From positions 62,001 through 126,000 of the forward strand of contig JAFTUI010000005.1 in assembly GCA_017466345.1 (NCBI GenBank): a stretch of DNA of 64,000 bases. Direction: 5' to 3'. The notes under the pieces were generated by a model. It did not search any database. It was given only the letters and a program-made list of their open reading frames with translations, and was not told the DNA's origin. Within the stretch, counting starts at the first letter, position 1. Each line of letters opens with the position of its first letter. Position numbers and translations under genes: made by a program. This DNA comes from Tidjanibacter sp. Its GTDB lineage: Bacteria > Bacteroidota > Bacteroidia > Bacteroidales > Rikenellaceae. Shown in pieces: positions 1 to 64,000 of the stretch.

Positions 1-1
1 A

Positions 2-925
2 GAGTATTGCGACAAGTCGCTGATGCGTACAGCCTATATGAGCGCTGTTTCGAGTGCCATAGGTCTGCCTTGGACCATTAGCGTACAGCACGTTGATTTG
101 TACCTGAACGACCTCTATTTGGGTACTTATGTTTTGACCGAGCACGTTCGCAAGGATTCCGACAGGGTGGATTTGGAGGACGATGGTTTCCTCTTCGAGA
201 ACGACAACTATTACTACCAAGAGCCTCTCTATATGACCACCTCGAAGAATTGGAAATATACCTTCAAGTACCCCGATGCCGAGGATGGCGAGATTGTGAA
301 GGGCGATGACAACTACAACTTCATCTTGCAGTATATGAACGACTTCGAGAAGGCTCTCTACTCCAACGACTTCAAGGATGAGGAGAAGGGCTACCGCAAG
401 TACATAGATGCAAGGAGTTTTGCAAAGTGGTACCTTGTGAACGAGCTGACGGGCAACTTGGAGCCCAACATCTACTACTCTATGGCGAGTCGCAACGACA
501 AGGTGCAGATGAACCCTGAGTGGGATGCAGAGTGGAGCCTCGGTCTTGCTGCGCGTGGTGACGATTGGGCTGGCTGGGAGTTGCCACCTGCCGAGAGTAG
601 GGTTGATATTGAGATTTGGAAGAAAGAGCGCTATTTCCCCCGCCTCTTCGAGGATCCCTACTTTAAGACTCTTGTAAAAGAGGAGTGGGAGGCTTTCAAA
701 CCCAAGAAAGAGGCTATGGAGGCTGCTCTGAGGGAGAAGGCTATGAGTATCATCCACTCCCAGAGCGACAACTTCGACAAATGGCCCATCTTGGAGAGTT
801 ACATCTCGGTAGGCTTGGTATGCTTGGGCAACTGGATTGACGAGTTTGAGTATGTGGTAACATTCTTCGACAACCGCTGTGCGTGGTTTGAGCAGTATGT
901 TGCAAACGATTTTAGCGTAAGGTAA
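2..925 (+). CDS. CotH-family kinase-like protein, 5' end outside window
   Basis: The frame is open from the left edge (codons for EYCDKSLMRTAY precede the first visible ATG at 23), so the N-terminus lies upstream. The stretch LYLNDLYLGTYVLTEHV is the CotH signature in which a short extracellular protein resembles an atypical protein kinase; in Bacteroidales such proteins are usually secreted lipoproteins of unknown substrate. The 'DKSLMR' start of the fragment is also typical. It continues through a 'YIDARSFAKWYLVNELTGN' core and ends in FSVR. Known spore-coat CotH phosphorylates proteins, but kinase activity here is only inferred from the family. No downstream partner gene on the same strand. 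Family call fairly sure; function not. Confidence 0.75.
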   Translation, partial: EYCDKSLMRTAYMSAVSSAIGLPWTISVQHVDLYLNDLYLGTYVLTEHVRKDSDRVDLEDDGFLFENDNYYYQEPLYMTTSKNWKYTFKYPDAEDGEIVKGDDNYNFILQYMNDFEKALYSNDFKDEEKGYRKYIDARSFAKWYLVNELTGNLEPNIYYSMASRNDKVQMNPEWDAEWSLGLAARGDDWAGWELPPAESRVDIEIWKKERYFPRLFEDPYFKTLVKEEWEAFKPKKEAMEAALREKAMSIIHSQSDNFDKWPILESYISVGLVCLGNWIDEFEYVVTFFDNRCAWFEQYVANDFSVR

Positions 926-1080
926 AGTGCGCCATTGCAAAAAAGCGCAAACACAATACGTCAAAAGAGATAAAACATTGCTAATAATTGGTTTTTGAAG
1001 AGAGGGCTTCCTTTTGCTACGGAGTGATTCCGCCGAAGCCCAGATCATCAGGTTAGGATGATTGGTTGATAATGTAAGGA

Positions 1081-1110
1081 GAGCGGGCGAGATGCAAATC
1101 TCGCCCGCTC
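1081..1110. terminator. Intrinsic terminator between converging CotH-like and GH3 genes
   Basis: Perfect 13-bp stem (GAGCGGGCGAGAT with its complement) closed by a GCAA tetraloop and followed by GATTTTTGG on the plus strand. It sits between the ends of two convergent genes, so it probably serves at least the plus-strand transcript. The rest of 926-1134 shows nothing else recognisable. Confidence 0.75.
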
Positions 1111-1134
1111 GATTTTTGGGATTACCCCACCGCC

Positions 1135-3462
1135 TTATTGGTGGTGGGTGCGTTGTGTTACAATATCCTTTTTGACCGAGTGGCTGAGTGAGAGAATGGG
1201 CGAGAGGGCGTCCTTAGCAGCGTAGAGCGTGTAGTCGCCCGCAGCAACCTTCATACACGAGCCCTCGTGGTCGAATTGTGCGAGGTTGTCGGCTGTTATC
1301 TCAATGGTAACTCTCTGACTCTCGCCTGCGGCAAGAAGGTCGGTCTTGACGTATGCGCACAGTTCGCGTGCGGGGCGCGAAGAGTCCGCATCGGGCTTGC
1401 TGACGTAGATTTGCACCACCTCACGACCTGCCACCGAGCCACAGTTGGTCACCGTGAGCGAGAGGGTAAGGTTGCCCTTGCGGGATGTTTTGTCTATCGC
1501 CAGGTCGGAGTACTCAAAAGTGGTGTAGGAGAGTCCGTAGCCAAAGGGATAGAGGGGTTTTTGGTCGGTGTTGGTCACAAAGTGGCGGTAGCCTACCATC
1601 AACTCCTCTTGGTAGCGCACTGCTGAACGCTCGCCTGCCGAAACGCCGAAATTATCATCCGTAGGCAGCTGTTCGTATGAGGCGGCAAAGGTCATTGGGA
1701 GTCGTCCAGAGGGGCATACTACGCCAGAGAGAATATCTACCACCGAGCCGCCCACCTGCTGTCCTGCCAGCCAGCCGATGAGTATCGCATCGGGCAGCGA
1801 GTGCCACGAGGAGAGGTCTATGACACCGCCCGTATTGGTCACTACCACAACCCTCTTGCCACGCTTGTGGAACTCCTCGCAAACCCTCTCCACAAGGCTC
1901 TGCTCCACCTCTGTGAGTAGGTAGTCGCCCTTGCCGGGGTGGCGGTCATCGCCCTCGCCCGACATACGACCGAGTGTTATGAGTGCAAGGTCGCTCTCAT
2001 CTGCTGCACGGCGAATATCGCGAGTGGCAACCTCCATTTCGGTCACAAAGGGGATATACCAGAAATTCTCAGCAGGGAGCTTGCTCTTCTGCTCGGCAAT
2101 GTAGCGTGTGTATCGCTCTGCCAACTTGGAGTCGGTCTTGTAGCCCGCCTCACAAAGGGCGTTGTAGATGGTCTTTGTGTGGCTGCGATGGACATATCCG
2201 CTACCCGAACCGCCTGCCTGAGTGTTGTAGGTGGCGTTGCCGAAGGTGGCAATACTCCCAATCTCATCCCCGAAAGGCAGAGTGTGGTTGTCGTTTTTGA
2301 GCAACACCATACCCTCCGTGGCGACCTTGCGAGTGAGCGCATCGTGCGATGCAAGGTCGGGGGTGTTGGAGTAGTTGTATTTGGCGTGTGCAGGGGTGCG
2401 GAGCGTTACGTTCAGGATGTCGCGCACGTTCTGGTCCAAGACCTCTTCGGGGAGTTTGCCACTCTCCACAGCCTCCTTTATGGTGGCGATTTGGTAGGGT
2501 GTGCCAGGCATCAGCAGGTTGCACCCTGCGCTCATCATCTTCGATGGCTCGCCTGCGCCCCACCAATCTGTCATAACAAAACCATCAAATCCCCACTCAT
2601 CTCTCAGCACCGTGCGCAATAGCCACTCCGACTCGGAGGTGTAAGTGCCGTTTATTTTGTTGTAGGAGGACATAACTGTCCAAGGCTTCGACTCCCTCAC
2701 TGCAATCTCAAAACCACGCAGATAAATCTCCCTTAGCGCCCTCTCGCTAACTATCACGTCTATGCCGTTGCGATAGGTCTCTTGATTGTTGGCGGCAAAA
2801 TGCTTTATGGAGGTGCCTACGCCCTCGGACTGCACACCACGCACCATTGCCGCAGCAGTCTTACCCGTCAGCAGAGGGTCTTCGGAGTAGTACTCAAAGG
2901 CTCTTCCGCACAATGGGTTGCGCTGTATGTTCATACCAGGGGCAAGCAGTACATCTACGCCATACTCCCTAATCTCCTCGCCCATAGCCTTGCCAACCTG
3001 CTCTACGATAGCCTCATCCCACGATGCGGCAAGCAGTGTTGCGATGGGGAATGCGGTGGCGTAGAATGTCTTGTTGGGCTCATCGGCTCTTTGAGGGTCT
3101 ATGCGCAGGCCGGCAGGACCATCGGCATAGACCAACGAGGTAATACCCAAGCGTTCAACGGGAAAACTCTCTCCCGCAGCACCCTGCACACGCCCTTTGG
3201 TGTGGGCTGTGACAATCTCCGAAAGAGTTGCAGGAAGTTCCACCTCTGTGCCTGGGGCGGGGTAGGGGGGATTGGGCTCGCTCGTGGAGGTACCCACCAC
3301 AAGGCGCACCTTCTCATCGAGCGTAAGAGCATCAATAACCTGCTCCACATTTTTGTCGCTCAGTTGGGGCTCCTTGTTGGCACGCGAGCAACCAACGCCC
3401 GCAATACCCACAAGGCTCATCAGCACCAATGAGGAAACCATACACAAAATGTTCTTCTTCAT
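1135..3462 (-). CDS. GH3 family glycoside hydrolase lipoprotein (beta-glucosidase-like)
   Basis: 775 residues. An N-terminal hydrophobic segment ends in GVGC, a lipobox, so the protein is probably a membrane-anchored lipoprotein. The GH3 N-terminal barrel carries YADGPAGLRID, the block GRAFEYYSEDPLLTGK and IKHFAANNQE; the catalytic nucleophile is the Asp of VMTDWWG (about residue 299). The C-terminal half has the second GH3 domain and a fibronectin III-like tail beginning after YPFGYGLSYTTFEY. Substrate cannot be read from sequence; beta-glucosidase or beta-xylosidase are usual. It lies 44 bp downstream of the AraC gene on the same strand and may be co-transcribed with it, placing it next to rhamnose catabolism. 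Complete, no damage seen. Confidence 0.9.
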   Translation of the reverse strand: MKKNILCMVSSLVLMSLVGIAGVGCSRANKEPQLSDKNVEQVIDALTLDEKVRLVVGTSTSEPNPPYPAPGTEVELPATLSEIVTAHTKGRVQGAAGESFPVERLGITSLVYADGPAGLRIDPQRADEPNKTFYATAFPIATLLAASWDEAIVEQVGKAMGEEIREYGVDVLLAPGMNIQRNPLCGRAFEYYSEDPLLTGKTAAAMVRGVQSEGVGTSIKHFAANNQETYRNGIDVIVSERALREIYLRGFEIAVRESKPWTVMSSYNKINGTYTSESEWLLRTVLRDEWGFDGFVMTDWWGAGEPSKMMSAGCNLLMPGTPYQIATIKEAVESGKLPEEVLDQNVRDILNVTLRTPAHAKYNYSNTPDLASHDALTRKVATEGMVLLKNDNHTLPFGDEIGSIATFGNATYNTQAGGSGSGYVHRSHTKTIYNALCEAGYKTDSKLAERYTRYIAEQKSKLPAENFWYIPFVTEMEVATRDIRRAADESDLALITLGRMSGEGDDRHPGKGDYLLTEVEQSLVERVCEEFHKRGKRVVVVTNTGGVIDLSSWHSLPDAILIGWLAGQQVGGSVVDILSGVVCPSGRLPMTFAASYEQLPTDDNFGVSAGERSAVRYQEELMVGYRHFVTNTDQKPLYPFGYGLSYTTFEYSDLAIDKTSRKGNLTLSLTVTNCGSVAGREVVQIYVSKPDADSSRPARELCAYVKTDLLAAGESQRVTIEITADNLAQFDHEGSCMKVAAGDYTLYAAKDALSPILSLSHSVKKDIVTQRTHHQ

Positions 3463-3506
3463 ATTGTTTAGTGTTTGTTTGTTGTTTTCCGATTTGAGGA
3501 CAAGGA

Positions 3507-4409
3507 TTAGAGGTCGCGCCCTTGTGTGAAGTGGCGATAGCCCTCAGGTGTGTAGCCCGTTTTGTGCTTGAAGGCGGTGCAAAAGTGCTCCACATTACCA
3601 TAACCCGAACAAAAAGCTATCTCCTTTATTCGCTTGTCGGTGTGAGTGAGCATATTCATAGCCTCCCTCATCCTAATCTCCTGAATGAACTTCACGGGGG
3701 CAAGACCTGTATATTGGTGGAAGAGGCGGCGGAACCACGAGTAACTCATTCCCACCTCGGCTGCCACCTCGCGAGGCGAGAGGTTGGTGGCAAAACGCTC
3801 CGTTATGATAATTTTGGCTTGGTTGATTTTGTCCACAATTGTTAGGTCCTCAAACCCCGCCTTCTTGTGGTTTGAATATGCCTCGCCGAGCAGATGGTGC
3901 ACAATGCCGCCCAAGAGTTGCTGGTAGCCGGGCTGCTGCTCTTGCGCCACACGAATAGCCTCACGGTAGAGCTCGACCACATTGCTGCGCACACCTATAT
4001 TAAAAATAGGTCGCGATGGCGAGAAAAACCCGTTCTGGATATACTTCTCCATATCGCCACCCTCGAAGCCAATCCAATACTCCTCCCAACCGCTCTTCGC
4101 ATCGGGCGAGTAGTTGTGCCACTCGTGGGGGAAGAGCAGGAACATCGTTCCTTGTGTTATGGCGGTCTTCTCTACCGAAGAGGAGGTAAAAGTCCCCTTG
4201 CCACTACCGATATAGAGCAACTGATACTCTTCGAGCACCCTGCCTTTGGCAGAGGAGAAGAGATAGCGCGATGGGTGGTCGGGTGGGGGATAGTGCTCGC
4301 CTGACTCCACACGCTGATGTCCCACAGTGTTGATTGTAATGCCCCACGAGGCATCCTGCTCACTGCTGGTGAGGTATTTTGAGTGGTGGTGTTTGTCGGT
4401 CTGTGTCAT
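3507..4409 (-). CDS. AraC-family regulator, probable rhamnose regulator RhaR
   Basis: 300 residues. The N-terminal half looks like a cupin-type sugar-sensing domain. The C-terminal ~100 residues form the paired helix-turn-helix AraC domain: FATNLSPREVAAEVGMSYSW with FRRLFHQYTG, then IKEIAFCSGYGNVEHFCTAFK with YTPEGYR. It is transcribed divergently from rhaB across 182 bp. In Bacteroides thetaiotaomicron an AraC protein, RhaR, activates the same operon in response to rhamnose; applying that here is inference from gene order. The ATG at 4409 lies just below a good promoter (4449-4478). The GH3 gene follows it. Confidence 0.85.
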   Translation of the reverse strand: MTQTDKHHHSKYLTSSEQDASWGITINTVGHQRVESGEHYPPPDHPSRYLFSSAKGRVLEEYQLLYIGSGKGTFTSSSVEKTAITQGTMFLLFPHEWHNYSPDAKSGWEEYWIGFEGGDMEKYIQNGFFSPSRPIFNIGVRSNVVELYREAIRVAQEQQPGYQQLLGGIVHHLLGEAYSNHKKAGFEDLTIVDKINQAKIIITERFATNLSPREVAAEVGMSYSWFRRLFHQYTGLAPVKFIQEIRMREAMNMLTHTDKRIKEIAFCSGYGNVEHFCTAFKHKTGYTPEGYRHFTQGRDL

Positions 4410-4448
4410 TGTGCCAAAAAATTAATAACACATCTCTGCTTCTTTTTG

Positions 4449-4478
4449 CAAAGATAGTGTTTTTGTTGAAGTTACAAA
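4449..4478 (-). promoter_or_regulatory. Bacteroidetes promoter for the AraC gene
   Basis: Read on the minus strand: TTTG (4475-4478), 18 bp, TATCTTTG (4449-4456). It fits the TTTG-N19-TAnnTTTG consensus with one base less spacing and lies about 40 bp upstream of the start codon. Confidence 0.7.
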
Positions 4479-4525
4479 ATTTTTAGGTCGGTTAAAATAC
4501 AAATTATTAAAATCAAAAAACCAAG

Positions 4526-4554
4526 TTTGTTTCGGCTCTCTGATACTATTTTTG
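4526..4554 (+). promoter_or_regulatory. Probable promoter of the rha operon
   Basis: TATTTTTG at 4547-4554 matches the -7 box; TTTG at 4526-4529 could be the -33 box, but the 17-bp spacing is short, as may suit an activator-dependent promoter. It lies 37 bp upstream of rhaB. No clear operator repeat was identified by eye in the divergent region. Confidence 0.5.
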
Positions 4555-4591
4555 TGAATAGCTACGCCATAGTAGGCGTGGCAACGACACT

Positions 4592-6067
4592 ATGAAACAC
4601 TATATCGCTTTTGATTTGGGTGCAACAAGCGGTCGCACCATTCTCGGCTCGGTGGATGAAGGAGTGCTCACTATGGAGGAACTTACTCGCTTCCCCAACG
4701 CCTCGCTCCCCATCGGAGGACACCTCTATTGGAACATATTTTCGCTCTATGAGCACCTCTTGGAGGGACTTAGGGCAGCCGCCTCGAAGGGCGTAGAGAT
4801 TGAGTCAATAGGCATCGACACTTGGGGTGTGGACTTTGTCTTTGTGGGCGAAGATGGTTCGTTGCTCGGTGCGCCATACTCCTACCGCGATCCTCATACC
4901 GAGGGGGCGCCAGAGAGATTTTTCCAAAAGGCTATGCCACGCCAGAGGCTCTACGAGCTGACGGGTATTCAGGTTATGAATTTCAACTCGGTATTCCAGC
5001 TGCATACGCTGCGCGAGAATGGCTCCTCGCAACTTGCAGCGGCAAAACACCTGCTCTTTATGCCCGATGCTCTCTCGTGGATGCTAACGGGCGGGATGGT
5101 GACCGAATACACCATAGCCTCCACTTCGGCAATGCTCAACCCCCGCACCAAAGAGTTGGATGGCGAAATTCTCTCGGTGCTCGATATTGAGGAGGGAGTC
5201 TTCCCGCCCATTGTTATGCCTGGTCACACCATAGGCACTCTGAGGCGAGATATTGCCGAGAGTGTCGGTTTGGGAGAGGTGCCCGTAGTGGCAGTGGCAG
5301 GACACGATACAGCCTCGGCAGTGGCAGCAGTGCCTGCACGCAACCCCAATTTTGCCTATCTCTCTTCGGGAACTTGGTCGCTGATGGGCGTGGAGGTTGC
5401 AGAGCCCGTGATAACACCCCAGACCGAAAGGCTCAATCTTACCAACGAGGGTGGTGTTGAGGGTACAACCCGACTGCTGAAAAACATTACGGGTATGTGG
5501 ATTGTGGAGCAGTGCTTGGCCGAGTGGCGCAAGAAAGGGCGTAGCTACTCCTATCCCGAAATGGTGCGCTTGGCAGAGGAGGCAGACCATTTCGAGCGAA
5601 TGATAGACCCCGATGATGCACTCTTCTCTTCGCCCCGCAGTATGACCGCCGCAATTGATGAGTACCTCGCTCGCACGGGACAGCCCGCAGCTGAGAGCGA
5701 TGGTGACTATTTGGCGTGTGCCTTCGAGTCGCTTGCACTGAAATATCGCTTTGTGCTGGGTATGTTTAGGGAGGTTGCTACACTCCCCATAGAGAGGCTC
5801 CATATTATTGGTGGTGGCTCCAAAAATCCGCTCCTGAACCAATACACCGCCTCCTCGATAGGCTTGGAGGTTATCTCAGGACCTTCGGAGGCAACCGCCA
5901 TAGGCAACATTATGCTTCAAGCCAAAGCGGCAGGGCAGGTGGGCTCGCTTGCCCAGATGCGCGAGATGATTGCCCGCTCCACAGAAACCGCGACCTACCA
6001 GCCCCAAGAGGGCGCACTCTGGGAGGCCGCCTATCAAAAATTCATAGCAATTACAAATCTTAAATAA
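4592..6067 (+). CDS. rhaB: Rhamnulokinase
   Basis: 491 residues, FGGY carbohydrate kinase. It phosphorylates L-rhamnulose to L-rhamnulose 1-phosphate in the cytoplasm. Visible family marks are the N-terminal phosphate-binding FDLGATSGRTILG, the sugar-binding IGIDTWGVDF, the catalytic-base motif AGHDTASA (Asp239), and the C-terminal adenosine motif HIIGGGSKNPLLNQ. First gene of rhaB-A-T-D, with 15 bp to rhaA. The ATG at 4592 gives a normal N-terminus MKHYIAFDLGATSG. Identity is secure from the sequence together with the three neighbours. Confidence 0.96.
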   Translation: MKHYIAFDLGATSGRTILGSVDEGVLTMEELTRFPNASLPIGGHLYWNIFSLYEHLLEGLRAAASKGVEIESIGIDTWGVDFVFVGEDGSLLGAPYSYRDPHTEGAPERFFQKAMPRQRLYELTGIQVMNFNSVFQLHTLRENGSSQLAAAKHLLFMPDALSWMLTGGMVTEYTIASTSAMLNPRTKELDGEILSVLDIEEGVFPPIVMPGHTIGTLRRDIAESVGLGEVPVVAVAGHDTASAVAAVPARNPNFAYLSSGTWSLMGVEVAEPVITPQTERLNLTNEGGVEGTTRLLKNITGMWIVEQCLAEWRKKGRSYSYPEMVRLAEEADHFERMIDPDDALFSSPRSMTAAIDEYLARTGQPAAESDGDYLACAFESLALKYRFVLGMFREVATLPIERLHIIGGGSKNPLLNQYTASSIGLEVISGPSEATAIGNIMLQAKAAGQVGSLAQMREMIARSTETATYQPQEGALWEAAYQKFIAITNLK

Positions 6068-6082
6068 AAATCACACACTACT

Positions 6083-7339
6083 ATGGACAAAAAACTCATT
6101 GAACAGGCTTACGAGATTGCCAAAGCACGCTATGCTGCCATTGGCATCGACACCGAGGAGGCTCTTGCCAAACTCCAAAACATCCAGATTTCGATGCACT
6201 GCTGGCAGGCAGACGATGTTACCGGCTTCGAGAATCAGGGTGGCGAACTGACGGGAGGTATTCAGGCTACGGGCAACTACCCCGGCAAGGCTCGCAACAT
6301 TGAGGAACTCCGCTCGGACATCCTCAAAGCACTCAGCCTCATTGGTGGCTCGCACCGCGTAAATCTCCACGAGATCTATGGCGAGTTTGGTGGCGAAGTG
6401 GTAGATCGCGACAAGGTGGAGGTAAAACACTTTGCGGGCTGGATTGAGTGGGCAAAAAGTAACGGTCTTAAACTCGACTTCAACTCCACATCCTTCTCGC
6501 ATCCCCTTTCGGGCGATCTTTCGCTCTCCAATCCCGACCCCGAAATTCGCCGCTTCTGGATTGAGCACACCAAGCGTTGCCGCGAGATTGCAAACGCTAT
6601 GGGCGAGGCTCAGGGCGACCCCTGCATCCTGAATGTATGGGTGCACGATGGCTCGAAGGATATTACCGTAAACCGCTTGGAGTACCGCCGACTGCTCAAA
6701 GAGTCGCTCGATGAGGTCTTTGCCACCAAGTATGAGCATATGAAGGACTGCGTGGAGTCGAAGGTGTTTGGTATAGGCTTGGAGAGCTATACTGTTGGTA
6801 GCAACGACTTCTACATCGGCTATGCCACCTCGCGCGGCAAAATCGTGACACTCGATACGGGGCACTTCCACCCCACCGAGAGCATTGCCGACAAACTCTC
6901 CTCGCTGTTGCTCTTCACGCCCGAGGTTATGCTGCACGTTTCGCGCCCCGTGCGTTGGGACTCCGACCACGTTACCATTATGAACGATGAGACTATGGAC
7001 TTGTGCAAAGAGATTGTACGCTGCGATGCTCTCGATAGGGTACACATCGGCTTGGACTACTTCGATGCCTCCATCAACCGCATAGGTGCCTACGTCATCG
7101 GTACTCGTGCCACTCAGAAATGCCTCTTGCAGGCACTCTTGGAGCCTATCGAAACACTCCGCCGCCACGAGGCTAAGGGCGAAGGCTTCGAGCGTTTGGC
7201 ACTGCTCGAAGAGGGTAAGTCGCTGCCTTGGGGTGCTGTGTGGGATATGTTCTGCCTGCGCAATGGCGTGCCTGTTGGCGAGGAATACATTGCAGAGATT
7301 GAAAAATACGAGGCAGAGGTTACATCCAAAAGAGTATAA
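6083..7339 (+). CDS. rhaA: L-rhamnose isomerase
   Basis: 418 residues, the usual length for this metal-dependent TIM-barrel enzyme that converts L-rhamnose to L-rhamnulose. Recognisable blocks are MHCWQADDVTGFE near the N-terminus, NSTSFSHPLSGDLSLSNPDP, NVWVHDGSKD, and the metal/substrate region VTLDTGHFHPTESIADKLSS followed by LHVSRPVRWDSDHV. Second gene in the operon, 15 bp after rhaB and 24 bp before rhaT. A long antisense frame across it is a shadow. Confidence 0.97.
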   Translation: MDKKLIEQAYEIAKARYAAIGIDTEEALAKLQNIQISMHCWQADDVTGFENQGGELTGGIQATGNYPGKARNIEELRSDILKALSLIGGSHRVNLHEIYGEFGGEVVDRDKVEVKHFAGWIEWAKSNGLKLDFNSTSFSHPLSGDLSLSNPDPEIRRFWIEHTKRCREIANAMGEAQGDPCILNVWVHDGSKDITVNRLEYRRLLKESLDEVFATKYEHMKDCVESKVFGIGLESYTVGSNDFYIGYATSRGKIVTLDTGHFHPTESIADKLSSLLLFTPEVMLHVSRPVRWDSDHVTIMNDETMDLCKEIVRCDALDRVHIGLDYFDASINRIGAYVIGTRATQKCLLQALLEPIETLRRHEAKGEGFERLALLEEGKSLPWGAVWDMFCLRNGVPVGEEYIAEIEKYEAEVTSKRV

Positions 7340-7363
7340 AGTTTTTGAGTTTTAGTTTAGCTT

Positions 7364-8377
7364 ATGAATACGGTTTTAGGACTTCTTATTATCGCCATTG
7401 GCAGTTTTTGCCAATCGAGCTCCTATGTGCCTATCAATAAGGTTAAGGAGTGGAGCTGGGAGAGTTATTGGCTCACCCAGGGCGTCTTTGCGTGGATTCT
7501 CTTCCCCCTCTTGGGTGCACTCTTGGCAGTGCCTGAGGGTGGCTCGCTGTGGGCAATACTCACTTCGGACTATTCGGCAGCCTTCGGAGCGTTTGGCTAC
7601 GGAATTCTTTGGGGTGTGGGCGGTCTGACTTTCGGCTTGTCGATGCGCTATTTGGGTGTCGCATTGGGACAGTCCATATCGCTCGGAACGTGTGCGGCTT
7701 TCGGCACACTGCTGCCTGCCATCTTTGGTGGCGAAAACCTCTTTGAGGGCGATGGTTTGGTGTTGCTGTTGGGCGTGATGCTCACAATTGCAGGTATCTC
7801 GGTTATCGGCTATGCTGGCTCGTTGCGCTCGAAACAGATGAGCCCCGAGGAGCAGAAGGCCGCCATCAAGGATTTTGCGCTCACCAAAGGTCTTCTGATT
7901 GCTCTCTTGGCAGGTGTTATGTCGGCTTGCTTCAACCTCGGACTCTCGGCAGGCTCCTCGCTGACGGTGGAGGGTGGCAATGCGCTTTTCAAGACACTTC
8001 CTGCAACGCTTATGGTTACGCTCGGTGGTTTTGTTACCAATGCCGCCTACTGCCTCTTCAAGAATGCCCGTAATCGCACATTCTCGGACTATGGCAAGAG
8101 GGGTGTGTTTGTCAATAACCTGCTCTTCTGTGCGCTGGCGGGCCTTCTGTGGTACTCGCAATTCTTCGGATTGGGTATGGGTACGAGCCTCTTCGATGAG
8201 GGCTCGGTGCTTGTGACCTTCGCGTGGTGTATCCTGATGGCTCTGAATGTGCTCTTCTCCAACCTCTGGGGTATCATCCTCAAAGAGTGGAAGGGTATTA
8301 GTGGCAAGACCGTTGCTGTGTTGGTGTCGGGCTTGGCACTGCTTGTGTTCTCGCTTGTATTCCCAAATTTGTTCTAA
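7364..8377 (+). CDS. rhaT: L-rhamnose/proton symporter RhaT
   Basis: 337 residues, about ten hydrophobic segments in the inner membrane. The opening (LLIIAIGSFCQSSSYVPINKVKEWSWE) and FGYGILWGVGGLTFGLSMRYLG are characteristic of RhaT; FAWCILMALNVLFSNLWGIILKEWKG is the family's C-terminal part. It imports L-rhamnose with protons. It lies between the isomerase and the aldolase, only 3 bp before rhaD, matching the permease position of the Bacteroides rha operon. Confidence 0.95.
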   Translation: MNTVLGLLIIAIGSFCQSSSYVPINKVKEWSWESYWLTQGVFAWILFPLLGALLAVPEGGSLWAILTSDYSAAFGAFGYGILWGVGGLTFGLSMRYLGVALGQSISLGTCAAFGTLLPAIFGGENLFEGDGLVLLLGVMLTIAGISVIGYAGSLRSKQMSPEEQKAAIKDFALTKGLLIALLAGVMSACFNLGLSAGSSLTVEGGNALFKTLPATLMVTLGGFVTNAAYCLFKNARNRTFSDYGKRGVFVNNLLFCALAGLLWYSQFFGLGMGTSLFDEGSVLVTFAWCILMALNVLFSNLWGIILKEWKGISGKTVAVLVSGLALLVFSLVFPNLF

Positions 8378-8380
8378 GTT

Positions 8381-9184
8381 ATGAAGTCAATTCTCGATTT
8401 CCGCCCCGATTTGGCGACAAAGATAGATGAGGTTGCCGAGGTGGCAGGCTACCTATGGCAAAAAGGATGGGCAGAGCGTAATGGCGGCAACATCACCATC
8501 AACATCACCGAGTTTGTCGACAGGGAGATAGCCGCAATGCCAGCCTTGTCGCCTGCCTATCCCATTGGTTCGGTGTTGCCCAACCTGAAAGGTCAGTACT
8601 TCTTCTGCAAGGGCACCAATCGCCGTATGCGTGATTTGGCACGCCGCCCGATGGAGAACGGTTCGGTAATTCGCATACTTGACGACTGCGCCCACTATGT
8701 TATCATTGCCGATGCGCCCGTCAAACCCACCTCCGAACTCGCCTCACACCTTGCGCTCCACAACCGTATGATTGGCGAGGGTAAGGGCTACAAGGCAGCT
8801 CTCCACACCCACCCCATAGAGTTGGTGGCTATGACCCACAAAAGGGAGTATCTCGAAAAAGATGTGCTCACACGACTGCTGTGGAGTATGATACCCGAAA
8901 CGAGGGCTTTCTGCCCCAAAGGACTCGGCATTGTCCCCTATAAGATGCCCTCCTCGGTGGAGCTGGCTGACGCTACGGTGGCTCTTATGAGCGAGTACGA
9001 TGTGGTAGCGTGGGAGAAACACGGTGTGTGTGCTGTGGGGCCCGACATTATGGAGGCTTTCGACCAGGTGGATGTACTCAATAAGTCGGCTCAAATCTAT
9101 ATCTCTTCGCGCAATATGGGCTTCGAGCCCGAGGGTATGAGCGAAGAGCAGATGAACGAACTTAAAGAGGCATTTAACCTGTAA
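8381..9184 (+). CDS. rhaD: Rhamnulose-1-phosphate aldolase
   Basis: 267 residues, class II aldolase/adducin fold. It splits rhamnulose 1-phosphate into dihydroxyacetone phosphate and L-lactaldehyde. Zinc-ligand motif HTHPIELVAMTH is present, the distal histidine is in WEKHGVCAVG, and ERNGGNITINIT is the phosphate-binding N-terminal block. Last gene of the operon. The lactaldehyde reductase (fucO) that follows in B. thetaiotaomicron is absent; a terminator comes 25 bp after the stop. Confidence 0.95.
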   Translation: MKSILDFRPDLATKIDEVAEVAGYLWQKGWAERNGGNITINITEFVDREIAAMPALSPAYPIGSVLPNLKGQYFFCKGTNRRMRDLARRPMENGSVIRILDDCAHYVIIADAPVKPTSELASHLALHNRMIGEGKGYKAALHTHPIELVAMTHKREYLEKDVLTRLLWSMIPETRAFCPKGLGIVPYKMPSSVELADATVALMSEYDVVAWEKHGVCAVGPDIMEAFDQVDVLNKSAQIYISSRNMGFEPEGMSEEQMNELKEAFNL

Positions 9185-9209
9185 AAAGGTGTAAATACTC
9201 ATAATAGTA

Positions 9210-9240
9210 AGCGAGGGGCGTGCAATTCACGCCCCTCGCT
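9210..9240 (+). terminator. Terminator of the rha operon
   Basis: Stem AGCGAGGGGCGTG with its exact complement around a 5-nt CAATT loop, 25 bp after the rhaD stop, followed by TGGTCTATTG. The U-tract is poor but the stem is very strong. Confidence 0.7.
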
Positions 9241-9260
9241 TGGTCTATTGCTCAATTCTT

Positions 9261-9307
9261 ACAGACCTCTCCCGCCTTCGGCACCCTCCCCTAACTTAGG
9301 GGAGGGA
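9261..9307 (+). repeat. R2 repeat copy 1
   Basis: Begins ACAGACCTCTCCCGCC and ends in the palindrome CCCCTAACTTAGGGG. The same sequence recurs at 41606-41651 (inverted), 41725-41755 (inverted, partial) and 63855-63960. Confidence 0.8.
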
Positions 9308-9324
9308 TAATAATTTTCAATTTT

Positions 9325-9408
9325 CGCAAATGCGAGTAAGCGAGGGCAGAGGGCACTTGTGCACTATGCCGAGCGGGAGCATTTTAGACAAAACAAAGTT
9401 TTGTCAAT
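9325..9408 (+). repeat. R1 repeat copy 1
   Basis: Contains the shared core CCGAGCGGGAGCATTTTAGA and AAATGCGAGTAAGCGAGGGC. Its variable hairpins are GCAC-TT-GTGC and GACAAAAC-AAA-GTTTTGTC, where other copies have CTGC-TT-GCAG and CAGCC-GAA-GGCTG. Followed directly by heptamer reiteration (R5). Confidence 0.8.
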
Positions 9409-10330
9409 TCTCAATTCTCAACTCTCCATTCTCCCAAGTGCCACGCATCATTGCGCCATCGGAGCGAACAAAGAGCCCTTCGCCCTCGCGCAAACCCTCG
9501 TACCAATAACCCCTCCACCACGAGCCATCCGCCCAGCGGTAGGTGCCAAATCCGTGTCGCACACCATCGAAGAGTTCGCCCTCCCACGAGTCGCCATTGG
9601 GTAGCTCTTCGACCTCCCAACGATAGAGAGAGTATCTCTCGGTGGTGGGGTAGGGGTCGGTGGGCACACCATTCTTGAAGTTGCCATAGTAGGTCACCTC
9701 GCCCAAAGAGTTGTAGAGCGTGCCTATACCGTTGGGCACTCCGCCCTCGAAGTACCCCACAAAGCGAGTGCTACCCTCGGCACCTTGGAGCCAACAACCC
9801 TCCGCAGTAACCACAATGGCACCATAGCCCTCCATCTGACCATTCGAGAGGTTGCCATAGAGGATTTGATTGTCGAAGTGGGTGGCACCTATACCATAAC
9901 GCTCGCCATTCTCCCACTCGCCTATGTAGTACACGCCGCTATCCCACGCAAACGAGCCATAACCATCGCGCACTCCGCCCAGCATCTCGCCATAGTAGCA
10001 ACCATCATCGTAGGTGTGATAGTGGTAGTCGGCAGCGGGAGCCCCCTCGCCACTCCAATAGGCGGCAATGTCGGGCGCAAATGGACGGAAGTGCTCTGCC
10101 AAGATGTGCTGAGCACGAGGCTCTCCACCCTCCGCCGCAAGACGCATAAAGTGGAGCCACTCGGTGGGGTTTATGGCTGTGCCCCAGCCATAGCGATAGC
10201 ATTGAGCTGCGTTGAACTGGGCGGTGGTGTTGCCACCGTGAGCAGCAGAGAGATAATCGCTGAGCACCTGCGCCGAAACGCCCTTCGCTACGCACGCGCA
10301 TATAATAAATATAAGTATAAATCGCCTCAT
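9404..10330 (-). CDS. Secreted Sel1/MORN-repeat protein
   Basis: 308 residues from the ATG at 10330, which gives the signal peptide MRRFILIFIICACVAKGVSA; a longer frame from 10381 is ruled out because the likely promoter (10349-10382) would lie inside it. A Sel1-like segment (AAQCYRYGWG...LAAEGGEPRAQHILAEHF) is followed by MORN repeats such as YYGEMLGGVRDGYGSF, YYIGEWENGERYGIG and WEGELFDGVRHGFGTY. MORN repeats are structural; no enzymatic role is visible. The last codons (GELRIEN, stop) are encoded by heptamer repeat R5, so the repeat forms the 3' end of the gene. Confidence 0.8.
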   Translation of the reverse strand: MRRFILIFIICACVAKGVSAQVLSDYLSAAHGGNTTAQFNAAQCYRYGWGTAINPTEWLHFMRLAAEGGEPRAQHILAEHFRPFAPDIAAYWSGEGAPAADYHYHTYDDGCYYGEMLGGVRDGYGSFAWDSGVYYIGEWENGERYGIGATHFDNQILYGNLSNGQMEGYGAIVVTAEGCWLQGAEGSTRFVGYFEGGVPNGIGTLYNSLGEVTYYGNFKNGVPTDPYPTTERYSLYRWEVEELPNGDSWEGELFDGVRHGFGTYRWADGSWWRGYWYEGLREGEGLFVRSDGAMMRGTWENGELRIEN

Positions 10331-10348
10331 AGAAACTCCTCCTACCGA

Positions 10349-10382
10349 CAAAGGTAGTGAAAAATTGCGGTTGAGGAGCAAA
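10349..10382 (-). promoter_or_regulatory. Promoter of the MORN gene
   Basis: On the minus strand TACCTTTG (10349-10356) with TTTG (10379-10382) 22 bp upstream. Its position supports translation from 10330. Confidence 0.5.
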
Positions 10383-10522
10383 AAACTCGCCCAATTATTT
10401 TTTTATAAGGAAAAGAGTTGTATTTTTGTCGCCGATTTTCAGCCATTAGCACTTGGTGCGAAGGTCGAAAATAAGGTTCTTAGAGAGTTTGAATGAATTT
10501 TTGGAATTTTGTTGACCAAAGT

Positions 10523-10553
10523 TTTGCGGAATAAAAAATTTCGCATATATTTG
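10523..10553 (+). promoter_or_regulatory. Promoter of the tRNA-tuf cluster
   Basis: TTTG (10523-10526), exactly 19 bp, TATATTTG (10546-10553): a perfect Bacteroidetes promoter, 25 bp before the mature 5' end of tRNA-Thr. A second -7-like box (TATTTTTG, 10421-10428) has no good partner. The gap 10331-10578 holds nothing else clear. Confidence 0.8.
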
Positions 10554-10578
10554 CAACCCCAAATGAGGACAAACAGAT

Positions 10579-10652
10579 GCCGATGTAGCTCAGTTGGCCA
10601 GAGCAGCTGATTTGTAATCAGCTGGTCGGGGGTTCGAATCCCTCCATCGGCT
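10579..10652 (+). tRNA. tRNA-Thr (TGT)
   Basis: 74 nt. Acceptor GCCGATG pairs with CATCGGC, anticodon loop TTTGTAA gives TGT, T-loop GGTTCGAATCC. CCA is not encoded. First of three tRNAs upstream of tuf. Confidence 0.97.
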
Positions 10653-10693
10653 CTATACCCGACACGAGGGTGCGGGCAACAAAACAAAATATC

Positions 10694-10775
10694 GGGAGAG
10701 TTCCAGAGTGGCCAAATGGGGCAGACTGTAAATCTGTTGGCAACGCCTTCGGTGGTTCGAATCCATCCTCTCCCA
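10694..10775 (+). tRNA. tRNA-Tyr (GTA)
   Basis: 82 nt class II tRNA with a long variable arm. Acceptor GGGAGAG/CTCTCCC, anticodon loop CTGTAAA gives GTA, T-arm GGTTCGAATCC. CCA not encoded. Confidence 0.96.
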
Positions 10776-10915
10776 CACTCCAAAAGTTCAATTCATCAGC
10801 AAATGGTGGATTGTTCTTTTGTGGTTCTCGGTGGCGGAGTTTTGGACTCCAAAGTTGGTCGGTACTCTCGGGTGGCGACTTTTGGTGTGCGAGAGAGAAA
10901 CCACTGCGAGAAAAT

Positions 10916-10988
10916 GCGGAAGTAGCTCAGTTGATAGAGCATCAGCCTTCCAAGCTGAGGGTCGCGAGTTTGAGCCTCGTCTTCCGCT
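10916..10988 (+). tRNA. tRNA-Gly (TCC)
   Basis: 73 nt. Acceptor GCGGAAG/CTTCCGC, anticodon loop CTTCCAA gives TCC, T-arm GAGTTTGAGCCTC. Lies 57 bp before tuf, probably in the same transcript. Confidence 0.96.
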
Positions 10989-11045
10989 CAAAAAACGAAA
11001 CAAAACAATTAACACAAATACTTATCTAATAACAACTACAAAGTT

Positions 11046-12233
11046 ATGGCAAAAGAAAAATTTGACAGGTCAAAGCCTCACGTAAACGTAGGTACCATCG
11101 GTCACGTTGACCACGGTAAAACTACCTTGACCGCTGCTATTACCCAGGTTCTTGGTAAAAAAGGTCTTTCGGAGCTCCGCTCGTTTGACTCTATCGACAA
11201 CGCTCCTGAGGAGAAAGAGCGTGGTATCACCATCAACACCGCTCACATCGAGTATCAGACTGCAAACCGTCACTATGCTCACGTAGACTGCCCCGGTCAC
11301 GCCGACTACGTTAAGAACATGGTAACTGGTGCTGCTCAGATGGATGGTGCTATCTTGGTTGTGGCTTCGACTGACGGTCCTATGCCCCAGACTCGTGAGC
11401 ACGTTCTTTTGGCTCGCCAGGTGAACGTTCCTAAGATCGTTGTTTTCATGAACAAATGCGATATGGTTGATGACGAGGAGATGCTTGACCTCGTTGAGAT
11501 GGAGATTCGCGATGTTCTGAGCGCAAACGGTTTCGATGGTGACAACGCTCCCGTTATCCGCGGTTCTGCTCTTGGCGCACTCAACGGTGAGCCCGAGTGG
11601 GAGGAGAAAGTTATGGAGCTTATGGACGCTGTTGATACTTACATTCCCCTGCCTCCCCGTGACGCAGACAAACCTTTCCTTATGCCCGTTGAGGACGTAT
11701 TCTCGATCACTGGTCGTGGTACCGTACTTACCGGTCGTATCGAGACTGGTGTTATCCACGTTGGTGACCCCGTTGAGATCGTAGGTTTGGATGAGAAGAT
11801 TCGTACTTCGGTATGTACCGGCGTTGAGATGTTCCGCAAACTCCTCGATGAGGGTTCGGCAGGTGACAACGTAGGTCTGCTGATGCGTGGTATCGACAAG
11901 AAAGAGGTTAAGCGCGGTATGGTAGTAGCTAAACCCAAGTCGATCACTCCCCACACCAAATTCCGTGGTGAGGTTTATATCTTGAAGAAAGAAGAGGGTG
12001 GTCGTCACACTCCTTTCCACAACAAATATCGTCCCCAGTTCTACCTCCGTACTATGGATATTACCGGTGAGGTTCGCCTTCCCGAGGGTATCGAGATGGT
12101 AATGCCTGGTGACCACGTTGAGATCGAGGTAACTCTTATCTACCCCGTTGCTTTGAATGCAGGTCTTCGTTTCGCTATCCGCGAGGGTGGTCGTACCGTA
12201 GGTTCGGGTCAGATCAAAGAGGTTATTGAGTAA
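11046..12233 (+). CDS. tuf: Elongation factor Tu
   Basis: 395 residues. GTPase that delivers aminoacyl-tRNA to the ribosomal A site. GTP-binding motifs are visible in order: P-loop [11 protein letters not shown], the switch I block [14 protein letters not shown] (G3) and NKCDMV (G4); domains 2 and 3 follow and end in KEVIE. Codon use is strongly biased, as expected for high expression. Its position between tRNA genes and secE is the standard Bacteroidetes arrangement. Confidence 0.99.
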
Positions 12234-12268
12234 TCTACCAAGTAGAGAACTTCTAAATCTCAAATATA

Positions 12269-12319
12269 GGGGCGAGCGAAGGGCTTGCTGCGAGAGCTAA
12301 GAGCTCGGCGAATCGCCCC
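12269..12319 (+). other. Possible attenuator hairpin between tuf and tRNA-Trp
   Basis: GGGGCGA (12269-12275) pairs with TCGCCCC (12313-12319), with an inner GAGAGCTAAGAGCTC stem, followed by ACTTTT. It could reduce read-through or guide tRNA processing; function is inference. Confidence 0.4.
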
Positions 12320-12325
12320 ACTTTT

Positions 12326-12396
12326 ACGAGAGTAGTTTAATGGTAGAATAGCGGTCTCCAAAACCGTTGGTGGGAGTTCGATTCTCTCCTCTCGTG
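12326..12396 (+). tRNA. tRNA-Trp (CCA)
   Basis: 71 nt. Acceptor ACGAGAG/CTCTCGT, anticodon loop CTCCAAA gives CCA, T-arm GAGTTCGATTCTC. Placed between tuf and secE, as in other Bacteroidetes. Confidence 0.96.
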
Positions 12397-12475
12397 CAAA
12401 GAGTCCGGTGGCTTTGAAAAAGGGGTACCGGACTTGTTGAGTGAAAAAGCAATAAAGAAGAAAAAAGCATAATTT

Positions 12476-12670
12476 ATGAAACTCGTAAAATACGTTAAGG
12501 CTTCGTACGAAGAGTTGGTTCACAAAGTGTCGTGGACTCCTATGAAAGAGTTGCAGAATCTTGCAGTTACCGTTATGGTTGCTTCCCTGCTGATTGCTGT
12601 TGTAGTTCTTGCTATGGACCTGACCTTTGAATCCATTATGAAGGCGGTGTACAGTGTTTTGGCACACTAG
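12476..12670 (+). CDS. secE: Preprotein translocase subunit SecE
   Basis: 64 residues, the short one-membrane-span form. A basic, amphipathic N-terminus (KYVKASYEELVHKVSWTPMKELQ) is the conserved SecE cytoplasmic helix and is followed by a single transmembrane segment (VMVASLLIAVVVLAMDLTF). It clamps the two halves of SecY in the inner-membrane translocon. Followed 45 bp later by nusG, the universal neighbour. Confidence 0.95.
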   Translation: MKLVKYVKASYEELVHKVSWTPMKELQNLAVTVMVASLLIAVVVLAMDLTFESIMKAVYSVLAH

Positions 12671-12715
12671 TTCAGAGTAGTAGTTTAGTTTGTAGAACAA
12701 CTTAAACAAAAAACA

Positions 12716-13276
12716 ATGAGCGAACAGACAAAACAGTGGTATGTGTTACGCGCCATCGGCGGTAAAGAGAAAAAGGTCAAGGAGTACATCGATGCAGAGG
12801 TACGCCACCTTGGTCTTGAACATCTTGTATCGCAGGTTCTCATTCCTACCGAGAAGGTCTACACGATTCGTAACGGTAAGAAGGTGAGCAAAGAGAGGGT
12901 GTCGTATCCCGGCTATGTATTGGTAGAAGCGGCTATGGTAGACGAGGTTCCTTACGTTCTTCGCAACACGCCCAATGTGCTCGGCTTCCTCGGTGAGACC
13001 AAAGAGGAGAGTCAGCGACTGATTGCCACACCCGTGAGGGAGGCAGAGGTGGCTCGTATTCTCGGAAGGGTTGACCTAATGAGCGCGGGCGAGGAAGAGA
13101 ACGAAGTTCCTTTCTTCGTGGGAGAGACCGTAAAAGTTACGGACGGTCCTTTCTCGAGTTTCTCCGGCACCATCGAAGCAGTCGATGAGGAGAGGAAGAA
13201 GCTGACAGTCTCTGTGAAGATCTTCGGACGTAAGACTCCGATGGAGTTGAGTTTTATGCAAGTAGAAAAAGAATAA
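12716..13276 (+). CDS. nusG: Transcription termination/antitermination factor NusG
   Basis: 186 residues. The NGN domain opens with KQWYVLRAIGGKEKKVKEYI and includes SYPGYVLVEAAM; the C-terminal KOW domain is FVGETVKVTDGPFSSFSGTIEAVDEERKKLTV. NusG binds RNA polymerase and couples it to ribosomes or Rho. It lies 15 bp before rplK. Confidence 0.98.
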   Translation: MSEQTKQWYVLRAIGGKEKKVKEYIDAEVRHLGLEHLVSQVLIPTEKVYTIRNGKKVSKERVSYPGYVLVEAAMVDEVPYVLRNTPNVLGFLGETKEESQRLIATPVREAEVARILGRVDLMSAGEEENEVPFFVGETVKVTDGPFSSFSGTIEAVDEERKKLTVSVKIFGRKTPMELSFMQVEKE

Positions 13277-13291
13277 TTAACAAGGAAAACT

Positions 13292-13732
13292 ATGGCAAAA
13301 GAGGTTGCTGCATTTATTAAGTTGCAGATTAAAGGTGGTGCCGCCAATCCTTCGCCCCCAGTAGGTCCCGCATTGGGTTCTAAGGGTGTTAACATTATGG
13401 ACTTCTGCAAGCAGTTCAATGCAAGGACTCAGGAGAAGGCAGGTAAGGTATTGCCCGTAATTATCACCGTATACAGCGACAAGTCGTTTGAGTTTGTCGT
13501 TAAACAGCCACCCGTTGCTGCTGCACTGAAAGAGGCTGCAAGTATCCAGTCTGGTTCCGCAGAGCCTAACCGTACCAAAGTTGGTAGCGTGACTATCGAG
13601 CAGGTTGAGGCTATTGCTAAGGACAAGATGAGCGATATGAACTGCTTCACATTGGAGTCTGCTATGCGTATGGTAGCAGGTACTGCACGCAGTATGGGTA
13701 TCACCGTAGTAGGCGAAGTTCCCGCAAAGTAA
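13292..13732 (+). CDS. rplK: 50S ribosomal protein L11
   Basis: 146 residues, normal length. The N-terminal domain ([23 protein letters not shown], with [13 protein letters not shown]) and the C-terminal rRNA-binding domain (ending [15 protein letters not shown]) are both complete. It forms the GTPase-associated centre with 23S rRNA and the L10-L7/L12 stalk. 13 bp before rplA. Confidence 0.98.
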
Positions 13733-13745
13733 TTAGATTAAGAAG

Positions 13746-14444
13746 ATGAGTAAATTGACAAAAAATCAAAAAGCAATGCTCGCAAAGGTAGAGCCCGGAA
13801 AGCTCTACAAACTCAGCGAGGCCGCAGCTCTTCTGAAAGAGATTACTTTCACTAAGTTCGATGCTTCGGTAAATGTAGACGTTCGTCTTGGTGTAGACCC
13901 TCGTAAGGCTAACCAGATGGTTCGTGGCGTTGTAACCTTGCCTCACGGTACAGGTAAGACTGTTCGCGTGTTGGTGCTTTGTACTCCCGACAAGGAGAAT
14001 GAGGCTCGCGAGGCAGGTGCAGACTATGTAGGTTTGGACGAGTATGTTGAGAAGATCAAAGGCGGTTGGACCGATGTTGATACTATCATCTGTACTCCCA
14101 ACGTAATGGCAAAAGTAGGTGCTCTGGGTCGTATTTTGGGTCCCCGTGGCTTGATGCCCAACCCCAAAACCGGCACCGTGACTATGGACGTGGCAAAAGC
14201 TGTTCAGGAGGTGAAGGCTGGTAAGATCGACTTTAAGGTTGATAAGTACGGTATCGTTCACTCGGCAGTGGGTAAAATTTCGTTCAGCGAGGACAAGATC
14301 GTAGACAATGCTAACGCATTCATCGATATGATTCACAAGCTGAAACCCGCCGCAGCCAAAGGTACTTATATGCTTAGTATCTATCTCTCAACGACAATGA
14401 GTATCGGTCTCCAAATTGACCCCAAATCACTCGATTTCAAATAG
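13746..14444 (+). CDS. rplA: 50S ribosomal protein L1
   Basis: 232 residues. L1 signature blocks are present: [40 protein letters not shown] and the RNA-binding C-terminal part of domain I. It forms the L1 stalk at the E site and in many bacteria represses its own operon by binding the mRNA. 15 bp before rplJ, too little space for a separate L10 leader. Confidence 0.98.
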
Positions 14445-14459
14445 TAAAAACATCGAATT

Positions 14460-14981
14460 ATGACAAGGGAAGAAAAAAGAATAGTTATCGAAGGTCTGAC
14501 CGAGCAGCTCAATCAGTATCCTAACTTCTATATTGCAGACATTGAGGCGTTGAACGCTGAGCAGACTGCCAGCCTCCGCCGCAAATGTTTCGAGAAGGGT
14601 GTGAAGTTGGTTGTTGTAAAGAACACCCTCTTCATCAAGGCTCTCGAAAGCGTAGAGAAGGCAGATGCTGCACTTGTCGAGGTTCTGAAAGGCACTTCGT
14701 CAGTTATGTTCTCCGAAGGAAGCAAAAGCCCTGCACAGGTTATCAAAGAGTTCCGCAAAGGTTGCGAGAAACCCATTTTGAAAGCCGCTTATGTTCAGGA
14801 CTGCGTTTATGTAGGTGACAATAACCTCGATATGCTTTGCAACATCAAATCGCGCGAGGAGCTTATCGGCGACATCGTGGCTCTGTTGCAGTCGCCCATC
14901 AAGAATGTCGTTTCGGCATTGCAGGGTAGCGCTGGTCAGAAGGTTGCAGGCATCGTAAAGGCACTTGAAGAAAGAAATTAA
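14460..14981 (+). CDS. rplJ: 50S ribosomal protein L10
   Basis: 173 residues. It anchors L7/L12 dimers to the ribosome. The N-terminal rRNA-binding part (TREEKRIVIEGLTEQLN, then LRRKCFEKGVKLVVVKNTL) and the C-terminal L12-binding helix are complete. Followed by rplL after 57 bp. Confidence 0.97.
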   Translation: MTREEKRIVIEGLTEQLNQYPNFYIADIEALNAEQTASLRRKCFEKGVKLVVVKNTLFIKALESVEKADAALVEVLKGTSSVMFSEGSKSPAQVIKEFRKGCEKPILKAAYVQDCVYVGDNNLDMLCNIKSREELIGDIVALLQSPIKNVVSALQGSAGQKVAGIVKALEERN

Positions 14982-15038
14982 TTTTTCCAAACAAAACACA
15001 AACAACGAAGTAAAACAATTTAATTTTTATACAAAACT

Positions 15039-15413
15039 ATGGCAGATATTAAAGCATTGGCAGAAGAGTTGGTAAACTTGACTGTTAAAGAGGTAAACGA
15101 GTTGGCAACCATCCTCAAAGAGGAGTACGGTATTGAGCCCGCAGCTGCAGCTGTTGCAGTTGCTGCTCCCGCTGCTGCTGAGGCAGCTGCACCCGCAGAG
15201 AAGACTTCTTTTGACGTTATTCTCGTAAGCGCAGGTCAGGCTAAGATCGCAGTTGTAAAGGCTGTTAAAGAGGCTACTGGCTTCGGTTTGAAAGAGTCGA
15301 AAGACTTGGTTGACGCTGCTCCTAAGGCTATCAAAGAGGGCGTATCGAAAGAGGAGGCTGAGGCACTCAAAGCTGCTCTCGAAGACGCAGGTGCAGAGGT
15401 TGAGGTTAAATAG
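15039..15413 (+). CDS. rplL: 50S ribosomal protein L7/L12
   Basis: 124 residues. N-terminal dimerisation domain, an Ala/Pro-rich hinge (about residues 38-58), and the factor-binding C-terminal domain with [20 protein letters not shown]. Multiple copies form the stalk that recruits EF-Tu and EF-G. A terminator-like hairpin follows before rpoB. Confidence 0.98.
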
Positions 15414-15443
15414 TTCCGACTATTACTTCACTCCATACTGGGT

Positions 15444-15478
15444 ATAGAGCTTATGCAAAATAAGCTCTATGCCTTTTT
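15444..15478 (+). terminator. Terminator/attenuator between rplL and rpoB
   Basis: An 11-bp stem (ATAGAGCTTAT and complement) around GCAAA is followed by GCCTTTTTC. Partial termination here would set the ratio of ribosomal protein to polymerase mRNA. Confidence 0.75.
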
Positions 15479-15688
15479 CGCGTCTAAAAAGCAGGGCGCG
15501 AATCTAACATTGGGTTAGGTTGAAAAAGTTGGTCTGTAAGTGACTGACTTACAGGATGTTCTTTGGTCGGTGGGCTGGGGAATAATCTTGTGCCAGCAAT
15601 TGGCAAGGCGACATTAAGAGGCTCGGGCTGTGCCCGAAAAATTCTCTCGCGCGTGCGAGGGTGCGTATAAACCCCGCGGGGGCGCAAG

Positions 15689-15790
15689 AAGGCGCAAGGC
15701 TCACAAAGTGTGTGAAGCGTGGAAGGCGCAAGGCGCACAAGGTGTGTGAAACGTGAAAGGCGCAAGGCGCACAAGGTGTGCGAGGCGCAA
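15689..15790 (+). repeat. 34-bp degenerate tandem repeat upstream of rpoB
   Basis: Three units beginning AAGGCGCAAGGC at 15689, 15723 and 15757, exactly 34 bp apart, each continuing CACAAGGTGTG. The surrounding 15479-15905 has no supported gene; it also contains GC-rich inverted pieces (for example CCCCGCGGGG at 15672). Confidence 0.7.
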
Positions 15791-15905
15791 AAGTGTAGCG
15801 CATAAGGCCCGCAAGACGGACGGTGCACACAGCAGGCGAGGGAATAGAGCAGGGACGCAGACACAGGGCTTCAAACACAGAATACTTCAAACAAATTTGC
15901 AGACA

Positions 15906-18900
15906 ATGTCCTCGAAAGCAAACAAACGAATTAGTTTCTCCTCCATTTCACACAAGATGGATTATCCCGACTTTTTGGAGGTGCAACTCAAATCATTCCA
16001 CGACTTTTTTCAATTAGACACTACTGCCGAGAATCGTAAGAATGAGGGACTTTACAAGGTTTTCTCCGAGAATTTCCCCATTACGGACACCCGTAACAAT
16101 TTCGTTCTCGAATTTATCGACTACTACATTGACCCCCCACGCTACTCGATTGAGGAGTGCTTGGAGATGGGTTTGACTTACAGTGTGCCTTTGAAGGCGA
16201 AACTGAAACTCTCCTGCACCGATCCCGAGCACGAGGATTTTGCAACTGAGATTCAGGACGTTTATTTCGGCACCATCCCCTATATGACCCCTGGTGGTAC
16301 GTTCGTCATCAACGGTGCCGAGCGCGTAGTAGTTTCGCAGTTGCACCGTTCGCCCGGTGTATTCTTCGGTCAGAGTGTTCACACCAACGGTACAAAGCTC
16401 TATTCGGCACGAATTATCCCCTTCAAGGGTTCGTGGATAGAGTTCGCAACTGACATCAACAACGTGATGTATGCTTACATCGACCGTAAGAAGAAGTTGC
16501 CCGTAACTACACTCCTCAGGGCTATTGGCTATGAGGCAGACAAAGAGATTCTCGAAATTTTCGACTTGGCTGATGAGGTTAAGGTTACCAAAGCGAACCT
16601 CAAAAAGAGCTTGGGCAGGAAACTCGCCGCAAGGATTTTGAAGACCAGCTGGGAGGATTTCGTAGATGAGGATACCGGTGAGGTTATGCCTATCGAGCGT
16701 AGCGAGGTAATCATCGAGCGCGAGACTGAGCTCACCGAGGAGCATATTGAGGCTGTTTTGGAGAGCGGCGTGAAGACCATCCTGCTCCACAAGGACAACC
16801 CATCGGGTGTTGATTACTCGATTATCTACAACACCCTCCAAAAAGACCCCTGTAATACGGAGAAAGACGCAGTGGTTTACATCTATCGCCAGTTGCGCAA
16901 CTCGGAGCCACCAGATGAAGCAACCGCAAGGGATGTCATCGACAAGCTCTTTTTCAGCGACAAACGCTACGACTTGGGTGATGTGGGTCGTTTCCGTATC
17001 AACAAGAAACTCGGTTTGGAGACCAGCCCTGAGGTGCGAGTTTTGACGCGCGAGGACATTATTGCCATCATTCGCTACCTCATTGAGCTTATCAACTCGA
17101 AGACCGATGTTGATGATATTGACCACCTCTCCAACAGGCGCGTAAGGACTGTGGGCGAGCAGCTTAGCAACCAGTTCTCGATTGGTTTCATCCGTATGGC
17201 AAGGACCATCCGCGAGAGGATGAACGTAAGGGATAACGAGACCTTCAAACCCATCGACCTGATCAATGCCAAGACTCTATCGAGCGTTATCAATAGCTTC
17301 TTCGGCACCAACCAGCTCTCGCAGTTTATGGACCAGACCAACCCTCTGGCAGAGATGACTCACAAACGCCGTTTGTCGGCTCTCGGTCCTGGTGGTTTGA
17401 GCCGCGATAGGGCAGGTTTTGAGGTTCGTGACGTACACTACACCCACTATGGTCGTTTGTGCCCCATCGAGACTCCTGAGGGTCCCAACATTGGTCTTAT
17501 CTCTTCGCTCTGCGTATATGCGAAGATTAGTCCTATGGGCTTCATTGAGACTCCCTACCGCAAGGTGGTAGATGGCAAGGTTGATTTGAACGATGCGAAC
17601 ATCCGCTATTATAGCGCCGAGGAGGAGGAGAACCTGAACATTGCTCAGGCTTCGGCTCCCATTGACGAGGAGGGTAACTTCCTCAATCCCAACCGCATCA
17701 AGGCTCGTAACGAGGCTGACTTCCCCGTTATCAGGGATAAGCAGGTAGACCTCGTGGACGTTGCACCCAACCAGGTTGCTTCGATTGCCGCAAGCCTTAT
17801 TCCCTTCTTGGAGCACGATGACGCAAACCGTGCGCTGATGGGCTCGAATATGATGCGCCAGGCAGTGCCTCTGATTAACCCTGAGGCTCCTATCGTAGGT
17901 ACAGGTTTGGAGGGCGAGATGGTACGCGACAGCCGCATTCAGGTTGTTGCTGAGGGCTGCGGCGAGGTTGTCTTTGCCGATGCTTCGCAGATTCAGGTTA
18001 AGTATGACCGCACCGAGGACGAGAAGTTGGTAAGTTTCGATCCCGAGATTACCACCTATGTATTGCCTCGCTACCGCAAGACCAACCAGAATATGTCCAT
18101 CACCCTGCGTCCTATCGTGAAGATTGGCGAGAGGGTAGAGAAGGGCGACATTCTGACTGAGGGTTACTCGACTCAGAATGGCGAGTTGGCACTCGGTAGG
18201 AACTTGAAGGTTGCGTTTATGCCCTGGAAGGGTTACAACTTCGAGGATGCTATCGTTATTTCGGAGCGTCTGCTGAGGGAGGACCTCTTTACTTCGGTAC
18301 ACGTTGATGAGTATATTATGGAGGTTCGCGAGACCAAACGTGGTGTTGAGGAACTTACAGCCGATATTCCCAACGTAAGCGAGGAGGCAACCAAGGACCT
18401 CGATGAGAGGGGTATCATCCGTATCGGTGCTAATGTGAAGCCCGGCGATATTATGATTGGTAAGATTACCCCCAAAGGCGAGAGCGATCCCAGCCCTGAG
18501 GAGAAACTTCTCCGTGCCATCTTCGGCGACAAGGCTGGCGATGTGAAAGATGCTTCGTTGAAGGCTCAGCCCTCGCTCTTCGGTACTATTATCGACCGCA
18601 AGCTCTACACTCGCAACGTGAAGGACGGCAAACGTGGTAAGGCAGAGGAGAAACACAAACTCGAAGAGGCAGAGGCAAAATTCCAGAAGGAGGTTGCTGC
18701 TCTGAAAGCAGTGTTGGTGGAGAAACTCTACACCTTGCTCAAAGACCAGACTTCGCTGGGCGTATACGACTACTTCGGAGTTGAACTCTATGCCCCCGGT
18801 ACCAAGTTCACCAAGAAGATGCTCGAAGAGATCGACTACCTCGACCTCGGCGCAGGCAAATGGGTAGAGGACGAGAGGGTAGCATCGCTCACCAAGCAGG

Positions 18901-19721
18901 CTATTAATAACTATACCATTAAATATAAAGAGGCAGACGCAAGGGTTAAACGCGAGAAGTACAACATCACCAATGGTGACGAACTTCCCAATGGCGTTAT
19001 CCAACTTGCTAAGGTTTATCTCGCCAAGAAACGTAAACTCAAAGTGGGCGATAAGATGGCAGGTCGCCACGGTAACAAGGGTATTGTTGCTAAGGTTGTT
19101 CGCGATGAGGATATGCCCTTCTTGGAGGATGGCTCGATTGTCGATATTGTACTGAACCCTCTGGGCGTACCTTCGCGTATGAACTTGGGCCAGATTTACG
19201 AGACCGTACTCGGTTGGGCAGGTAAGGAGCTCGGCTTGAAGTTCGCTACTCCTATCTTCGATGGTGCTACTTTGGACGAGATTAACGAGTACACTGCCAA
19301 AGCAGGCGTACCCGTGAATGGTTGCTGCCACCTGAGGGATGGTGGTACGGGCGAGAGGTTCGACCAGCCCGCTACTGTGGGTGTCATCTATATGCTCAAA
19401 CTTGGTCATATGATTGACGATAAGATGCACGCACGTTCGATTGGTCCTTACTCGCTCATCACTCAGCAGCCTCTGGGTGGTAAGGCACAGTTTGGTGGTC
19501 AGAGGTTTGGTGAGATGGAGGTTTGGGCACTCGAAGGCTTCGGTGCTGCCAACATCTTGCAGGAGATTTTGACCATTAAGTCCGATGACGTTATGGGACG
19601 TGCTAAGGCATACGAGGCCATCGTTAAGGGCGACAACCTGCCTACTCCCGGCATTCCCGAGTCACTCAACGTGCTGCTGCACGAGTTGCGCGGTTTGGCA
19701 ATCAGTGTAAAACTCTCTTAA
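15906..19721 (+). CDS. rpoB: DNA-directed RNA polymerase subunit beta
   Basis: 1271 residues from the ATG at 15906 ([11 protein letters not shown]). The frame is open 51 codons further up, but that part is translated repeat and lacks any family similarity. Landmarks: the rifampicin pocket [17 protein letters not shown] with [59 protein letters not shown], and the C-terminal [20 protein letters not shown]. The residues usually mutated to rifampicin resistance look wild type. 16 bp before rpoC. Confidence 0.99.
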
Positions 19722-19737
19722 ACTTGGAAAGAAGAAT

Positions 19738-22700
19738 ATGGCATACGGTAAAGATAATAAAGTCAATACGACTAATTTTAGCAAAATCTCGATTGGTCTT
19801 GCCTCGCCCGAGGAGATTCTCGAAAATTCGAGCGGCGAGGTACTGAAACCCGAGACAATTAACTATCGTACCTACAAACCCGAGAGGGATGGTCTTTTCT
19901 GCGAGCGCATTTTTGGTCCCGTAAAGGACTACGAGTGCCACTGCGGTAAGTATAAGAGGATTCGCTACAAAGGTATCGTCTGCGATAGGTGTGGTGTTGA
20001 GGTTACTGAGAAGAAGGTGCGCCGTGAGCGTATGGGTCACATCCAGCTTGTTGTGCCCGTAGTACACATCTGGTACATCCGCTCGCTACCCTCGAAAATC
20101 GGCTACTTGCTCGGTATTCCCAGCAAGAAACTCGATGCAGTAATCTACTACGAGCGCTACATCGTCATCCAGGCAGGTGCTGCTGCCAACCTGAACCTCC
20201 CCAACGGTTGCCAGGACCTCGATTTGCTCTCCGAGAGGGAGTACCTCGACATTTTGGCTGCACTGCCTAAGGGCAACCAGCAGTTGGAGGATAGCGATCC
20301 CGATAAGTTCATCGCTCAGATGGGTGCTGAGGCTGTCCTCACGCTCTTGCAGCGCCTCGACTTGGATAGGCTCAGCGAGCAGTTGCGCCACAAAGCCTCG
20401 CACGAGACTTCGCAGCAGCGTAAGACTGAGGCCCTCAAAAGGCTCAACATTATCGAGGCTTTCCGCGAGTCGAAGGATATTAACAAACCCGAGTGGATGG
20501 TGTTGAAGGTTATCCCCGTAACTCCTCCCGAGTTGCGTCCTTTGGTACCTCTGGATGGTGGTAGGTTCGCTACTTCGGACTTGAACGACCTCTATCGTAG
20601 GGTTATCATCCGCAACAACCGTCTGAAACGACTCATTGAGATTAAGGCTCCTGAGGTTATCTTGCGCAACGAGAAACGTATGTTGCAGGAGGCTGTGGAC
20701 TGCTTGTTCGATAACTCGCGCAAGACCAGCGCCGTAAAGAGCGAGAGCAACCGCCCCTTGAAGTCGCTTAGCGATAGCTTGAAGGGTAAACAGGGACGCT
20801 TCCGTCAGAACCTGCTCGGTAAACGTGTAGACTACTCGGCACGTTCGGTTATCGTTGTAGGTCCCGAGTTGAAGATGCACGAGATGGGTATTCCTAAGGA
20901 TATGGCTGCCGAGTTGTACAAACCCTTCATCATCCGCAAACTCATCGAGCGCGGCATCGTGAAGACCGTGAAATCGGCTAAGAAAATTATCGACAGGAAA
21001 GATCCTATCATCTGGGATATTTTGGAGAACGTCATCAAGGGTCATCCCGTACTGATGAACCGTGCTCCTACCCTTCACCGTCTTGGTATCCAGGCATTCC
21101 AGCCCAAGCTGATTGAGGGTAAGGCAATGCAGTTGCACCCTCTGGCTTGTACGGCGTTCAACGCGGACTTCGATGGTGACCAGATGGCAGTGCACTTGCC
21201 CCTCGGCAACGCAGCAATCTTGGAGGCTCAACTTCTGATGCTCGGTTCGCACAACATCCTCAACCCTGCCAACGGTGCGCCTATTACCGTACCTTCGCAG
21301 GATATGGTGCTTGGTTTGTACTACATCACCAAGATTTTCGGCACCGAGGAGCGTTCGGGCAAAGATAAGGCTGCCTACCTTGCAGAACTCAAAGAGAGGG
21401 GTGAGAGCGTAAATCGCTGGGATGATTTGCAGAATGGCGACATCAAACCCAAGGAGGGCGTGAAGCCAGCCTTTACCTTCTACGGTCCCGAGGAGGCTAT
21501 CATCGCCTACAACGAGGGTAGGGTAGATTTGCACACTCTTGTGAATGTGAAGATCAATACTGTTGACGAGAATGGTAACGACATTACTAAGGTAATTCCC
21601 ACTTCGGTAGGTCGTGTGCTCTTCAACCAGGTTGTACCCAAAGAGGTTGGCTATATCAACTTGCTCTTGAAGAAGAATACACTGAGGGATATCATTGGTG
21701 TTGTAATGAAGAAGTCGGGTGCCGACAAGGCTGCTGCCTTCCTCGATGACATCAAGGCTCTGGGTTATAGGATGGCATTCCAGGGTGGTTTGTCGTTCAA
21801 CTTGGGCGCAGTTATCATCCCCGAGGAGAAGAAGACGCTCGTAGAGCAGGGTAACCAGCAGGTTGCTCAGTTCTTGGAGCAGTACAATATGGGTCTTATT
21901 ACCAACAACGAGCGTTACAACAAGGTTATTGACGTTTGGACAAACGTGAACAACCGAGTAACCGCAGCGGTTTACAACCACCTGAAAGCAGACCAAGACG
22001 GCTTCAACCCCGTATTTATGATGCTTGATTCGGGTGCTCGTGGTAGTAGGGAGCAGATTCGTCAGCTCGGTGGTATGCGTGGTCTGATGGCTAAACCCCA
22101 GAAATCGGGTGCTGAGGGCGGTCAGACTATCGAGAACCCCATTTTGTCGAACTTTAAGGAGGGTCTGTCGGTGTTGGAGTACTTCATCTCCACCCACGGT
22201 GCTCGTAAAGGTTTGGCGGATACCGCATTGAAGACTGCGGACGCAGGTTATCTGACCCGCCGTCTGGTAGATGTTGCAAATGACGTTATCATCAACGAGG
22301 AGGATTGCGGCACCTTGCGTGGTTTGACTGCTACGGCTGTTAAACGCAACGATGCAGTTATCCAGAGCCTCTACGACAGGATTTTGGGACGTACGGCTGT
22401 TGAGGATGTTGTTAATCCCCACACCGGCGAGGTTATCGTCAATGCTGGCGAGGAGATCAACGAGGAGGCTGCTGCGGCTATCGAGAAGGCTGGCATCGAG
22501 AAGGTGGAGATCCGCTCGGTACTCACCTGCGAGTCGCGCCACGGTGTCTGCGCTAAGTGCTATGGTCGCAACCTTGCAACGGGTCGTCCCGTACAGAAGG
22601 GTGAGGTTGTGGGCGTTATCGCTGCACAGTCCATCGGTGAGCCTGGTACTCAGCTGACTCTGCGTACCTTCCACGTTGGTGGTGTTGCAAGTGGTTCTTC

Positions 22701-24111
22701 GATTGACAACCGCCTTGTTGCAAAACACGAGGGTCTGATTGAGATTGACGAGTTGCGTACCATCAAGACCAAAGACCGCGAGGGCAACGCTAAGAACTTG
22801 GTTGTTAGCCGCCAGGCAGAGTTGCGCATCGTGAGCAAGGAGACAGGTAGCACACTGTTTACCTACAACTTGGCTTACGGTTCGACTCTCTATAAACTCG
22901 CTGGCGAGGAGGTCAAGAAAGGCGATGTTATCTGCGAGTGGGATCCCTTCAACGCAGTTATCATCTCGGAGTACGATGGTAAGGCACAGTTCGACAATGT
23001 TGTTGAGGGTGTTACCTACCGCGATGAGTATGACGAGACAACCGGTCTGAGGGAGAAAGTGATTATCGAGTCGCGTGATAGGAACCGCAACCCCTTGATT
23101 CGTATCGTAGATAAGGACGGCGTTGAGCAGAAACAGTACAACTTGCCTGTTGGTGCACACGTTGTTGTTAAGGAGAACGCCAAGATTAAGGCAGGCGAGA
23201 TTCTGATTAAAATTCCTCGCTCGTTTGGTAAGGCAGGCGATATTACCGGTGGTCTTCCCCGTGTTACGGAGTTGTTCGAGGCTCGTAACCCCTCGAACCC
23301 CGCAGTGGTTTCGGAGATTGACGGTGAGGTATCGTTCGGCAAAATCAAACGTGGTAATAGGGAGATTATCATTACCGCTCGCGATGGCGAGGTTTGCAAA
23401 TACCTCGTGCCCCTGAGCCGCCAGATTTTGGTTCAGGAGAACGACTACGTTAGGGCAGGTATGGCTCTTTCGGACGGTGCAATCACTCCTAACGACATTC
23501 TTACCATCCTCGGTCCTACCAAGGTTCAGGAGTATATCGTGAACGAGGTACAGGAGGTTTACCGTGGTCAGGGTGTGAAGATCAACGACAAACACTTCGA
23601 GGTAATCGTTCGTCAGATGATGAACAAGGTTCAGATTGTGGATTCGGGCGACACCCGCTTCCTGCCTGAGCAGATTGTCGACAAGTGGGAGTTTATGGAG
23701 GTCAATGACTCGCTCTACGACAAGGTTTACGTTGTTGATGCGGGCGACTCGCAGAACGTAAGGGCAGACCAGATTATCTCTGTTCGCCAGTTGCGTGACG
23801 AGAACTCCTCGCTCAAACGTAGAGACCTCAGGACTGTTACTGTTAGGGAGATTGTCCCCGCAACCTCGCGTCAGGTATTGCAGGGTATCACCCGCGCAGC
23901 ATTGCAGACCAGCTCGTTTATGTCGGCTGCATCGTTCCAGGAGACCACCAAGGTTCTGAACGAGGCTGCAATCTTCGGTAAGGTCGATCCTCTGTTGAAC
24001 CTGAAAGAGAACGTCATCTGCGGTCACCTCATTCCTGCTGGTACGGGTGTTCGTGATTGGCAGAACGTGAGCGTAGGTGCTAAGAGCGATTTTGACAAAC
24101 TCGCCGAGTAA
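19738..24111 (+). CDS. rpoC: DNA-directed RNA polymerase subunit beta'
   Basis: 1457 residues, the longer Bacteroidetes form. N-terminal zinc ribbon [20 protein letters not shown], catalytic [12 protein letters not shown] binding the active-site Mg2+, second zinc site [14 protein letters not shown], trigger-loop region [16 protein letters not shown]. The C-terminus ends FDKLAE. A 1344-residue antisense frame is a shadow. Followed by the hairpin at 24152 that probably ends the transcript. Confidence 0.99.
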
Positions 24112-24151
24112 AAAACGCATATAAGCGGCGATTTAGTCGTTGCACTGCGAT

Positions 24152-24196
24152 AAACCACCTCCTCATTTACGATGAGTAAACTGCGGAGGTGGTTTT
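24152..24196 (+). terminator. Hairpin after rpoC, probable terminator (hairpin 1 of 3)
   Basis: AAACCACCTCC (24152-24162) pairs with GGAGGTGGTTT (24185-24195); within it TTTAC pairs with GTAAA. TTTTC follows. First of three related hairpins; see the tandem repeat. Confidence 0.7.
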
Positions 24197-24204
24197 CTTG
24201 TGCG

Positions 24205-24560
24205 CCTATAACTCGCTCGCTTCTATGCGCTTTTACAAAAATACATATAACGGGTGCTTTTTGCACCAAAATTCAGAGAGCGGACTCCTTATTTACGCTT
24301 AGTAAACTGCGGAGCCCGCTCCTTCTTTTGGCACAAAAATCCCTCCGTTCTCTGCGTTTTTACCGCTTGGGAGAAATCCCATCACAAAAGAGGCGTTACG
24401 CCTCCGCCTATAAATCGCTCGCTTATCTGCATTTTTTCAAAAACACATATAACGCGCGTCTGCTGCGTTATACTTCGATAAGCGGCTTCCTCATTTGCGT
24501 TAAGCAAACTGCGGAGCCGCTTTCTCGTATGCCTTGCATCCATTGCGTTCTCTGTGTTTT
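24205..24560 (+). repeat. 202-bp tandem repeat with covarying hairpins
   Basis: Two units, exactly 202 bp apart: CCTATAA-TCGCTCGCTT at 24205 and 24407, ACATATAACG after each, and hairpins at 24278-24321 and 24480-24522. The inner part TTTAC/GTAAA of the hairpin becomes TTTGC/GCAAA in the last copy, and the outer stems differ but still pair. CGTTCTCTG recurs at 24346 and 24546. No gene is supported from 24112 to 24642. Confidence 0.75.
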
Positions 24561-24565
24561 TGTCT

Positions 24566-24615
24566 AAGGCTTATAGGGCATATAAGGCATATAGGTCTTA
24601 TAGGGCTTATGGGAG
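24566..24615 (+). repeat. R4-type 9-bp word array
   Basis: CTTATAGGG, CATATAAGG, CATATAGGT, CTTATAGGG, CTTATGGGA: degenerate 9-bp words after GTCTAAGG, a partial R4 core. Confidence 0.6.
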
Positions 24616-24642
24616 GACTGAGAGATAAGGGAGTGTGGATTC

Positions 24643-25287
24643 TTAGGCTTGGGGAGTGTGTGGTTTGGGGCTGGTGGTGACGCCCAACCAGAGGAGCAGT
24701 TGCCCTGCGAAATAGAGCACGAGAGAGAGGCTCTGCAAGGTGTGGTTGGGGGCGAGGAAGATGAGGAATGCCAAAAGGAGGTCGGAGAGGACAAAGAGAA
24801 CTGCCCCCAAGCCCACCTTCTGGCGACCCGTGAGGAGTGCTGTGGCGACCATAGCACCTATCAATAGCGAGTAGCCCACAACACCAAATTTGATGATTGG
24901 GGTCCCGATGGCGGGTAGAATAACGATGTAGGTCACAATGCAGAGCACCGCGGGGAGTGCGGCTGCAAGTAATATGCCCCGCAGCGACACTTTGGGTACA
25001 AGTCGGCGGAGGGTTAGGATATAGCAGATTTGCGCCAGTGCGAAGGCACCGATTTGTGGCAGTAGGGTGCCCAAGTCGCCAAAGAGGTCGCCCAATGCCG
25101 AGCAGGCAAGTGCGAGGGTGAGCAGAGGGCTGCGGTGGCGGAGCGAACAGAGTGTCAGTAACAAGAGCGGATAGACCAACTTGTGGGGTGCCGCTATGGG
25201 CGAGAAATAGAGCCCACAAAGCAGCAGGTAGAGCACCACAATGGTGCTCCGCCAACTCCACTTTGGTATGTTGTTGCCGCTTTTCAA
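24643..25287 (-). CDS. YhhN/TMEM86-family membrane protein (lysoplasmalogenase-like)
   Basis: 214 residues with about eight hydrophobic segments. The spacing of motifs such as ALACSALGDLFGD and VLFVLSDLLLAF, each with an acidic residue inside a membrane helix, is typical of YhhN. Animal TMEM86 members hydrolyse the vinyl ether of lysoplasmalogens; the bacterial substrate is uncertain. The ATG at 25287 gives a basic N-terminal tail before the first helix. No obvious partner: the TlpA-like gene ends 75 bp upstream. Confidence 0.75.
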   Translation of the reverse strand: MKSGNNIPKWSWRSTIVVLYLLLCGLYFSPIAAPHKLVYPLLLLTLCSLRHRSPLLTLALACSALGDLFGDLGTLLPQIGAFALAQICYILTLRRLVPKVSLRGILLAAALPAVLCIVTYIVILPAIGTPIIKFGVVGYSLLIGAMVATALLTGRQKVGLGAVLFVLSDLLLAFLIFLAPNHTLQSLSLVLYFAGQLLLWLGVTTSPKPHTPQA

Positions 25288-25362
25288 CCTGCTATTTTAG
25301 TTAATAACGTAACGTGTGAGGTGTTTCGTGCGGAGGGGCGCATATTTCGCGCATCAACCCTT

Positions 25363-26529
25363 CTACTCCAAGTGTTCTGCAACTTTTTGGAGGAGCGAGC
25401 CAGTGCCGTAACCCATCCAACGGTCTATAATCATCCCCTCGGGCGAGATGAGCGTGTAGTTGGGTATGCCTCCCTGGTCATAGTGAGCATAGATGCCGCT
25501 CTCCTGCTTGCCATCGCTCCAATTGTGCCACGACATTGTGTGTCGCTCGGAGGCTTCGCGCCATACCTTGTCGGTGTCGGTCGTGATGCTCACAACCCTC
25601 AGGCGGTCTTTGTACTTCTCGGCAATCTCGCCCATCTCGGGCAGTGCCATTATGCAGGGACCACAGCCACAGCTCCACATATCGAGCAGAATATAATAAC
25701 CGCTTAACTCCGAGAGGGTGTGACTACCGCCCTCCAAATCGTAGAACTCACCATCAATCATAGGTTCGCCAATGGTCGCCTCCTTGGTAGGGTAAACTCG
25801 GGTTTTTATCTTCTCGTAAGAGGGGTGATTATGCCATTCTTCGCCAAGTGAGTTGAAAATATCCTCAACCTCTTTGCGGTGTGAGAACTCAGGGTAAGAC
25901 TTAAACATACTCGACATTTCGCAAAGGTGCATCATGCCGACTTCGTCCATTTTGCATCTTCTCATACGTTTGAGTAGGTGCTTGTGAATTTCTGATTGAA
26001 GTCGCAGTTGTTCATTACCCAAACTGTCATATTTGGCTTCTAGCAATGCCATGTCTGCATTGGGCTCGTCCATAGCAGCCCAAAGCATATTGTCTTCTAT
26101 TAGAGCCCTTTGTAAATCTTTGTATATCTCTTTTGCACAACGAATATAGCCCTGCTGTGAGCGGTTTTCGGGGGCGGGACCTTTGACCTTCCAAGTGTAG
26201 ACTAACTTATCCTCGCCCGTGATGACCACCTTGTCGCCTGCCTCTGCCCAAATGCGGGCTTCCATATTCGGGAAGTCATCCCTCCAACAGAGTAGCGTCA
26301 GGTGCTCTTTGGCAGCCTCAGGGGTAATGCGGAAGTAGAATTTGCCACTTTGGAGCGTGTCGTGGGCTATTGCTGTGCCGGCATTACCATCGAGTCGGAA
26401 GAGGTAAAACACTGCGCCATCTTCCACATTGGTCACATTGCCCTCAATCTCGTAGTAATCTTTTGGCGTACTCGGTCCGCACGCCACCATTGCCAATGCA
26501 ATGCCAAAAAGTAAAATCAGTCGTTTCAT
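25363..26529 (-). CDS. TlpA-like thioredoxin-fold lipoprotein with DUF4369-type N-terminus
   Basis: 388 residues. Signal MKRLILLFGIALAMVAC has a lipobox, so it is probably anchored on the periplasmic side. The N-terminal part (EIEGNVTNVEDGAVFYLFRLDG) looks like the DUF4369 domain common in Bacteroidetes; the C-terminal ~140 residues are an AhpC/TlpA thioredoxin fold with the redox motif CGPC in WSCGCGPCIMALPEM, and the cis-proline site GGIPNYTLI. An extra Cys two residues before CGPC is notable. A periplasmic disulfide role is inferred. Confidence 0.85.
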   Translation of the reverse strand: MKRLILLFGIALAMVACGPSTPKDYYEIEGNVTNVEDGAVFYLFRLDGNAGTAIAHDTLQSGKFYFRITPEAAKEHLTLLCWRDDFPNMEARIWAEAGDKVVITGEDKLVYTWKVKGPAPENRSQQGYIRCAKEIYKDLQRALIEDNMLWAAMDEPNADMALLEAKYDSLGNEQLRLQSEIHKHLLKRMRRCKMDEVGMMHLCEMSSMFKSYPEFSHRKEVEDIFNSLGEEWHNHPSYEKIKTRVYPTKEATIGEPMIDGEFYDLEGGSHTLSELSGYYILLDMWSCGCGPCIMALPEMGEIAEKYKDRLRVVSITTDTDKVWREASERHTMSWHNWSDGKQESGIYAHYDQGGIPNYTLISPEGMIIDRWMGYGTGSLLQKVAEHLE

Positions 26530-26642
26530 ATCATCACTAATAAGTGGGTTTATACTCTATAATAGTAAGCCTTATTTGCCCACATCTTGCTCTTGGGTAT
26601 CTTTTTTAATACCCGTGAGTTTGGAGGGGTGCTGAAAATTCT

Positions 26643-26714
26643 CAATTGACCAGCCTTTGGCTGCTCTAAAATGCTCCCGCTCGGCATAGTCTGCAAGCAG
26701 CCCCCGCCCTCGCT
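26643..26714 (-). repeat. R1 repeat copy 2 with flanking heptamers
   Basis: Inverted copy with TCTAAAATGCTCCCGCTCGG; the AAATGCGAGTAAG end is missing. GAATTGA heptamers (as TCAATTC) continue to 26745, next to the yraN stop. The loop of the CAGCC hairpin differs (TTT instead of TTC). Confidence 0.8.
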
Positions 26715-26754
26715 CAATTCTCAATTCTCAATTCTCAATTCTCAAGTCCCCCCT

Positions 26755-27123
26755 CTACCAACGTAGGTTGGCTGCATCGGGGATGTAGTCGATGGTGTAG
26801 GAGCCGTCATCGTGTTCCACAACAGCCATAAAGTCGAGCCACACCTCCGCCTCTATGGCGTGCATCTGAACGTAGTGGTTTATCGCCTTCGTGAGATTGC
26901 GAATCTTCTTGCTCGTGAGTGCCTCCTCGGGCGTGGTTAGCGACCCGATATGGCGTGTCTTGACCTCCACGAAGTGGTAGTGACCCTCGTTAGTGAGGGT
27001 CACAAGGTCAATCTCGTGGGGCGGGGTGCGCCAATTGCGCTCGACAACAACGTGACCGTGCTGTCGGAGCCACTCCATTGCCGCCTTCTCGCCCTCGGCA
27101 CCTATGCGTAGCGTGTCGCCCAT
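26755..27123 (-). CDS. YraN family (UPF0102) putative endonuclease-fold protein
   Basis: 122 residues, the family's usual size. Motifs: GAEGEKAAMEWLRQHGHVVVERNWR, then EIDLVT and HYHFVEVKTR, which keep the restriction-endonuclease-like E-D-ExK arrangement, and the C-terminal ALTSKKIRNLTKA. The role is unknown in most bacteria. It starts 15 bp after the pepE stop, so the two are probably co-transcribed. Confidence 0.9.
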   Translation of the reverse strand: MGDTLRIGAEGEKAAMEWLRQHGHVVVERNWRTPPHEIDLVTLTNEGHYHFVEVKTRHIGSLTTPEEALTSKKIRNLTKAINHYVQMHAIEAEVWLDFMAVVEHDDGSYTIDYIPDAANLRW

Positions 27124-27138
27124 AGGGAGCCGAAAGAG

Positions 27139-27843
27139 TTATTTCAGAAGGAAATCGAGCGAGTCGCCAGCCTGCACCTCATAGGGCTCTATGCCGTGGC
27201 GGAAGATGCGCATCGGGCGAGGACCAATAAGCGAGAGGTCGCCATCTACATAGCGGAGCATACACCCCTCTCGCAAACCTACAACCCACATTGTAGGGTT
27301 GGCAACCACATACTCGGCAATGCGCTGCTCGCGAGTCTCGCCGGCGTGACCCTCGGGGTTGGCATCGAGATAGTGGGGATTGATTTGGAATGGTATGGCA
27401 CCAATGGCGCTGAACGATGCGGGTTGCACGATGGGCATATCGTTGGTGGTGCAGAGGGTGGGGCAAGCCACATTGCTGCCTGCGCTCCAACCAACGTAGG
27501 GCGTTCCCTCGTTGAGTTTGGCAAGGATAGCCTCCATAAGCCCCTGCTCGTGCATATTCTTCACCAGGTGGAAGGTGTTGCCGCCACCCACCACAATAGC
27601 CTCAGCCGAGAGGATAGCTTCGCGGGGCGAGGCGGCGTGGTGTACGGAGCGCACACGGATGCCAATCTCCTCGAAGCGAGCCTGCACCTTAGCCTCGTAC
27701 TCGTCATAGGAGAATGTTACGCCTGCATAGGGGACAAAAGCGACCTCTTTGACACCTTTGAGATGTTCGGCGATTTGTGCAAGTGGATAGCGCAGATACT
27801 CTTCGCCTGCGTTTGTGGAGTTGCTTATGAGCAATAGTTTCAT
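27139..27843 (-). CDS. pepE: Dipeptidase E (alpha-aspartyl dipeptidase)
   Basis: 234 residues, peptidase family S51. The nucleophile is Ser120 in GWSAGSNVACPT, the same position as in E. coli PepE; VVGGGNTFHLV and INPHYLDANPEGHAGETREQRI are the other family blocks. It hydrolyses peptides with N-terminal aspartate in the cytoplasm. First gene of pepE-yraN. Confidence 0.95.
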   Translation of the reverse strand: MKLLLISNSTNAGEEYLRYPLAQIAEHLKGVKEVAFVPYAGVTFSYDEYEAKVQARFEEIGIRVRSVHHAASPREAILSAEAIVVGGGNTFHLVKNMHEQGLMEAILAKLNEGTPYVGWSAGSNVACPTLCTTNDMPIVQPASFSAIGAIPFQINPHYLDANPEGHAGETREQRIAEYVVANPTMWVVGLREGCMLRYVDGDLSLIGPRPMRIFRHGIEPYEVQAGDSLDFLLK

Positions 27844-28077
27844 AGTCTTTATGGTTTTAGGTAATTGAAATTCTCATTAAAGGTACGGATAATTGCCGAG
27901 AGCGACAAATTTGTGGCTTGTTTTTTGCGAAAAATGGCTAAAAACTCCCGAAAGAAGATAATTGGCGACTTTTTAGAGATTAAGTGTAAGTTGTACATAA
28001 TCAGTCTAATAGAAAGGTGGCAACTTGTGGTGGGTGCAAAAAAGTTGCCAAAATGAGCGAGTTTCGGGAAAAAGTAT

Positions 28078-28085
28078 TATATTTG
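28078..28085 (+). promoter_or_regulatory. -7 box upstream of acpP
   Basis: TATATTTG, 67 bp before the acpP start, with no convincing -33 box at the right spacing. The divergent gap 27844-28152 holds nothing else supported. Confidence 0.45.
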
Positions 28086-28152
28086 TGACGATTTTCGCTC
28101 TTGTAGTGAGAAGAAAAGTAGCCACACAATGTTAAACTTAAACTTATAAATT

Positions 28153-28389
28153 ATGTCAGAAATTTCTCAGAAAGTAGTTGAGATTATCAAAGACAGGTTG
28201 AATCAGGACGAGAAAAACATCACCCCCGAGGCAAGCTTCGCTAACGACCTCGGCGCAGATTCGCTTGACACCGTTGAACTTATTATGGCTTTTGAAGAGG
28301 AGTTTGGTTTGGAGATTCCCGATGAGGCAGCAGAGAAAATCTCGACTGTTGGCGATGCCATTAAGTATGTTGAGGAGCACGCTAAATAA
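28153..28389 (+). CDS. acpP: Acyl carrier protein
   Basis: 78 residues. The phosphopantetheine site is Ser37 in [10 protein letters not shown]; the protein is acidic and helical as expected, ending [10 protein letters not shown]. It carries fatty acyl chains during synthesis. Next gene is fabF, but a strong terminator hairpin lies between, so fabF may need read-through or its own start. Confidence 0.98.
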
Positions 28390-28430
28390 TTTTATCGCGC
28401 TCAATACGAAAAGATCAACAGAGTATATGG

Positions 28431-28464
28431 GTGAGGTAAAATGTGCTATTTTACCTCACTTTTT
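28431..28464 (+). terminator. Terminator after acpP
   Basis: 12-bp stem GTGAGGTAAAAT/ATTTTACCTCAC with loop GTGCT followed by TTTTTC. Confidence 0.85.
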
Positions 28465-28527
28465 CTTTTAGCACACATTTTTTGTTGCTACAATTCTAAC
28501 ACCTAACAGAAACTAACTCTTTTTATT

Positions 28528-29781
28528 ATGGAACGTAGGCGAGTAGTAATTACAGGTATCGGTACCATCAACCCCCTGGGACACAATGTAGAGGAGTATT
28601 TCGCAGCACTCGAAGCAGGAGAGAATGGCGTGGATTTCGTCAAAGGCTTCGATACTACCAACAATAAAACCAAGTTTGCTGCCGAGATTAAGAACTACAA
28701 CCCCGAAGATTACTTCGAGCGCAAGGAGGTGCGCAAACTTGATGTTTTCACCCAGTATGCACTCATCTCTACCGAAGAGGCTGTGCGCGATGCAGGGTTG
28801 GAAGGCGCAGAATTAGACAAAAATAGGGTTGGCGTTATTTGGGGTGCCGGCATTGGTGGCATCAATGCCATCTACGATGAAATATCGGCTTATTGTCATA
28901 GCGAGAGCGATGTGCCCCGTTTTAGCCCATTCCTCATATTGAAGATGCTGACCAATATGGCAGCAGGACACATTTCGCTCAAATATGGTTATAAGGGTCC
29001 CGGTTTTAGCACCGTGTCGGCTTGTTCTTCGAGTACCCACTCTATTGTCAGTGCCGTAGACCAGATCCGCCTCGGCAGGGCTGATGTGATGATTACGGGC
29101 GGCTCGGAGGGAGCTGTGTCGGTTGTGGGCTTGGGTAGCTTCAACTCGATGATGGCCCTCTCGACACGCAACGATGATCCCAAAACCGCTTCGCGCCCCT
29201 ACGACAAGGATAGGGACGGTTTTGTGATGGGCGAGGGTGGTGGTACGCTTGTCCTCGAAGAGTTGGAGCACGCTAAGGCTCGCGGTGCGAAGATTTATGC
29301 CGAGATTGTGGGCGTGGGTATGAGCTCCGATGCCTACCACGTTACAGCTCCTGAGCCAGAGGGCGAGGGCGCAAGCTACTGTATGGAGTGTGCGCTGAGG
29401 GATGCAGGCATTGCCCCCGAAGAGGTGGACTATATCAACACTCACGGTACCTCTACTCCTCTGGGAGATGTGGCAGAGTTGAAGGGTATCGTCAAAACCT
29501 TTGGCGACCACGCCTATAAGATGAACATTTCGTCCACGAAGTCGATGACGGGTCACTTGCTGGGTGGCGCTGGCGCTGTTGAGGCATTGGCTGCTATTAT
29601 GGCTATCACGAAGGGTATCATCCCTCCCACCATCAACATTCAGGAGTTGGACCCCGCTATTGACCCTCGCCTGAACCTCACACGCGATGTGGCTCAAAGG
29701 CGTGAGGTGCGTTATGCGCTGAGCAACACCTTTGGCTTCGGAGGTCAGAACTCAACCATAATTTTGAAGAAATACGAATAG
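28528..29781 (+). CDS. fabF: 3-oxoacyl-ACP synthase II
   Basis: 417 residues. Condensing enzyme for chain elongation. Catalytic Cys166 in VSACSSSTHSI, with the two histidines in NTHGTSTPLGD and MTGHLLGGAGA, and the closing GFGGQNSTIILKK. acpP-fabF-rnc is a common bacterial order; rnc starts 6 bp after the stop. Confidence 0.97.
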   Translation: MERRRVVITGIGTINPLGHNVEEYFAALEAGENGVDFVKGFDTTNNKTKFAAEIKNYNPEDYFERKEVRKLDVFTQYALISTEEAVRDAGLEGAELDKNRVGVIWGAGIGGINAIYDEISAYCHSESDVPRFSPFLILKMLTNMAAGHISLKYGYKGPGFSTVSACSSSTHSIVSAVDQIRLGRADVMITGGSEGAVSVVGLGSFNSMMALSTRNDDPKTASRPYDKDRDGFVMGEGGGTLVLEELEHAKARGAKIYAEIVGVGMSSDAYHVTAPEPEGEGASYCMECALRDAGIAPEEVDYINTHGTSTPLGDVAELKGIVKTFGDHAYKMNISSTKSMTGHLLGGAGAVEALAAIMAITKGIIPPTINIQELDPAIDPRLNLTRDVAQRREVRYALSNTFGFGGQNSTIILKKYE

Positions 29782-29787
29782 AAGAAG

Positions 29788-30573
29788 ATGAGATTTGTGG
29801 CTCGCATAGCCCACCTTTTGTGGGGGGCGGATAGGGAGTACTACCGTGCATTTAGGCGCATCTTTGGTGTTACGCCCGACAATGTCGAACTCTATAAACT
29901 TGCTCTTGTGCATCGCTCGGCATCTGTGAAGGTGGAGGGTGGCGGCAGCATCAACAACGAACGCTTGGAGTATCTGGGCGATGCGGTGTTGGAGTCGATA
30001 GTGTCGGACTACCTCTTCATTGAGTATCCCGACAAGTCGGAGGGCTTCCTCACGCAGACACGCTCGAAAATTGTGAGCCGCCAATCGCTCAACTCGCTCG
30101 CCCGCAAGTTGGGGCTTGACGAGATGGTCATCTATAACTCTACGGGCAACTTCGCCCACAAACACCTCTTTGGCGACTGCTTGGAGGCGATGATTGGTGC
30201 ACTCTATCTGGACAAGGGCTACAATGTGGTAAATCGCATTGTCATCAACGACCTACTCTCGCGTCACATCGACCTCGAAGACCTCACACACTCCGAGAGT
30301 GACCATAAGAGCCGCCTTATTGAGTGGTGCCAGAAGAGCAAACGAACCATCAGTTTCTCCACCGAGGCAGACGGCGAACAGAAGGGCTCACAACCCGCCT
30401 TCCTCTCGCGCGTGCTGATTGACGATATGAGGATTGGCGTGGGGCGTGGCTCCACCAAGAAGGAGGCAGAGCAGAGGGCTGCCGAGAATGCGTGGGTGCT
30501 GCTCGGTGACGAGATGGGCGACTTTATCCTTGACCGCTACGATCACCTGAAAGATGAGTCTTGTGAACGATAA
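29788..30573 (+). CDS. rnc: Ribonuclease III
   Basis: 261 residues. The catalytic signature NNERLEYLGDAVLESI supplies the acidic metal ligands, with a second acidic site in FGDCLEAMIGALYLDKGY; the C-terminal double-stranded RNA-binding domain ends KKEAEQRAAENAWVLL. It processes rRNA precursors and structured RNAs, so the hairpin repeats of this region, if transcribed, would be possible substrates. Overlaps radC by 20 bp. Confidence 0.97.
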   Translation: MRFVARIAHLLWGADREYYRAFRRIFGVTPDNVELYKLALVHRSASVKVEGGGSINNERLEYLGDAVLESIVSDYLFIEYPDKSEGFLTQTRSKIVSRQSLNSLARKLGLDEMVIYNSTGNFAHKHLFGDCLEAMIGALYLDKGYNVVNRIVINDLLSRHIDLEDLTHSESDHKSRLIEWCQKSKRTISFSTEADGEQKGSQPAFLSRVLIDDMRIGVGRGSTKKEAEQRAAENAWVLLGDEMGDFILDRYDHLKDESCER

Positions 30574-31219
30574 AATGGTGCGCGAGAAGTTCGTTGCACA
30601 GGGTGCCGAGGCACTCTCGGATGCCGAACTGCTTAGTCTTGTGATGGCTACAAAGGGTGGCGAAGAGAGTGTTGCAACTGCCGAGCGATTGCTTGCTGAT
30701 GTGGGCTCTCTGGCGGCTCTTTCACGCCTTACGGCGGGGGAGTTACGACAGTGTGAGTCGCTCGGTATGGAGCGTGCCACGAGGGTTGTGGCGGCTATGG
30801 AGTTGGGACGTAGGGTGCTTGTTGCCGAGAGTGGCGAGCAACCCGTCATCCGCGACCGCAACGATGTTGTGGCTCTCTTTGCGCCACTCATCTCCACCCT
30901 CGACCACGAGGAATTGTGGGTATTGTACCTCTCTACGGCAAATAAAGTCATTGAGCGCAGGCGTATCTCGGTTGGCGGCTCCTCGACTGTTGTTACAGAC
31001 TGCAAACTCATTGTCCGCCACGCTCTTACGCTTGTTGCAGCATCTATCATTGTGGTACACAATCACCCCTCGGGTACTGCTGAGGCAAGCCCAGAGGACG
31101 AGCGTTTTACTCAGCAATTGCGGGATGCGGCGGCACTCTTCGACATCCAATTACTCGACCATATTATTGTCGCACGAGGCGGGGGTTCGTATAGTTTCCG
31201 CTCCGCCGGTAAGTTATAA
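30554..31219 (+). CDS. radC: RadC family (JAB-domain) protein
   Basis: 221 residues. N-terminal helix-hairpin-helix region (LSDAELLSLVMATKGGEES) and a C-terminal JAB/MPN domain with metal motif VHNHPSGTAEASPED. Despite its name the family's role in DNA repair is not established. The start lies inside rnc (20-bp overlap), indicating translational coupling. The last codons and stop lie inside a 23-bp perfect palindrome. Confidence 0.92.
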   Translation: MSLVNDKMVREKFVAQGAEALSDAELLSLVMATKGGEESVATAERLLADVGSLAALSRLTAGELRQCESLGMERATRVVAAMELGRRVLVAESGEQPVIRDRNDVVALFAPLISTLDHEELWVLYLSTANKVIERRRISVGGSSTVVTDCKLIVRHALTLVAASIIVVHNHPSGTAEASPEDERFTQQLRDAAALFDIQLLDHIIVARGGGSYSFRSAGKL

Positions 31220-31260
31220 GAAATGAGGTCGCCCAAAGGCGACCTCATTTCTTATAACTT
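31211..31260. terminator. 23-bp perfect palindrome over the radC stop
   Basis: AAGTTATAAGAAATGAGGTC GCC and its exact complement around a CAAA loop. The radC stop codon (31217-31219) is inside the left arm. No U-tract beyond the ...AACTTTC end, yet it is the only candidate terminator. Confidence 0.75.
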
Positions 31261-31282
31261 TCAATTTTCAATTTTCAATATT

Positions 31283-31372
31283 CAATTGACCAGCCTACGG
31301 CTGCTCTAAAATGCTCCCGCTCGGCATAGTCTGCAAGCAGCCTTTGCCCTCGCTTACTCGCATTTGCTTCAA
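31283..31372 (-). repeat. R1 repeat copy 3
   Basis: Inverted full copy, hairpin loop TAC, preceded by variants of the heptamer (TCAATTT). It touches the 3' end of prfB. Confidence 0.8.
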
Positions 31373-32484
31373 TTTTCTCCTCCCCCTTGTTCCATAAGGT
31401 AAGCCTTGATGAAGGCATCTATGTCGCCATCCATCACCGACTCCACAGACGAGGTCTGGTAGCCCGTGCGGTGGTCTTTCACTCGGCGGTCATCGAAGAC
31501 GTAGGAGCGTATCTGCGAGCCCCACTCGATGCGTTTTTTGCCCTTTTCGAGTTCGTTTTGCAGTGCCATACGCTTCTCCAACTCCCTCTGGTAGAGTTTC
31601 GAGCGGAGGATGCGCAGGGCATTCTCGCGGTTCATAAGTTGCGAACGTGTTTCGGTATTCTCGATGAGGAACTCCACGGGCTCGCCCGTATCGGCATCCT
31701 TACCGTGATAGCGCAGGCGCACACCCGTCTCCACCTTATTGACATTCTGACCGCCCGCACCACTACTGCGATAGGTGTCCCACTCGTAGTCGGCGGGGTT
31801 GATAGTTATCTCTATGGTGTCGTCCACAGCGGGCGACACGAAGACCGAAGCGAAGGTGGTCTGTCGCTTGTTGTTGGCGTTGAAGGGCGAAAGGCGCACC
31901 ATACGATGCACACCGCTCTCGCTTTTGAGGTAGCCATAGGCGTAGTCGCCCTCGAAGAGCAGAGTGGCGGACTTCACGCCCACCTCTTCGCCTGCTTGGA
32001 AGTCCTGCACCCTCACTTTGTAGCCATTGCGCTCGCCCCAGCGGGTGTACATCCTCAGCAGCATCGAAGCCCAATCGAGGCTCTCGGTACCTCCTGCACC
32101 CGAGTTAATATCCACAATGGCTCCGAGTTTGTCCTCCTCGCCACGGAGCATATTCTTCATCTCCAACTCCTCTGTGGCAGCAAGTGTGCGCTCATAGTGG
32201 CTGTCGAGTTCCGCCTCGGTAGCACCACCCTCGCGCACAAACTCCGCAACAACCTCCAAGTCATCGACCATCGCCGAGAGTGCCTCGTAGGAGTCTATCC
32301 ACGCCTTTATGGAGGCAACCTTTTTGAGTTGCTTTTCTGCCGCTTCGGGATTGTCCCAAAAGTCGGGAGCGGTGGTTTTGAGCTGCTCCTCCTCGTGGGC
32401 TATGCGCTTATCCTCGACCGCAAGATAGCGGTAGAGCGCATCACGCCTCTGCGCAAGGTCTTTTATCTGTTCGGTAGTAATCAT
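31369..32484 (-). CDS. prfB: Peptide chain release factor 2, without programmed frameshift
   Basis: 371 residues. Recognises UGA/UAA stops. RF2 marks are the tripeptide SPF in [13 protein letters not shown] in [14 protein letters not shown], and [19 protein letters not shown]. In E. coli the frame shifts at TAT CTT TGA C near codon 25; here the matching place reads TAT CTT GCG in one frame (RYLAVEDK), so full-length protein needs no shift. Lies 35 bp downstream of the radical SAM gene on the same strand. Its stop is at the edge of repeat R1. Confidence 0.97.
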
Positions 32485-32519
32485 CTCTGAGCCGTCATTA
32501 ACCTATACTTATACTCTTG

Positions 32520-33290
32520 CTAACCTGCCACGCTACACTCTATGCCCAGAGCCCTAACCCTTTCGGCAATCTCTCGGAGCTCCTCTACGGGCACTTTTTC
32601 GAGGTTGGGTGCGGGGGTGTCGCGGTCGATGGTGTAGACCATCACACTGCGGGGCGCAATCTCCCCAATGAGTCGGAGCCACGCATCTACCTCTTCGGGG
32701 GTGGTGTTGTCCACCCTCTCGCCCTCGAACTCGCCACGCAGGAACATCGTCTGCACAATGCACTCGCCACCAAAACTCTTCATCCACTCCACAACCTTCG
32801 CTATGGAGTAGTTGCCCAGAGGCTTGTCTATCAGCTGGGCGGTCTTGTCGAATGCCGAGTCGAGTTTCAGAATAGGGTTGTCCACCCTACGGAGGGCTCG
32901 CCTTACGCTCTCGCGGTGGAGCATTGTGGCGTTGGAGAGCACCGATACCTTCGCCTTGGGACAGAGCCTATCCCTGAGGGCAATAACCCCATCGACAATC
33001 TCCTCAAAGTCGGGGTGCATCGTTGGCTCGCCATTGCCCGCAAAGGTCAGCACATCGGGAGGGGTTCCCGCCTCAACCATCTCGCCCAACACGCTCTCCA
33101 ACATCGCCAAAACGGCTTTTTTGTCGTTGAAACGGGGCTTCTGACCGCCCAAAGCCCAGCCGCACTCACAATAGATGCAGTTGAACGAGCAGAGTTTGCA
33201 ATCCACAGGCAGCAGGTTGATGCCAAGCGAAAGCCCCAAGCGGCGCGAGCGTATGGGACCGAAGATGAGGTTATCGTAGAGTACTGACAT
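32520..33290 (-). CDS. Radical SAM protein
   Basis: 256 residues from the ATG at 33290 (MSVLYDNLIFGPIRSRRLG); a longer frame to 33374 has no family features. The cluster-binding cysteines are in CKLCSFNCIYCECG, and FAGNGEPTMHPDFEEIV is the SAM/GGE-type motif. It resembles the radical SAM group that includes wyosine-type and YfkA-like proteins; substrate unknown. No accessory domain (SPASM) is apparent. First gene of a pair with prfB. Confidence 0.85.
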   Translation of the reverse strand: MSVLYDNLIFGPIRSRRLGLSLGINLLPVDCKLCSFNCIYCECGWALGGQKPRFNDKKAVLAMLESVLGEMVEAGTPPDVLTFAGNGEPTMHPDFEEIVDGVIALRDRLCPKAKVSVLSNATMLHRESVRRALRRVDNPILKLDSAFDKTAQLIDKPLGNYSIAKVVEWMKSFGGECIVQTMFLRGEFEGERVDNTTPEEVDAWLRLIGEIAPRSVMVYTIDRDTPAPNLEKVPVEELREIAERVRALGIECSVAG

Positions 33291-33428
33291 AGGGTGTTGT
33301 GATAAATTGTGCCACGAAGGTACGCTTTTTTGCCGAGAGCAACAAAAATTTTGCCTGCTTTGCTTCGTTGGCACCGATTTTGAAACGTAGAGGGGAGTTG
33401 TTTATTACTTAATATCACACTCAAAACT

Positions 33429-33962
33429 ATGAAATTCAAGATGATCGCTTCACTACTGATGGTCGTTGGCGGCTTTTCGCTGCTGACACTCTCGCTCTGC
33501 TCCTCGCGCTCCCCACAGCCCACTCTCGACAATTCAACGGTCGATAGTCTCGACCTCGACCGCTATACGGGAGTGTGGTATGAGATTGTCCGCAAACCCC
33601 ACTTCTTCGAGAAGGGTATGACACACGTCAAAACCACCTATACCCTGCTGCCCGATGGCAAAATTGAAGTGCGCAACGAGGGTATCAAAAAGGGTAAAAC
33701 TAAGGTTACAAAAGGCAAAGCTCGTACTACGGATGTCCCCGGACAGTTGAAGGTTACATTCTTTGTCTTCCCTGCCGAGTATAACATTATGGAACTCGCC
33801 CCCGACTACTCCTACTCGGTTGTTGGTGGCTCGGGCGATGGCTACTTGTGGATACTCTCCCGCACCCCCACAATGGATCCCACACTGCTCGAAGGTATCT
33901 ACTCCCGACTCGAAAAGCGCGGATATGATTTATCCGATATAATTGTGGTTGAACAAGAGTAA
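33429..33962 (+). CDS. Lipocalin family (Blc-like) protein
   Basis: 177 residues. N-terminal signal (MKFKMIASLLMVVGGFSLLTLSLC); the Cys could be lipidated, though LSLC is a weak lipobox. The lipocalin GxW block is RYTGVWYEIVRKPHFFEKG, then TYTLLPDGKIEVRNEG and the YLWILSRTPTMDP strand, all as in bacterial lipocalin Blc. It probably binds a hydrophobic ligand in the envelope. Isolated gene; repeat R3 copy A follows immediately. Confidence 0.9.
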   Translation: MKFKMIASLLMVVGGFSLLTLSLCSSRSPQPTLDNSTVDSLDLDRYTGVWYEIVRKPHFFEKGMTHVKTTYTLLPDGKIEVRNEGIKKGKTKVTKGKARTTDVPGQLKVTFFVFPAEYNIMELAPDYSYSVVGGSGDGYLWILSRTPTMDPTLLEGIYSRLEKRGYDLSDIIVVEQE

Positions 33963-33990
33963 CAAGGATAGTAGGGAAGTTCGAGAGATG

Positions 33991-34273
33991 TCTTTTTTTC
34001 GGGGAGGTGTGGGGCTCTCCGAAGGAGAGTGGCAGACGAAATGGTAGCCCACTCAAACTCGTTTGAAGGTGGGCTGGCAATTCGACAGCCAGACTATCTG
34101 CGAAGATAGTCACACCTCACCGCAAAGGCGTCAGAGTGACGCTCAAAGTGCAGGTGGCTCCGAAGCCACTCCGAAGCCACTCCGAAGCCACTCCGAAGCA
34201 AAGCGGTAGGTAGAACCACTATTGGTTGGTGCACTAAAAGTTTTTGGTTCCGCTTTTTACAAAAAGCGGAGAA
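33991..34273 (+). repeat. R3 structured element, copy A
   Basis: Outer stem GAGGTGTG (34004-34011) / CACACCTC (34111-34118) closes three hairpins: CTCTCC-GAA-GGAGAG, AGCCCAC...GTGGGCT, and ACTATCT-GCGA-AGATAGT. After it come GCGTCA-GAG-TGACGC, four CCACTCCGAAG direct repeats, and CCGCTTTTT-AC-AAAAAGCGG. Other copies at 37249 and 41869. No gene in 33963-34348. Confidence 0.85.
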
Positions 34274-34289
34274 TAAAAAACGGAGAAAA

Positions 34290-34320
34290 AATCCCCTGCC
34301 GAAATGTTAGGCAGGGGATT
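34290..34320 (-). terminator. Terminator of lpxC-lpxA
   Basis: 11-bp stem AATCCCCTGCC/GGCAGGGGATT with a 9-nt loop; on the minus strand it is followed by TTTTTTCTCC. Confidence 0.85.
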
Positions 34321-34348
34321 GTGTTATTATACAAGTGAATTTCCTCTA

Positions 34349-35149
34349 CTACTCGTCAGCGGCTACTGCTGCGGTGTTGTAGGGTTTGAGGATACCGCGT
34401 TTGGAGGAGCGGATGAATTCTACTACCTGGTTGCGGATTTCGCTCTCGGGGAACTGTGCCATAACGATGTCGCAAGCCATAGAGTAGGTGTGACCATCTT
34501 GGAAGAGCACACGGAAGATATCCTGAATCTGCTTAATCTCCTCGTTAGAGAACCCCCTGCGCCTCAAACCCAAGAAGTTGGCACCAACGTAGGTGATGGG
34601 GGTGTGGGCTGCCTTAACATAGGGAGGAACATCTTTGTTCACATAGGTATTGGCGGCAATCATTGCGTGGTCGCCGATGCGGCTGAACTGGTGAGCACCC
34701 GAGTGACCACCGAAGACCACATAGTTACCGAGTTCTACCTCGCCGGCGAGCGACACGTTATTTACGATTACGCAGTTGTTGCCGATTACGCAGTCGTGGG
34801 CGATGTGTGCGTAAGCCATCACGAGGTTGTTGGAGCCCATAACGGTCTTACCCTTAGCGTCCGTACCGCGGTTTACCGTGCAGCACTCGCGGAAGGTGTT
34901 GTTGTCGCCAATCTCGCAAGTGGTGTATTCGCCGTGGAATTTGAGGTCTTGGGGCACACCGCCGATAACAGCACCGCTGTGCACCTTGCAGTTTTTACCC
35001 ATACGGGTGCCTGCCATAACGCTGGCGTGAGGACCAATCCAACTGCCATCGCCAATTACTACATCGCCCTCGATGTATGCAAAGGGCTCTACCGTAACAT
35101 TCTCACCCAACTTTGCTTCGGGGTGGATATAAGCCAAATTACTAATCAT
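34349..35149 (-). CDS. lpxA: Acyl-ACP--UDP-N-acetylglucosamine O-acyltransferase
   Basis: 266 residues. Left-handed beta-helix visible as hexapeptide repeats (for example IGDGSWIGPHASVMAGTRMG, then NCVIVNNVSLAGEVELGNYVVFGGHSGAHQFSRIGDHA). First committed acylation of lipid A, on UDP-GlcNAc. In Bacteroidales it normally follows an lpxC-fabZ fusion; here it lies 36 bp after an unfused lpxC. Confidence 0.97.
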   Translation of the reverse strand: MISNLAYIHPEAKLGENVTVEPFAYIEGDVVIGDGSWIGPHASVMAGTRMGKNCKVHSGAVIGGVPQDLKFHGEYTTCEIGDNNTFRECCTVNRGTDAKGKTVMGSNNLVMAYAHIAHDCVIGNNCVIVNNVSLAGEVELGNYVVFGGHSGAHQFSRIGDHAMIAANTYVNKDVPPYVKAAHTPITYVGANFLGLRRRGFSNEEIKQIQDIFRVLFQDGHTYSMACDIVMAQFPESEIRNQVVEFIRSSKRGILKPYNTAAVAADE

Positions 35150-35185
35150 ACTCCTTAAACGTATATTCGTAGTACTTTATTATCT

Positions 35186-36094
35186 CTATTTCAAATTCTT
35201 CTCCAATAGCTGTGCCATTTGTGTATTGGCATAGTGTCCGGGGCGCAGAGCCTCAACGTGACCTCGGATGCGTCTGCCGAGCAGTGCTAAGTCGCCGAGT
35301 ATGTCGAGCAACTTGTGACGTGCAATCTCGTTCTCGAAACGTAGAGGTTGGTGGCTCAGGTAGCCCCTCTCAACCTCAATATCCTCCCTGCCAAAGGTCT
35401 TGCAGATGCGCTTCTTGGTGCTCTCCGAGATGGGTTTTTCCACTACCACCATAGCACTCTCCACCGAGCCGCCCTTGATGAGTCCCAACTTCAACAGCAA
35501 CTCAATCTCGTGGAGGAATACAAATGTGCGGCAGGGTGCTATCTCCTCGCGGTAGTTTACCGAGTCATCATAGCGGTGCTGCTGCACACCCACCACCGTA
35601 GAGTTATAGTCCACCGTAACATTCACAGAGTACTCCTCGGCAGGCGTGATAACCACCCTCACACCCTTCTTGGGAATCTCGAAGAGGAACTCCTCTTCCA
35701 CCTCGAACCACTTGCGCTCGGCATCTTGCTCCACAGTGCCAACCCTCTCAATCTCGGCAGCGTAAGCCCTTGCCGAGCCATCCATAATGGGAGTCTCGGG
35801 AGCGTCTATCTCTATGAGTGCATTGTCGATGCCCATTGTCCAGAGGGCGGAAAGAATGTGCTCTATGGTCGATACTTTTGCCTTACCGTCCTTGATGGTC
35901 GTACCCCTCGAAGTGTCACATACATTGTGCGCCAATGCTGCCACTTCGGGAGCCCCTTTGAGATCCACTCGGCGGAATACAATACCCCTATCGGCCTCCG
36001 CAGGGCACACCTTCATCGTTACCAACTCGCCGGTGTGGAGTCCCTTGCCACTGAATGATATTACTTCGGCAATAGTTCTTTGTTTGTTGGACAT
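35186..36094 (-). CDS. lpxC: UDP-3-O-acyl-N-acetylglucosamine deacetylase, unfused
   Basis: 302 residues. Zinc-dependent second step of lipid A synthesis. Motifs: SFSGKGLHTG at the N-terminus, STIEHILSALWTMGIDNALIEID (zinc His), and ARHKLLDILGDLALLGR (second His and the Asp). Length equals the single-domain enzyme; the C-terminal FabZ dehydratase found fused in many Bacteroidetes is absent (protein ends MAQLLEKNLK), while a separate FabZ is at 61327. Operon with lpxA. Confidence 0.97.
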   Translation of the reverse strand: MSNKQRTIAEVISFSGKGLHTGELVTMKVCPAEADRGIVFRRVDLKGAPEVAALAHNVCDTSRGTTIKDGKAKVSTIEHILSALWTMGIDNALIEIDAPETPIMDGSARAYAAEIERVGTVEQDAERKWFEVEEEFLFEIPKKGVRVVITPAEEYSVNVTVDYNSTVVGVQQHRYDDSVNYREEIAPCRTFVFLHEIELLLKLGLIKGGSVESAMVVVEKPISESTKKRICKTFGREDIEVERGYLSHQPLRFENEIARHKLLDILGDLALLGRRIRGHVEALRPGHYANTQMAQLLEKNLK

Positions 36095-36131
36095 TATGTT
36101 GTTTTCCTTAAAATTCTATTTTTTTGAACCA

Positions 36132-36169
36132 CAAAGGTAATCAAATTTTCAATAAAAGTACTATCTTTG
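36132..36169. promoter_or_regulatory. Divergent -7 boxes between lpxC and the TonB-like gene
   Basis: Minus strand TACCTTTG (36132-36139) 38 bp above lpxC; plus strand TATCTTTG (36162-36169) 25 bp above the TonB-like start. Neither has a clear -33 box. Confidence 0.5.
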
Positions 36170-36193
36170 TGTGAATTGTGGTATTTTTGCGCT

Positions 36194-36982
36194 ATGGAAC
36201 AACGCCAACATAACCAAAAGACGAGCCGCCCCCGACTCAACCTGCCCTACTCACGGAAGAGGGTAGATGTGGGTGTTTGGGCGTACGACCATAGGGTGGC
36301 AATTTTGGTTACAGTGGTGGCGTATGTATTCTTTGGGGTGGCGTTTGTGGCTGCCGATATTGCCATCTCTCGCAAAAATTCGCAAACCGAGATATTGATG
36401 GACTTCGCCGACCTCGAAGAGTTGCAAAAGGAGTTGGAACGAGCACAAGAGCTCAACCGACTGCTCAACGAACGCTACGAGGAGAGCCCCACCACCAACC
36501 GCATCTCCAACGAGAACGCACTCAATGAGAGCCTCGAAGACCACCGCACAAATGCCCGCGAAATCTATGCCGAGGCAGACGAGGTGCAACAACGCATACG
36601 CGACAATGCAGCCGACTACGCGCTGGGACTTGATAGAGAACGCGAAATTCTCGACCAACACTACGAAGGCGAGAAGATCGAAAACCGCAAGGTAAGAGGC
36701 AATGTCACGGTGGCGTACTCGCTCTCGGAGCCTGTGCGCTACGCCTTGAAGATGCCTGTGCCAGCCTATATGTGCGAGGGGGGTGGCGATGTGGTGGTCG
36801 ATATTGTGGTCAATACCTCTGGCGATGTTGTGGAGTGCAAAATTAACGATGCGCTCTCGGCAAAGAACAACTGCCTGCGGGAGGCGGCACTCTCCAAAGC
36901 TGGCGAGTCGCTCTTCAATGCCGACCCTGCGGCACCTGCACGACAGCGAGGGACGATTGAGTATACCTTCATCGCCCAATAG
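36194..36982 (+). CDS. TonB-like protein: single-pass membrane, coiled coil, TonB C-terminal-like domain
   Basis: 262 residues from the ATG at 36194; the frame's earlier TTG overlaps the -7 box. A basic N-terminus is followed by one transmembrane segment (ILVTVVAYVFFGVAFVAADIAI), a long charged coiled-coil stretch (about residues 65-160) rich in Glu and Arg, and a C-terminal ~80 residues with PAYMCEGGGDVVVDIVVNTSGDVVECKIN, the TonB C-terminal pattern. Lacks the usual Pro/Lys spacer. ExbB/ExbD are not adjacent. It may energise an outer-membrane receptor or link layers of the envelope; inference. Confidence 0.7.
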   Translation: MEQRQHNQKTSRPRLNLPYSRKRVDVGVWAYDHRVAILVTVVAYVFFGVAFVAADIAISRKNSQTEILMDFADLEELQKELERAQELNRLLNERYEESPTTNRISNENALNESLEDHRTNAREIYAEADEVQQRIRDNAADYALGLDREREILDQHYEGEKIENRKVRGNVTVAYSLSEPVRYALKMPVPAYMCEGGGDVVVDIVVNTSGDVVECKINDALSAKNNCLREAALSKAGESLFNADPAAPARQRGTIEYTFIAQ

Positions 36983-37162
36983 CGGGCGGCTGATTTCTGA
37001 GGGCGATTTCTGCGTTACGCTTGCGCTCGAAATGCTCATTTACTATTGTAAACTCCGCTTTCTCGCGCTTCGCAAGCCTTGAACTCGCCTCACATAAATC
37101 ACCCGCAGGGTTGGGGGTGGTGGCACAAAAATCCCTCCACAAAACCCACTCGCGGTTTTAGG

Positions 37163-37231
37163 GTCTAACGTCAATAGTCCTAAGGCTTATAGGGCTTATA
37201 GGGCATATAAGGCATATGGGGCATATATAAG
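37163..37231 (+). repeat. R4 core plus 9-bp word array
   Basis: Core GTCAATAGTCCTAAG, then CTTATAGGG, CTTATAGGG, CATATAAGG, CATATGGGG. The gap 36983-37446 also has a diverged relative of the rpoC hairpin core (ATTTACTATTGTAAACTCCG at 37039) and R3 copy B. Confidence 0.75.
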
Positions 37232-37248
37232 TAGGAGTTTGAGAGAAG

Positions 37249-37430
37249 TCTTTTTTCGGGGAGGTGTGAGGCTCTCCGAAGGAGAGTGGCGGGCGAAGTG
37301 TCAGCCCACTCAAACTCGTTTGAAAGTGGGCTGGCAATTCGACTGCTAAACTATCTGCAAAGATAGTCACACATCCCCGCAAGGGCTACACTAAAAGTTT
37401 TTGGTTCCGCTTTTTACAAAAAGCGGAGAA
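37249..37430 (+). repeat. R3 structured element, copy B (internally deleted)
   Basis: Outer stem GAGGTGTG (37261-37268)/CACACATC with the same three hairpins (middle stem AGCCCACT/AGTGGGCT). The ~100-nt part with the CCACTCCGAAG repeats is missing. The terminal hairpin ends 17 bp before the antiporter start. Confidence 0.85.
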
Positions 37431-37446
37431 AGAGAGAAAAAACGAT

Positions 37447-38955
37447 ATGATAATAACAACCGGAAACATATTGCTTGTTGGCTCGATAATTCTCTTTGTG
37501 AGTATTTTGGCGGGCAAGGCGAGCAGCCGTTTTGGTGCTCCGATGCTGTTATTCTTCCTGCTTGTGGGAATGGCATTTGGCACCGATGGTGTGGGTATTG
37601 AGTTCGACAACTTTGCTGCTGTGCAGTTTGTGGGTATGCTTTCGCTGAGTATTATCCTCTTCTCGGGCGGTATGGACACTTCCTTTGACGAGGTTCGACC
37701 GGTGTTGAAGGAGGGTGTGGTGTTGGCTACTTTGGGTGTGGTTCTCACAGCACTTTTCACGGGCTCTATCATCTACTTTGTGAGTGGTTGGCTGGGTGCT
37801 CCGATACCTTTCACGCTGGCACTGCTCATTGCAGCGGTTATGTCCTCTACGGATTCGGCTTCGGTCTTTGCCATATTGCGCTCCAAGCGTGTGGGACTCA
37901 AAGAGAATTTGCGCCCGCTGTTGGAGTTGGAGAGCGGTAGTAACGACCCTATGGCTTACATCCTCACGATTATGCTCATACAGGTCAATATGGGCGAGGG
38001 TGGCTCGGTGGGTGCTGTGGCTCTTACCTTCCTCAAACAGATGGGCATTGGTGCGCTGTCGGGCTATCTGCTCGGCAAGGGTGCGGCAATGGTTGTAAAC
38101 CGTATCAACATCGGCAATAAATCGCTCTATTCGGTGCTGTTGCTCTCGCTGGTGTTCTTCACAGCGTCTTTTACCGACCTGCTGGGGGGCAACGGCTACT
38201 TGGCGGTCTATATTGCGGGTATTGTTATGGGAAACCAGAGGTTGAGCCATAAGAAGACACTTGCCACCTTCCTCGATGGTGTGACGTGGCTGATGCAGAT
38301 TGTGATGTTCTTGATGCTGGGGCTGCTTGTCAATCCACACGAACTGAAAGATGTGGTCTTTATAGGTTTGATTGTCGGTGCGGCGATGATTTTCCTTACT
38401 CGCCCGCTGGCTGTGTGGATTACCCTGCTGCCACTAAGGAGCAAACTGTCTAATAAGGCTCGCCACTATGTTTCGTGGGTGGGATTGAGGGGTGCGGCAC
38501 CTATCTTGTTTGCCACCTACCCCAAGTTGGCAGGTCTCGATCCCGACAACACCATCTTCAACATCGTCTTCTTCATAACCATCTTCTCGCTCATTGTTCA
38601 GGGCACTTCGGTGGGTAGTATGGCAAACTTCTTGGGAGTGTCGGAGGCGAGCCCTGAGAAGGGCTTTGATATAGACCTGCCCGATGAGGTCAAGGCGGCA
38701 CTCACGGAGGTCGATATTATTGAGGGCGGAGCCAGGGATGGCGCACTATTGAAAGATGTTAAGTTGCCCGAAAAGACCCTTGTGATGATGATTCGCAGAG
38801 GCGATAAATATATTGTTCCCAACGGCTCCACAACGCTCCATAGGGGCGATAAACTGCTCCTTATCTCGGAGGAGATACAGGCACAGACGCCCCAAATTCA
38901 ACATAGGGAGCACATTGTGCTGTGGGAAAGCATAAAACAGTTTATTAAGCGATGA
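37447..38955 (+). CDS. NhaP-type K+ (or Na+)/H+ antiporter with RCK_C domain
   Basis: 502 residues, about 12 membrane helices (residues 5-395) of the CPA1 family: GMAFGTDGVGIEFDNF, then VMSSTDSASVFAIL and ELESGSNDPMAYILT carry the conserved ion-binding acidic residues. The C-terminal ~100 residues form a cytosolic TrkA-C-like domain (DVKLPEKTLVMMIRRGDKYIVPNGSTTLHRGDKLLLIS), as in K+/H+ antiporters of the CvrA/NhaP2 type. Its stop overlaps the start of the MscS gene (ATGA). Confidence 0.9.
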   Translation: MIITTGNILLVGSIILFVSILAGKASSRFGAPMLLFFLLVGMAFGTDGVGIEFDNFAAVQFVGMLSLSIILFSGGMDTSFDEVRPVLKEGVVLATLGVVLTALFTGSIIYFVSGWLGAPIPFTLALLIAAVMSSTDSASVFAILRSKRVGLKENLRPLLELESGSNDPMAYILTIMLIQVNMGEGGSVGAVALTFLKQMGIGALSGYLLGKGAAMVVNRINIGNKSLYSVLLLSLVFFTASFTDLLGGNGYLAVYIAGIVMGNQRLSHKKTLATFLDGVTWLMQIVMFLMLGLLVNPHELKDVVFIGLIVGAAMIFLTRPLAVWITLLPLRSKLSNKARHYVSWVGLRGAAPILFATYPKLAGLDPDNTIFNIVFFITIFSLIVQGTSVGSMANFLGVSEASPEKGFDIDLPDEVKAALTEVDIIEGGARDGALLKDVKLPEKTLVMMIRRGDKYIVPNGSTTLHRGDKLLLISEEIQAQTPQIQHREHIVLWESIKQFIKR

Positions 38956-40184
38956 TGAAGGAGAAAACATTTCTGCTCGATTGGATGAGCACTCTGCTCG
39001 ATTGGTTGGGGCTGAACTCTGCTGACGGAGGCTATAAAGCACTCTTTGCAACCCTTGTGGTTCTGGTCTGCTGCTTTGTGGTGTGGTGGCTGTTGCGCTA
39101 CCTGCTGCTCAGGGCGCACCGCTTGGGAAGGTATGTAGATTCGCGCTTGGAGGTGATATTCGATAGGGCAAACCTCAATAAGATAGCCCTTATGGCGGCG
39201 GTCTTTATGTTCTATATACTCCTGCCACTCGCCTTCGACCCCGCATCTTCGGTGGGTATCTTTGTGCGTAAGGCTCTCGATGTGCTCATCGTGTGGATGT
39301 TGGCAAGTTTTGCCAATTCGGTCGTAAGGACTGTTTTTATGCTCATATACCACAAACGTAAGACCAAAGATGCGCCACTGAAAGGCTTTATGCAGGTCAT
39401 ACAGATTGTGGTGTGGGTTGTGGCAGCGATAGTCATCATCGCCATCCTTATTAACAAGTCGCCCACGAAACTTTTTACCGGTTTGGGTGCTTCGTTGGCA
39501 GTGTTGAGCTTTGTGTTTAAGGATTCCATCCTCAATCTGGTGTCGGGCATCCTGCTGTCGAGCGACAAGATGGTCAAGGTGGGCGATTGGATAGAGATGC
39601 CTTCGGCAGGCATTGATGGTACGGTCATAGATATGACACTCAACACCGTGAAGGTCAGGGGGTGGGATAATACCATATCCAACGTGAGCCCCTATACGCT
39701 CACTTCGGGCACCTTCAAGAATTGGCAGGGTATGTTCTCCTCGGGAGGTAGGCGTATTGCCCGCTATGTGGAGATAGATATTAACACCGTGAAGTTCTGC
39801 ACCGAAGAGCTACTCGAAAGAGTCGGCAAGTTGGAGGTTATGCGTGAGTATATCGACTCGCTCCCTGAGCCCCGCTTGCAGACCACCAACCTCGAACTCC
39901 TCAGGGTATATATTGAGCGTTATATGGAGGCTCAACCTTGGCTCAACCGCGAGATGCTCCATATGGTGCGACAGTTGCAGTCGAGCGATACGGGTGTGCC
40001 CTTGCAGGTCTATGCTTTTACGGCTACAACCGTGTGGGTGGAGTATGAGCGCATACAAGCGGCACTCTTTGAGCATATTATGGCCATTGTCCCACTCTTT
40101 GAGATAAAAATCTTCCAGCGTCCTTCGGGCGGCGACTTGGATAAACGTGCCACGATAGAGGATATTGTCAAGTGGGAGGCGTAA
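38952..40184 (+). CDS. MscS-family mechanosensitive channel (YbdG-like)
   Basis: 410 residues. Several N-terminal helices, then the pore-lining TM3 and beta domain: LFTGLGASLAVLSFVFKDSILNLVSGI with KVGDWIEMPSAGIDGTVIDMTLNTVKVRGWDN. The long C-terminal part resembles YbdG/Ynai-type members. Opens on osmotic downshift. Overlaps the antiporter by 4 bp, so translation is coupled; both genes handle osmotic or ionic stress. Confidence 0.9.
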   Translation: MMKEKTFLLDWMSTLLDWLGLNSADGGYKALFATLVVLVCCFVVWWLLRYLLLRAHRLGRYVDSRLEVIFDRANLNKIALMAAVFMFYILLPLAFDPASSVGIFVRKALDVLIVWMLASFANSVVRTVFMLIYHKRKTKDAPLKGFMQVIQIVVWVVAAIVIIAILINKSPTKLFTGLGASLAVLSFVFKDSILNLVSGILLSSDKMVKVGDWIEMPSAGIDGTVIDMTLNTVKVRGWDNTISNVSPYTLTSGTFKNWQGMFSSGGRRIARYVEIDINTVKFCTEELLERVGKLEVMREYIDSLPEPRLQTTNLELLRVYIERYMEAQPWLNREMLHMVRQLQSSDTGVPLQVYAFTATTVWVEYERIQAALFEHIMAIVPLFEIKIFQRPSGGDLDKRATIEDIVKWEA

Positions 40185-40690
40185 TAGTTAGTTTCACAGG
40201 TCATCGCCCCGATAAAATTGCGGGCTATGGTGCCTCGCCACGCACGGTGGAGGTAGCACTCCGCAAAGCTCTCGCCGCAGAGATTTTGCGACTTGCGAGG
40301 GAGGGCGCAAAAACCTTCGTGAGCGGAATGGCGCCGGGGGTTGATTTGTGGGCGGCAGACGAGGTGCTCCGACTGAGAACAGAAGGACGTATTGGTGCCG
40401 ATGTAAGACTACGCTTGGCGGTGCCCTACGAGAATTTTGAGCGCTCCTTTGGCGCCGAGTGGCGACCTCTCTACAATGCCATCTTGGAGAGGGCAGATGA
40501 TGTGGTCTATCTCTCGCAGGGCTACTACCGAGGCTGCTTCAATAGGCGCAACGACTACCTTGTGGATGTTGCCGATGTAGTGGTCGCCTACTACGAGGGC
40601 GAAGAGGGTGGCACGCGCTACACACTGCGCAGAGCAGAGAAGAGAGGACGGAGTGTGATAAACCTCCACCAGAGAGAACTTTTTGACTAA
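40172..40690 (+). CDS. SLOG-family protein (YpsA/DUF1273-like)
   Basis: 172 residues. Begins VSFTGHRPDK, the family signature, and contains the Rossmann-like pattern TFVSGMAPGVDLWAADEVLRL and NRRNDYLVDVADVVVAYYEG typical of SLOG (LOG/DprA superfamily) proteins that may bind nucleotide ligands. The GTG start at 40172 lies inside the MscS gene (13-bp overlap). A sensor of nucleotide signals next to ion transporters is attractive but inferred. Confidence 0.8.
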   Translation: MGGVIVSFTGHRPDKIAGYGASPRTVEVALRKALAAEILRLAREGAKTFVSGMAPGVDLWAADEVLRLRTEGRIGADVRLRLAVPYENFERSFGAEWRPLYNAILERADDVVYLSQGYYRGCFNRRNDYLVDVADVVVAYYEGEEGGTRYTLRRAEKRGRSVINLHQRELFD

Positions 40691-40712
40691 CAAACAAATA
40701 CATTTAATCGTT

Positions 40713-41465
40713 ATGTTCGGTATCTTCAAGAAAAAGACCCCTCTACGGGAATTGTTGGAGGGCTTCTATGACATCCATAGCCATCTGCTGTGGGGTGTTG
40801 ATGATGGCTGCCGCGATGCGGAGCACACATTGGCGATCGATGCCGAACTTGCCGAATTGGGGTTTAAGGGCGCCTACCTTACACCCCACATCATCTACGG
40901 ACTCTATGGCAACAACACCGAGGAGGGGCTGCGCAAACGCTTCCAAGAGATGCCCGATGGTATGAAGTTGGAGGTGCGTTTGGCTGCCGAATATAACCTC
41001 GATGAACGCTTTATGGAACACGTTGAGGCGGCAGACAATCTGCTCACGATGGGCGGCAACCACCTGCTTGTGGAGTTCGGTCTGGGTACTACGCGCGTGG
41101 ATGCCCACCTTGGCGACCTCTTCGAGGCAGCACTCAGGGGCAAGAATATCATCATCGCCCATCCCGAACGCTACGCCTTCCTCGCCGAAGAGCGCAACTA
41201 CCACGAACTCGAAAAACTGACCTCCAAAGGGTATAAACTCCAACTTAACCTCCTCTCGCTGGCGGGACTGCACGGCGACAAAGCAAAACGTGTTGCCGAA
41301 GAGATGTTGTTGTCGGGCAAATACACCTTTGTGGGTAGCGATGTCCATTCAAGAGTCTATACCCAAGTGCTCCGCGAGGGCACAATCTCCCCCAAAGTCG
41401 TAGAACCTCTGAGAGAGTTGATGGAGAATAACAAGCAGTTATTTGGTCCAACGTCTAAGGTTTAA
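40713..41465 (+). CDS. CpsB/CapC-family PHP tyrosine phosphatase
   Basis: 250 residues from ATG 40713 (MFGIFKKKTPLRELL); the frame is open from 40683 but the longer N-terminus is not family-like. PHP metal motifs: YDIHSHLLWGVDDGC, IAHPERY and VGSDVHS. In Gram-positives and Bacteroides such enzymes dephosphorylate capsule-synthesis tyrosine kinases; no capsule genes are adjacent here. The last codons (GPTSKV, stop) run into the GTCTAA-type R4 sequence. Confidence 0.88.
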   Translation: MFGIFKKKTPLRELLEGFYDIHSHLLWGVDDGCRDAEHTLAIDAELAELGFKGAYLTPHIIYGLYGNNTEEGLRKRFQEMPDGMKLEVRLAAEYNLDERFMEHVEAADNLLTMGGNHLLVEFGLGTTRVDAHLGDLFEAALRGKNIIIAHPERYAFLAEERNYHELEKLTSKGYKLQLNLLSLAGLHGDKAKRVAEEMLLSGKYTFVGSDVHSRVYTQVLREGTISPKVVEPLRELMENNKQLFGPTSKV

Positions 41466-41466
41466 C

Positions 41467-41600
41467 GTCTAACGTCAATAGTCCTAAGAGTTCCATGGGT
41501 TCCAGGGATTCCAGGGATTTCAGGGATAACAGGGGTTGCAGGGGGAATTCTTCCTTGTTATCCTTGCAACCCTTGTAACCCTTGTAACCCTTGTAACCCC
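41467..41600 (+). repeat. R4 core plus two 9-bp word arrays
   Basis: Core GTCAATAGTCCTAAG, then words GTTCCATGG, GTTCCAGGG, ATTCCAGGG, ATTTCAGGG, ATAACAGGG, GTTGCAGGG. A second array in the other orientation follows: GCAACCCTT, GTAACCCTT (x2), GTAACCCCT. More words (ACAAGGGTA and similar) occur at 41815-41860. Confidence 0.8.
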
Positions 41601-41605
41601 TGCAT

Positions 41606-41755
41606 CCCTCCCCTAAGTTAGGGGAGGGTGCCGAAGGCGGGAGAGGTCTGTAAAGAAGTTCCTCCCCTACGACAGGGGAGGATAGGAGGGGTGGTCGAAA
41701 TTGCGCTCGGCGTCCTCGCCGAGCAGGGAGGGTGCCGAAGGCGGGAGAGGTCTGT
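41606..41755 (-). repeat. R2 repeats, two inverted copies
   Basis: 41606-41651 (CCCCTAAGTTAGGGG palindrome to GGTCTGT) and a partial copy 41725-41755. Between them is a further palindrome CTCCCCT-ACGAC-AGGGGAG (41662-41680). No gene from 41466 to 42154. Confidence 0.75.
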
Positions 41756-41868
41756 TCGTCTTGCCACGACTGCCGTAGGCAGGCGGTTGGCATCTACCTA
41801 TCTTGTTTTTTTGCAGGGATAACAAGGGTAGCAGGTGTAACAAGGATTACAGGGGAGTTTGAGAGGAG

Positions 41869-42140
41869 TCTTTTTTCGGGGAGGTGTGAGGCTCTCCGAA
41901 GGAGAGTGGCGGGCAAAAGAATAGCCCTCTCAAACTTGTTTGAAAGAGGGCTATTGTTTTGGCTGCTAAACTATCTGCGAAAGATAGCCACACCTTACCG
42001 CAAAGGCGTCAGAGTGACGCATTTGTGCAAGTGGCTCCGAAGCCACTCCGAAGCCACTCCTAAGCAAGACGGTAGGTAGTACCACTATTGGTTGGTGCAC
42101 GAAAAGTTTTTGGTTCCGCTTTTTACAAAAAGCGGAGAAG
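41869..42140 (+). repeat. R3 structured element, copy C
   Basis: Outer stem GAGGTGTG (41881-41888) / CACACCTT. The middle hairpin is AATAGCCCTCT/AGAGGGCTATT, differing from copy B by a paired A-T to T-A change. CCACTCCGAAG repeats and CCGCTTTTT-AC-AAAAAGCGG are present. Confidence 0.85.
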
Positions 42141-42154
42141 AAAAACTCGTAGAA

Positions 42155-43336
42155 TTAGAACAGCACATCGCCGTCATCGAGGATTTGGGTCATACAGTGT
42201 GCTGCGCCGTAGCCTTTTGTGAGGTTGGTAAGGGGTACCCACGTCACGTCCACAAAGTTAGCTTTGAATGCCTCCTGCAACTCCACCGACTGACCTGCCA
42301 CTGCCATAATCTTGCGTGGTGCCACATTGAGGAAGTTGTTGGCGTAGGTCAGCTCATCGGAGCGTTGGATGGGTATGACTTTCATTTTCAGCTCGTCCTC
42401 GATGTAGTCCACGAAGGAGATGTCGCTGAAAGCCTTATGGTAGGGCTCTCCGGGTGCTTCGCGCTCCCAGATGTCGATTTTCAGATATTGCGAGTCGCCT
42501 TTGGCTGCCAGATAGCGAGCCTCGGAGAGGGTACACAAGTCGCGGTCTATGATGTTGAAGTAGGTGTCGAGGTGCATCTGCTCCTGCTCGTCCCAGATGT
42601 CTTTCACAACCACCACCTTGTTGCAACCCAAAAGGTCGTGCTCCATCAGCTGGTCGATAGCCGCCTGTGTGGTGCGCAGACCACGTCCTATGAAGGCTAT
42701 GTCGCCGAAGGGCAGGAAGTCGCCACCTTCGAGAAAGGCATCCTCGCCCTCGATGTGGTAGATTGGGGGGAAGCCGATTTTGTTAAGACAGAACTCGGCA
42801 ATCTCGCACTCCAACTGCCTCTGTGCGGAGTTCATACGTCCGATGACGATACCTTTGGCTGTCGAAATCATCTGGTCGCGCATAAAGAAGATGTTCATAA
42901 TGGGGCGTTGGATGTAGGTTGCTGCAAAGCCCGTGTTGCTCTCGGTGTAGGAGAGGACAATCTCGGGTTGAAGCATAATCATCTTCACGAGGTCCTTGGG
43001 GTGCGCCCTGTCGATAATCATCTTTTTGTAACGCTCCTGAGCCTTTGCCTCCTCGGGTACGTTGGAGGTGTTGTAGGTCAGAAAACGCGAGGCGAAAGCC
43101 CTCAGTTCGTTGAGCTCTTTGCCCTCTACGGGGCGTCCCACCTTGTCGAGCGTGCCTTCGAGCAGGATTTGTCTTACGGTGAGTACTTTTGCGCCAAATC
43201 GTTCGAGAGCTTTGCGATATTCGGCGTGTTCTTTGGCAGCGAGTTCAATGTCGAAATAGTCCGAGAAGAGTGCTGCATCGGGGTGCATTACACCGAGGAA
43301 AAGTTCATCGGTGGGTTCGTGCATTAGGATTATCAT
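42155..43336 (-). CDS. Arginine deiminase family protein
   Basis: 393 residues. The guanidine-modifying fold is shown by LGVMHPDAALF, FMRDQM, GEDAFLEGGDF, MHLDTYFNII (catalytic His), and the terminal Cys in GYGAAHCMTQIL. Expected reaction: arginine to citrulline and ammonia. No ornithine carbamoyltransferase or carbamate kinase is nearby, so a complete ADI pathway cannot be claimed. The start may be M1 (43336) or M5 (43324, MHEPTDELF). A -7 box TATCTTTG lies at 43387-43394. Confidence 0.88.
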   Translation of the reverse strand: MIILMHEPTDELFLGVMHPDAALFSDYFDIELAAKEHAEYRKALERFGAKVLTVRQILLEGTLDKVGRPVEGKELNELRAFASRFLTYNTSNVPEEAKAQERYKKMIIDRAHPKDLVKMIMLQPEIVLSYTESNTGFAATYIQRPIMNIFFMRDQMISTAKGIVIGRMNSAQRQLECEIAEFCLNKIGFPPIYHIEGEDAFLEGGDFLPFGDIAFIGRGLRTTQAAIDQLMEHDLLGCNKVVVVKDIWDEQEQMHLDTYFNIIDRDLCTLSEARYLAAKGDSQYLKIDIWEREAPGEPYHKAFSDISFVDYIEDELKMKVIPIQRSDELTYANNFLNVAPRKIMAVAGQSVELQEAFKANFVDVTWVPLTNLTKGYGAAHCMTQILDDGDVLF

Positions 43337-43386
43337 AGTGTATAAAAGGTTTAGTCTTTCTCTAAGAGAGTTGTGCTCTCAATTCT

Positions 43387-43394
43387 CAAAGATA
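43387..43394 (-). promoter_or_regulatory. -7 box upstream of the arginine deiminase gene
   Basis: TATCTTTG on the minus strand, 51 bp above the start; a TTTG lies 12 bp further up, closer than the usual 19. Confidence 0.45.
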
Positions 43395-43422
43395 CAAATT
43401 TTTCTTCAAACCAAGCATTTTT

Positions 43423-43977
43423 CTATCTTGGTTGGTAATTTTTCAGCATTTTTTGTAACTCTTTCTCTCTGCCCTCGGTGTGGAGATTGACCAACGAGTG
43501 GAACTCTGCCGAGTGGTTGTGATGGATGGTGTGGCAGAGCTCGTGAACGCACACATAGTCAATGAGTTCATCGGGTAGTGCTGCCAGAAAGAGCGAGAGC
43601 GATATATTTCCCTCGCGGGTGCAACTTCCCCAACGCGAGTGACTCTTGCGGATGGTGAGTCTGCCATAGCGTAGCCCTGTGCGAAGGCTTGCCGCCTCCA
43701 ACATTCGGGGGAGTTTCTCTTTTGCTACGCGGCGCAACTCTTCCACCTCTTTGGGCGTGAGTGGCGGGTTCTCCTTGCGCCTTTGCTCCAACCTTTCGAG
43801 CGAAGAGAGTATCCACTCGTGGCGTGTGGCTGCCCAGGCGAGTGCCGCCCTCTTGGAGCCCCACCAAGGTATGGTCATACGCACCACACCCTCGCGCGTG
43901 ATGCGGAGTGAGGTGCGGCGTGCCTTGCGACTACGCACAACCTCAATGTTATAACCCCTATCCTCCAAGCGCCACAA
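43423..43977 (-). CDS. YgjP-like M48-type metallopeptidase
   Basis: 184 residues. The zinc motif is HELCHTIHHNHSAEFHSLV (HExxH with a third ligand downstream), preceded by SRWGSCTREGNISLSLFLAALP, the family's conserved block. The N-terminal half is basic and strand-rich. Members occur near restriction or repair genes but substrate is unknown. Begins 5 bp after the rlmB stop, probably co-transcribed. Confidence 0.88.
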   Translation of the reverse strand: MWRLEDRGYNIEVVRSRKARRTSLRITREGVVRMTIPWWGSKRAALAWAATRHEWILSSLERLEQRRKENPPLTPKEVEELRRVAKEKLPRMLEAASLRTGLRYGRLTIRKSHSRWGSCTREGNISLSLFLAALPDELIDYVCVHELCHTIHHNHSAEFHSLVNLHTEGREKELQKMLKNYQPR

Positions 43978-43982
43978 ATCGA

Positions 43983-44909
43983 TTATTTGCAGTAACGCTG
44001 CCTTACGCTCTCGAAGAGCATAATGGCTGCCGCTGCCGACACGTTGAGGCTCTCGATGGCTCCCACCATAGGTATGGCTGCCTTGCAGTCGCAGAGTTTC
44101 AGCACCTCCTTGCTGATACCCACCTCCTCGTTACCCATAACGATTACGGTGGGTTTCGTCAGGTCGGCATCGAAGAGCAGAGTGTCTGCCTTCTCGGTGG
44201 CGGCTACAATCTGCATACCCTGTTGAGCGAGGGTTTTCAGAGTGTTGCGTATGCTGCCTGCACGGTGTACGGGAATGCGGGTGAGGGCTCCTGCCGAAGA
44301 ACGGATAGCATCGGCATTTACGGGTGCGGAGTTTTTCAGCGGGCAGATAAGACCGTGAGCACCTGCGCACTCTGCCGAGCGGGCGATGGCACCGAAGTTC
44401 CTCACGTCCGTAACGCCATCGAAGACCACAATCAGAGCCTTCTCATCCTCGGGTATGCGGTCCAAAATATCCTCCAACTCCACATAGGCAATGGGGGCGA
44501 TGACTGCCACCACACCCTGATGGTTGCCCCTTGTAAGGCGGTCGAGTTTCTCCACAGGCACCTCCTGATAGCGGATGCGGGAGCGATAGCAGAGGTCTTT
44601 GAGTTCTGCCATAAGCCCACCCTCGGCACCCTTGCGAACGTAGAGTTTTTCAATCTGCTTGTCGGTCTGCACAGCCTCAATCACGGGGCGCAGACCATAG
44701 ACGATGTTCTCCTCGCCCACACGCTTAGCCTCCTCCGAGCGTCCCTCGCGGCGAGGTTTACTCTCCTTGCGGTAGGCGGGTTTTGCGGAGCGTGTGCGCT
44801 CCTCCCAATTCAGATCACGAGCCTCACTATATTGTGGATGCTCTATTGCTTGATGCTCTGTGCGAGGCTTGCGCTCACGTTTGTCCTTCAAAAATTCGCT
44901 GTTCTCCAT
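43983..44909 (-). CDS. rlmB: SpoU-family 23S rRNA (guanosine-2'-O)-methyltransferase
   Basis: 308 residues from the ATG at 44909; an in-frame TTG 24 bp upstream is less likely. A charged, low-complexity N-terminal extension (about 65 residues) precedes the substrate-binding domain (VYGLRPVIEAV) and the knotted SPOUT domain with DGVTDVRNFGAIARSAECAGAHG and NEEVGISKEV, then IPMVGAIESLNVSAAAAI. Probably modifies G2251 of 23S rRNA. An R4 core lies just upstream. Confidence 0.9.
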   Translation of the reverse strand: MENSEFLKDKRERKPRTEHQAIEHPQYSEARDLNWEERTRSAKPAYRKESKPRREGRSEEAKRVGEENIVYGLRPVIEAVQTDKQIEKLYVRKGAEGGLMAELKDLCYRSRIRYQEVPVEKLDRLTRGNHQGVVAVIAPIAYVELEDILDRIPEDEKALIVVFDGVTDVRNFGAIARSAECAGAHGLICPLKNSAPVNADAIRSSAGALTRIPVHRAGSIRNTLKTLAQQGMQIVAATEKADTLLFDADLTKPTVIVMGNEEVGISKEVLKLCDCKAAIPMVGAIESLNVSAAAAIMLFESVRQRYCK

Positions 44910-44921
44910 ATATCTTTTTTT

Positions 44922-44980
44922 GTCTAACCTCAATAGTCCTGAGTCTTTAAGGTCTTTAAGGACTTTAAGGACTTTAAGGG
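44922..44980 (+). repeat. R4 core plus 9-bp word array
   Basis: Core CTCAATAGTCCTGAG, then TCTTTAAGG (x2), ACTTTAAGG (x2), between rlmB and porX. Confidence 0.75.
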
Positions 44981-44990
44981 AGATTAATTC

Positions 44991-46568
44991 TCAACTCTTT
45001 GGTCGCAGTACTATGTAGGGCACTATCATCTCCTCCATAGACACACCACCGTGTTGGAAGGTGCCACGATAGTAGCGTATGAATTGGTTTGCATTATTCG
45101 GGTAGGTCAAAAAGTCCCTGCCGAGGGCAAATACATAACTGCTTGTGAGGTTGCTCTGCGGCAGTTGTGCCTCCTCGGGGCGGGTAATCTCAAAGACCTC
45201 CTTGGGGTTATAATTAAGGTTGCGCCCCGTCTTGTAGCGTATGTTGGGCGAGGTCTCCCTATCGCCCTGCACCTTCACGGGGTTCTCCACGCGAGTGGTA
45301 CCGTGGTCGGAGGTTATGATGACCGTATTGCCCGCCTCGGCAAGCATACGGAGCATTGTGCTCAACTCGGAGTGCTCGAACCACGAGCGGGTTAGCGAGC
45401 GGAAAGCCGCCTCGTCCTCGGTCAGCGAGCGGATAATCTCCGTCTCGGTACGGGCGTGCGAGAGAATGTCGAGGAAGTTGTAGACGATGACCGAGAGGTC
45501 GGCATCCCTAACGTGCTGGAAGTTGTCGATGAGTTTGCGTCCCGACTCGGGTTTTACGAGTTTGTCAAACGACACCCTCCATCCATCCTTACCCATACGA
45601 GAGAGTTGTCGGCGCAAGAAATCCTCTTCGTATTTGTTCTTTGCCCCCTCCTCGTTGTCGTTGAGCCACTTCTCGGGCATAATTTTGTCTATCGCCAGCG
45701 GCATAAGTCCCGCAAAGAGTGCGTTGCGGGCATATTGGGTGGCGGTGGGCAGTATGCTACAATAGAAACTCTCCGAGTGTATATCGTACCAAGAGTGCAG
45801 TTGCGACCAGATGGTGCGCCATTGGTCGTAGCGAAGGTTGTCAATCACCAGCAACGTAACCTTCCCGCCCTTAGCCTTTGCTGCCTCCACCTCGGGGATG
45901 ATGCGGTGTCGGAAGAGTGTGTGCGACATCGTTGGGCGGTCGCTATCCTCTCGGCGGAGCCAATCGAGGTAGTTGCGCTTTATGAACTTGCCAAACTCCA
46001 CACCCGCCTCGTTCTTTTGGTAGGAGAGGATGTCCATCACGCCCTTGTCGGTCGATTCGGAGAGTTCCATCTCCCAGCCCACGAGTTTGCGGTAGATGGC
46101 ACACCAATCCGCAAAGGTGCGGGCTTCGCCCAAAAGAGAGCTGATTTTGCCGAACTCGGCACGATAGTCGGCAGTGGTCTGTTCGGTTACAAGCCTCTCG
46201 CGCTGAACGTGTTTTTTGACCGATAGGAGTACCTGATTGGGGTTGATGGGCTTTATAAGATAGTCCGAGATTTTGGAGCCGATAGCCTTGTCCATAATAC
46301 TCTCCTCCTCGCTCTTGGTGACCATAATGACAGGCGTTGAGGGGCGCACTTCCTTGATTTGAGGCAGCGTTTCGAGCCCCGTCATACCGGGCATCATCTC
46401 GTCCAAGATAATAAGGTCGTAGGGTGTCGAGCGTGCCATATCCACCGCATCGAAGCCATTGTTGCAGGTGTCCACCTCGTAGCCCTTGCTTTCGAGAAAG
46501 AGGATGTGTGGTTTGAGCAGTTCTACCTCGTCATCTACCCAAAGTATGTTAATCTCGTTGTTAATCAT
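44991..46568 (-). CDS. porX: PorX-type response regulator with PglZ domain
   Basis: 525 residues. N-terminal receiver domain with phospho-acceptor Asp56 in LIILDEMMPGM and the conserved Lys in DYLIKPINPNQ; C-terminal PglZ/alkaline-phosphatase-fold domain (LLVIDNLRYDQWRTIWSQL, then NTVIITSDHGTTRV). This architecture is PorX, which with the kinase PorY controls the type IX secretion system in Porphyromonas and Flavobacterium. PorY and T9SS genes are not in the window. The final codons (PKS, stop) merge with a GAGTTGAGAATT stretch. Confidence 0.92.
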   Translation of the reverse strand: MINNEINILWVDDEVELLKPHILFLESKGYEVDTCNNGFDAVDMARSTPYDLIILDEMMPGMTGLETLPQIKEVRPSTPVIMVTKSEEESIMDKAIGSKISDYLIKPINPNQVLLSVKKHVQRERLVTEQTTADYRAEFGKISSLLGEARTFADWCAIYRKLVGWEMELSESTDKGVMDILSYQKNEAGVEFGKFIKRNYLDWLRREDSDRPTMSHTLFRHRIIPEVEAAKAKGGKVTLLVIDNLRYDQWRTIWSQLHSWYDIHSESFYCSILPTATQYARNALFAGLMPLAIDKIMPEKWLNDNEEGAKNKYEEDFLRRQLSRMGKDGWRVSFDKLVKPESGRKLIDNFQHVRDADLSVIVYNFLDILSHARTETEIIRSLTEDEAAFRSLTRSWFEHSELSTMLRMLAEAGNTVIITSDHGTTRVENPVKVQGDRETSPNIRYKTGRNLNYNPKEVFEITRPEEAQLPQSNLTSSYVFALGRDFLTYPNNANQFIRYYRGTFQHGGVSMEEMIVPYIVLRPKS

Positions 46569-46577
46569 AGTTTACTG

Positions 46578-46634
46578 TTTCAATAAAAGACCCCATTGGT
46601 TACTACATAAATAATGCAAAACTTGGGGTCTTTA
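46578..46634. other. Long-loop inverted repeat between glsB and porX
   Basis: AATAAAAGACCCC and GGGGTCTTTATT pair across a ~33-nt loop. It could end glsB transcripts or lie in the porX leader; no U-tract. Confidence 0.4.
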
Positions 46635-46660
46635 TTGTGCGCACTGCCACCTTGGTGTGA

Positions 46661-47743
46661 CTATTTCTTCTCGGAGGTCTTTGCGGTGCTCTTGTTATCC
46701 TCCCTCACAATTCGGCGTGTGCGCTCGGGTTTGCGGCGGCGCAGAGCGACCTTGACCGAGGAGGCAGCCTTGCCCGTAACGACATTGTCGAGGGCTATCA
46801 TCGTGTGGTCGAACAGACGGCGCAAGGGGCGTTTGCGGTCCAAACCTTTGGTGTGACGCTCGGTTTTGTGTGGGTACATATCGGGGATGGTAATCATAAT
46901 ACCCGTCTCCTCAACCTCGCCGAAGTCGGGGTTGATGACCGTACCGAAGACCATCATTGAGGGCGACACGTTCATATAGGAACTAATCATCGGGGGGATA
47001 AATTCGCCCCTCTCTTTGAGTTCGCGCACAAGGATTTTGTGGTCCTCAGCGTAGTCCTCGCCCGTGAAAAGTCGCTCCATAGACTCCACATTTATGCCGA
47101 GATCCAGCGGGTGTATGGACTCCAAAAGTCCCTCCCTGGCGGGGAAGTGTTTGTGGAGGAAGTACATCAGCATATTGCGAGCCTCCACATTGTAGTGACC
47201 ATACATCGTAACCTTGCCCAAGAAGTATTTTTTGTCGGGATTGTGGACTATGATTGCGCCCAGACCGTCCCAAATGTTATCCATCACATAGAGGCTCTTG
47301 GCGTTGGCGCGAGTGCTCTGGTAGTTGGGGTGGACATAACTCCTACCCAGCTCGATGGTGTAGGGAAGATACTCTTCGCGGAATTTGTCCGAGAAGCGGA
47401 AATAGTGCTCGGTGGAGAGGTGTTTTTGGTCCCTCTCGGAGCAGACGATGAAGCGATAGCCGCCCACAATCTCCTTTGCTACGGGGTCCCACACCACGAG
47501 TTGCTTGTAGCCATCGGGAGCCAAATCCTCTTCGTCAATATCTACCGGCTCGCCCGTACCGCCACCCGCACTGCGGAAAGCCCACTCGCGGAGCCTGCCA
47601 ATCTCCCTCATCACATTGGGGCACTCGGTGGCTGTTACGACATAAACTTCGTTACCTGCGCGGTTGGTCTCGCGCAAGAAGAACTCCTCCCTCAACTCTT
47701 TCATCAGAAGGGTTCTCGAAACGGGTTTAATGATAGGTTTCAT
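46661..47743 (-). CDS. glsB: Glycine lipid N-acyltransferase (GNAT, OlsB-like)
   Basis: 360 residues from ATG 47743 (MKPIIKPVSRTLLMKEL); an open extension to 47854 overlaps glsA and is not family-like. The GNAT hemolysin-type acyltransferase region spans residues 20-230 (ELGRSYVHPNYQ, NIWDGLGAIIVHNPD). C-terminal tail is very basic. In B. thetaiotaomicron GlsB N-acylates glycine with 3-hydroxy fatty acids, and GlsA completes the lipid. 23 bp after glsA. Confidence 0.85.
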   Translation of the reverse strand: MKPIIKPVSRTLLMKELREEFFLRETNRAGNEVYVVTATECPNVMREIGRLREWAFRSAGGGTGEPVDIDEEDLAPDGYKQLVVWDPVAKEIVGGYRFIVCSERDQKHLSTEHYFRFSDKFREEYLPYTIELGRSYVHPNYQSTRANAKSLYVMDNIWDGLGAIIVHNPDKKYFLGKVTMYGHYNVEARNMLMYFLHKHFPAREGLLESIHPLDLGINVESMERLFTGEDYAEDHKILVRELKERGEFIPPMISSYMNVSPSMMVFGTVINPDFGEVEETGIMITIPDMYPHKTERHTKGLDRKRPLRRLFDHTMIALDNVVTGKAASSVKVALRRRKPERTRRIVREDNKSTAKTSEKK

Positions 47744-47766
47744 ATCTCTCTGTGTGATTTGAAGTT

Positions 47767-48579
47767 CTACTTGTTTGGAGCCATACGATAGACGATGTTC
47801 CTTACATACTGCACCCTCTCTGGGTTGGAGGGCATATCTGTCAAGGTCTGCCACTTGATAGGCTCGCCAATGTGTAGCACAATGTGCTTACCCTTCTGTT
47901 TGAACATCTCGTCTACAAGATAGAGCATCTCGATGTTTGCCTTGATGCCGAAGAACTTGCGGATGTTGGCAATGTTGTAGAAGCGGTTGGAGAGTTTGCC
48001 CTCTACATATACGGGCACCACATCCCTCTGGTGCTGGATAGCCTTCTTCACGAAGTTGGGGTGCCATTCAAGGTCGGTCACTTCGCCCTTGATGCGGCGC
48101 GAGCACAAGCCTGCGGGGAAGGTCTGAATGGGAATGTTGCCCGCAAAGGTCTCCTCGAATATGCGTGCGCCCTCGCGCGACTGCCTGCCGTGCTTGTTGA
48201 TGGGAAGGAAGAGTGGGCGCAGAGGCTCCACGAACAACAGAAGGTCGTTGCTGATACTCCTTACCTCGCCTCCGAGGTGGCGTGCAATCTCCTGAGCCAA
48301 AATTACACCATCCATACCTCCGAAGGGGTGGTTTGAGGCGAAGAGGTAGCGACCTTCGGTGGGCACCTTCTCCATACCCTCCACAGTCCACGTTACGCCC
48401 ATATCACCGAGCGCAGTGCGGATGAACTCAATGGCGGGCAGGTGTCCGTGTTTTGCAAGTATCTGGTTAATCTCGTCTTGATGAACGATTTTAGTGAGAT
48501 AGCGAATCAAAAAGCGTGGTAACTTTTTTGCAAGTTTGGGTGCTTTGCTTGCCAGCACCTGTTCGATGTCAATCTGCAT
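47767..48579 (-). CDS. glsA: Glycine lipid O-acyltransferase (PlsC-like)
   Basis: 270 residues. The 1-acylglycerol-phosphate acyltransferase motif NHPFGGMDG (NHx4D) and FPAGLCSR, the family's third block, are present, preceded by an N-terminal helical region. Pairs with glsB to make glycine (serine) lipids, the signature Bacteroidetes aminolipids. The assignment to GlsA rests on the paired genes. Confidence 0.88.
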   Translation of the reverse strand: MQIDIEQVLASKAPKLAKKLPRFLIRYLTKIVHQDEINQILAKHGHLPAIEFIRTALGDMGVTWTVEGMEKVPTEGRYLFASNHPFGGMDGVILAQEIARHLGGEVRSISNDLLLFVEPLRPLFLPINKHGRQSREGARIFEETFAGNIPIQTFPAGLCSRRIKGEVTDLEWHPNFVKKAIQHQRDVVPVYVEGKLSNRFYNIANIRKFFGIKANIEMLYLVDEMFKQKGKHIVLHIGEPIKWQTLTDMPSNPERVQYVRNIVYRMAPNK

Positions 48580-48643
48580 AACCTTTACCTAATTTTTACA
48601 GTTTCTCCCTCATTTTCGGCTCAACACGAAGCCTATGATAACA

Positions 48644-48681
48644 CAAAAATAGTGGATTTTTCCCAAAAACCCACTATTTAC
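48644..48681 (-). promoter_or_regulatory. trmH terminator overlapping the glsA -7 box
   Basis: AAATAGTGG/CCACTATTT hairpin (48648-48681) after the methyltransferase gene; on the minus strand the tail of its second arm forms TATTTTTG (48644-48651), a -7 box 65 bp above glsA. Confidence 0.5.
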
Positions 48682-48728
48682 TCCACTTTTATTTCGCGCG
48701 CGGGCGCAAGAGCCACACTCTTGGGTGG

Positions 48729-49415
48729 TTATATATCCTCGCCAAATCGCTTGCGCAGTATTCCCTCGTCATCTTTCACACTCTCTCGCATCCAGCGGTA
48801 GAGAAGTTCGCTCTGCTCCTCGGGCGAGAGGTGCCAATCTACCTCGCTGCGGTGCAACTTATCTACAAAGCCCTGAATGAGAATTGCCGCACAAGCCGAC
48901 ACATTAAGACTCTCCACAAAGCCATACATCGGTATCTTCACGAACTCGTCTGCCACAGCCATAATCTCGGGCGAAATACCCTGCTTTTCGGTGCCAAAGA
49001 CGAGGCAAAACTTACCTTTCGTGATGTCGAAACTCTCGGGTGTGAGGTCGTTGGTGTGGGGTGTGGCGGCAACTATGCGGTAGCCCTCCTTTTTGAGGTG
49101 CTCCACAGCCTCCGAGGTGCTCCCGTAGCGCATAATATCTACCCATTTGTCCGTGCCCCTAACGATGTGCGTATTTGCCTGAAAACCACACAAAAACTCT
49201 ATGGCGTGCAACTCCTGCACACCGAAAGCCTCGCAGTGGCGCACCAGAGCACTCGCATTCTGTGGGTGGAAGGTGTTTTCGGCACATACGGTCATATAGC
49301 GAGTGCGGTCTGCCACCACACGACTCATTGTGGCAAACCTCTCGGGGAGCATAAACTCCGCAAGGTACTCTATTCGCTGGTCGTACCACTCTTTGGGCTT
49401 AGCGATATTTGCCAT
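48729..49415 (-). CDS. TrmH/SpoU family RNA 2'-O-methyltransferase
   Basis: 228 residues from ATG 49415 (MANIAKPKEW); a second ATG at 49421 is also possible. The upstream extension of the frame overlaps rsgA and is not protein-like. SPOUT motifs: HPQNASALVRHCEAFGVQ, VFGTEKQGIS and IPMYGFVESLNVSACAAI. Closest style is tRNA Gm18 methyltransferase TrmH. Overlaps rsgA by about 17 bp, so the two are coupled. Confidence 0.88.
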   Translation of the reverse strand: MANIAKPKEWYDQRIEYLAEFMLPERFATMSRVVADRTRYMTVCAENTFHPQNASALVRHCEAFGVQELHAIEFLCGFQANTHIVRGTDKWVDIMRYGSTSEAVEHLKKEGYRIVAATPHTNDLTPESFDITKGKFCLVFGTEKQGISPEIMAVADEFVKIPMYGFVESLNVSACAAILIQGFVDKLHRSEVDWHLSPEEQSELLYRWMRESVKDDEGILRKRFGEDI

Positions 49416-50316
49416 CGTCATCAAGCATTTTGAGGTAACTTTCGTAGCGGCTCTCCGAGATACGTCCCTCCACCACGGCGTGCATAACGGCACACTGAGG
49501 CTCGTGGGTGTGGGTGCAGTTGTAGAACTTACAGCCCGCACTCTCCCTCATAATCTCGGGGAAGTAGTGGTACAACTCTTCGGGTTTGATGTCGATGAGT
49601 CCGAAGCCCCTAATACCGGGGGTGTCTATGAGTCTGCCGCCAAAAGGCAATGGATAGACGTGCGAGAAAGTTGTGGTGTGCTTACCTTGTAGGTGTACAT
49701 CCGAGATGGCACCCGTCTTGGCGTCTGCCGAGGGGTTTATGGCATTCACAAGGGTTGATTTGCCCACGCCAGAGTTGCCTGCCAGCAGAGTAGTCTTATC
49801 CCTGAGGAGTTCCACAACCTCCTCCAAGCCCTCGCCCGTGAGCGCCGAGCACTCAATCACTCGGTAGCCTGCCGAGCGATAGACATCGTGGAAGTGTTGG
49901 AGCAGTTCGGGGTGTTCGCGTGCGGTGTCTATCTTGTTGAGAATGATGACCGCAGGCACCTTGTAAGCCTCGCAAGTGACCAAAAACCTATCCACAAATT
50001 CGGGAGCTGTGACGGGTGCAGCAATAGTAACCACCACCGCTGCGCAATCTATATTGGCGGCTATGATGTGACTCTCCTTCGAGAGGTTCGAGGCGCGGCG
50101 TATGATGTAGTTGCGCCTCTGGGCAATGCTCACAATGACGCCATCGCCCTCCTCGGAGAACTCCACGCCAACCCTGTCGCCCACCACTACGGGCGAGGTT
50201 GAGCGCACGCCTTTGAGCCTAAGCCTGCCACGAGTGCGACAGTCGTAGACCTCGCCAGCAATCTCCACCTTGTACCAACTGCCTGTGCTCTCAACAACAA
50301 ATCCCTCTTGTATCAT
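49399..50316 (-). CDS. rsgA: Ribosome small-subunit GTPase RsgA
   Basis: 305 residues. N-terminal OB fold, circularly permuted GTPase with NKID (G4) before GNSGVGKSTLVNAI (G1) and DTPGIRGFG (G3), and a C-terminal zinc finger CKFYNCTHTHEPQCAV. Assists late 30S maturation. Start overlaps the cvpA stop by 4 bp and the end overlaps the trmH-like gene. Confidence 0.96.
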   Translation of the reverse strand: MIQEGFVVESTGSWYKVEIAGEVYDCRTRGRLRLKGVRSTSPVVVGDRVGVEFSEEGDGVIVSIAQRRNYIIRRASNLSKESHIIAANIDCAAVVVTIAAPVTAPEFVDRFLVTCEAYKVPAVIILNKIDTAREHPELLQHFHDVYRSAGYRVIECSALTGEGLEEVVELLRDKTTLLAGNSGVGKSTLVNAINPSADAKTGAISDVHLQGKHTTTFSHVYPLPFGGRLIDTPGIRGFGLIDIKPEELYHYFPEIMRESAGCKFYNCTHTHEPQCAVMHAVVEGRISESRYESYLKMLDDDGKYR

Positions 50317-50852
50317 ATCTCGTCAGTGTTACTCTCGGTTGTAGTCTTCTCGCCAAGCCCAAAAGACTCGCTCTCCAAAATAGCATCCTTAGCTTCCACT
50401 AAGTAGGGGAATACCACGCTCGAAATCTTCTCCACAGGCTCCACCAACATACTCTCTGCCAAGACTTTGTCCTCTACAATGTGTAGCGAAGAGTTGATGT
50501 TGCGGAAGAGCCCCAAGAGCAGGCTCAGAATGAGCGTATAGAGCGTCAGCGAAAGCACCGCACCGCCAATTTTGTCCACTATGCCCAGACCTATTCCGTG
50601 GAGTAGCCAAGTCGAAAAGCGCGATGCAAGCCACGCCAAAAGCACGCCCACAGCAAAGAGCACAACGTATGCCGCGATGCCCTCAATCTCTACGCCTATC
50701 CACTCCGAGAGTTGGTCGTTGAATTTGAATGCGAGCCATACGCCAATGAGCAGTCCTGCAAACGAGGAGGCCTGCGAGATGAGCCCTTTGCGCAGACCGC
50801 TCGCAAGTGCCCACACCCATACGATGGCGATAATGATGTCTATGATGTTCAT
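50313..50852 (-). CDS. CvpA family membrane protein
   Basis: 179 residues from ATG 50852 (MNIIDIIIAIVWVWALASG); the in-frame start at 50897 would be almost at the transcription start. Four hydrophobic segments with the family's GLRKGLISQASSFAGLLIG and KIGGAVLSLTLYTLILSLLLGLF. Named after colicin V production; function unresolved. First gene of cvpA-rsgA-trmH, with -7 box TACCTTTG at 50906-50913. Confidence 0.88.
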   Translation of the reverse strand: MNIIDIIIAIVWVWALASGLRKGLISQASSFAGLLIGVWLAFKFNDQLSEWIGVEIEGIAAYVVLFAVGVLLAWLASRFSTWLLHGIGLGIVDKIGGAVLSLTLYTLILSLLLGLFRNINSSLHIVEDKVLAESMLVEPVEKISSVVFPYLVEAKDAILESESFGLGEKTTTESNTDEI

Positions 50853-50905
50853 TGTCAATAAGGTGTTGATAGTCCATTTAGAGTTGTTTGCTCTCAAAAT
50901 TTTCT

Positions 50906-50913
50906 CAAAGGTA
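50906..50913 (-). promoter_or_regulatory. -7 box of the cvpA-rsgA-trmH operon
   Basis: TACCTTTG on the minus strand, 54 bp above the chosen cvpA start; a -33 box is not clear. Confidence 0.5.
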
Positions 50914-51002
50914 CAAATTTTTCCTCAAACCTACAACGCCCCTCCATCAAATATCAAAACCTACAATCTCCCCATTCCAAATTTAGTGGAGGAAATAATT
51001 TT

Positions 51003-51180
51003 CAATTGACCAGCCTTCGGCTGCTCTAAAATGCTCCCGCTCGGCATAGTCTGCGAGCAGCCTCTGCCCTCGCTTAATCGCATTTGCCTCAATTGACCAG
51101 CCTTCGGCTGCTCTAAAATGCTCCCGCTCGGCATAGTCTGCAAGCAGCCTCTGCCCTCGCTTACTCGCATTTGCCTCAAT
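51003..51180 (-). repeat. R1 repeat copies 4 and 5 in tandem
   Basis: Two head-to-tail copies, 87 bp apart (CAATTGACC at 51003 and 51090), differing at only a few bases. Heptamers follow to 51196. A 15-bp TAATTTTCAATTGACC joint precedes. Confidence 0.85.
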
Positions 51181-51206
51181 TCTCAATTCTCAATTCTCCC
51201 ATAAGC

Positions 51207-51236
51207 CTTAGGACTATTGACGTTAGACGTTAGACA
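51207..51236 (-). repeat. R4 core, inverted
   Basis: CTTAGGACTATTGAC followed by two GTTAGAC; no long word array at this copy, only CATAAG. Confidence 0.7.
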
Positions 51237-51253
51237 AAAAATCCATTTTGCAT

Positions 51254-51284
51254 TTTGAATTTTGCATTTTGCATTCTATCTTTG
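51254..51284 (+). promoter_or_regulatory. Promoter of the thiamine operon
   Basis: TTTG (51254-51257), 19 bp, TATCTTTG (51277-51284). A perfect match; transcription would start at about 51291, the first base of the riboswitch. Confidence 0.85.
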
Positions 51285-51290
51285 TGGTGC

Positions 51291-51380
51291 TGTTAGGGGT
51301 GCCGCCCTGTGTGGGCTGGCTGAGATGATACCCTCCGAACCTGATATGTATAATGACAGCGCAGGGAAACGGTGAGATTG
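51291..51380 (+). promoter_or_regulatory. TPP riboswitch (THI element)
   Basis: Aptamer landmarks in order: AGGGGTGCC, the P3 stem GCCC...GGGC, GGCTGAGATGATACCCTCC, GAACCTGATATG, and the closing GCAGGGAAAC. Binding of thiamine pyrophosphate should favour the terminator at 51447-51486 and switch off thiM and the genes after it. Confidence 0.95.
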
Positions 51381-51446
51381 TGTGGCAAATGGCGAGGCGC
51401 ACGGTGGTGGCCTTTGCAGGGAGCCAAAAATGATTAAACGTGGTTG

Positions 51447-51488
51447 CCGTATTCCCAAGTGTATCAGGGGAATGCGGATTTTTTTTGT
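51447..51488 (+). terminator. Riboswitch expression-platform terminator
   Basis: CCGTATTCCC (51447-51456) pairs with GGGAATGCGG (51468-51477), followed by ATTTTTTTTG. Ends 21 bp before thiM. Confidence 0.85.
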
Positions 51489-51509
51489 TACACACATAAC
51501 CTTACGACT

Positions 51510-52295
51510 ATGAAAACTACAATCTCACAACAGGCTCTCGCCGAGGCTCTCGGCAAGGTTCGCTCGACAAGTCCTCTGGTGCACAACATCACCAACTATG
51601 TGGCTATGAACAACTCCGCCAATGCGTTGCTTTCGATTGGTGCTTCGCCCGTTATGGCGCATTGGACCGAGGAGATGGAGGCTATGACCGCCATCGCGGG
51701 CGCACTCGTTATTAACATAGGTACGCTCGATGGCGAGTGGATTGAGGGTATGCTCGCGGCAGGCAGGGCAGCAGCTCTTCGCTCCACGCCCATAGTTCTC
51801 GACCCCGTAGGTGCAGGTGCTACGCCACAGCGCACAGCCACCGCACTGAGGATTATCGAGGAGTGCAAGCCCACAATAATTCGTGGCAATGGTAGTGAGA
51901 TTATGGCACTCGTCAATGCCGACATCAGGAGCAAGGGCGTGGATAGTAGCCAGTCGAGCCACGATGCACTCTCGGCAGCCCAAACACTCGCCCGAAAGAC
52001 GGGTGCGGTGGTGGTCATAAGCGGTGCTACGGACTACATCACAGACGGCACCACAACCCACACTGTGGAGGGTGGCAGCCCAATGATGACCTCGGTAACG
52101 GGTATGGGCTGTACCTCAACGGCTCTTGTGGGAGCATTTGCGGCGGTCTGCCCCGATGCGTTGGTGGCTTCTACGGCGGCTATGGCGGTGATGAGTCTTG
52201 CTGGCGAGAGGGCGGCAGCCTACGCCAAAGGTAATGGCTCGTTGCAGGTAGGCTTCCTTGACGAACTCTACAATCTAACCCCCGACACACTATAA
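51510..52295 (+). CDS. thiM: Hydroxyethylthiazole kinase
   Basis: 261 residues from ATG 51510; the longer open frame begins inside the riboswitch terminator. Ribokinase-like, phosphorylates the thiazole alcohol salvaged from broken-down thiamine. Motifs: PLVHNITNYVAMNNSANALL at the substrate site and SVTGMGCTSTALVGAF at the catalytic anion hole. First gene of the thiamine salvage operon. Confidence 0.96.
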   Translation: MKTTISQQALAEALGKVRSTSPLVHNITNYVAMNNSANALLSIGASPVMAHWTEEMEAMTAIAGALVINIGTLDGEWIEGMLAAGRAAALRSTPIVLDPVGAGATPQRTATALRIIEECKPTIIRGNGSEIMALVNADIRSKGVDSSQSSHDALSAAQTLARKTGAVVVISGATDYITDGTTTHTVEGGSPMMTSVTGMGCTSTALVGAFAAVCPDALVASTAAMAVMSLAGERAAAYAKGNGSLQVGFLDELYNLTPDTL

Positions 52296-52301
52296 AACAC
52301 T

Positions 52302-53594
52302 ATGAAATACGACATTAAATCTGCCCTAAGGCTCTACCTTGTTACCGACCGCCCCCTATCGCTCGGACGACCTCTCGAAGAGGTTGTCAGCGAGGCTGTT
52401 GCGGGTGGTGTTACAATGGTGCAACTAAGGGAGAAGGAGTGCCCTACGGGCGAGTTTATAGCCCTCGCACGAAGGCTCAAAGCGCTCCTTGCACCTCTCG
52501 GAGTTCCCCTTATAATCAACGATAGGGTGGATGTGGCTCTGGCAGCCGATGCCGATGGCGTACACATAGGGCAGAGCGATATGCACTACGAGGATGCACG
52601 CCGACTGCTGGGCAGGGATAAAATCATTGGGCTCTCGGTGGAAAATTTCAGTGATCTGGAACGGGCAAATTCTTTGGATGTCGATTATGTTGGCATCTCG
52701 CCCGTCTATGGCACCCCCACCAAGAGCGACACTGCTGAGCCTTTCGGCTTGGAAGGTTTACGGAGGGCTGTGGCACTCTCCACCCATCCTACGGTGGCTA
52801 TTGGCGGTATGAACGCCCAAACCATTGGCGCAGTGATGGCTACGGGCACCGATGGAGTGGCTGTGGTGTCGGCAATATGTTCTGCACCTTCGCCCCGCAA
52901 GGCTGCCGAAGAACTAAATGCGATTATCAATCAACAAACGGACAAAATTATGAGTTGGACCAAAGAGGTGTGGCAGAAGTCGCTGCCCATATATGAGCGC
53001 ATCATTCGCCACCCATTCATCACAGAACTTGCGGATGGCACCCTCGCAACAGAGCGTTTTGCACGCTATCTTGCACAAGACGAAATCTACATCAAAAACT
53101 ACGGCGAGGAGATGTTCCTGCTTGCCGATATGCTTCCCGATGAGGCTATGCGCAAGATGTTCCGCGCCTATGCCGAGGAGGGTATGGCTGCCGAGGCGGC
53201 TATGCACCAGATGCTCATCGACAACTTCGGCATCGACACAGCCGTTGAGCCCTCGGAGGTAACTGCGGGCTATATGGCTCACACTCGCAAATACATCAAT
53301 ACGGGAAATCCTGCACTCGCTTTGGCGGCAATGCTACCTTGTATGTGGATCTACAACGAGGTGGGACTCTACATCTACAACCACCGCAACCCCAACCCTA
53401 ACCCATACTCAGAGTGGGTGGCAACCTACGCTTCGGAGGATTTTACCGAGGGTACTCGTCAGATTTTGGAGATGTGCGACCGCTACGCAGAGGAGGCTAC
53501 GCCCGAGATGCGTGAGGAGATGACCAGAGCCTACCTTGTAGCTGCCGAATATGAGTGGGCATTCTGGAATTGGGGATACCACGGGGAGAATTGA
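52302..53594 (+). CDS. thiE: Thiamine phosphate synthase fused to TenA aminopyrimidine hydrolase
   Basis: 430 residues. Residues 1-212 are ThiE (MVQLREKECPTGEF, DRVDVALAADADGVHIGQ, GISPVYGTPTKSD, VAIGGMN), which joins HMP-PP and thiazole phosphate. Residues 218-430 are TenA (SWTKEVWQKSLPIYERI), with the catalytic Cys in AMLPCMWIYNEVG and YEWAFWNWGY at the end. The joint NAIINQQTDKIM has no stop and an internal ATG at 52950 could make free TenA. The 3' end (GEN, stop) is heptamer repeat. Confidence 0.93.
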   Translation: MKYDIKSALRLYLVTDRPLSLGRPLEEVVSEAVAGGVTMVQLREKECPTGEFIALARRLKALLAPLGVPLIINDRVDVALAADADGVHIGQSDMHYEDARRLLGRDKIIGLSVENFSDLERANSLDVDYVGISPVYGTPTKSDTAEPFGLEGLRRAVALSTHPTVAIGGMNAQTIGAVMATGTDGVAVVSAICSAPSPRKAAEELNAIINQQTDKIMSWTKEVWQKSLPIYERIIRHPFITELADGTLATERFARYLAQDEIYIKNYGEEMFLLADMLPDEAMRKMFRAYAEEGMAAEAAMHQMLIDNFGIDTAVEPSEVTAGYMAHTRKYINTGNPALALAAMLPCMWIYNEVGLYIYNHRNPNPNPYSEWVATYASEDFTEGTRQILEMCDRYAEEATPEMREEMTRAYLVAAEYEWAFWNWGYHGEN

Positions 53595-53695
53595 GAATTG
53601 AGAATTGAGAATTGAAAAAATCCCATATCTCCCATTTCTCTCATATCTCCCATTTCTCTCATTAGCCTTAGGACTATTGACGTTAGACATTAGAC
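53592..53695 (-). repeat. Heptamer run, 9-bp word array and R4 core
   Basis: GAATTGA x3 at the tenA end, then in inverted order the array GATATGGGA, GAAATGGGA, GATATGAGA, GAAATGGGA and the core CTTAGGACTATTGAC (53667-53688). Confidence 0.75.
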
Positions 53696-53711
53696 ATTAG
53701 AAAAAAAGACA

Positions 53712-54671
53712 ATGAAAAAAGGCGAATTCGGGCTCATAGATTTCATAAAAAGCCACACCACTGTCCCCGAGGGAATGATGGGTATTGGTGACGACTGCGC
53801 CATCATTAAGGGCGATGTGAACGACACCATTTTCTCCACCGATATGCTCCTCGAAGGGGTTCATTTCCTGCGCACGAAAGCCTCGCCTGAGGATGTGGGT
53901 TGGAAGTCGGCAGCGGTCAATCTGAGCGACATTGCTGCTATGGGCGGAGAGCCTACGGCAACATTCCTTTCCATTGCCCTGCCGAGCGATGCGCAAGGCG
54001 AGTGGGCAGAGCGTTTCGTGGAGGGCTATGCCGAGATTAGCAGGCTCTATGGCGTGCCCCTGCTGGGTGGCGACACCACCTCCTCGCTGCGCGATATTGC
54101 TATAAATGTGGGAGTTATGGGCTCCTGTGAGCGTGGCAAGGCACTACTGAGGAGTGGCGCAAAGGTGGGCGATACGATATTTGTTACGGGCACTCTGGGC
54201 GACTCCGGAGCGGGCTTAAAAGCTCTGCTTGCCGACCTCGACAACAGCCGCGAAGAGGTTAGCTATGTTGTGTCGCGACACCTTCGCCCAACACCCCGCA
54301 TCGAGGAGGGTTTGGCACTCTCGCGCACGGGTTTGGTGGGGGCTATGATGGATATTTCTGACGGTATAGCCTCAGACCTCGGGCACATACTCCGCGCCTC
54401 GGGCGTGGGTGCCGAGGTGGAACTACAATCGCTACCCATCTCGCCCGCCTTGGAGCATATCTGCCAGTGCGAGGGGTGGGACAAGTACACCCTTGCAACC
54501 GCGGCAGGCGAGGACTACGAGTTGCTCCTCACTGCCCCCGAAGAGGTTGCCGAAATGGTCGATTTTCCGCTCCATCCCATTGGCAAAATCGTAGAGGGCA
54601 AGGCAGAAATCAGGTGGCTCAAAGAGGGCAAAGAGATAGAGTTTAACACTAAGGGGTTTACCCATTTTTAA
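53712..54671 (+). CDS. thiL: Thiamine-monophosphate kinase
   Basis: 319 residues, PurM-like ATP fold. MGIGDDCAIIK near residue 24, STDMLLEGVHF, LGGDTTSS and MMDISDGIASDLGHIL are the metal/ATP-binding motifs. Makes thiamine pyrophosphate, the riboswitch ligand, in the last step. Between the thiE-tenA fusion and thiD (4 bp). Confidence 0.96.
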   Translation: MKKGEFGLIDFIKSHTTVPEGMMGIGDDCAIIKGDVNDTIFSTDMLLEGVHFLRTKASPEDVGWKSAAVNLSDIAAMGGEPTATFLSIALPSDAQGEWAERFVEGYAEISRLYGVPLLGGDTTSSLRDIAINVGVMGSCERGKALLRSGAKVGDTIFVTGTLGDSGAGLKALLADLDNSREEVSYVVSRHLRPTPRIEEGLALSRTGLVGAMMDISDGIASDLGHILRASGVGAEVELQSLPISPALEHICQCEGWDKYTLATAAGEDYELLLTAPEEVAEMVDFPLHPIGKIVEGKAEIRWLKEGKEIEFNTKGFTHF

Positions 54672-54675
54672 GAGT

Positions 54676-55497
54676 ATGGAACAGAAAAAGAAACAATACA
54701 AAAGGGTGCTCACGATTGCAGGTAGCGATTCGGGCGGAGGTGCTGGTATTCAGGCAGATATAAAGGCCATCTCGGCTATGGGGTGCTATGCCGCCTCGGC
54801 AATAACAGCCGTCACAGTACAGAACACACTCGGCGTGGAGAGCGTTCACGCCATACCCCTCGACACCGTCAGGGGGCAGATAGATGCGGTGCTCTCGGAC
54901 ATCGGTGCTGATGCTGTGAAAATCGGTATGCTCCACTCCTCGGAGGTGGTGGCGGTGGTGGCTGACGCACTCGCGCGACACAACGTAAGAAATGTGGTGC
55001 TCGACCCCGTTATGGTGTCGACCTCGGGGCGCCGACTAATCGAGGAGAGTGCCATAGAGAGCCTTCGCAAAGTTCTCATCCCTATGGCAAGGGTTATAAC
55101 CCCCAATGTGCCCGAAGCGGAGATTCTCGCAGGGGTGACAATAACCTCTTCGGAACAGTTCCGCGAGGTAGCCCGACAACTCTCGCAAGGGGGCAAAGTA
55201 TCCGTACTGCTCAAAGCAGGACACCTGACGGATGCAACGGTAATGGACTTATTCTATAATGCTGAGGATGACACTTTTACGGAGTTGCCCTCGGAGCGTA
55301 TAACCACCCCCAATACCCACGGCACAGGCTGTACCCTCTCTTCGGCACTTGCCGCAGCCATAGCCCAAGGATTGCCCCTCGCAGAGGCTGCACGCGCAGC
55401 CAAAGATTACATCGAGGGAGCCATCCGCTCGGGTGCCGAATACTCCATCGGTGGCGGTCACGGACCGGTAAATCACTTTTGGAGAATTGAGAATTGA
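54676..55497 (+). CDS. thiD: Hydroxymethylpyrimidine/phosphomethylpyrimidine kinase
   Basis: 273 residues, ribokinase-like. TIAGSDSGGGAGIQADIKAI, AVTVQNTLGV, LDPVMVSTSG and NTHGTGCTLSSALAAAIAQG are diagnostic. Phosphorylates HMP twice for ThiE. No thiC, thiG, thiS or thiH here, so the operon is a salvage set. Ends WRIEN, stop, encoded by the heptamer repeat. Confidence 0.96.
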   Translation: MEQKKKQYKRVLTIAGSDSGGGAGIQADIKAISAMGCYAASAITAVTVQNTLGVESVHAIPLDTVRGQIDAVLSDIGADAVKIGMLHSSEVVAVVADALARHNVRNVVLDPVMVSTSGRRLIEESAIESLRKVLIPMARVITPNVPEAEILAGVTITSSEQFREVARQLSQGGKVSVLLKAGHLTDATVMDLFYNAEDDTFTELPSERITTPNTHGTGCTLSSALAAAIAQGLPLAEAARAAKDYIEGAIRSGAEYSIGGGHGPVNHFWRIEN

Positions 55498-55582
55498 GGC
55501 AAATGCGAGTAAGCGAGGGCAGAGGCTGCTTGCAGACTATGCCGAGCGGGAGCATTTTAGAGCAGCCGAAGGCTGGTCAATT
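55498..55582 (+). repeat. R1 repeat copy 6 with heptamer arrays
   Basis: Full copy, flanked on both sides by the heptamer (ATTGAGA/GTTGAGA run 55583-55645). The hairpin is GAGCAGCC-GAA-GGCTGGTC. The gap to secDF (55498-55933) shows no gene; more heptamers at 55768-55796. Confidence 0.85.
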
Positions 55583-55824
55583 GAGAGTTGAGAGTTGAGA
55601 GTTGAGAATTGAGAATTGAGAGTTGAGAATTGAGAATTGAAAATTTTGGTGCGCCACGATGTTTCGTGGCGCAATTTTTATTTACCCCTAAGCCCCACTA
55701 TCAAAGATGGATTGGTCAAAGATTAATCGGATACTCTTTGAAAAGTTTTGGTTTTGGAAAGGGAAATTCTCAATTCTCAATTCTCAATTTTCAATTCGAA
55801 TGTTGTGTTTTCGGAAAAAAGGAT

Positions 55825-55832
55825 TAACTTTG
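55825..55832 (+). promoter_or_regulatory. -7 box of secDF
   Basis: TAACTTTG, about 100 bp above the start; the leader has GCGCATTATGCGC and other small inverted repeats. -33 match is weak. Confidence 0.5.
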
Positions 55833-55933
55833 CGAGTTATTTGCGCATTATGCGCGTACGCGGAGCGTGCGTGAGAAGTGCGTAAGGAGCAGAAAAACAA
55901 GACAAAACAATAATAATTCAAACACTAAAAACA

Positions 55934-58900
55934 ATGCAGAACAAAGGTCTTATTAAATTCATTGCGATTGTTTTGGCAATTGCGTGTGCTTACCAACTTT
56001 CGTTCACTGTTGTTTCGGGCGTTGTGGAGAACAAGGCAGAGAAGTATGCTCAGGAGCAGGTTGCTGCCACTACCGTTACTCCCGCTATGCTCGAAAAAGC
56101 AGGTATGAGCGAACAGGCTTACCGCGAGTATATGCTCGTAAAGAAAGAGCAGCAGTATCTCGACAGCGTTAAGTCGAAACCCGTTTTCAACGTACTCGTG
56201 AAGAAATTTACCTATGCAGAGGTTAAGGAGAAAGAGTTGAATCTCGGTCTTGACCTTCGCGGTGGTATGAACGTGATGCTCGAAATTGCAGTAGAGGACG
56301 TAGTTGTGGCTCTCTCGAACGACTCGAAAGACCCCACCTTCCTCGCAGCAATCGAGGAGGCTAAGGTGGAGGCTAAGAACTCGCAGAGCGACTATATCAC
56401 TCTCTTTGCTAAGGCTTACGACCGCCTCTCGAATGGCGCACCCCTTTCGCTGATTTTCAACAATCAGATTATGAAAGACAAGGTGAACCTCAACAGCACC
56501 AATGACGAAGTGTTGAAAGTGTTGCGCGAGGAGTCGGAGAGCGCTATCGCAAACTCCTACAACGTGCTCCGCAGCCGTATCGACCGCTTTGGTGTGGCTC
56601 AGCCCAACATCCAGCGTTTGGAGAACTCGGGTCGTATCTTGGTAGAGCTTCCCGGTGTTAAGGAGCCCGAGCGTGTTCGTAAACTCTTGCAGGGTACCGC
56701 TTCGTTGGAGTTCTGGGCAACCTACGACAATGACGAGATTCTTCCCCAGTTGCAGAGGGTTAACAACGTACTCCGCAACCTTGGCGTAAATGGTGTTGAG
56801 GTTGAGGCTGAGAAAGCAGAGGCTTCGGAGGGCGACCTCGTGGCTGAGTTGGAGGGCGCAGAGGTGTCGGCAGAGGCAGAACTTGCAGCCTACAACAAGG
56901 CTAACCCCCTCTTCGCAAAACTTATGCCCGCTGTTGATGCAACAGGTCGCGCATACCGTGGTCCCGTTGTAGGTCACGCTATGAGCTACGATATGGAGAC
57001 TATTGACGAGTACCTCGCAATGCCTCAGGTTAAAGCCGTTCTCAATCCCGATGTTCGCTTTATGTGGAGCGCAAAATCGGTTGACGAGGCTGGCACTATA
57101 TACGAACTCTACGCCATCAAGGCTGACGGTCGTGACGGCAAGGCTCCTCTGGATGGCGGTTCGGTAGTTGACGCTTCGCCCCAGTATTCCGAGATGGGTG
57201 GTGCTGCCGAGGTTGATATGGTTATGAATACCAACGGCTCGAATGTTTGGGCTCGTATGACCAAGGCTAACATCGGCAAGAGCATCGCTATCGTTCTCGA
57301 TGGCGTGGTTTACTCGGCTCCTACCGTACAGAACGAGATTACCGGCGGTCGCTCGGCTATCACCGGTAACTTCACCATTACCGAGGCTACCGACTTGGCT
57401 AACGTGCTCAAATCGGGTAAACTTCCCGCTCCTGCTCGCATCATTCAGGACACTGTTGTAGGTCCTTCGCTCGGTGCTGAGAGTATCAACGCCTCGCTCA
57501 TCTCGTTCATCATCGCCTTCGTGCTCGTACTCGCTTATATGATTTTCTTCTATAAGGGTGCAGGTGTTGTTGCAAGCCTTGCTTTGGTTTGCAACGTATT
57601 CTTCCTCTTTGGTGTATTGGCATCGTTTGGTGCAGTACTTACCCTGCCCGGTATCGCAGGTATCGTGCTTACTCTGGGTATGGCTGTGGATGCTAACGTA
57701 ATTATCTACGAGCGCGTGAAGGAGGAACTCTGGGCTGGTAAAGGTCTTTCGGCAGCTATCACCGCAGGTTACAAGAACGCAATGAGCGCAATTATCGACT
57801 CGAACATCACCACCATCATCACCGGTATTGTTCTGTTCGTATTCGGTACAGGTCCCGTTCAGGGCTTTGCAACTACCCTTATCATCGGTATCATCACCTC
57901 GCTCTTCACCTCGCTCTTCTTCACTCGTATGATTTTCGAGGCTCGCGTGGCAAAGGGTAAGAATGTTACCTTCTCGAACAAACTCACCGACAAGTTCCTT
58001 GCTAACACCAAGATTAACTTCATCGGCATCCGTAAAGTATCCTACATCGTATCGGCTGCTTTGATTTTGGCTTCGGTTGTATCGCTTTCTACCCGTGGCT
58101 TGAACTATGGCGTTGATTTCTCGGGTGGTCGTACCTTCGTAGTACGCTTCGACCAGCCCGTTACCGCCGACCAGGTTCGCGAGGGCTTGCAGGTAGTCTT
58201 TGACGCTGCCGAGGGCGATGCAAGCGAGAAATCGTTTGAGGTTAAGCAGTTTGGCGATGACAGCCAGATGCGTATCGTAACCCAGTACCTCCACGCCGAC
58301 CAGAGCGATGACGCAACCGCTAAGGTTGAGAATCTGCTCTATGAGGGTGTTAAGGAGTTGTATACTACCGATATTACTCTCGATGAGTTCACTTCGACCG
58401 CTACCAACCCCAATGGTATCATCCAGGCAGATATGGTAGGTCCCAGCGTTGCAAGCGACATCACTCGTGGTGCATTCATCTCCGTATTCTTCGCACTCAT
58501 CGCCATCGGTCTTTATATCATCATCCGATTCAAGAAATGGCAGTGGGGTGCAGGTTCGGTTGTGGCTTTGGCACACGATGCGTTCCTCACAATGGGTATC
58601 TTCTCGCTCTTGCACGGTATCCTTCCCTTCAACTTGGAGGTAGACCAGTCGTTCATCGCAGCAATCCTTACCATTATCGGTTACTCGATTAACGATAAGG
58701 TGGTTATCTTCGACCGTATCCGCGAATTTACCACCCTCTATCCCAAACGCAACCTCAAAGAGACCATCAACGCAGCAGTTAATACCACTTTGGCCCGTAC
58801 CATCAACACATCGGGTACCACTTTGGTAACTCTGCTTTCGATCTTCCTCTTTGGTGGTGCCGTTATCCGCGGTTTCGTATTCGCACTGATGTTCGGTGTG

Positions 58901-59002
58901 ATTATCGGTACCCTTTCGTCCATCTTCATCGCTACTCCCGTTGCTTATGACCTTATGAGCCGCGCAGAGCGCAAAGAGAACAAGAAGGTGGCTGCTAAAT
59001 AG
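55934..59002 (+). CDS. secDF: Protein translocase SecDF fusion
   Basis: 1022 residues, SecD and SecF in one chain as usual in Bacteroidetes. SecD part: GLDLRGGMNVMLEI near residue 95 (D1), FGVAQPNIQRLENSGRILVELPGV, P1 head and six helices starting at ASLISFIIAFVLVLAYM. SecF part: RGLNYGVDFSGGRTFVVRF (D4) and IGYSINDKVVIFDRIRE (D5). It uses the proton gradient to pull proteins out of SecYEG. Complete; the 1045-residue antisense frame is a shadow. Confidence 0.98.
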   Translation: MQNKGLIKFIAIVLAIACAYQLSFTVVSGVVENKAEKYAQEQVAATTVTPAMLEKAGMSEQAYREYMLVKKEQQYLDSVKSKPVFNVLVKKFTYAEVKEKELNLGLDLRGGMNVMLEIAVEDVVVALSNDSKDPTFLAAIEEAKVEAKNSQSDYITLFAKAYDRLSNGAPLSLIFNNQIMKDKVNLNSTNDEVLKVLREESESAIANSYNVLRSRIDRFGVAQPNIQRLENSGRILVELPGVKEPERVRKLLQGTASLEFWATYDNDEILPQLQRVNNVLRNLGVNGVEVEAEKAEASEGDLVAELEGAEVSAEAELAAYNKANPLFAKLMPAVDATGRAYRGPVVGHAMSYDMETIDEYLAMPQVKAVLNPDVRFMWSAKSVDEAGTIYELYAIKADGRDGKAPLDGGSVVDASPQYSEMGGAAEVDMVMNTNGSNVWARMTKANIGKSIAIVLDGVVYSAPTVQNEITGGRSAITGNFTITEATDLANVLKSGKLPAPARIIQDTVVGPSLGAESINASLISFIIAFVLVLAYMIFFYKGAGVVASLALVCNVFFLFGVLASFGAVLTLPGIAGIVLTLGMAVDANVIIYERVKEELWAGKGLSAAITAGYKNAMSAIIDSNITTIITGIVLFVFGTGPVQGFATTLIIGIITSLFTSLFFTRMIFEARVAKGKNVTFSNKLTDKFLANTKINFIGIRKVSYIVSAALILASVVSLSTRGLNYGVDFSGGRTFVVRFDQPVTADQVREGLQVVFDAAEGDASEKSFEVKQFGDDSQMRIVTQYLHADQSDDATAKVENLLYEGVKELYTTDITLDEFTSTATNPNGIIQADMVGPSVASDITRGAFISVFFALIAIGLYIIIRFKKWQWGAGSVVALAHDAFLTMGIFSLLHGILPFNLEVDQSFIAAILTIIGYSINDKVVIFDRIREFTTLYPKRNLKETINAAVNTTLARTINTSGTTLVTLLSIFLFGGAVIRGFVFALMFGVIIGTLSSIFIATPVAYDLMSRAERKENKKVAAK

Positions 59003-59033
59003 TGGCTTGTAGCAAACCTTAGATAAGTTTCGC

Positions 59034-59073
59034 GAGGGGATGAGGATTGTTAAAATCCTCATCCTCTCTTTTT
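59034..59073 (+). terminator. Terminator of secDF
   Basis: 15-bp stem GAGGGGATGAGGATT/AATCCTCATCCTCTC (one G-U pair), loop GTTAA, followed by TTTTTG. Confidence 0.9.
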
Positions 59074-59109
59074 GTAAGTGTGCCTTGTGGGCGATTAGGT
59101 CGTTGCACG

Positions 59110-59185
59110 GCGAGTAAGTGAGTGCCGAGGTAGTTTGTTCACTATGCCGAGCGAGAGCATTTTAGACAAAACTTTGTTTTGTCAA
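59110..59185 (+). repeat. R1 repeat copy 7, diverged
   Basis: Keeps CCGAGCGAGAGCATTTTAGA and hairpin GACAAAAC-TTT-GTTTTGTC. Left part diverged. The loop TTTG forms the -33 box of the next gene. Confidence 0.75.
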
Positions 59186-59203
59186 CTATAATAGGTATCT
59201 TTG
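59173..59203 (+). promoter_or_regulatory. Promoter of the GH2 gene
   Basis: TTTG (59173-59176), 19 bp, TATCTTTG (59196-59203), 22 bp above the start; the -33 box is in the R1 hairpin. Confidence 0.8.
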
Positions 59204-59224
59204 TGCAATAGAGCACTATGTAAG

Positions 59225-61252
59225 ATGAAAAAGGCGTTTTTTAGACTCATATTGGTAGCAGTGGTGGCGGTGTGCGGAGCGCAGAGTCTTGCGGCACGCG
59301 AAGTGTATAGCCTCAACCGCGACTGGAAATTCTTTACCTACTCCGAGGACAACTCCTCGATAGTAAACCTACCCCACCAATGGAACTCGGACGCACTTGG
59401 CGGACGTAGGGACTACTATCGTGGTACGGGCAACTATCTGCGCTATGTAGACTTTCGCCCCGAATGGAAGGGTAAGCGCATCTATCTGCGTTTTGGAGCT
59501 GCCAACCTTGTTACAGACCTGCTGATAAATGGTCGCTATGTGGGACGTCACGAGGGCGGTAGCAGTGCCTTTACGTTCGAGATTACGGACTTTGTGAACT
59601 TCAACGGCAGGGATTTGCTGTGGGTTATTGTAGGTAACGTAAGCCAAAGCGAGGTTATGCCTACTGCGGGCAATGAGATTTGCTATGGCGGACTATTCCG
59701 TGGGGCGCAGATAATCGTTGAGGAACCAACACACATAGCCCTCGACCACTTCTCCTCAAATGGCGTATATATACATAATAAAAAGGTATCTGCCGAGAGT
59801 GTGAATGGCGAGGTGGAGGTGCGCCTCAGTGCTCTTGCGGCCCAGAGTGCTTCGCTCTTGCTTTCTATTAGCGACCAAGAGGGCAAGGAGGTCTTCTCCA
59901 CAACCCAGAAGGTGCGCACCACAAAGGGCTCAACAGCCACCTTCGTACCCTTCGAGATTGACAATCCCACACTCTGGAACGGCACCCACAATCCCGCACT
60001 CTACACCTTCAACCTAAACCTCAGCGTTGGTGGCAATGTGTGTGACGAGGTGACGGTGCAGAGTGGTTTCCGTACCTATCAGATAACCTCCGATGGCTTT
60101 GTGCTCAATGGCGAGAAGTACCCCATTAGGGGTGTGCTCTTGCGCCGCGACAGGGCACTGAGTGGTATGGCGGTGTCGGAGCGCGAGATATTGGAGGATG
60201 TGGAGTTTGCCTGCGAGATGGGAGCCAATGCCATTCGTGTGGTGGGTGGCTCGCACCATCCTGCATTCTACCGCATCTGCAACAACCTCGGCATACTCGT
60301 CATCAACGACCTGCCTCTGATGGGCGCAACAACGCTCAATGGCAAAGGCTTTTTCGACACCCCCGCTTTCCGCGAAAATGGCAAAGAGCAGTTGCAGGAG
60401 ATGATTTACCAGAACTACAACCATCCCTCGGTCATTGCGTGGAACCTCTTTTCGGAACTCGAAACACGAGGCGAAAACCCAGCAGACTACATTCGAGAAC
60501 TACACTCGCTCTCCAAGCGACTCGACCCCAACCGCTTCACTTCGGGTTGGAGCAATCAGGATGGCGAGATAAATTTTGTCACTGATCTTATTGTGTGGAG
60601 CCACTCGTTTGGCTGGATGGAGGGGCTGCCAAGCGACATTGCCGTATGGCAAGAACAACTCCACTCGGTACCCGAGTGGGATGCACTGCACTCGGCTGTG
60701 AGCTACAAGTGTGGTGGCAACATCTTCCACCAAAGCGGAGTGCTCGAAAAACCGCTCTCTTCGAGCAATTGGCATCCCGAGAGGTGGCAGACACACTTCC
60801 ACGAGAGCTACCTCGCAGCACTCGAAAGCGACAATTCGATGTGGGGCATCTTTGTCGATGGGCTCTTCGACTACGCCTCGGTGGATACACACCGCTCGGC
60901 AGGCGGAGTGTGTGATATGGGTGTGGTGAGTTTCAACCGCCAAGTACGCAAAGACGCCTTCTATCTCTACAAGGCTCGCTGGAACACCTCGGACGACTTC
61001 CTTCACATCGTAGAGAGTCGTTGGGCTCGCCGTGCGGACCGTCAGCAAACCATCAAGGTCTTTACCAACCTCCCCGAGGTGGAACTCTCCGTAAATGGCG
61101 TATTCCTCGGCTCGAAGGAGGTTGTGGATGGTATAGTGGCGTGGCAGGATGTTGAGATGGAGTATGGCACCAACACCATAGAGGTAACATCGCGTGGTCT
61201 TACCGACCGCATAAGCATAGAGATACCCCAGAGTTACTCGGCAGATTTGTAG
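59225..61252 (+). CDS. GH2-family protein, likely catalytically altered
   Basis: 675 residues from ATG 59225, which gives the signal peptide MKKAFFRLILVAVVAVCGAQSLA; the frame start 24 bp upstream overlaps the -7 box. Sugar-binding jelly roll, immunoglobulin-like and TIM-barrel domains of GH2 are recognisable (GTGNYLRYVDF, PIRGVLLRRDRAL, WGIFVDGLFDYAS). The acid/base motif is FSE (Glu411) instead of NE, and the nucleophile region reads VSYKCGG (493-498) where ISEYGAG is usual, so the nucleophilic Glu seems missing. Single gene, no SusC/D pair. Confidence 0.85.
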   Translation: MKKAFFRLILVAVVAVCGAQSLAAREVYSLNRDWKFFTYSEDNSSIVNLPHQWNSDALGGRRDYYRGTGNYLRYVDFRPEWKGKRIYLRFGAANLVTDLLINGRYVGRHEGGSSAFTFEITDFVNFNGRDLLWVIVGNVSQSEVMPTAGNEICYGGLFRGAQIIVEEPTHIALDHFSSNGVYIHNKKVSAESVNGEVEVRLSALAAQSASLLLSISDQEGKEVFSTTQKVRTTKGSTATFVPFEIDNPTLWNGTHNPALYTFNLNLSVGGNVCDEVTVQSGFRTYQITSDGFVLNGEKYPIRGVLLRRDRALSGMAVSEREILEDVEFACEMGANAIRVVGGSHHPAFYRICNNLGILVINDLPLMGATTLNGKGFFDTPAFRENGKEQLQEMIYQNYNHPSVIAWNLFSELETRGENPADYIRELHSLSKRLDPNRFTSGWSNQDGEINFVTDLIVWSHSFGWMEGLPSDIAVWQEQLHSVPEWDALHSAVSYKCGGNIFHQSGVLEKPLSSSNWHPERWQTHFHESYLAALESDNSMWGIFVDGLFDYASVDTHRSAGGVCDMGVVSFNRQVRKDAFYLYKARWNTSDDFLHIVESRWARRADRQQTIKVFTNLPEVELSVNGVFLGSKEVVDGIVAWQDVEMEYGTNTIEVTSRGLTDRISIEIPQSYSADL

Positions 61253-61273
61253 CCCCCCCTGTGTGGACAAAAT

Positions 61274-61306
61274 AACGGGCGCAGAGGATAGTTCTCTGCG
61301 CCCGTT
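61274..61306. terminator. Bidirectional terminator between GH2 and fabZ
   Basis: 13-bp stem AACGGGCGCAGAG/CTCTGCGCCCGTT with loop GATAGTT; on the minus strand followed by ATTTTG. Confidence 0.7.
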
Positions 61307-61326
61307 GTGTGTTATGTGTCGAAACC

Positions 61327-61749
61327 CTACGCTACACTATCGACCAGCGCAAACGACAAATCGCCTTTGCAGCAGAGTTTATCCTCCACCCTCAATTCGG
61401 CACTGCAAAAGACCAACACCCCACGCCTATTGGTCAGCGTGGCAGTTACCTCGCAGAGGTCGCCGGGGCGCACAGGATGCTTGAAGCGCACATTGTTGAT
61501 GCCCGTATAGAGCGTGGTCTTACCTATAATATCATCGCCCAGCAGCAAACCGCAACTCTGCGCCATAATCTCGCACAGAATAACCCCGGGGACTATCGGG
61601 TTGCCCTCGAAGTGCCCACGACAGAAAAACTCATCCTCGCGGATGCGGTATTTGGCGTGGCATACACCCTGCTCGTCAATCTCTGCCTCGTCCACGAGCA
61701 ACATCGGCTCGCGCTGAGGTAGGTATTTTTTCAGCTCCTCGCGGTTCAT
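61327..61749 (-). CDS. fabZ: 3-hydroxyacyl-ACP dehydratase, FabZ-like
   Basis: 140 residues, hot-dog fold. The catalytic His and Glu are in FCRGHFEGNPIVPGVILCEIMAQ. N-terminal LKKYLPQREPMLLVDEAEI is FabZ-like. Starts 3 bp after fabK, so the two fatty-acid genes are coupled. Could supply the FabZ function missing from lpxC here, though a second fabZ elsewhere is possible. Confidence 0.9.
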   Translation of the reverse strand: MNREELKKYLPQREPMLLVDEAEIDEQGVCHAKYRIREDEFFCRGHFEGNPIVPGVILCEIMAQSCGLLLGDDIIGKTTLYTGINNVRFKHPVRPGDLCEVTATLTNRRGVLVFCSAELRVEDKLCCKGDLSFALVDSVA

Positions 61750-61752
61750 ATA

Positions 61753-62700
61753 CTACTCGATATTATTTGCCACAAACTCTCTAATAACCCTCTCGGCACT
61801 GAGGATGAGGTCCTCGACAATAGCCCGAGCAGGCTCCGCCTTGCGCACCAAACCGGCGCACTCGCCAGCCATATAACTACCATACTCATCGCCCTCCTGC
61901 ACTGCCTTCCTCAACGAGCCCGTACCAAAGGCGAGCACCTCTTCGGGATTGGTGTTGGGATCGCTCTCCATCTTGGCAAACTCGCGCGAAAAGGGGGTTT
62001 TCAGCGAGCGCACAGGGTGTCCGAGAGTCTTACCCGTAACGGTTGTGGAGATGTCGGTGGCTTTGAGTATGCGCTCCTTGTAGGTGGGGTGCACGTTGCA
62101 CTCATCGGCAACCAAAAAGCGTGTGCCTACCTGCACACCCTCGGCACCGAGCATAAAGGCTGCGGCTGCACCCCTGCCGTCGGCAATACCGCCAGCCGCA
62201 ATGACCGGAATATCCACCGCATCGACCACTTGGGGGATGAGAGGCAGCGTATGCAACTCGCCAACGTGACCGCCCGACTCGGCACCCTCGGCAACAATAG
62301 CATCGGCACCCGCCCTCTGCATCTTCAAAGCCAGAGCCACCGAAGCCACAACGGGTATAACCTTGATGCCTGCTGCCTTCCAAGCCTCCATATACTTCAC
62401 GGGCGAGCCTGCACCCGTAGTGACAATCCTTACGCCCTCCTCGATAATCATCTGAGCCACCTCGCCTGCGTTGGGCGACTGCAACATAATGTTCACGCCG
62501 AAGGGTTTATTGGTCAGTTCTTTACACTTCCTAATTTCGGCTCTTACAGCCTCCGTTCCGGCATTGATGGACGAGATGAGTCCAAGTCCGCCGGCGTTGG
62601 ATACGGCAGCCGCCAGAGAGGCGTCAGCCACCCACGCCATACCGCCCTGAATGACGGGATACTCTATGCCGAGCATCTGGCAAATTCTACTCTTAATCAT
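61753..62700 (-). CDS. fabK: Enoyl-ACP reductase II (FabK-like) / nitronate monooxygenase family
   Basis: 315 residues, FMN-binding TIM barrel. GIEYPVIQGGMAWVAD, NAGGLGLISS, VAEGAESGGHVGE (FMN/catalytic region), VIAAGGIADGRGAAAAFMLGAEGVQVGTRF are the family marks. NMO and FabK share these, but adjacency to FabZ favours FabK, the last step of the elongation cycle. -7 box TAAATTTG at 62754-62761 (minus). Confidence 0.9.
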   Translation of the reverse strand: MIKSRICQMLGIEYPVIQGGMAWVADASLAAAVSNAGGLGLISSINAGTEAVRAEIRKCKELTNKPFGVNIMLQSPNAGEVAQMIIEEGVRIVTTGAGSPVKYMEAWKAAGIKVIPVVASVALALKMQRAGADAIVAEGAESGGHVGELHTLPLIPQVVDAVDIPVIAAGGIADGRGAAAAFMLGAEGVQVGTRFLVADECNVHPTYKERILKATDISTTVTGKTLGHPVRSLKTPFSREFAKMESDPNTNPEEVLAFGTGSLRKAVQEGDEYGSYMAGECAGLVRKAEPARAIVEDLILSAERVIREFVANNIE

Positions 62701-62768
62701 AGGCTCAAATCTTTTTGTATGTTGTGTGCCTTATATGTACAATTTCACGACCACAAATTTAGTATATT

Positions 62769-62799
62769 TTTGCAAAAGCGAAAAATTGCGTTACCTTTG
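62769..62799 (+). promoter_or_regulatory. Promoter of tRNA-Ser (TGA)
   Basis: TTTG (62769-62772), 19 bp, TACCTTTG (62792-62799); 12 bp above the tRNA. Confidence 0.8.
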
Positions 62800-62810
62800 C
62801 ACCATCAATA

Positions 62811-63088
<278 letters not shown>

Positions 63089-63210
63089 GCTACGCTGCCA
63101 AAATTGGAGCCAACAACTGATTTTGTCGGTTTGCAAGGACGCCCGCGGCAGCGAAGGGATGGACAAGCGTAGCGCAGTCAATCCCGCAGACACCATTGCA
63201 AACCTCTTTT

Positions 63211-63225
63211 GCGGAGAGAGAGGGA
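63211..63225 (-). repeat. Inverted fragment of a tRNA-Ser 3' end in the spacer
   Basis: GCGGAGAGAGAGGGA, the complement of the tRNA 3' end, followed by an inverted piece AAGGGTATCGA of the tRNA-Ser(GGA) variable arm. Confidence 0.6.
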
Positions 63226-63359
63226 TAAACAAGGGTATCGAAGTTATTCTCCACGTTACTGTGGACGGGGCATCCATCGTTGGTCGTTTGCGACCAACAA
63301 CCAAGTCCCCCTTTGCCAAAGGGGGATTTAGGGGGAATGTAAGAATAGATGGGATTTTT

Positions 63360-63380
63360 AATCCCTCTCTCTTCGCCCCG
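63360..63380 (+). repeat. Direct fragment of a tRNA-Ser 3' end in the spacer
   Basis: AATCCCTCTCTCTTCGCCCC, one base different from the 3' end of tRNA-Ser(TGA) and its flank. Near it is the common CCCCCTTT-GCC-AAAGGGGG palindrome (63307). Confidence 0.65.
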
Positions 63381-63397
63381 AGCGATTAAGGAGAAGG

Positions 63398-63614
63398 AGG
63401 GATTACTGCGCCGCCTGGGGCGGCTTGTGATCCCTCCTTCCCCTTAATGCTCAAAGATTTTTTCGACAGCGCCCCTACGGGGCTAACTTTTTTTATGCGT
63501 CAACCGCTTTTATGAGCAAGCTCCCAAGCGGTTGGCGCATAAAAAAACGACTACCCAATTGGGTAGTCGCTGTCGAAAAAATCTTCGGGGCGGAGAGAGA
63601 GGGATTCGAACCCT
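63398..63614 (-). repeat. Right arm of the tRNA-Ser inverted repeat
   Basis: Mirror of the left arm with a few paired and unpaired changes (for example AATC to AATT in the first loop). It provides the terminator for tRNA-Ser(GGA). Confidence 0.85.
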
Positions 63615-63678
63615 CGATACCCTTTTGAGGTATACGCACTTTCCAGGCGCGCTCCTTAAACCACTCGGTCACCTCTCC
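63591..63678 (-). tRNA. tRNA-Ser (GGA)
   Basis: 88 nt class II. On the minus strand acceptor GGAGAGG/TCTCTCC (last pair G-U), anticodon loop CTGGAAA gives GGA, long variable arm, T-arm GGGTTCGAATCCC. Faces tRNA-Ser(TGA). Confidence 0.96.
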
Positions 63679-63819
63679 TTTTATATGTCATCACGCCTCA
63701 TTGGGCGCGAAAGCGGGCGCAAGATAAGAATAATTTTTGGTTTTCAGCTACTATTGGCGTTTTTTTATTTCTCGCACCCCATTCCACACCCATAGGTATT
63801 AAAAAAGACACCTGAGTTT

Positions 63820-63853
63820 TTATAGGGCGTATAAGGCTTATAGGGCATATAGG
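63820..63853 (+). repeat. 9-bp word array
   Basis: TTTATAGGG, CGTATAAGG, CTTATAGGG, CATATAGG, without a recognisable R4 core. Rest of 63679-63854 shows nothing else. Confidence 0.6.
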
Positions 63854-63854
63854 C

Positions 63855-63960
63855 GACAGACCTCTCCCGCCTTCGGCACCCTCCCCTAACTTAGGGGAGG
63901 GTTAAGTGTATTGCTCCCCTAAGTTAGGGGAGTTGTCGCAAAGCGACTGAGGGGTCTGTC
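63855..63960 (+). repeat. R2 repeat, full form with terminal inverted repeats
   Basis: Bounded by GACAGACC (63855) and GGTCTGTC (63960). Two CCCCTAA/TTAGGGG palindromes inside (63891 and 63915 regions) and TCGC-AAA-GCGA. Suggests the other copies are partial. Confidence 0.75.
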
Positions 63961-64000
63961 CGACACACGCCCCCACTCTTCGCGCACCCCCTCTAACTTA

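Follow-up and report, generated by a model that had tools for sequence, protein, structure and literature searches.

The nearest known kind of element to the repeat analysed here is the tagged REP palindrome. In the part of the source available for the GTAG and CGTC groups, these REPs are short palindromes between genes that carry a conserved tag at one of their ends and have variable complementary stems that include G.T pairs. They occur singly or as dimers, for the most part where the neighbouring genes are co-directional or convergent; the same part of the source describes the CGTC repeats as apparently having no dedicated transposase (PMC3733652). A second element, from within the Bacteroidales, is the BrickBuilt MITE of Porphyromonas gingivalis, which is built of a 23-nt minisatellite with inverted ends and which the consulted part of its description reports only from P. 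gingivalis (PMC4596501).

Composition of the R3 repeat and its relation to known elements

The repeat, termed R3, was analysed in a window of 64,000 nt from a Tidjanibacter sp. genome (Rikenellaceae, Bacteroidales), where copy A spans 33985-34273, copy B 37243-37430 and copy C 41863-42139. The first-pass annotation had described three copies in one orientation, each behind a plus-strand gene, and both points hold; a covariance model matches all three (Table 1). R3 is a composite of a cloverleaf head of ~128 nt, in which an outer stem surrounds three hairpins, an optional spacer module, present in the window in copies A and C only, and a hairpin tail with the consensus AAAAGTTTTTGG-T-N4-CTTTTT-NN-AAAAAG. 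The outer stem GAGGTGTG/CACACCTC that had been proposed as common to all copies is perfect in copy A but imperfect in the others, the 3' arm reading CACACATC with one mismatch in copy B and CACACCTT with one G.T pair in copy C, and the compensatory change that had been noted, from AGCCCACT/AGTGGGCT in copy B to AGCCCTCT/AGAGGGCT in copy C, is real. Copy A lies between convergent genes for a lipocalin-like protein and a hexapeptide acyltransferase, copy C between convergent genes for a CpsB/CapC-like protein and a member of the arginine deiminase family, and copy B between co-directional genes, ahead of a Na/H exchanger gene; the genes adjoining the three copies are mutually unrelated.

Table 1. 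R3 parts and related features in the window; the bit scores of heads A, B and C come from a model that these copies themselves helped to build
Feature	Coordinates	Strand	Match or relation
Copy A cloverleaf head: T-run, outer stem, three hairpins	33985..34127	+	covariance model match, 149.6 bits
Copy A spacer module, starts GGCGTCAGAGTGACGC, carries 11-bp tandem repeat	34127..34231	+	common to copy C (repeat families D7, D9)
Copy A tail: CACTAAAAGTTTTTGG, then hairpin CCGCTTTTTACAAAAAGCGG	34232..34273	+	repeat family D11
Other repeat modules preceding copy B; same insertion relative to related species	36983..37242	+	repeat families D2, D8
Copy B cloverleaf head	37243..37384	+	model match, 156.1 bits
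Copy B tail	37389..37430	+	repeat family D11, 100%
Copy C cloverleaf head with compensatory change	41863..42005	+	model match, 157.4 bits
Copy C spacer module	42006..42097	+	D9, 95% to copy A over 111 nt
Copy C tail	42098..42139	+	repeat family D11, 98%
Divergent cloverleaf directly 3' of tRNA-Ser (62811-62897), tail-less	62897..63026	+	32.8 bits, E 7e-7
Second divergent cloverleaf directly 3' of the other tRNA-Ser (63589-63678, minus), tail-less	63459..63589	-	38.1 bits, E 3e-8

With the REPs, as far as they are described in the part of the source used here, R3 shares the intergenic placement, the tag at one end, the dimers and the complementary stem variants with G.T pairs (PMC3733652). In the source genome, 43 or 44 of 45 tails, depending on two doubtful calls, are intergenic at co-directional or convergent gene pairs, which is the placement of REPs. 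The tag itself differs, being AAAAGTTTTTGG instead of GTAG or CGTC; neither of these was present at the foot of the tail hairpin in the context examined. The tails listed match AAAAGTTTTTGG by design of the search pattern. Further differences are the constant inner CTTTTT-NN-AAAAAG of the tail, the joining of the Bacteroidales tail to a cloverleaf, which does not feature in the consulted part of the REP description (PMC3733652), and the Y1 transposase (RAYT) that is associated with GTAG REPs but missing from 13 of 18 tail-bearing genomes. BrickBuilt resembles R3 in that it is intergenic, multi-copy, strongly folding, found in Bacteroidales and without an Rfam match, and in that it combines tandem repeats with a leader and a tail, but the cloverleaf and the AAAAGTTTTTGG tail set R3 apart, a distinction that rests on the available part of the description of BrickBuilt and not on its sequence (PMC4596501). 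The two are comparable in style only.

A different likeness concerns tails outside the Bacteroidales. In the BIMEs of Escherichia coli, two palindrome types form inverted pairs, and Novacetimonas likewise has two tail types in at least 18 inverted pairs, with a gap of 16 bp in 16 of 18 and of 15 and 17 bp in the others among the matches listed. The Novacetimonas pairs differ from BIMEs in sequence and in that no RAYT was found there, and such inverted pairing is not the arrangement of the window copies. No paper on the R3 motif was found among titles and beginnings of abstracts, a coverage outside which most subscription journals lie.

Fold and strand of the cloverleaf head

The first-pass annotation had claimed selection on the folded form. 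That the R3 fold is under selection, beyond background compensatory change, is now strongly supported by covariation together with an asymmetry between the strands. In 18 heads of the source genome, 92.2% of cells pair and two-sided changes occur at 17 of 49 base pairs, with a covariation of 0.269 compared with 0.128 +/- 0.010 after shuffling and no more than 0.116 once partners are slid; for one of five measures, the number of further pair types, these heads did not rise above the shuffles (35 vs 37.5). The larger alignment of 29 heads from several genera, which comprises own heads and those of relatives and, being fitted to the model, leans towards the structure, gave 95.2% pairing cells, two-sided changes at 43 of 49 pairs and a covariation of 0.649, which compares with 0.171 +/- 0.010 after shuffling and no more than 0.106 once partners are slid, so that covariation above background is also found in the larger set. 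A test that needs no alignment points in the same direction: the cloverleaf is the lowest-energy fold of 39 of 48 heads with RNA parameters, compared with 26 of 960 dinucleotide shuffles, and of 46 of 48 heads with DNA parameters, compared with 15 of 960. The central tip is alike in all 48 heads, with a short helix capped by C(TT or TC)G and, in the folds shown, a small bulge on the 3' side; the remaining two loops are mostly GNA or GNRA.

Rfam, searched with the window at the gathering threshold, gave no match on the three copies, and at eleven loci searched at E values up to 1 the heads matched only hairpins below threshold, such as MIR7696 with 32.8 of 83 bits (L035) and mir-2796 with 23.6 of 72 bits (L043). 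A weak match to the Rfam family Clostridiales-2 (L075) concerns another hairpin, not the tail, and none of the tRNA model matches in the window overlaps copy A, B or C.

The strand on which the fold is kept can be addressed by the fact that a G.T pair on one strand is an A.C mismatch on the opposite strand. On the head-to-tail strand, column events with G.T outnumber those with A.C by 40 to 12 (p 1.3e-4) when pairs are taken from folds of both strands, and by 30 to 7 when only pairs supported by both strands are counted; 39 of the 48 heads entered this test and nine were left out, and orientation was assigned by sequence for the own copies and by the downstream tail for most relatives. The fold therefore matters on the head-to-tail strand, either as RNA or as the single-stranded DNA of that strand.

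Range, insertion sites and placement

A blastn search of the source genome with copy B gave 49 matches, many of them of the tail only. A strict whole-genome search with the covariance model R1, built from 18 own heads, detected 21 heads, and the stretches fetched from the genome contain 24 distinct heads when a copy on contig C28 that repeats one on C25 is left out of the count. As the first-pass annotation had proposed, the models were carried to relatives. R1 matched 13 of 150 relatives, own genome included, and R2, which was built from the 29 rows, matched 53 of 269 genomes of the same bacterial family, in 7 of 22 genera, with minimum numbers of matches per genome, as 12 candidates were scored in each; in the sampled genomes of the order, 3 of 295 had matches, own included. 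Both searches were filtered in a way that discards weak matches. Most of the loci shown for genera g6 and g22 have a hairpin tail of the AAAGTTTTTGG type after the head, and at one locus (L309) no tail was in view behind it. Head and tail thus go together in at least three genera, copy numbers vary widely among species of one genus, and the three window copies belong to a large structured-repeat family in gut Bacteroidales.

The tail extends further on its own. The pattern AAAAGTTTTTGGTN4CTTTTTACAAAAAG was found in at least 111 stretches of genome contigs, among which the matches listed include the titles Tidjanibacter, Rikenella, Millionella, Anaerotignum, Tyzzerella, Negativibacillus, Acutalibacter, Oscillibacter, Novacetimonas, Gluconobacter, Acidocella, a Rhodospirillales and a Cloacimonadota bacterium; these listed matches range over Rikenellaceae, Clostridia, Acetobacteraceae and Cloacimonadota. 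Eighteen genomes that were chosen because they hold the tail have 2 to 113 tails each, with none for the reversed control, while in 395 sampled Bacteroidia the tail was found in the own genome only (0 of 394 others). The stem varies between genomes and complementarity is kept. A make-up of two parts with different ranges, Bacteroidales for the head and several phyla for the tail, goes beyond what the first-pass annotation had seen.

Insertion sites were compared at two loci. Of 24 genomes of the genus, own included, 23 have a match to the Na/H exchanger gene 3' of copy B. In five of the six closest relatives (81-84% identity) at most ~30 to 50 bases separate the start codon of this gene from the stop codon before it, in the sixth the locus is cut by a contig end and has another short repeat, and R3 is upstream of the gene in none of the relatives' readable stretches, two loci being unreadable at the start codon. 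The second site lies between metK and a hydrolase gene, and here the tail hairpin is present in four of ten close genomes (G000, G023, G005, G019), always in sense orientation and with differing stems or added modules, and absent from six (G022, G020, G009, G014, G013, G018), which may reflect repeated insertion, or an old insertion with loss. No target duplication was obvious by eye at the empty sites. Judged from these sequences, R3 copies appear to be lineage-specific insertions, and the proposal of a dispersed, protein-less, mobile-like repeat is strongly supported by the blastn matches and the empty orthologous sites.

Orientation relative to genes was scored with a custom codon-based gene caller. 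For 45 tails of the own genome, a set that includes some tails from shared intergenic regions as well as the C25/C28 assembly duplicate, the upstream gene is co-oriented in 42, opposite in two, both more than 750 bp from the gene, and not called in one; between co-directional genes, 31 tails are sense and 1 is antisense. Heads of relatives are sense to a called upstream gene in 15 of 17 cases (19 examined), 12 of these between convergent genes. Tails in other genomes, Acetobacteraceae loci included, have a divergent placement in 9 of 118 scorable cases, and their sense bias is limited to the Tidjanibacter-titled group (21 to 8); outside it, co-directional pairs show no such bias (16 sense vs 23 antisense).

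Some heads are found behind tRNA genes. Both divergent heads of the window start where the tRNA-Ser genes end, and elsewhere heads follow tRNA-Thr (G067, G087), tRNA-Ser (G019) and tRNA-Val (G881, of another family). Near four of the six tRNA-adjacent heads the 3' end of the tRNA recurs in additional, imperfect copies (at most 4 differences), in either orientation, which is like integration sites, and no tail was seen at these heads. We infer that the tRNA-adjacent form of the head came first.

Spread of R3 and retention of its fold

R3 is multi-copy and lineage-specific, lies 3' of genes and retains its fold through compensatory change. The explanation that we moderately favour is that R3 is a non-autonomous mobile repeat of the REP-like kind and that its fold is maintained at the level of transcripts, with a role in 3'-UTRs or between cistrons. 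The element, consisting of the cloverleaf head and the palindromic tail tagged AAAAGTTTTTGG, would be recognized at its hairpins and spread by an enzyme in trans that is presumably not a Y1 transposase (RAYT). After insertion, it would be transcribed with the upstream gene and fold as RNA on the sense strand, and the fold may be kept because of this co-transcription and RNA folding. The folded structure could act by protecting mRNA 3' ends or by separating the mRNA from the next gene. Sense placement and the G.T excess suggest folding as RNA, and an RNA-level role of the fold is probable. Some aspects argue against this explanation: the cloverleaf is predicted more often with DNA than with RNA parameters (46 vs 39 of 48), the tail has no sense bias outside the own group of genomes, and filled and empty sites both occur, so that no single copy is essential.

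The first two of these aspects would be expected if R3 were purely a mobile palindrome at the DNA level, of the REP or MITE type, with hairpins that the mobilizing enzyme needs as single-stranded DNA and no function in transcripts. GNA loops are favoured in DNA, and the head loops, mostly GNA or GNRA, as well as the patchy occurrence of the tail over phyla, are in line with this possibility, which we nevertheless consider doubtful given the sense placement in the own genome and its relatives; that G.T outnumbers A.C on the sense strand also speaks against it, although single-stranded DNA of that strand would fit as well. The first-pass annotation had offered a non-coding RNA family or a mobile DNA element as alternatives; the two prove compatible with one another.

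A speculative extension, likewise doubtful, is that R3 represents a new class of mobile structured RNA, in which a cloverleaf that settles behind tRNA and mRNA genes and is under selection as sense-strand RNA would be joined, in Rikenellaceae, to a phylum-crossing tail that might form a third superfamily of tagged palindromes beside GTAG and CGTC, handled by an undiscovered enzyme.

A vertically inherited, non-mobile, cis-acting structured RNA that regulates its neighbours would account for covariation, sense placement, the occurrence in many genera and the heads directly behind tRNA genes, but it is an unlikely explanation in view of the unrelated genes next to the three window copies, the empty orthologous sites in close relatives, the widely differing copy numbers within one genus and the absence, seen in part, of a conserved gene partner across species. 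An intrinsic terminator was rejected, as no GC hairpin with T-run was seen by eye in the head-to-tail direction. A SINE-like RNA that moves by reverse transcription is very improbable: sense bias, the fixed module order with stuttered A-rich ends and one RVT_1 gene in the own genome would agree with it, but RVT_1 is found in only 8 of 18 tail-bearing genomes, and the ten without a match, several of which are MAGs and may be incomplete, include G161 with 53 and G156 with 25 tails.

Other candidates for mobilization were rejected as well. RAYT is not a likely origin, as PF01797 has no match in most tail-bearing genomes, the own genome among them. When 1178 open frames near 190 tails were compared all against all, the clusters were small, with at most 7 members, and no gene family beside the tail recurred across phyla. 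A phage or plasmid vehicle was dismissed, as copy A has no blastn match in either collection; the tail pattern occurs in 8 viral contigs, whose flanks resemble Acetobacteraceae, Anaerotignum or Rikenella, which is a resemblance only.

A structure that covaries strongly, has no Rfam family and is present in 53 of 269 genomes of one bacterial family would be a clear addition to the catalogues of RNAs and repeats. The tail is a very specific signature that occurs patchily across several phyla, and a comparison of tail-bearing with tail-free genomes should therefore reveal the enzyme that handles it. The copies next to tRNA genes, in turn, may reveal the origin of such dispersed elements.

Spacer and tail of the R3 repeat

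In case of copies A and C of R3, the three-copy structured repeat, the spacer module starts with a palindrome that differs between species, while its pairing is preserved (GCGTCAGAGTGACGC vs GTGCCAGAGTGGCAC). The Acetobacteraceae are rich in the tail, the tagged palindromic hairpin of R3 (loci L075 and L243-L272, from Novacetimonas, Gluconobacter and Acidocella), and among the places listed, the Novacetimonas tails consist of two stem types that are paired in inverted orientation with a gap of 15-17 bp. In the own genome, locus L220 on contig C28 is the same as L212 on contig C25, and the assembly is therefore either partly duplicated or derived in part from a second strain.

Further elements

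Several R3 copies are preceded by mosaic modules and 9-bp arrays, and another palindromic module shows 98-100% identity among its copies (see the table). The TPP riboswitch is an ordinary one.

Features of the window
Feature	Positions	Remarks
TPP riboswitch	51285-51384	Rfam RF00059 match
Mosaic modules TCTAACGTCAATAGTCCTAAGG / 9-bp TTATAGGGC-type arrays	24541-24628, 37157-37235, 41461-41507, 44916-44962, 63799-63868	intergenic
7-bp unit tandem arrays (CAATTCT / AGAATTG)	9401-9437, 26711-26761, 53572-53618, 55569-55657	intergenic, both orientations
Palindromic module CCTCCCCTAACTTAGGGGAGG	9261-9310, 41604-41653, 63856-63905	~50 nt
R3 spacer module	34127-34231, 42006-42097	
tRNA-Ser region	62811-63678	
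Imperfect tRNA 3'-end copies	~63210, ~63357	within tRNA-Ser region

The tRNA-Ser pair

Two convergent tRNA-Ser genes are each followed by a divergent cloverleaf, a tail-less relative of the R3 head. Additional palindromes lie between the two genes, and the tRNA 3' end recurs in imperfect form in the same region. This arrangement looks like the result of repeated integration at tRNA ends.
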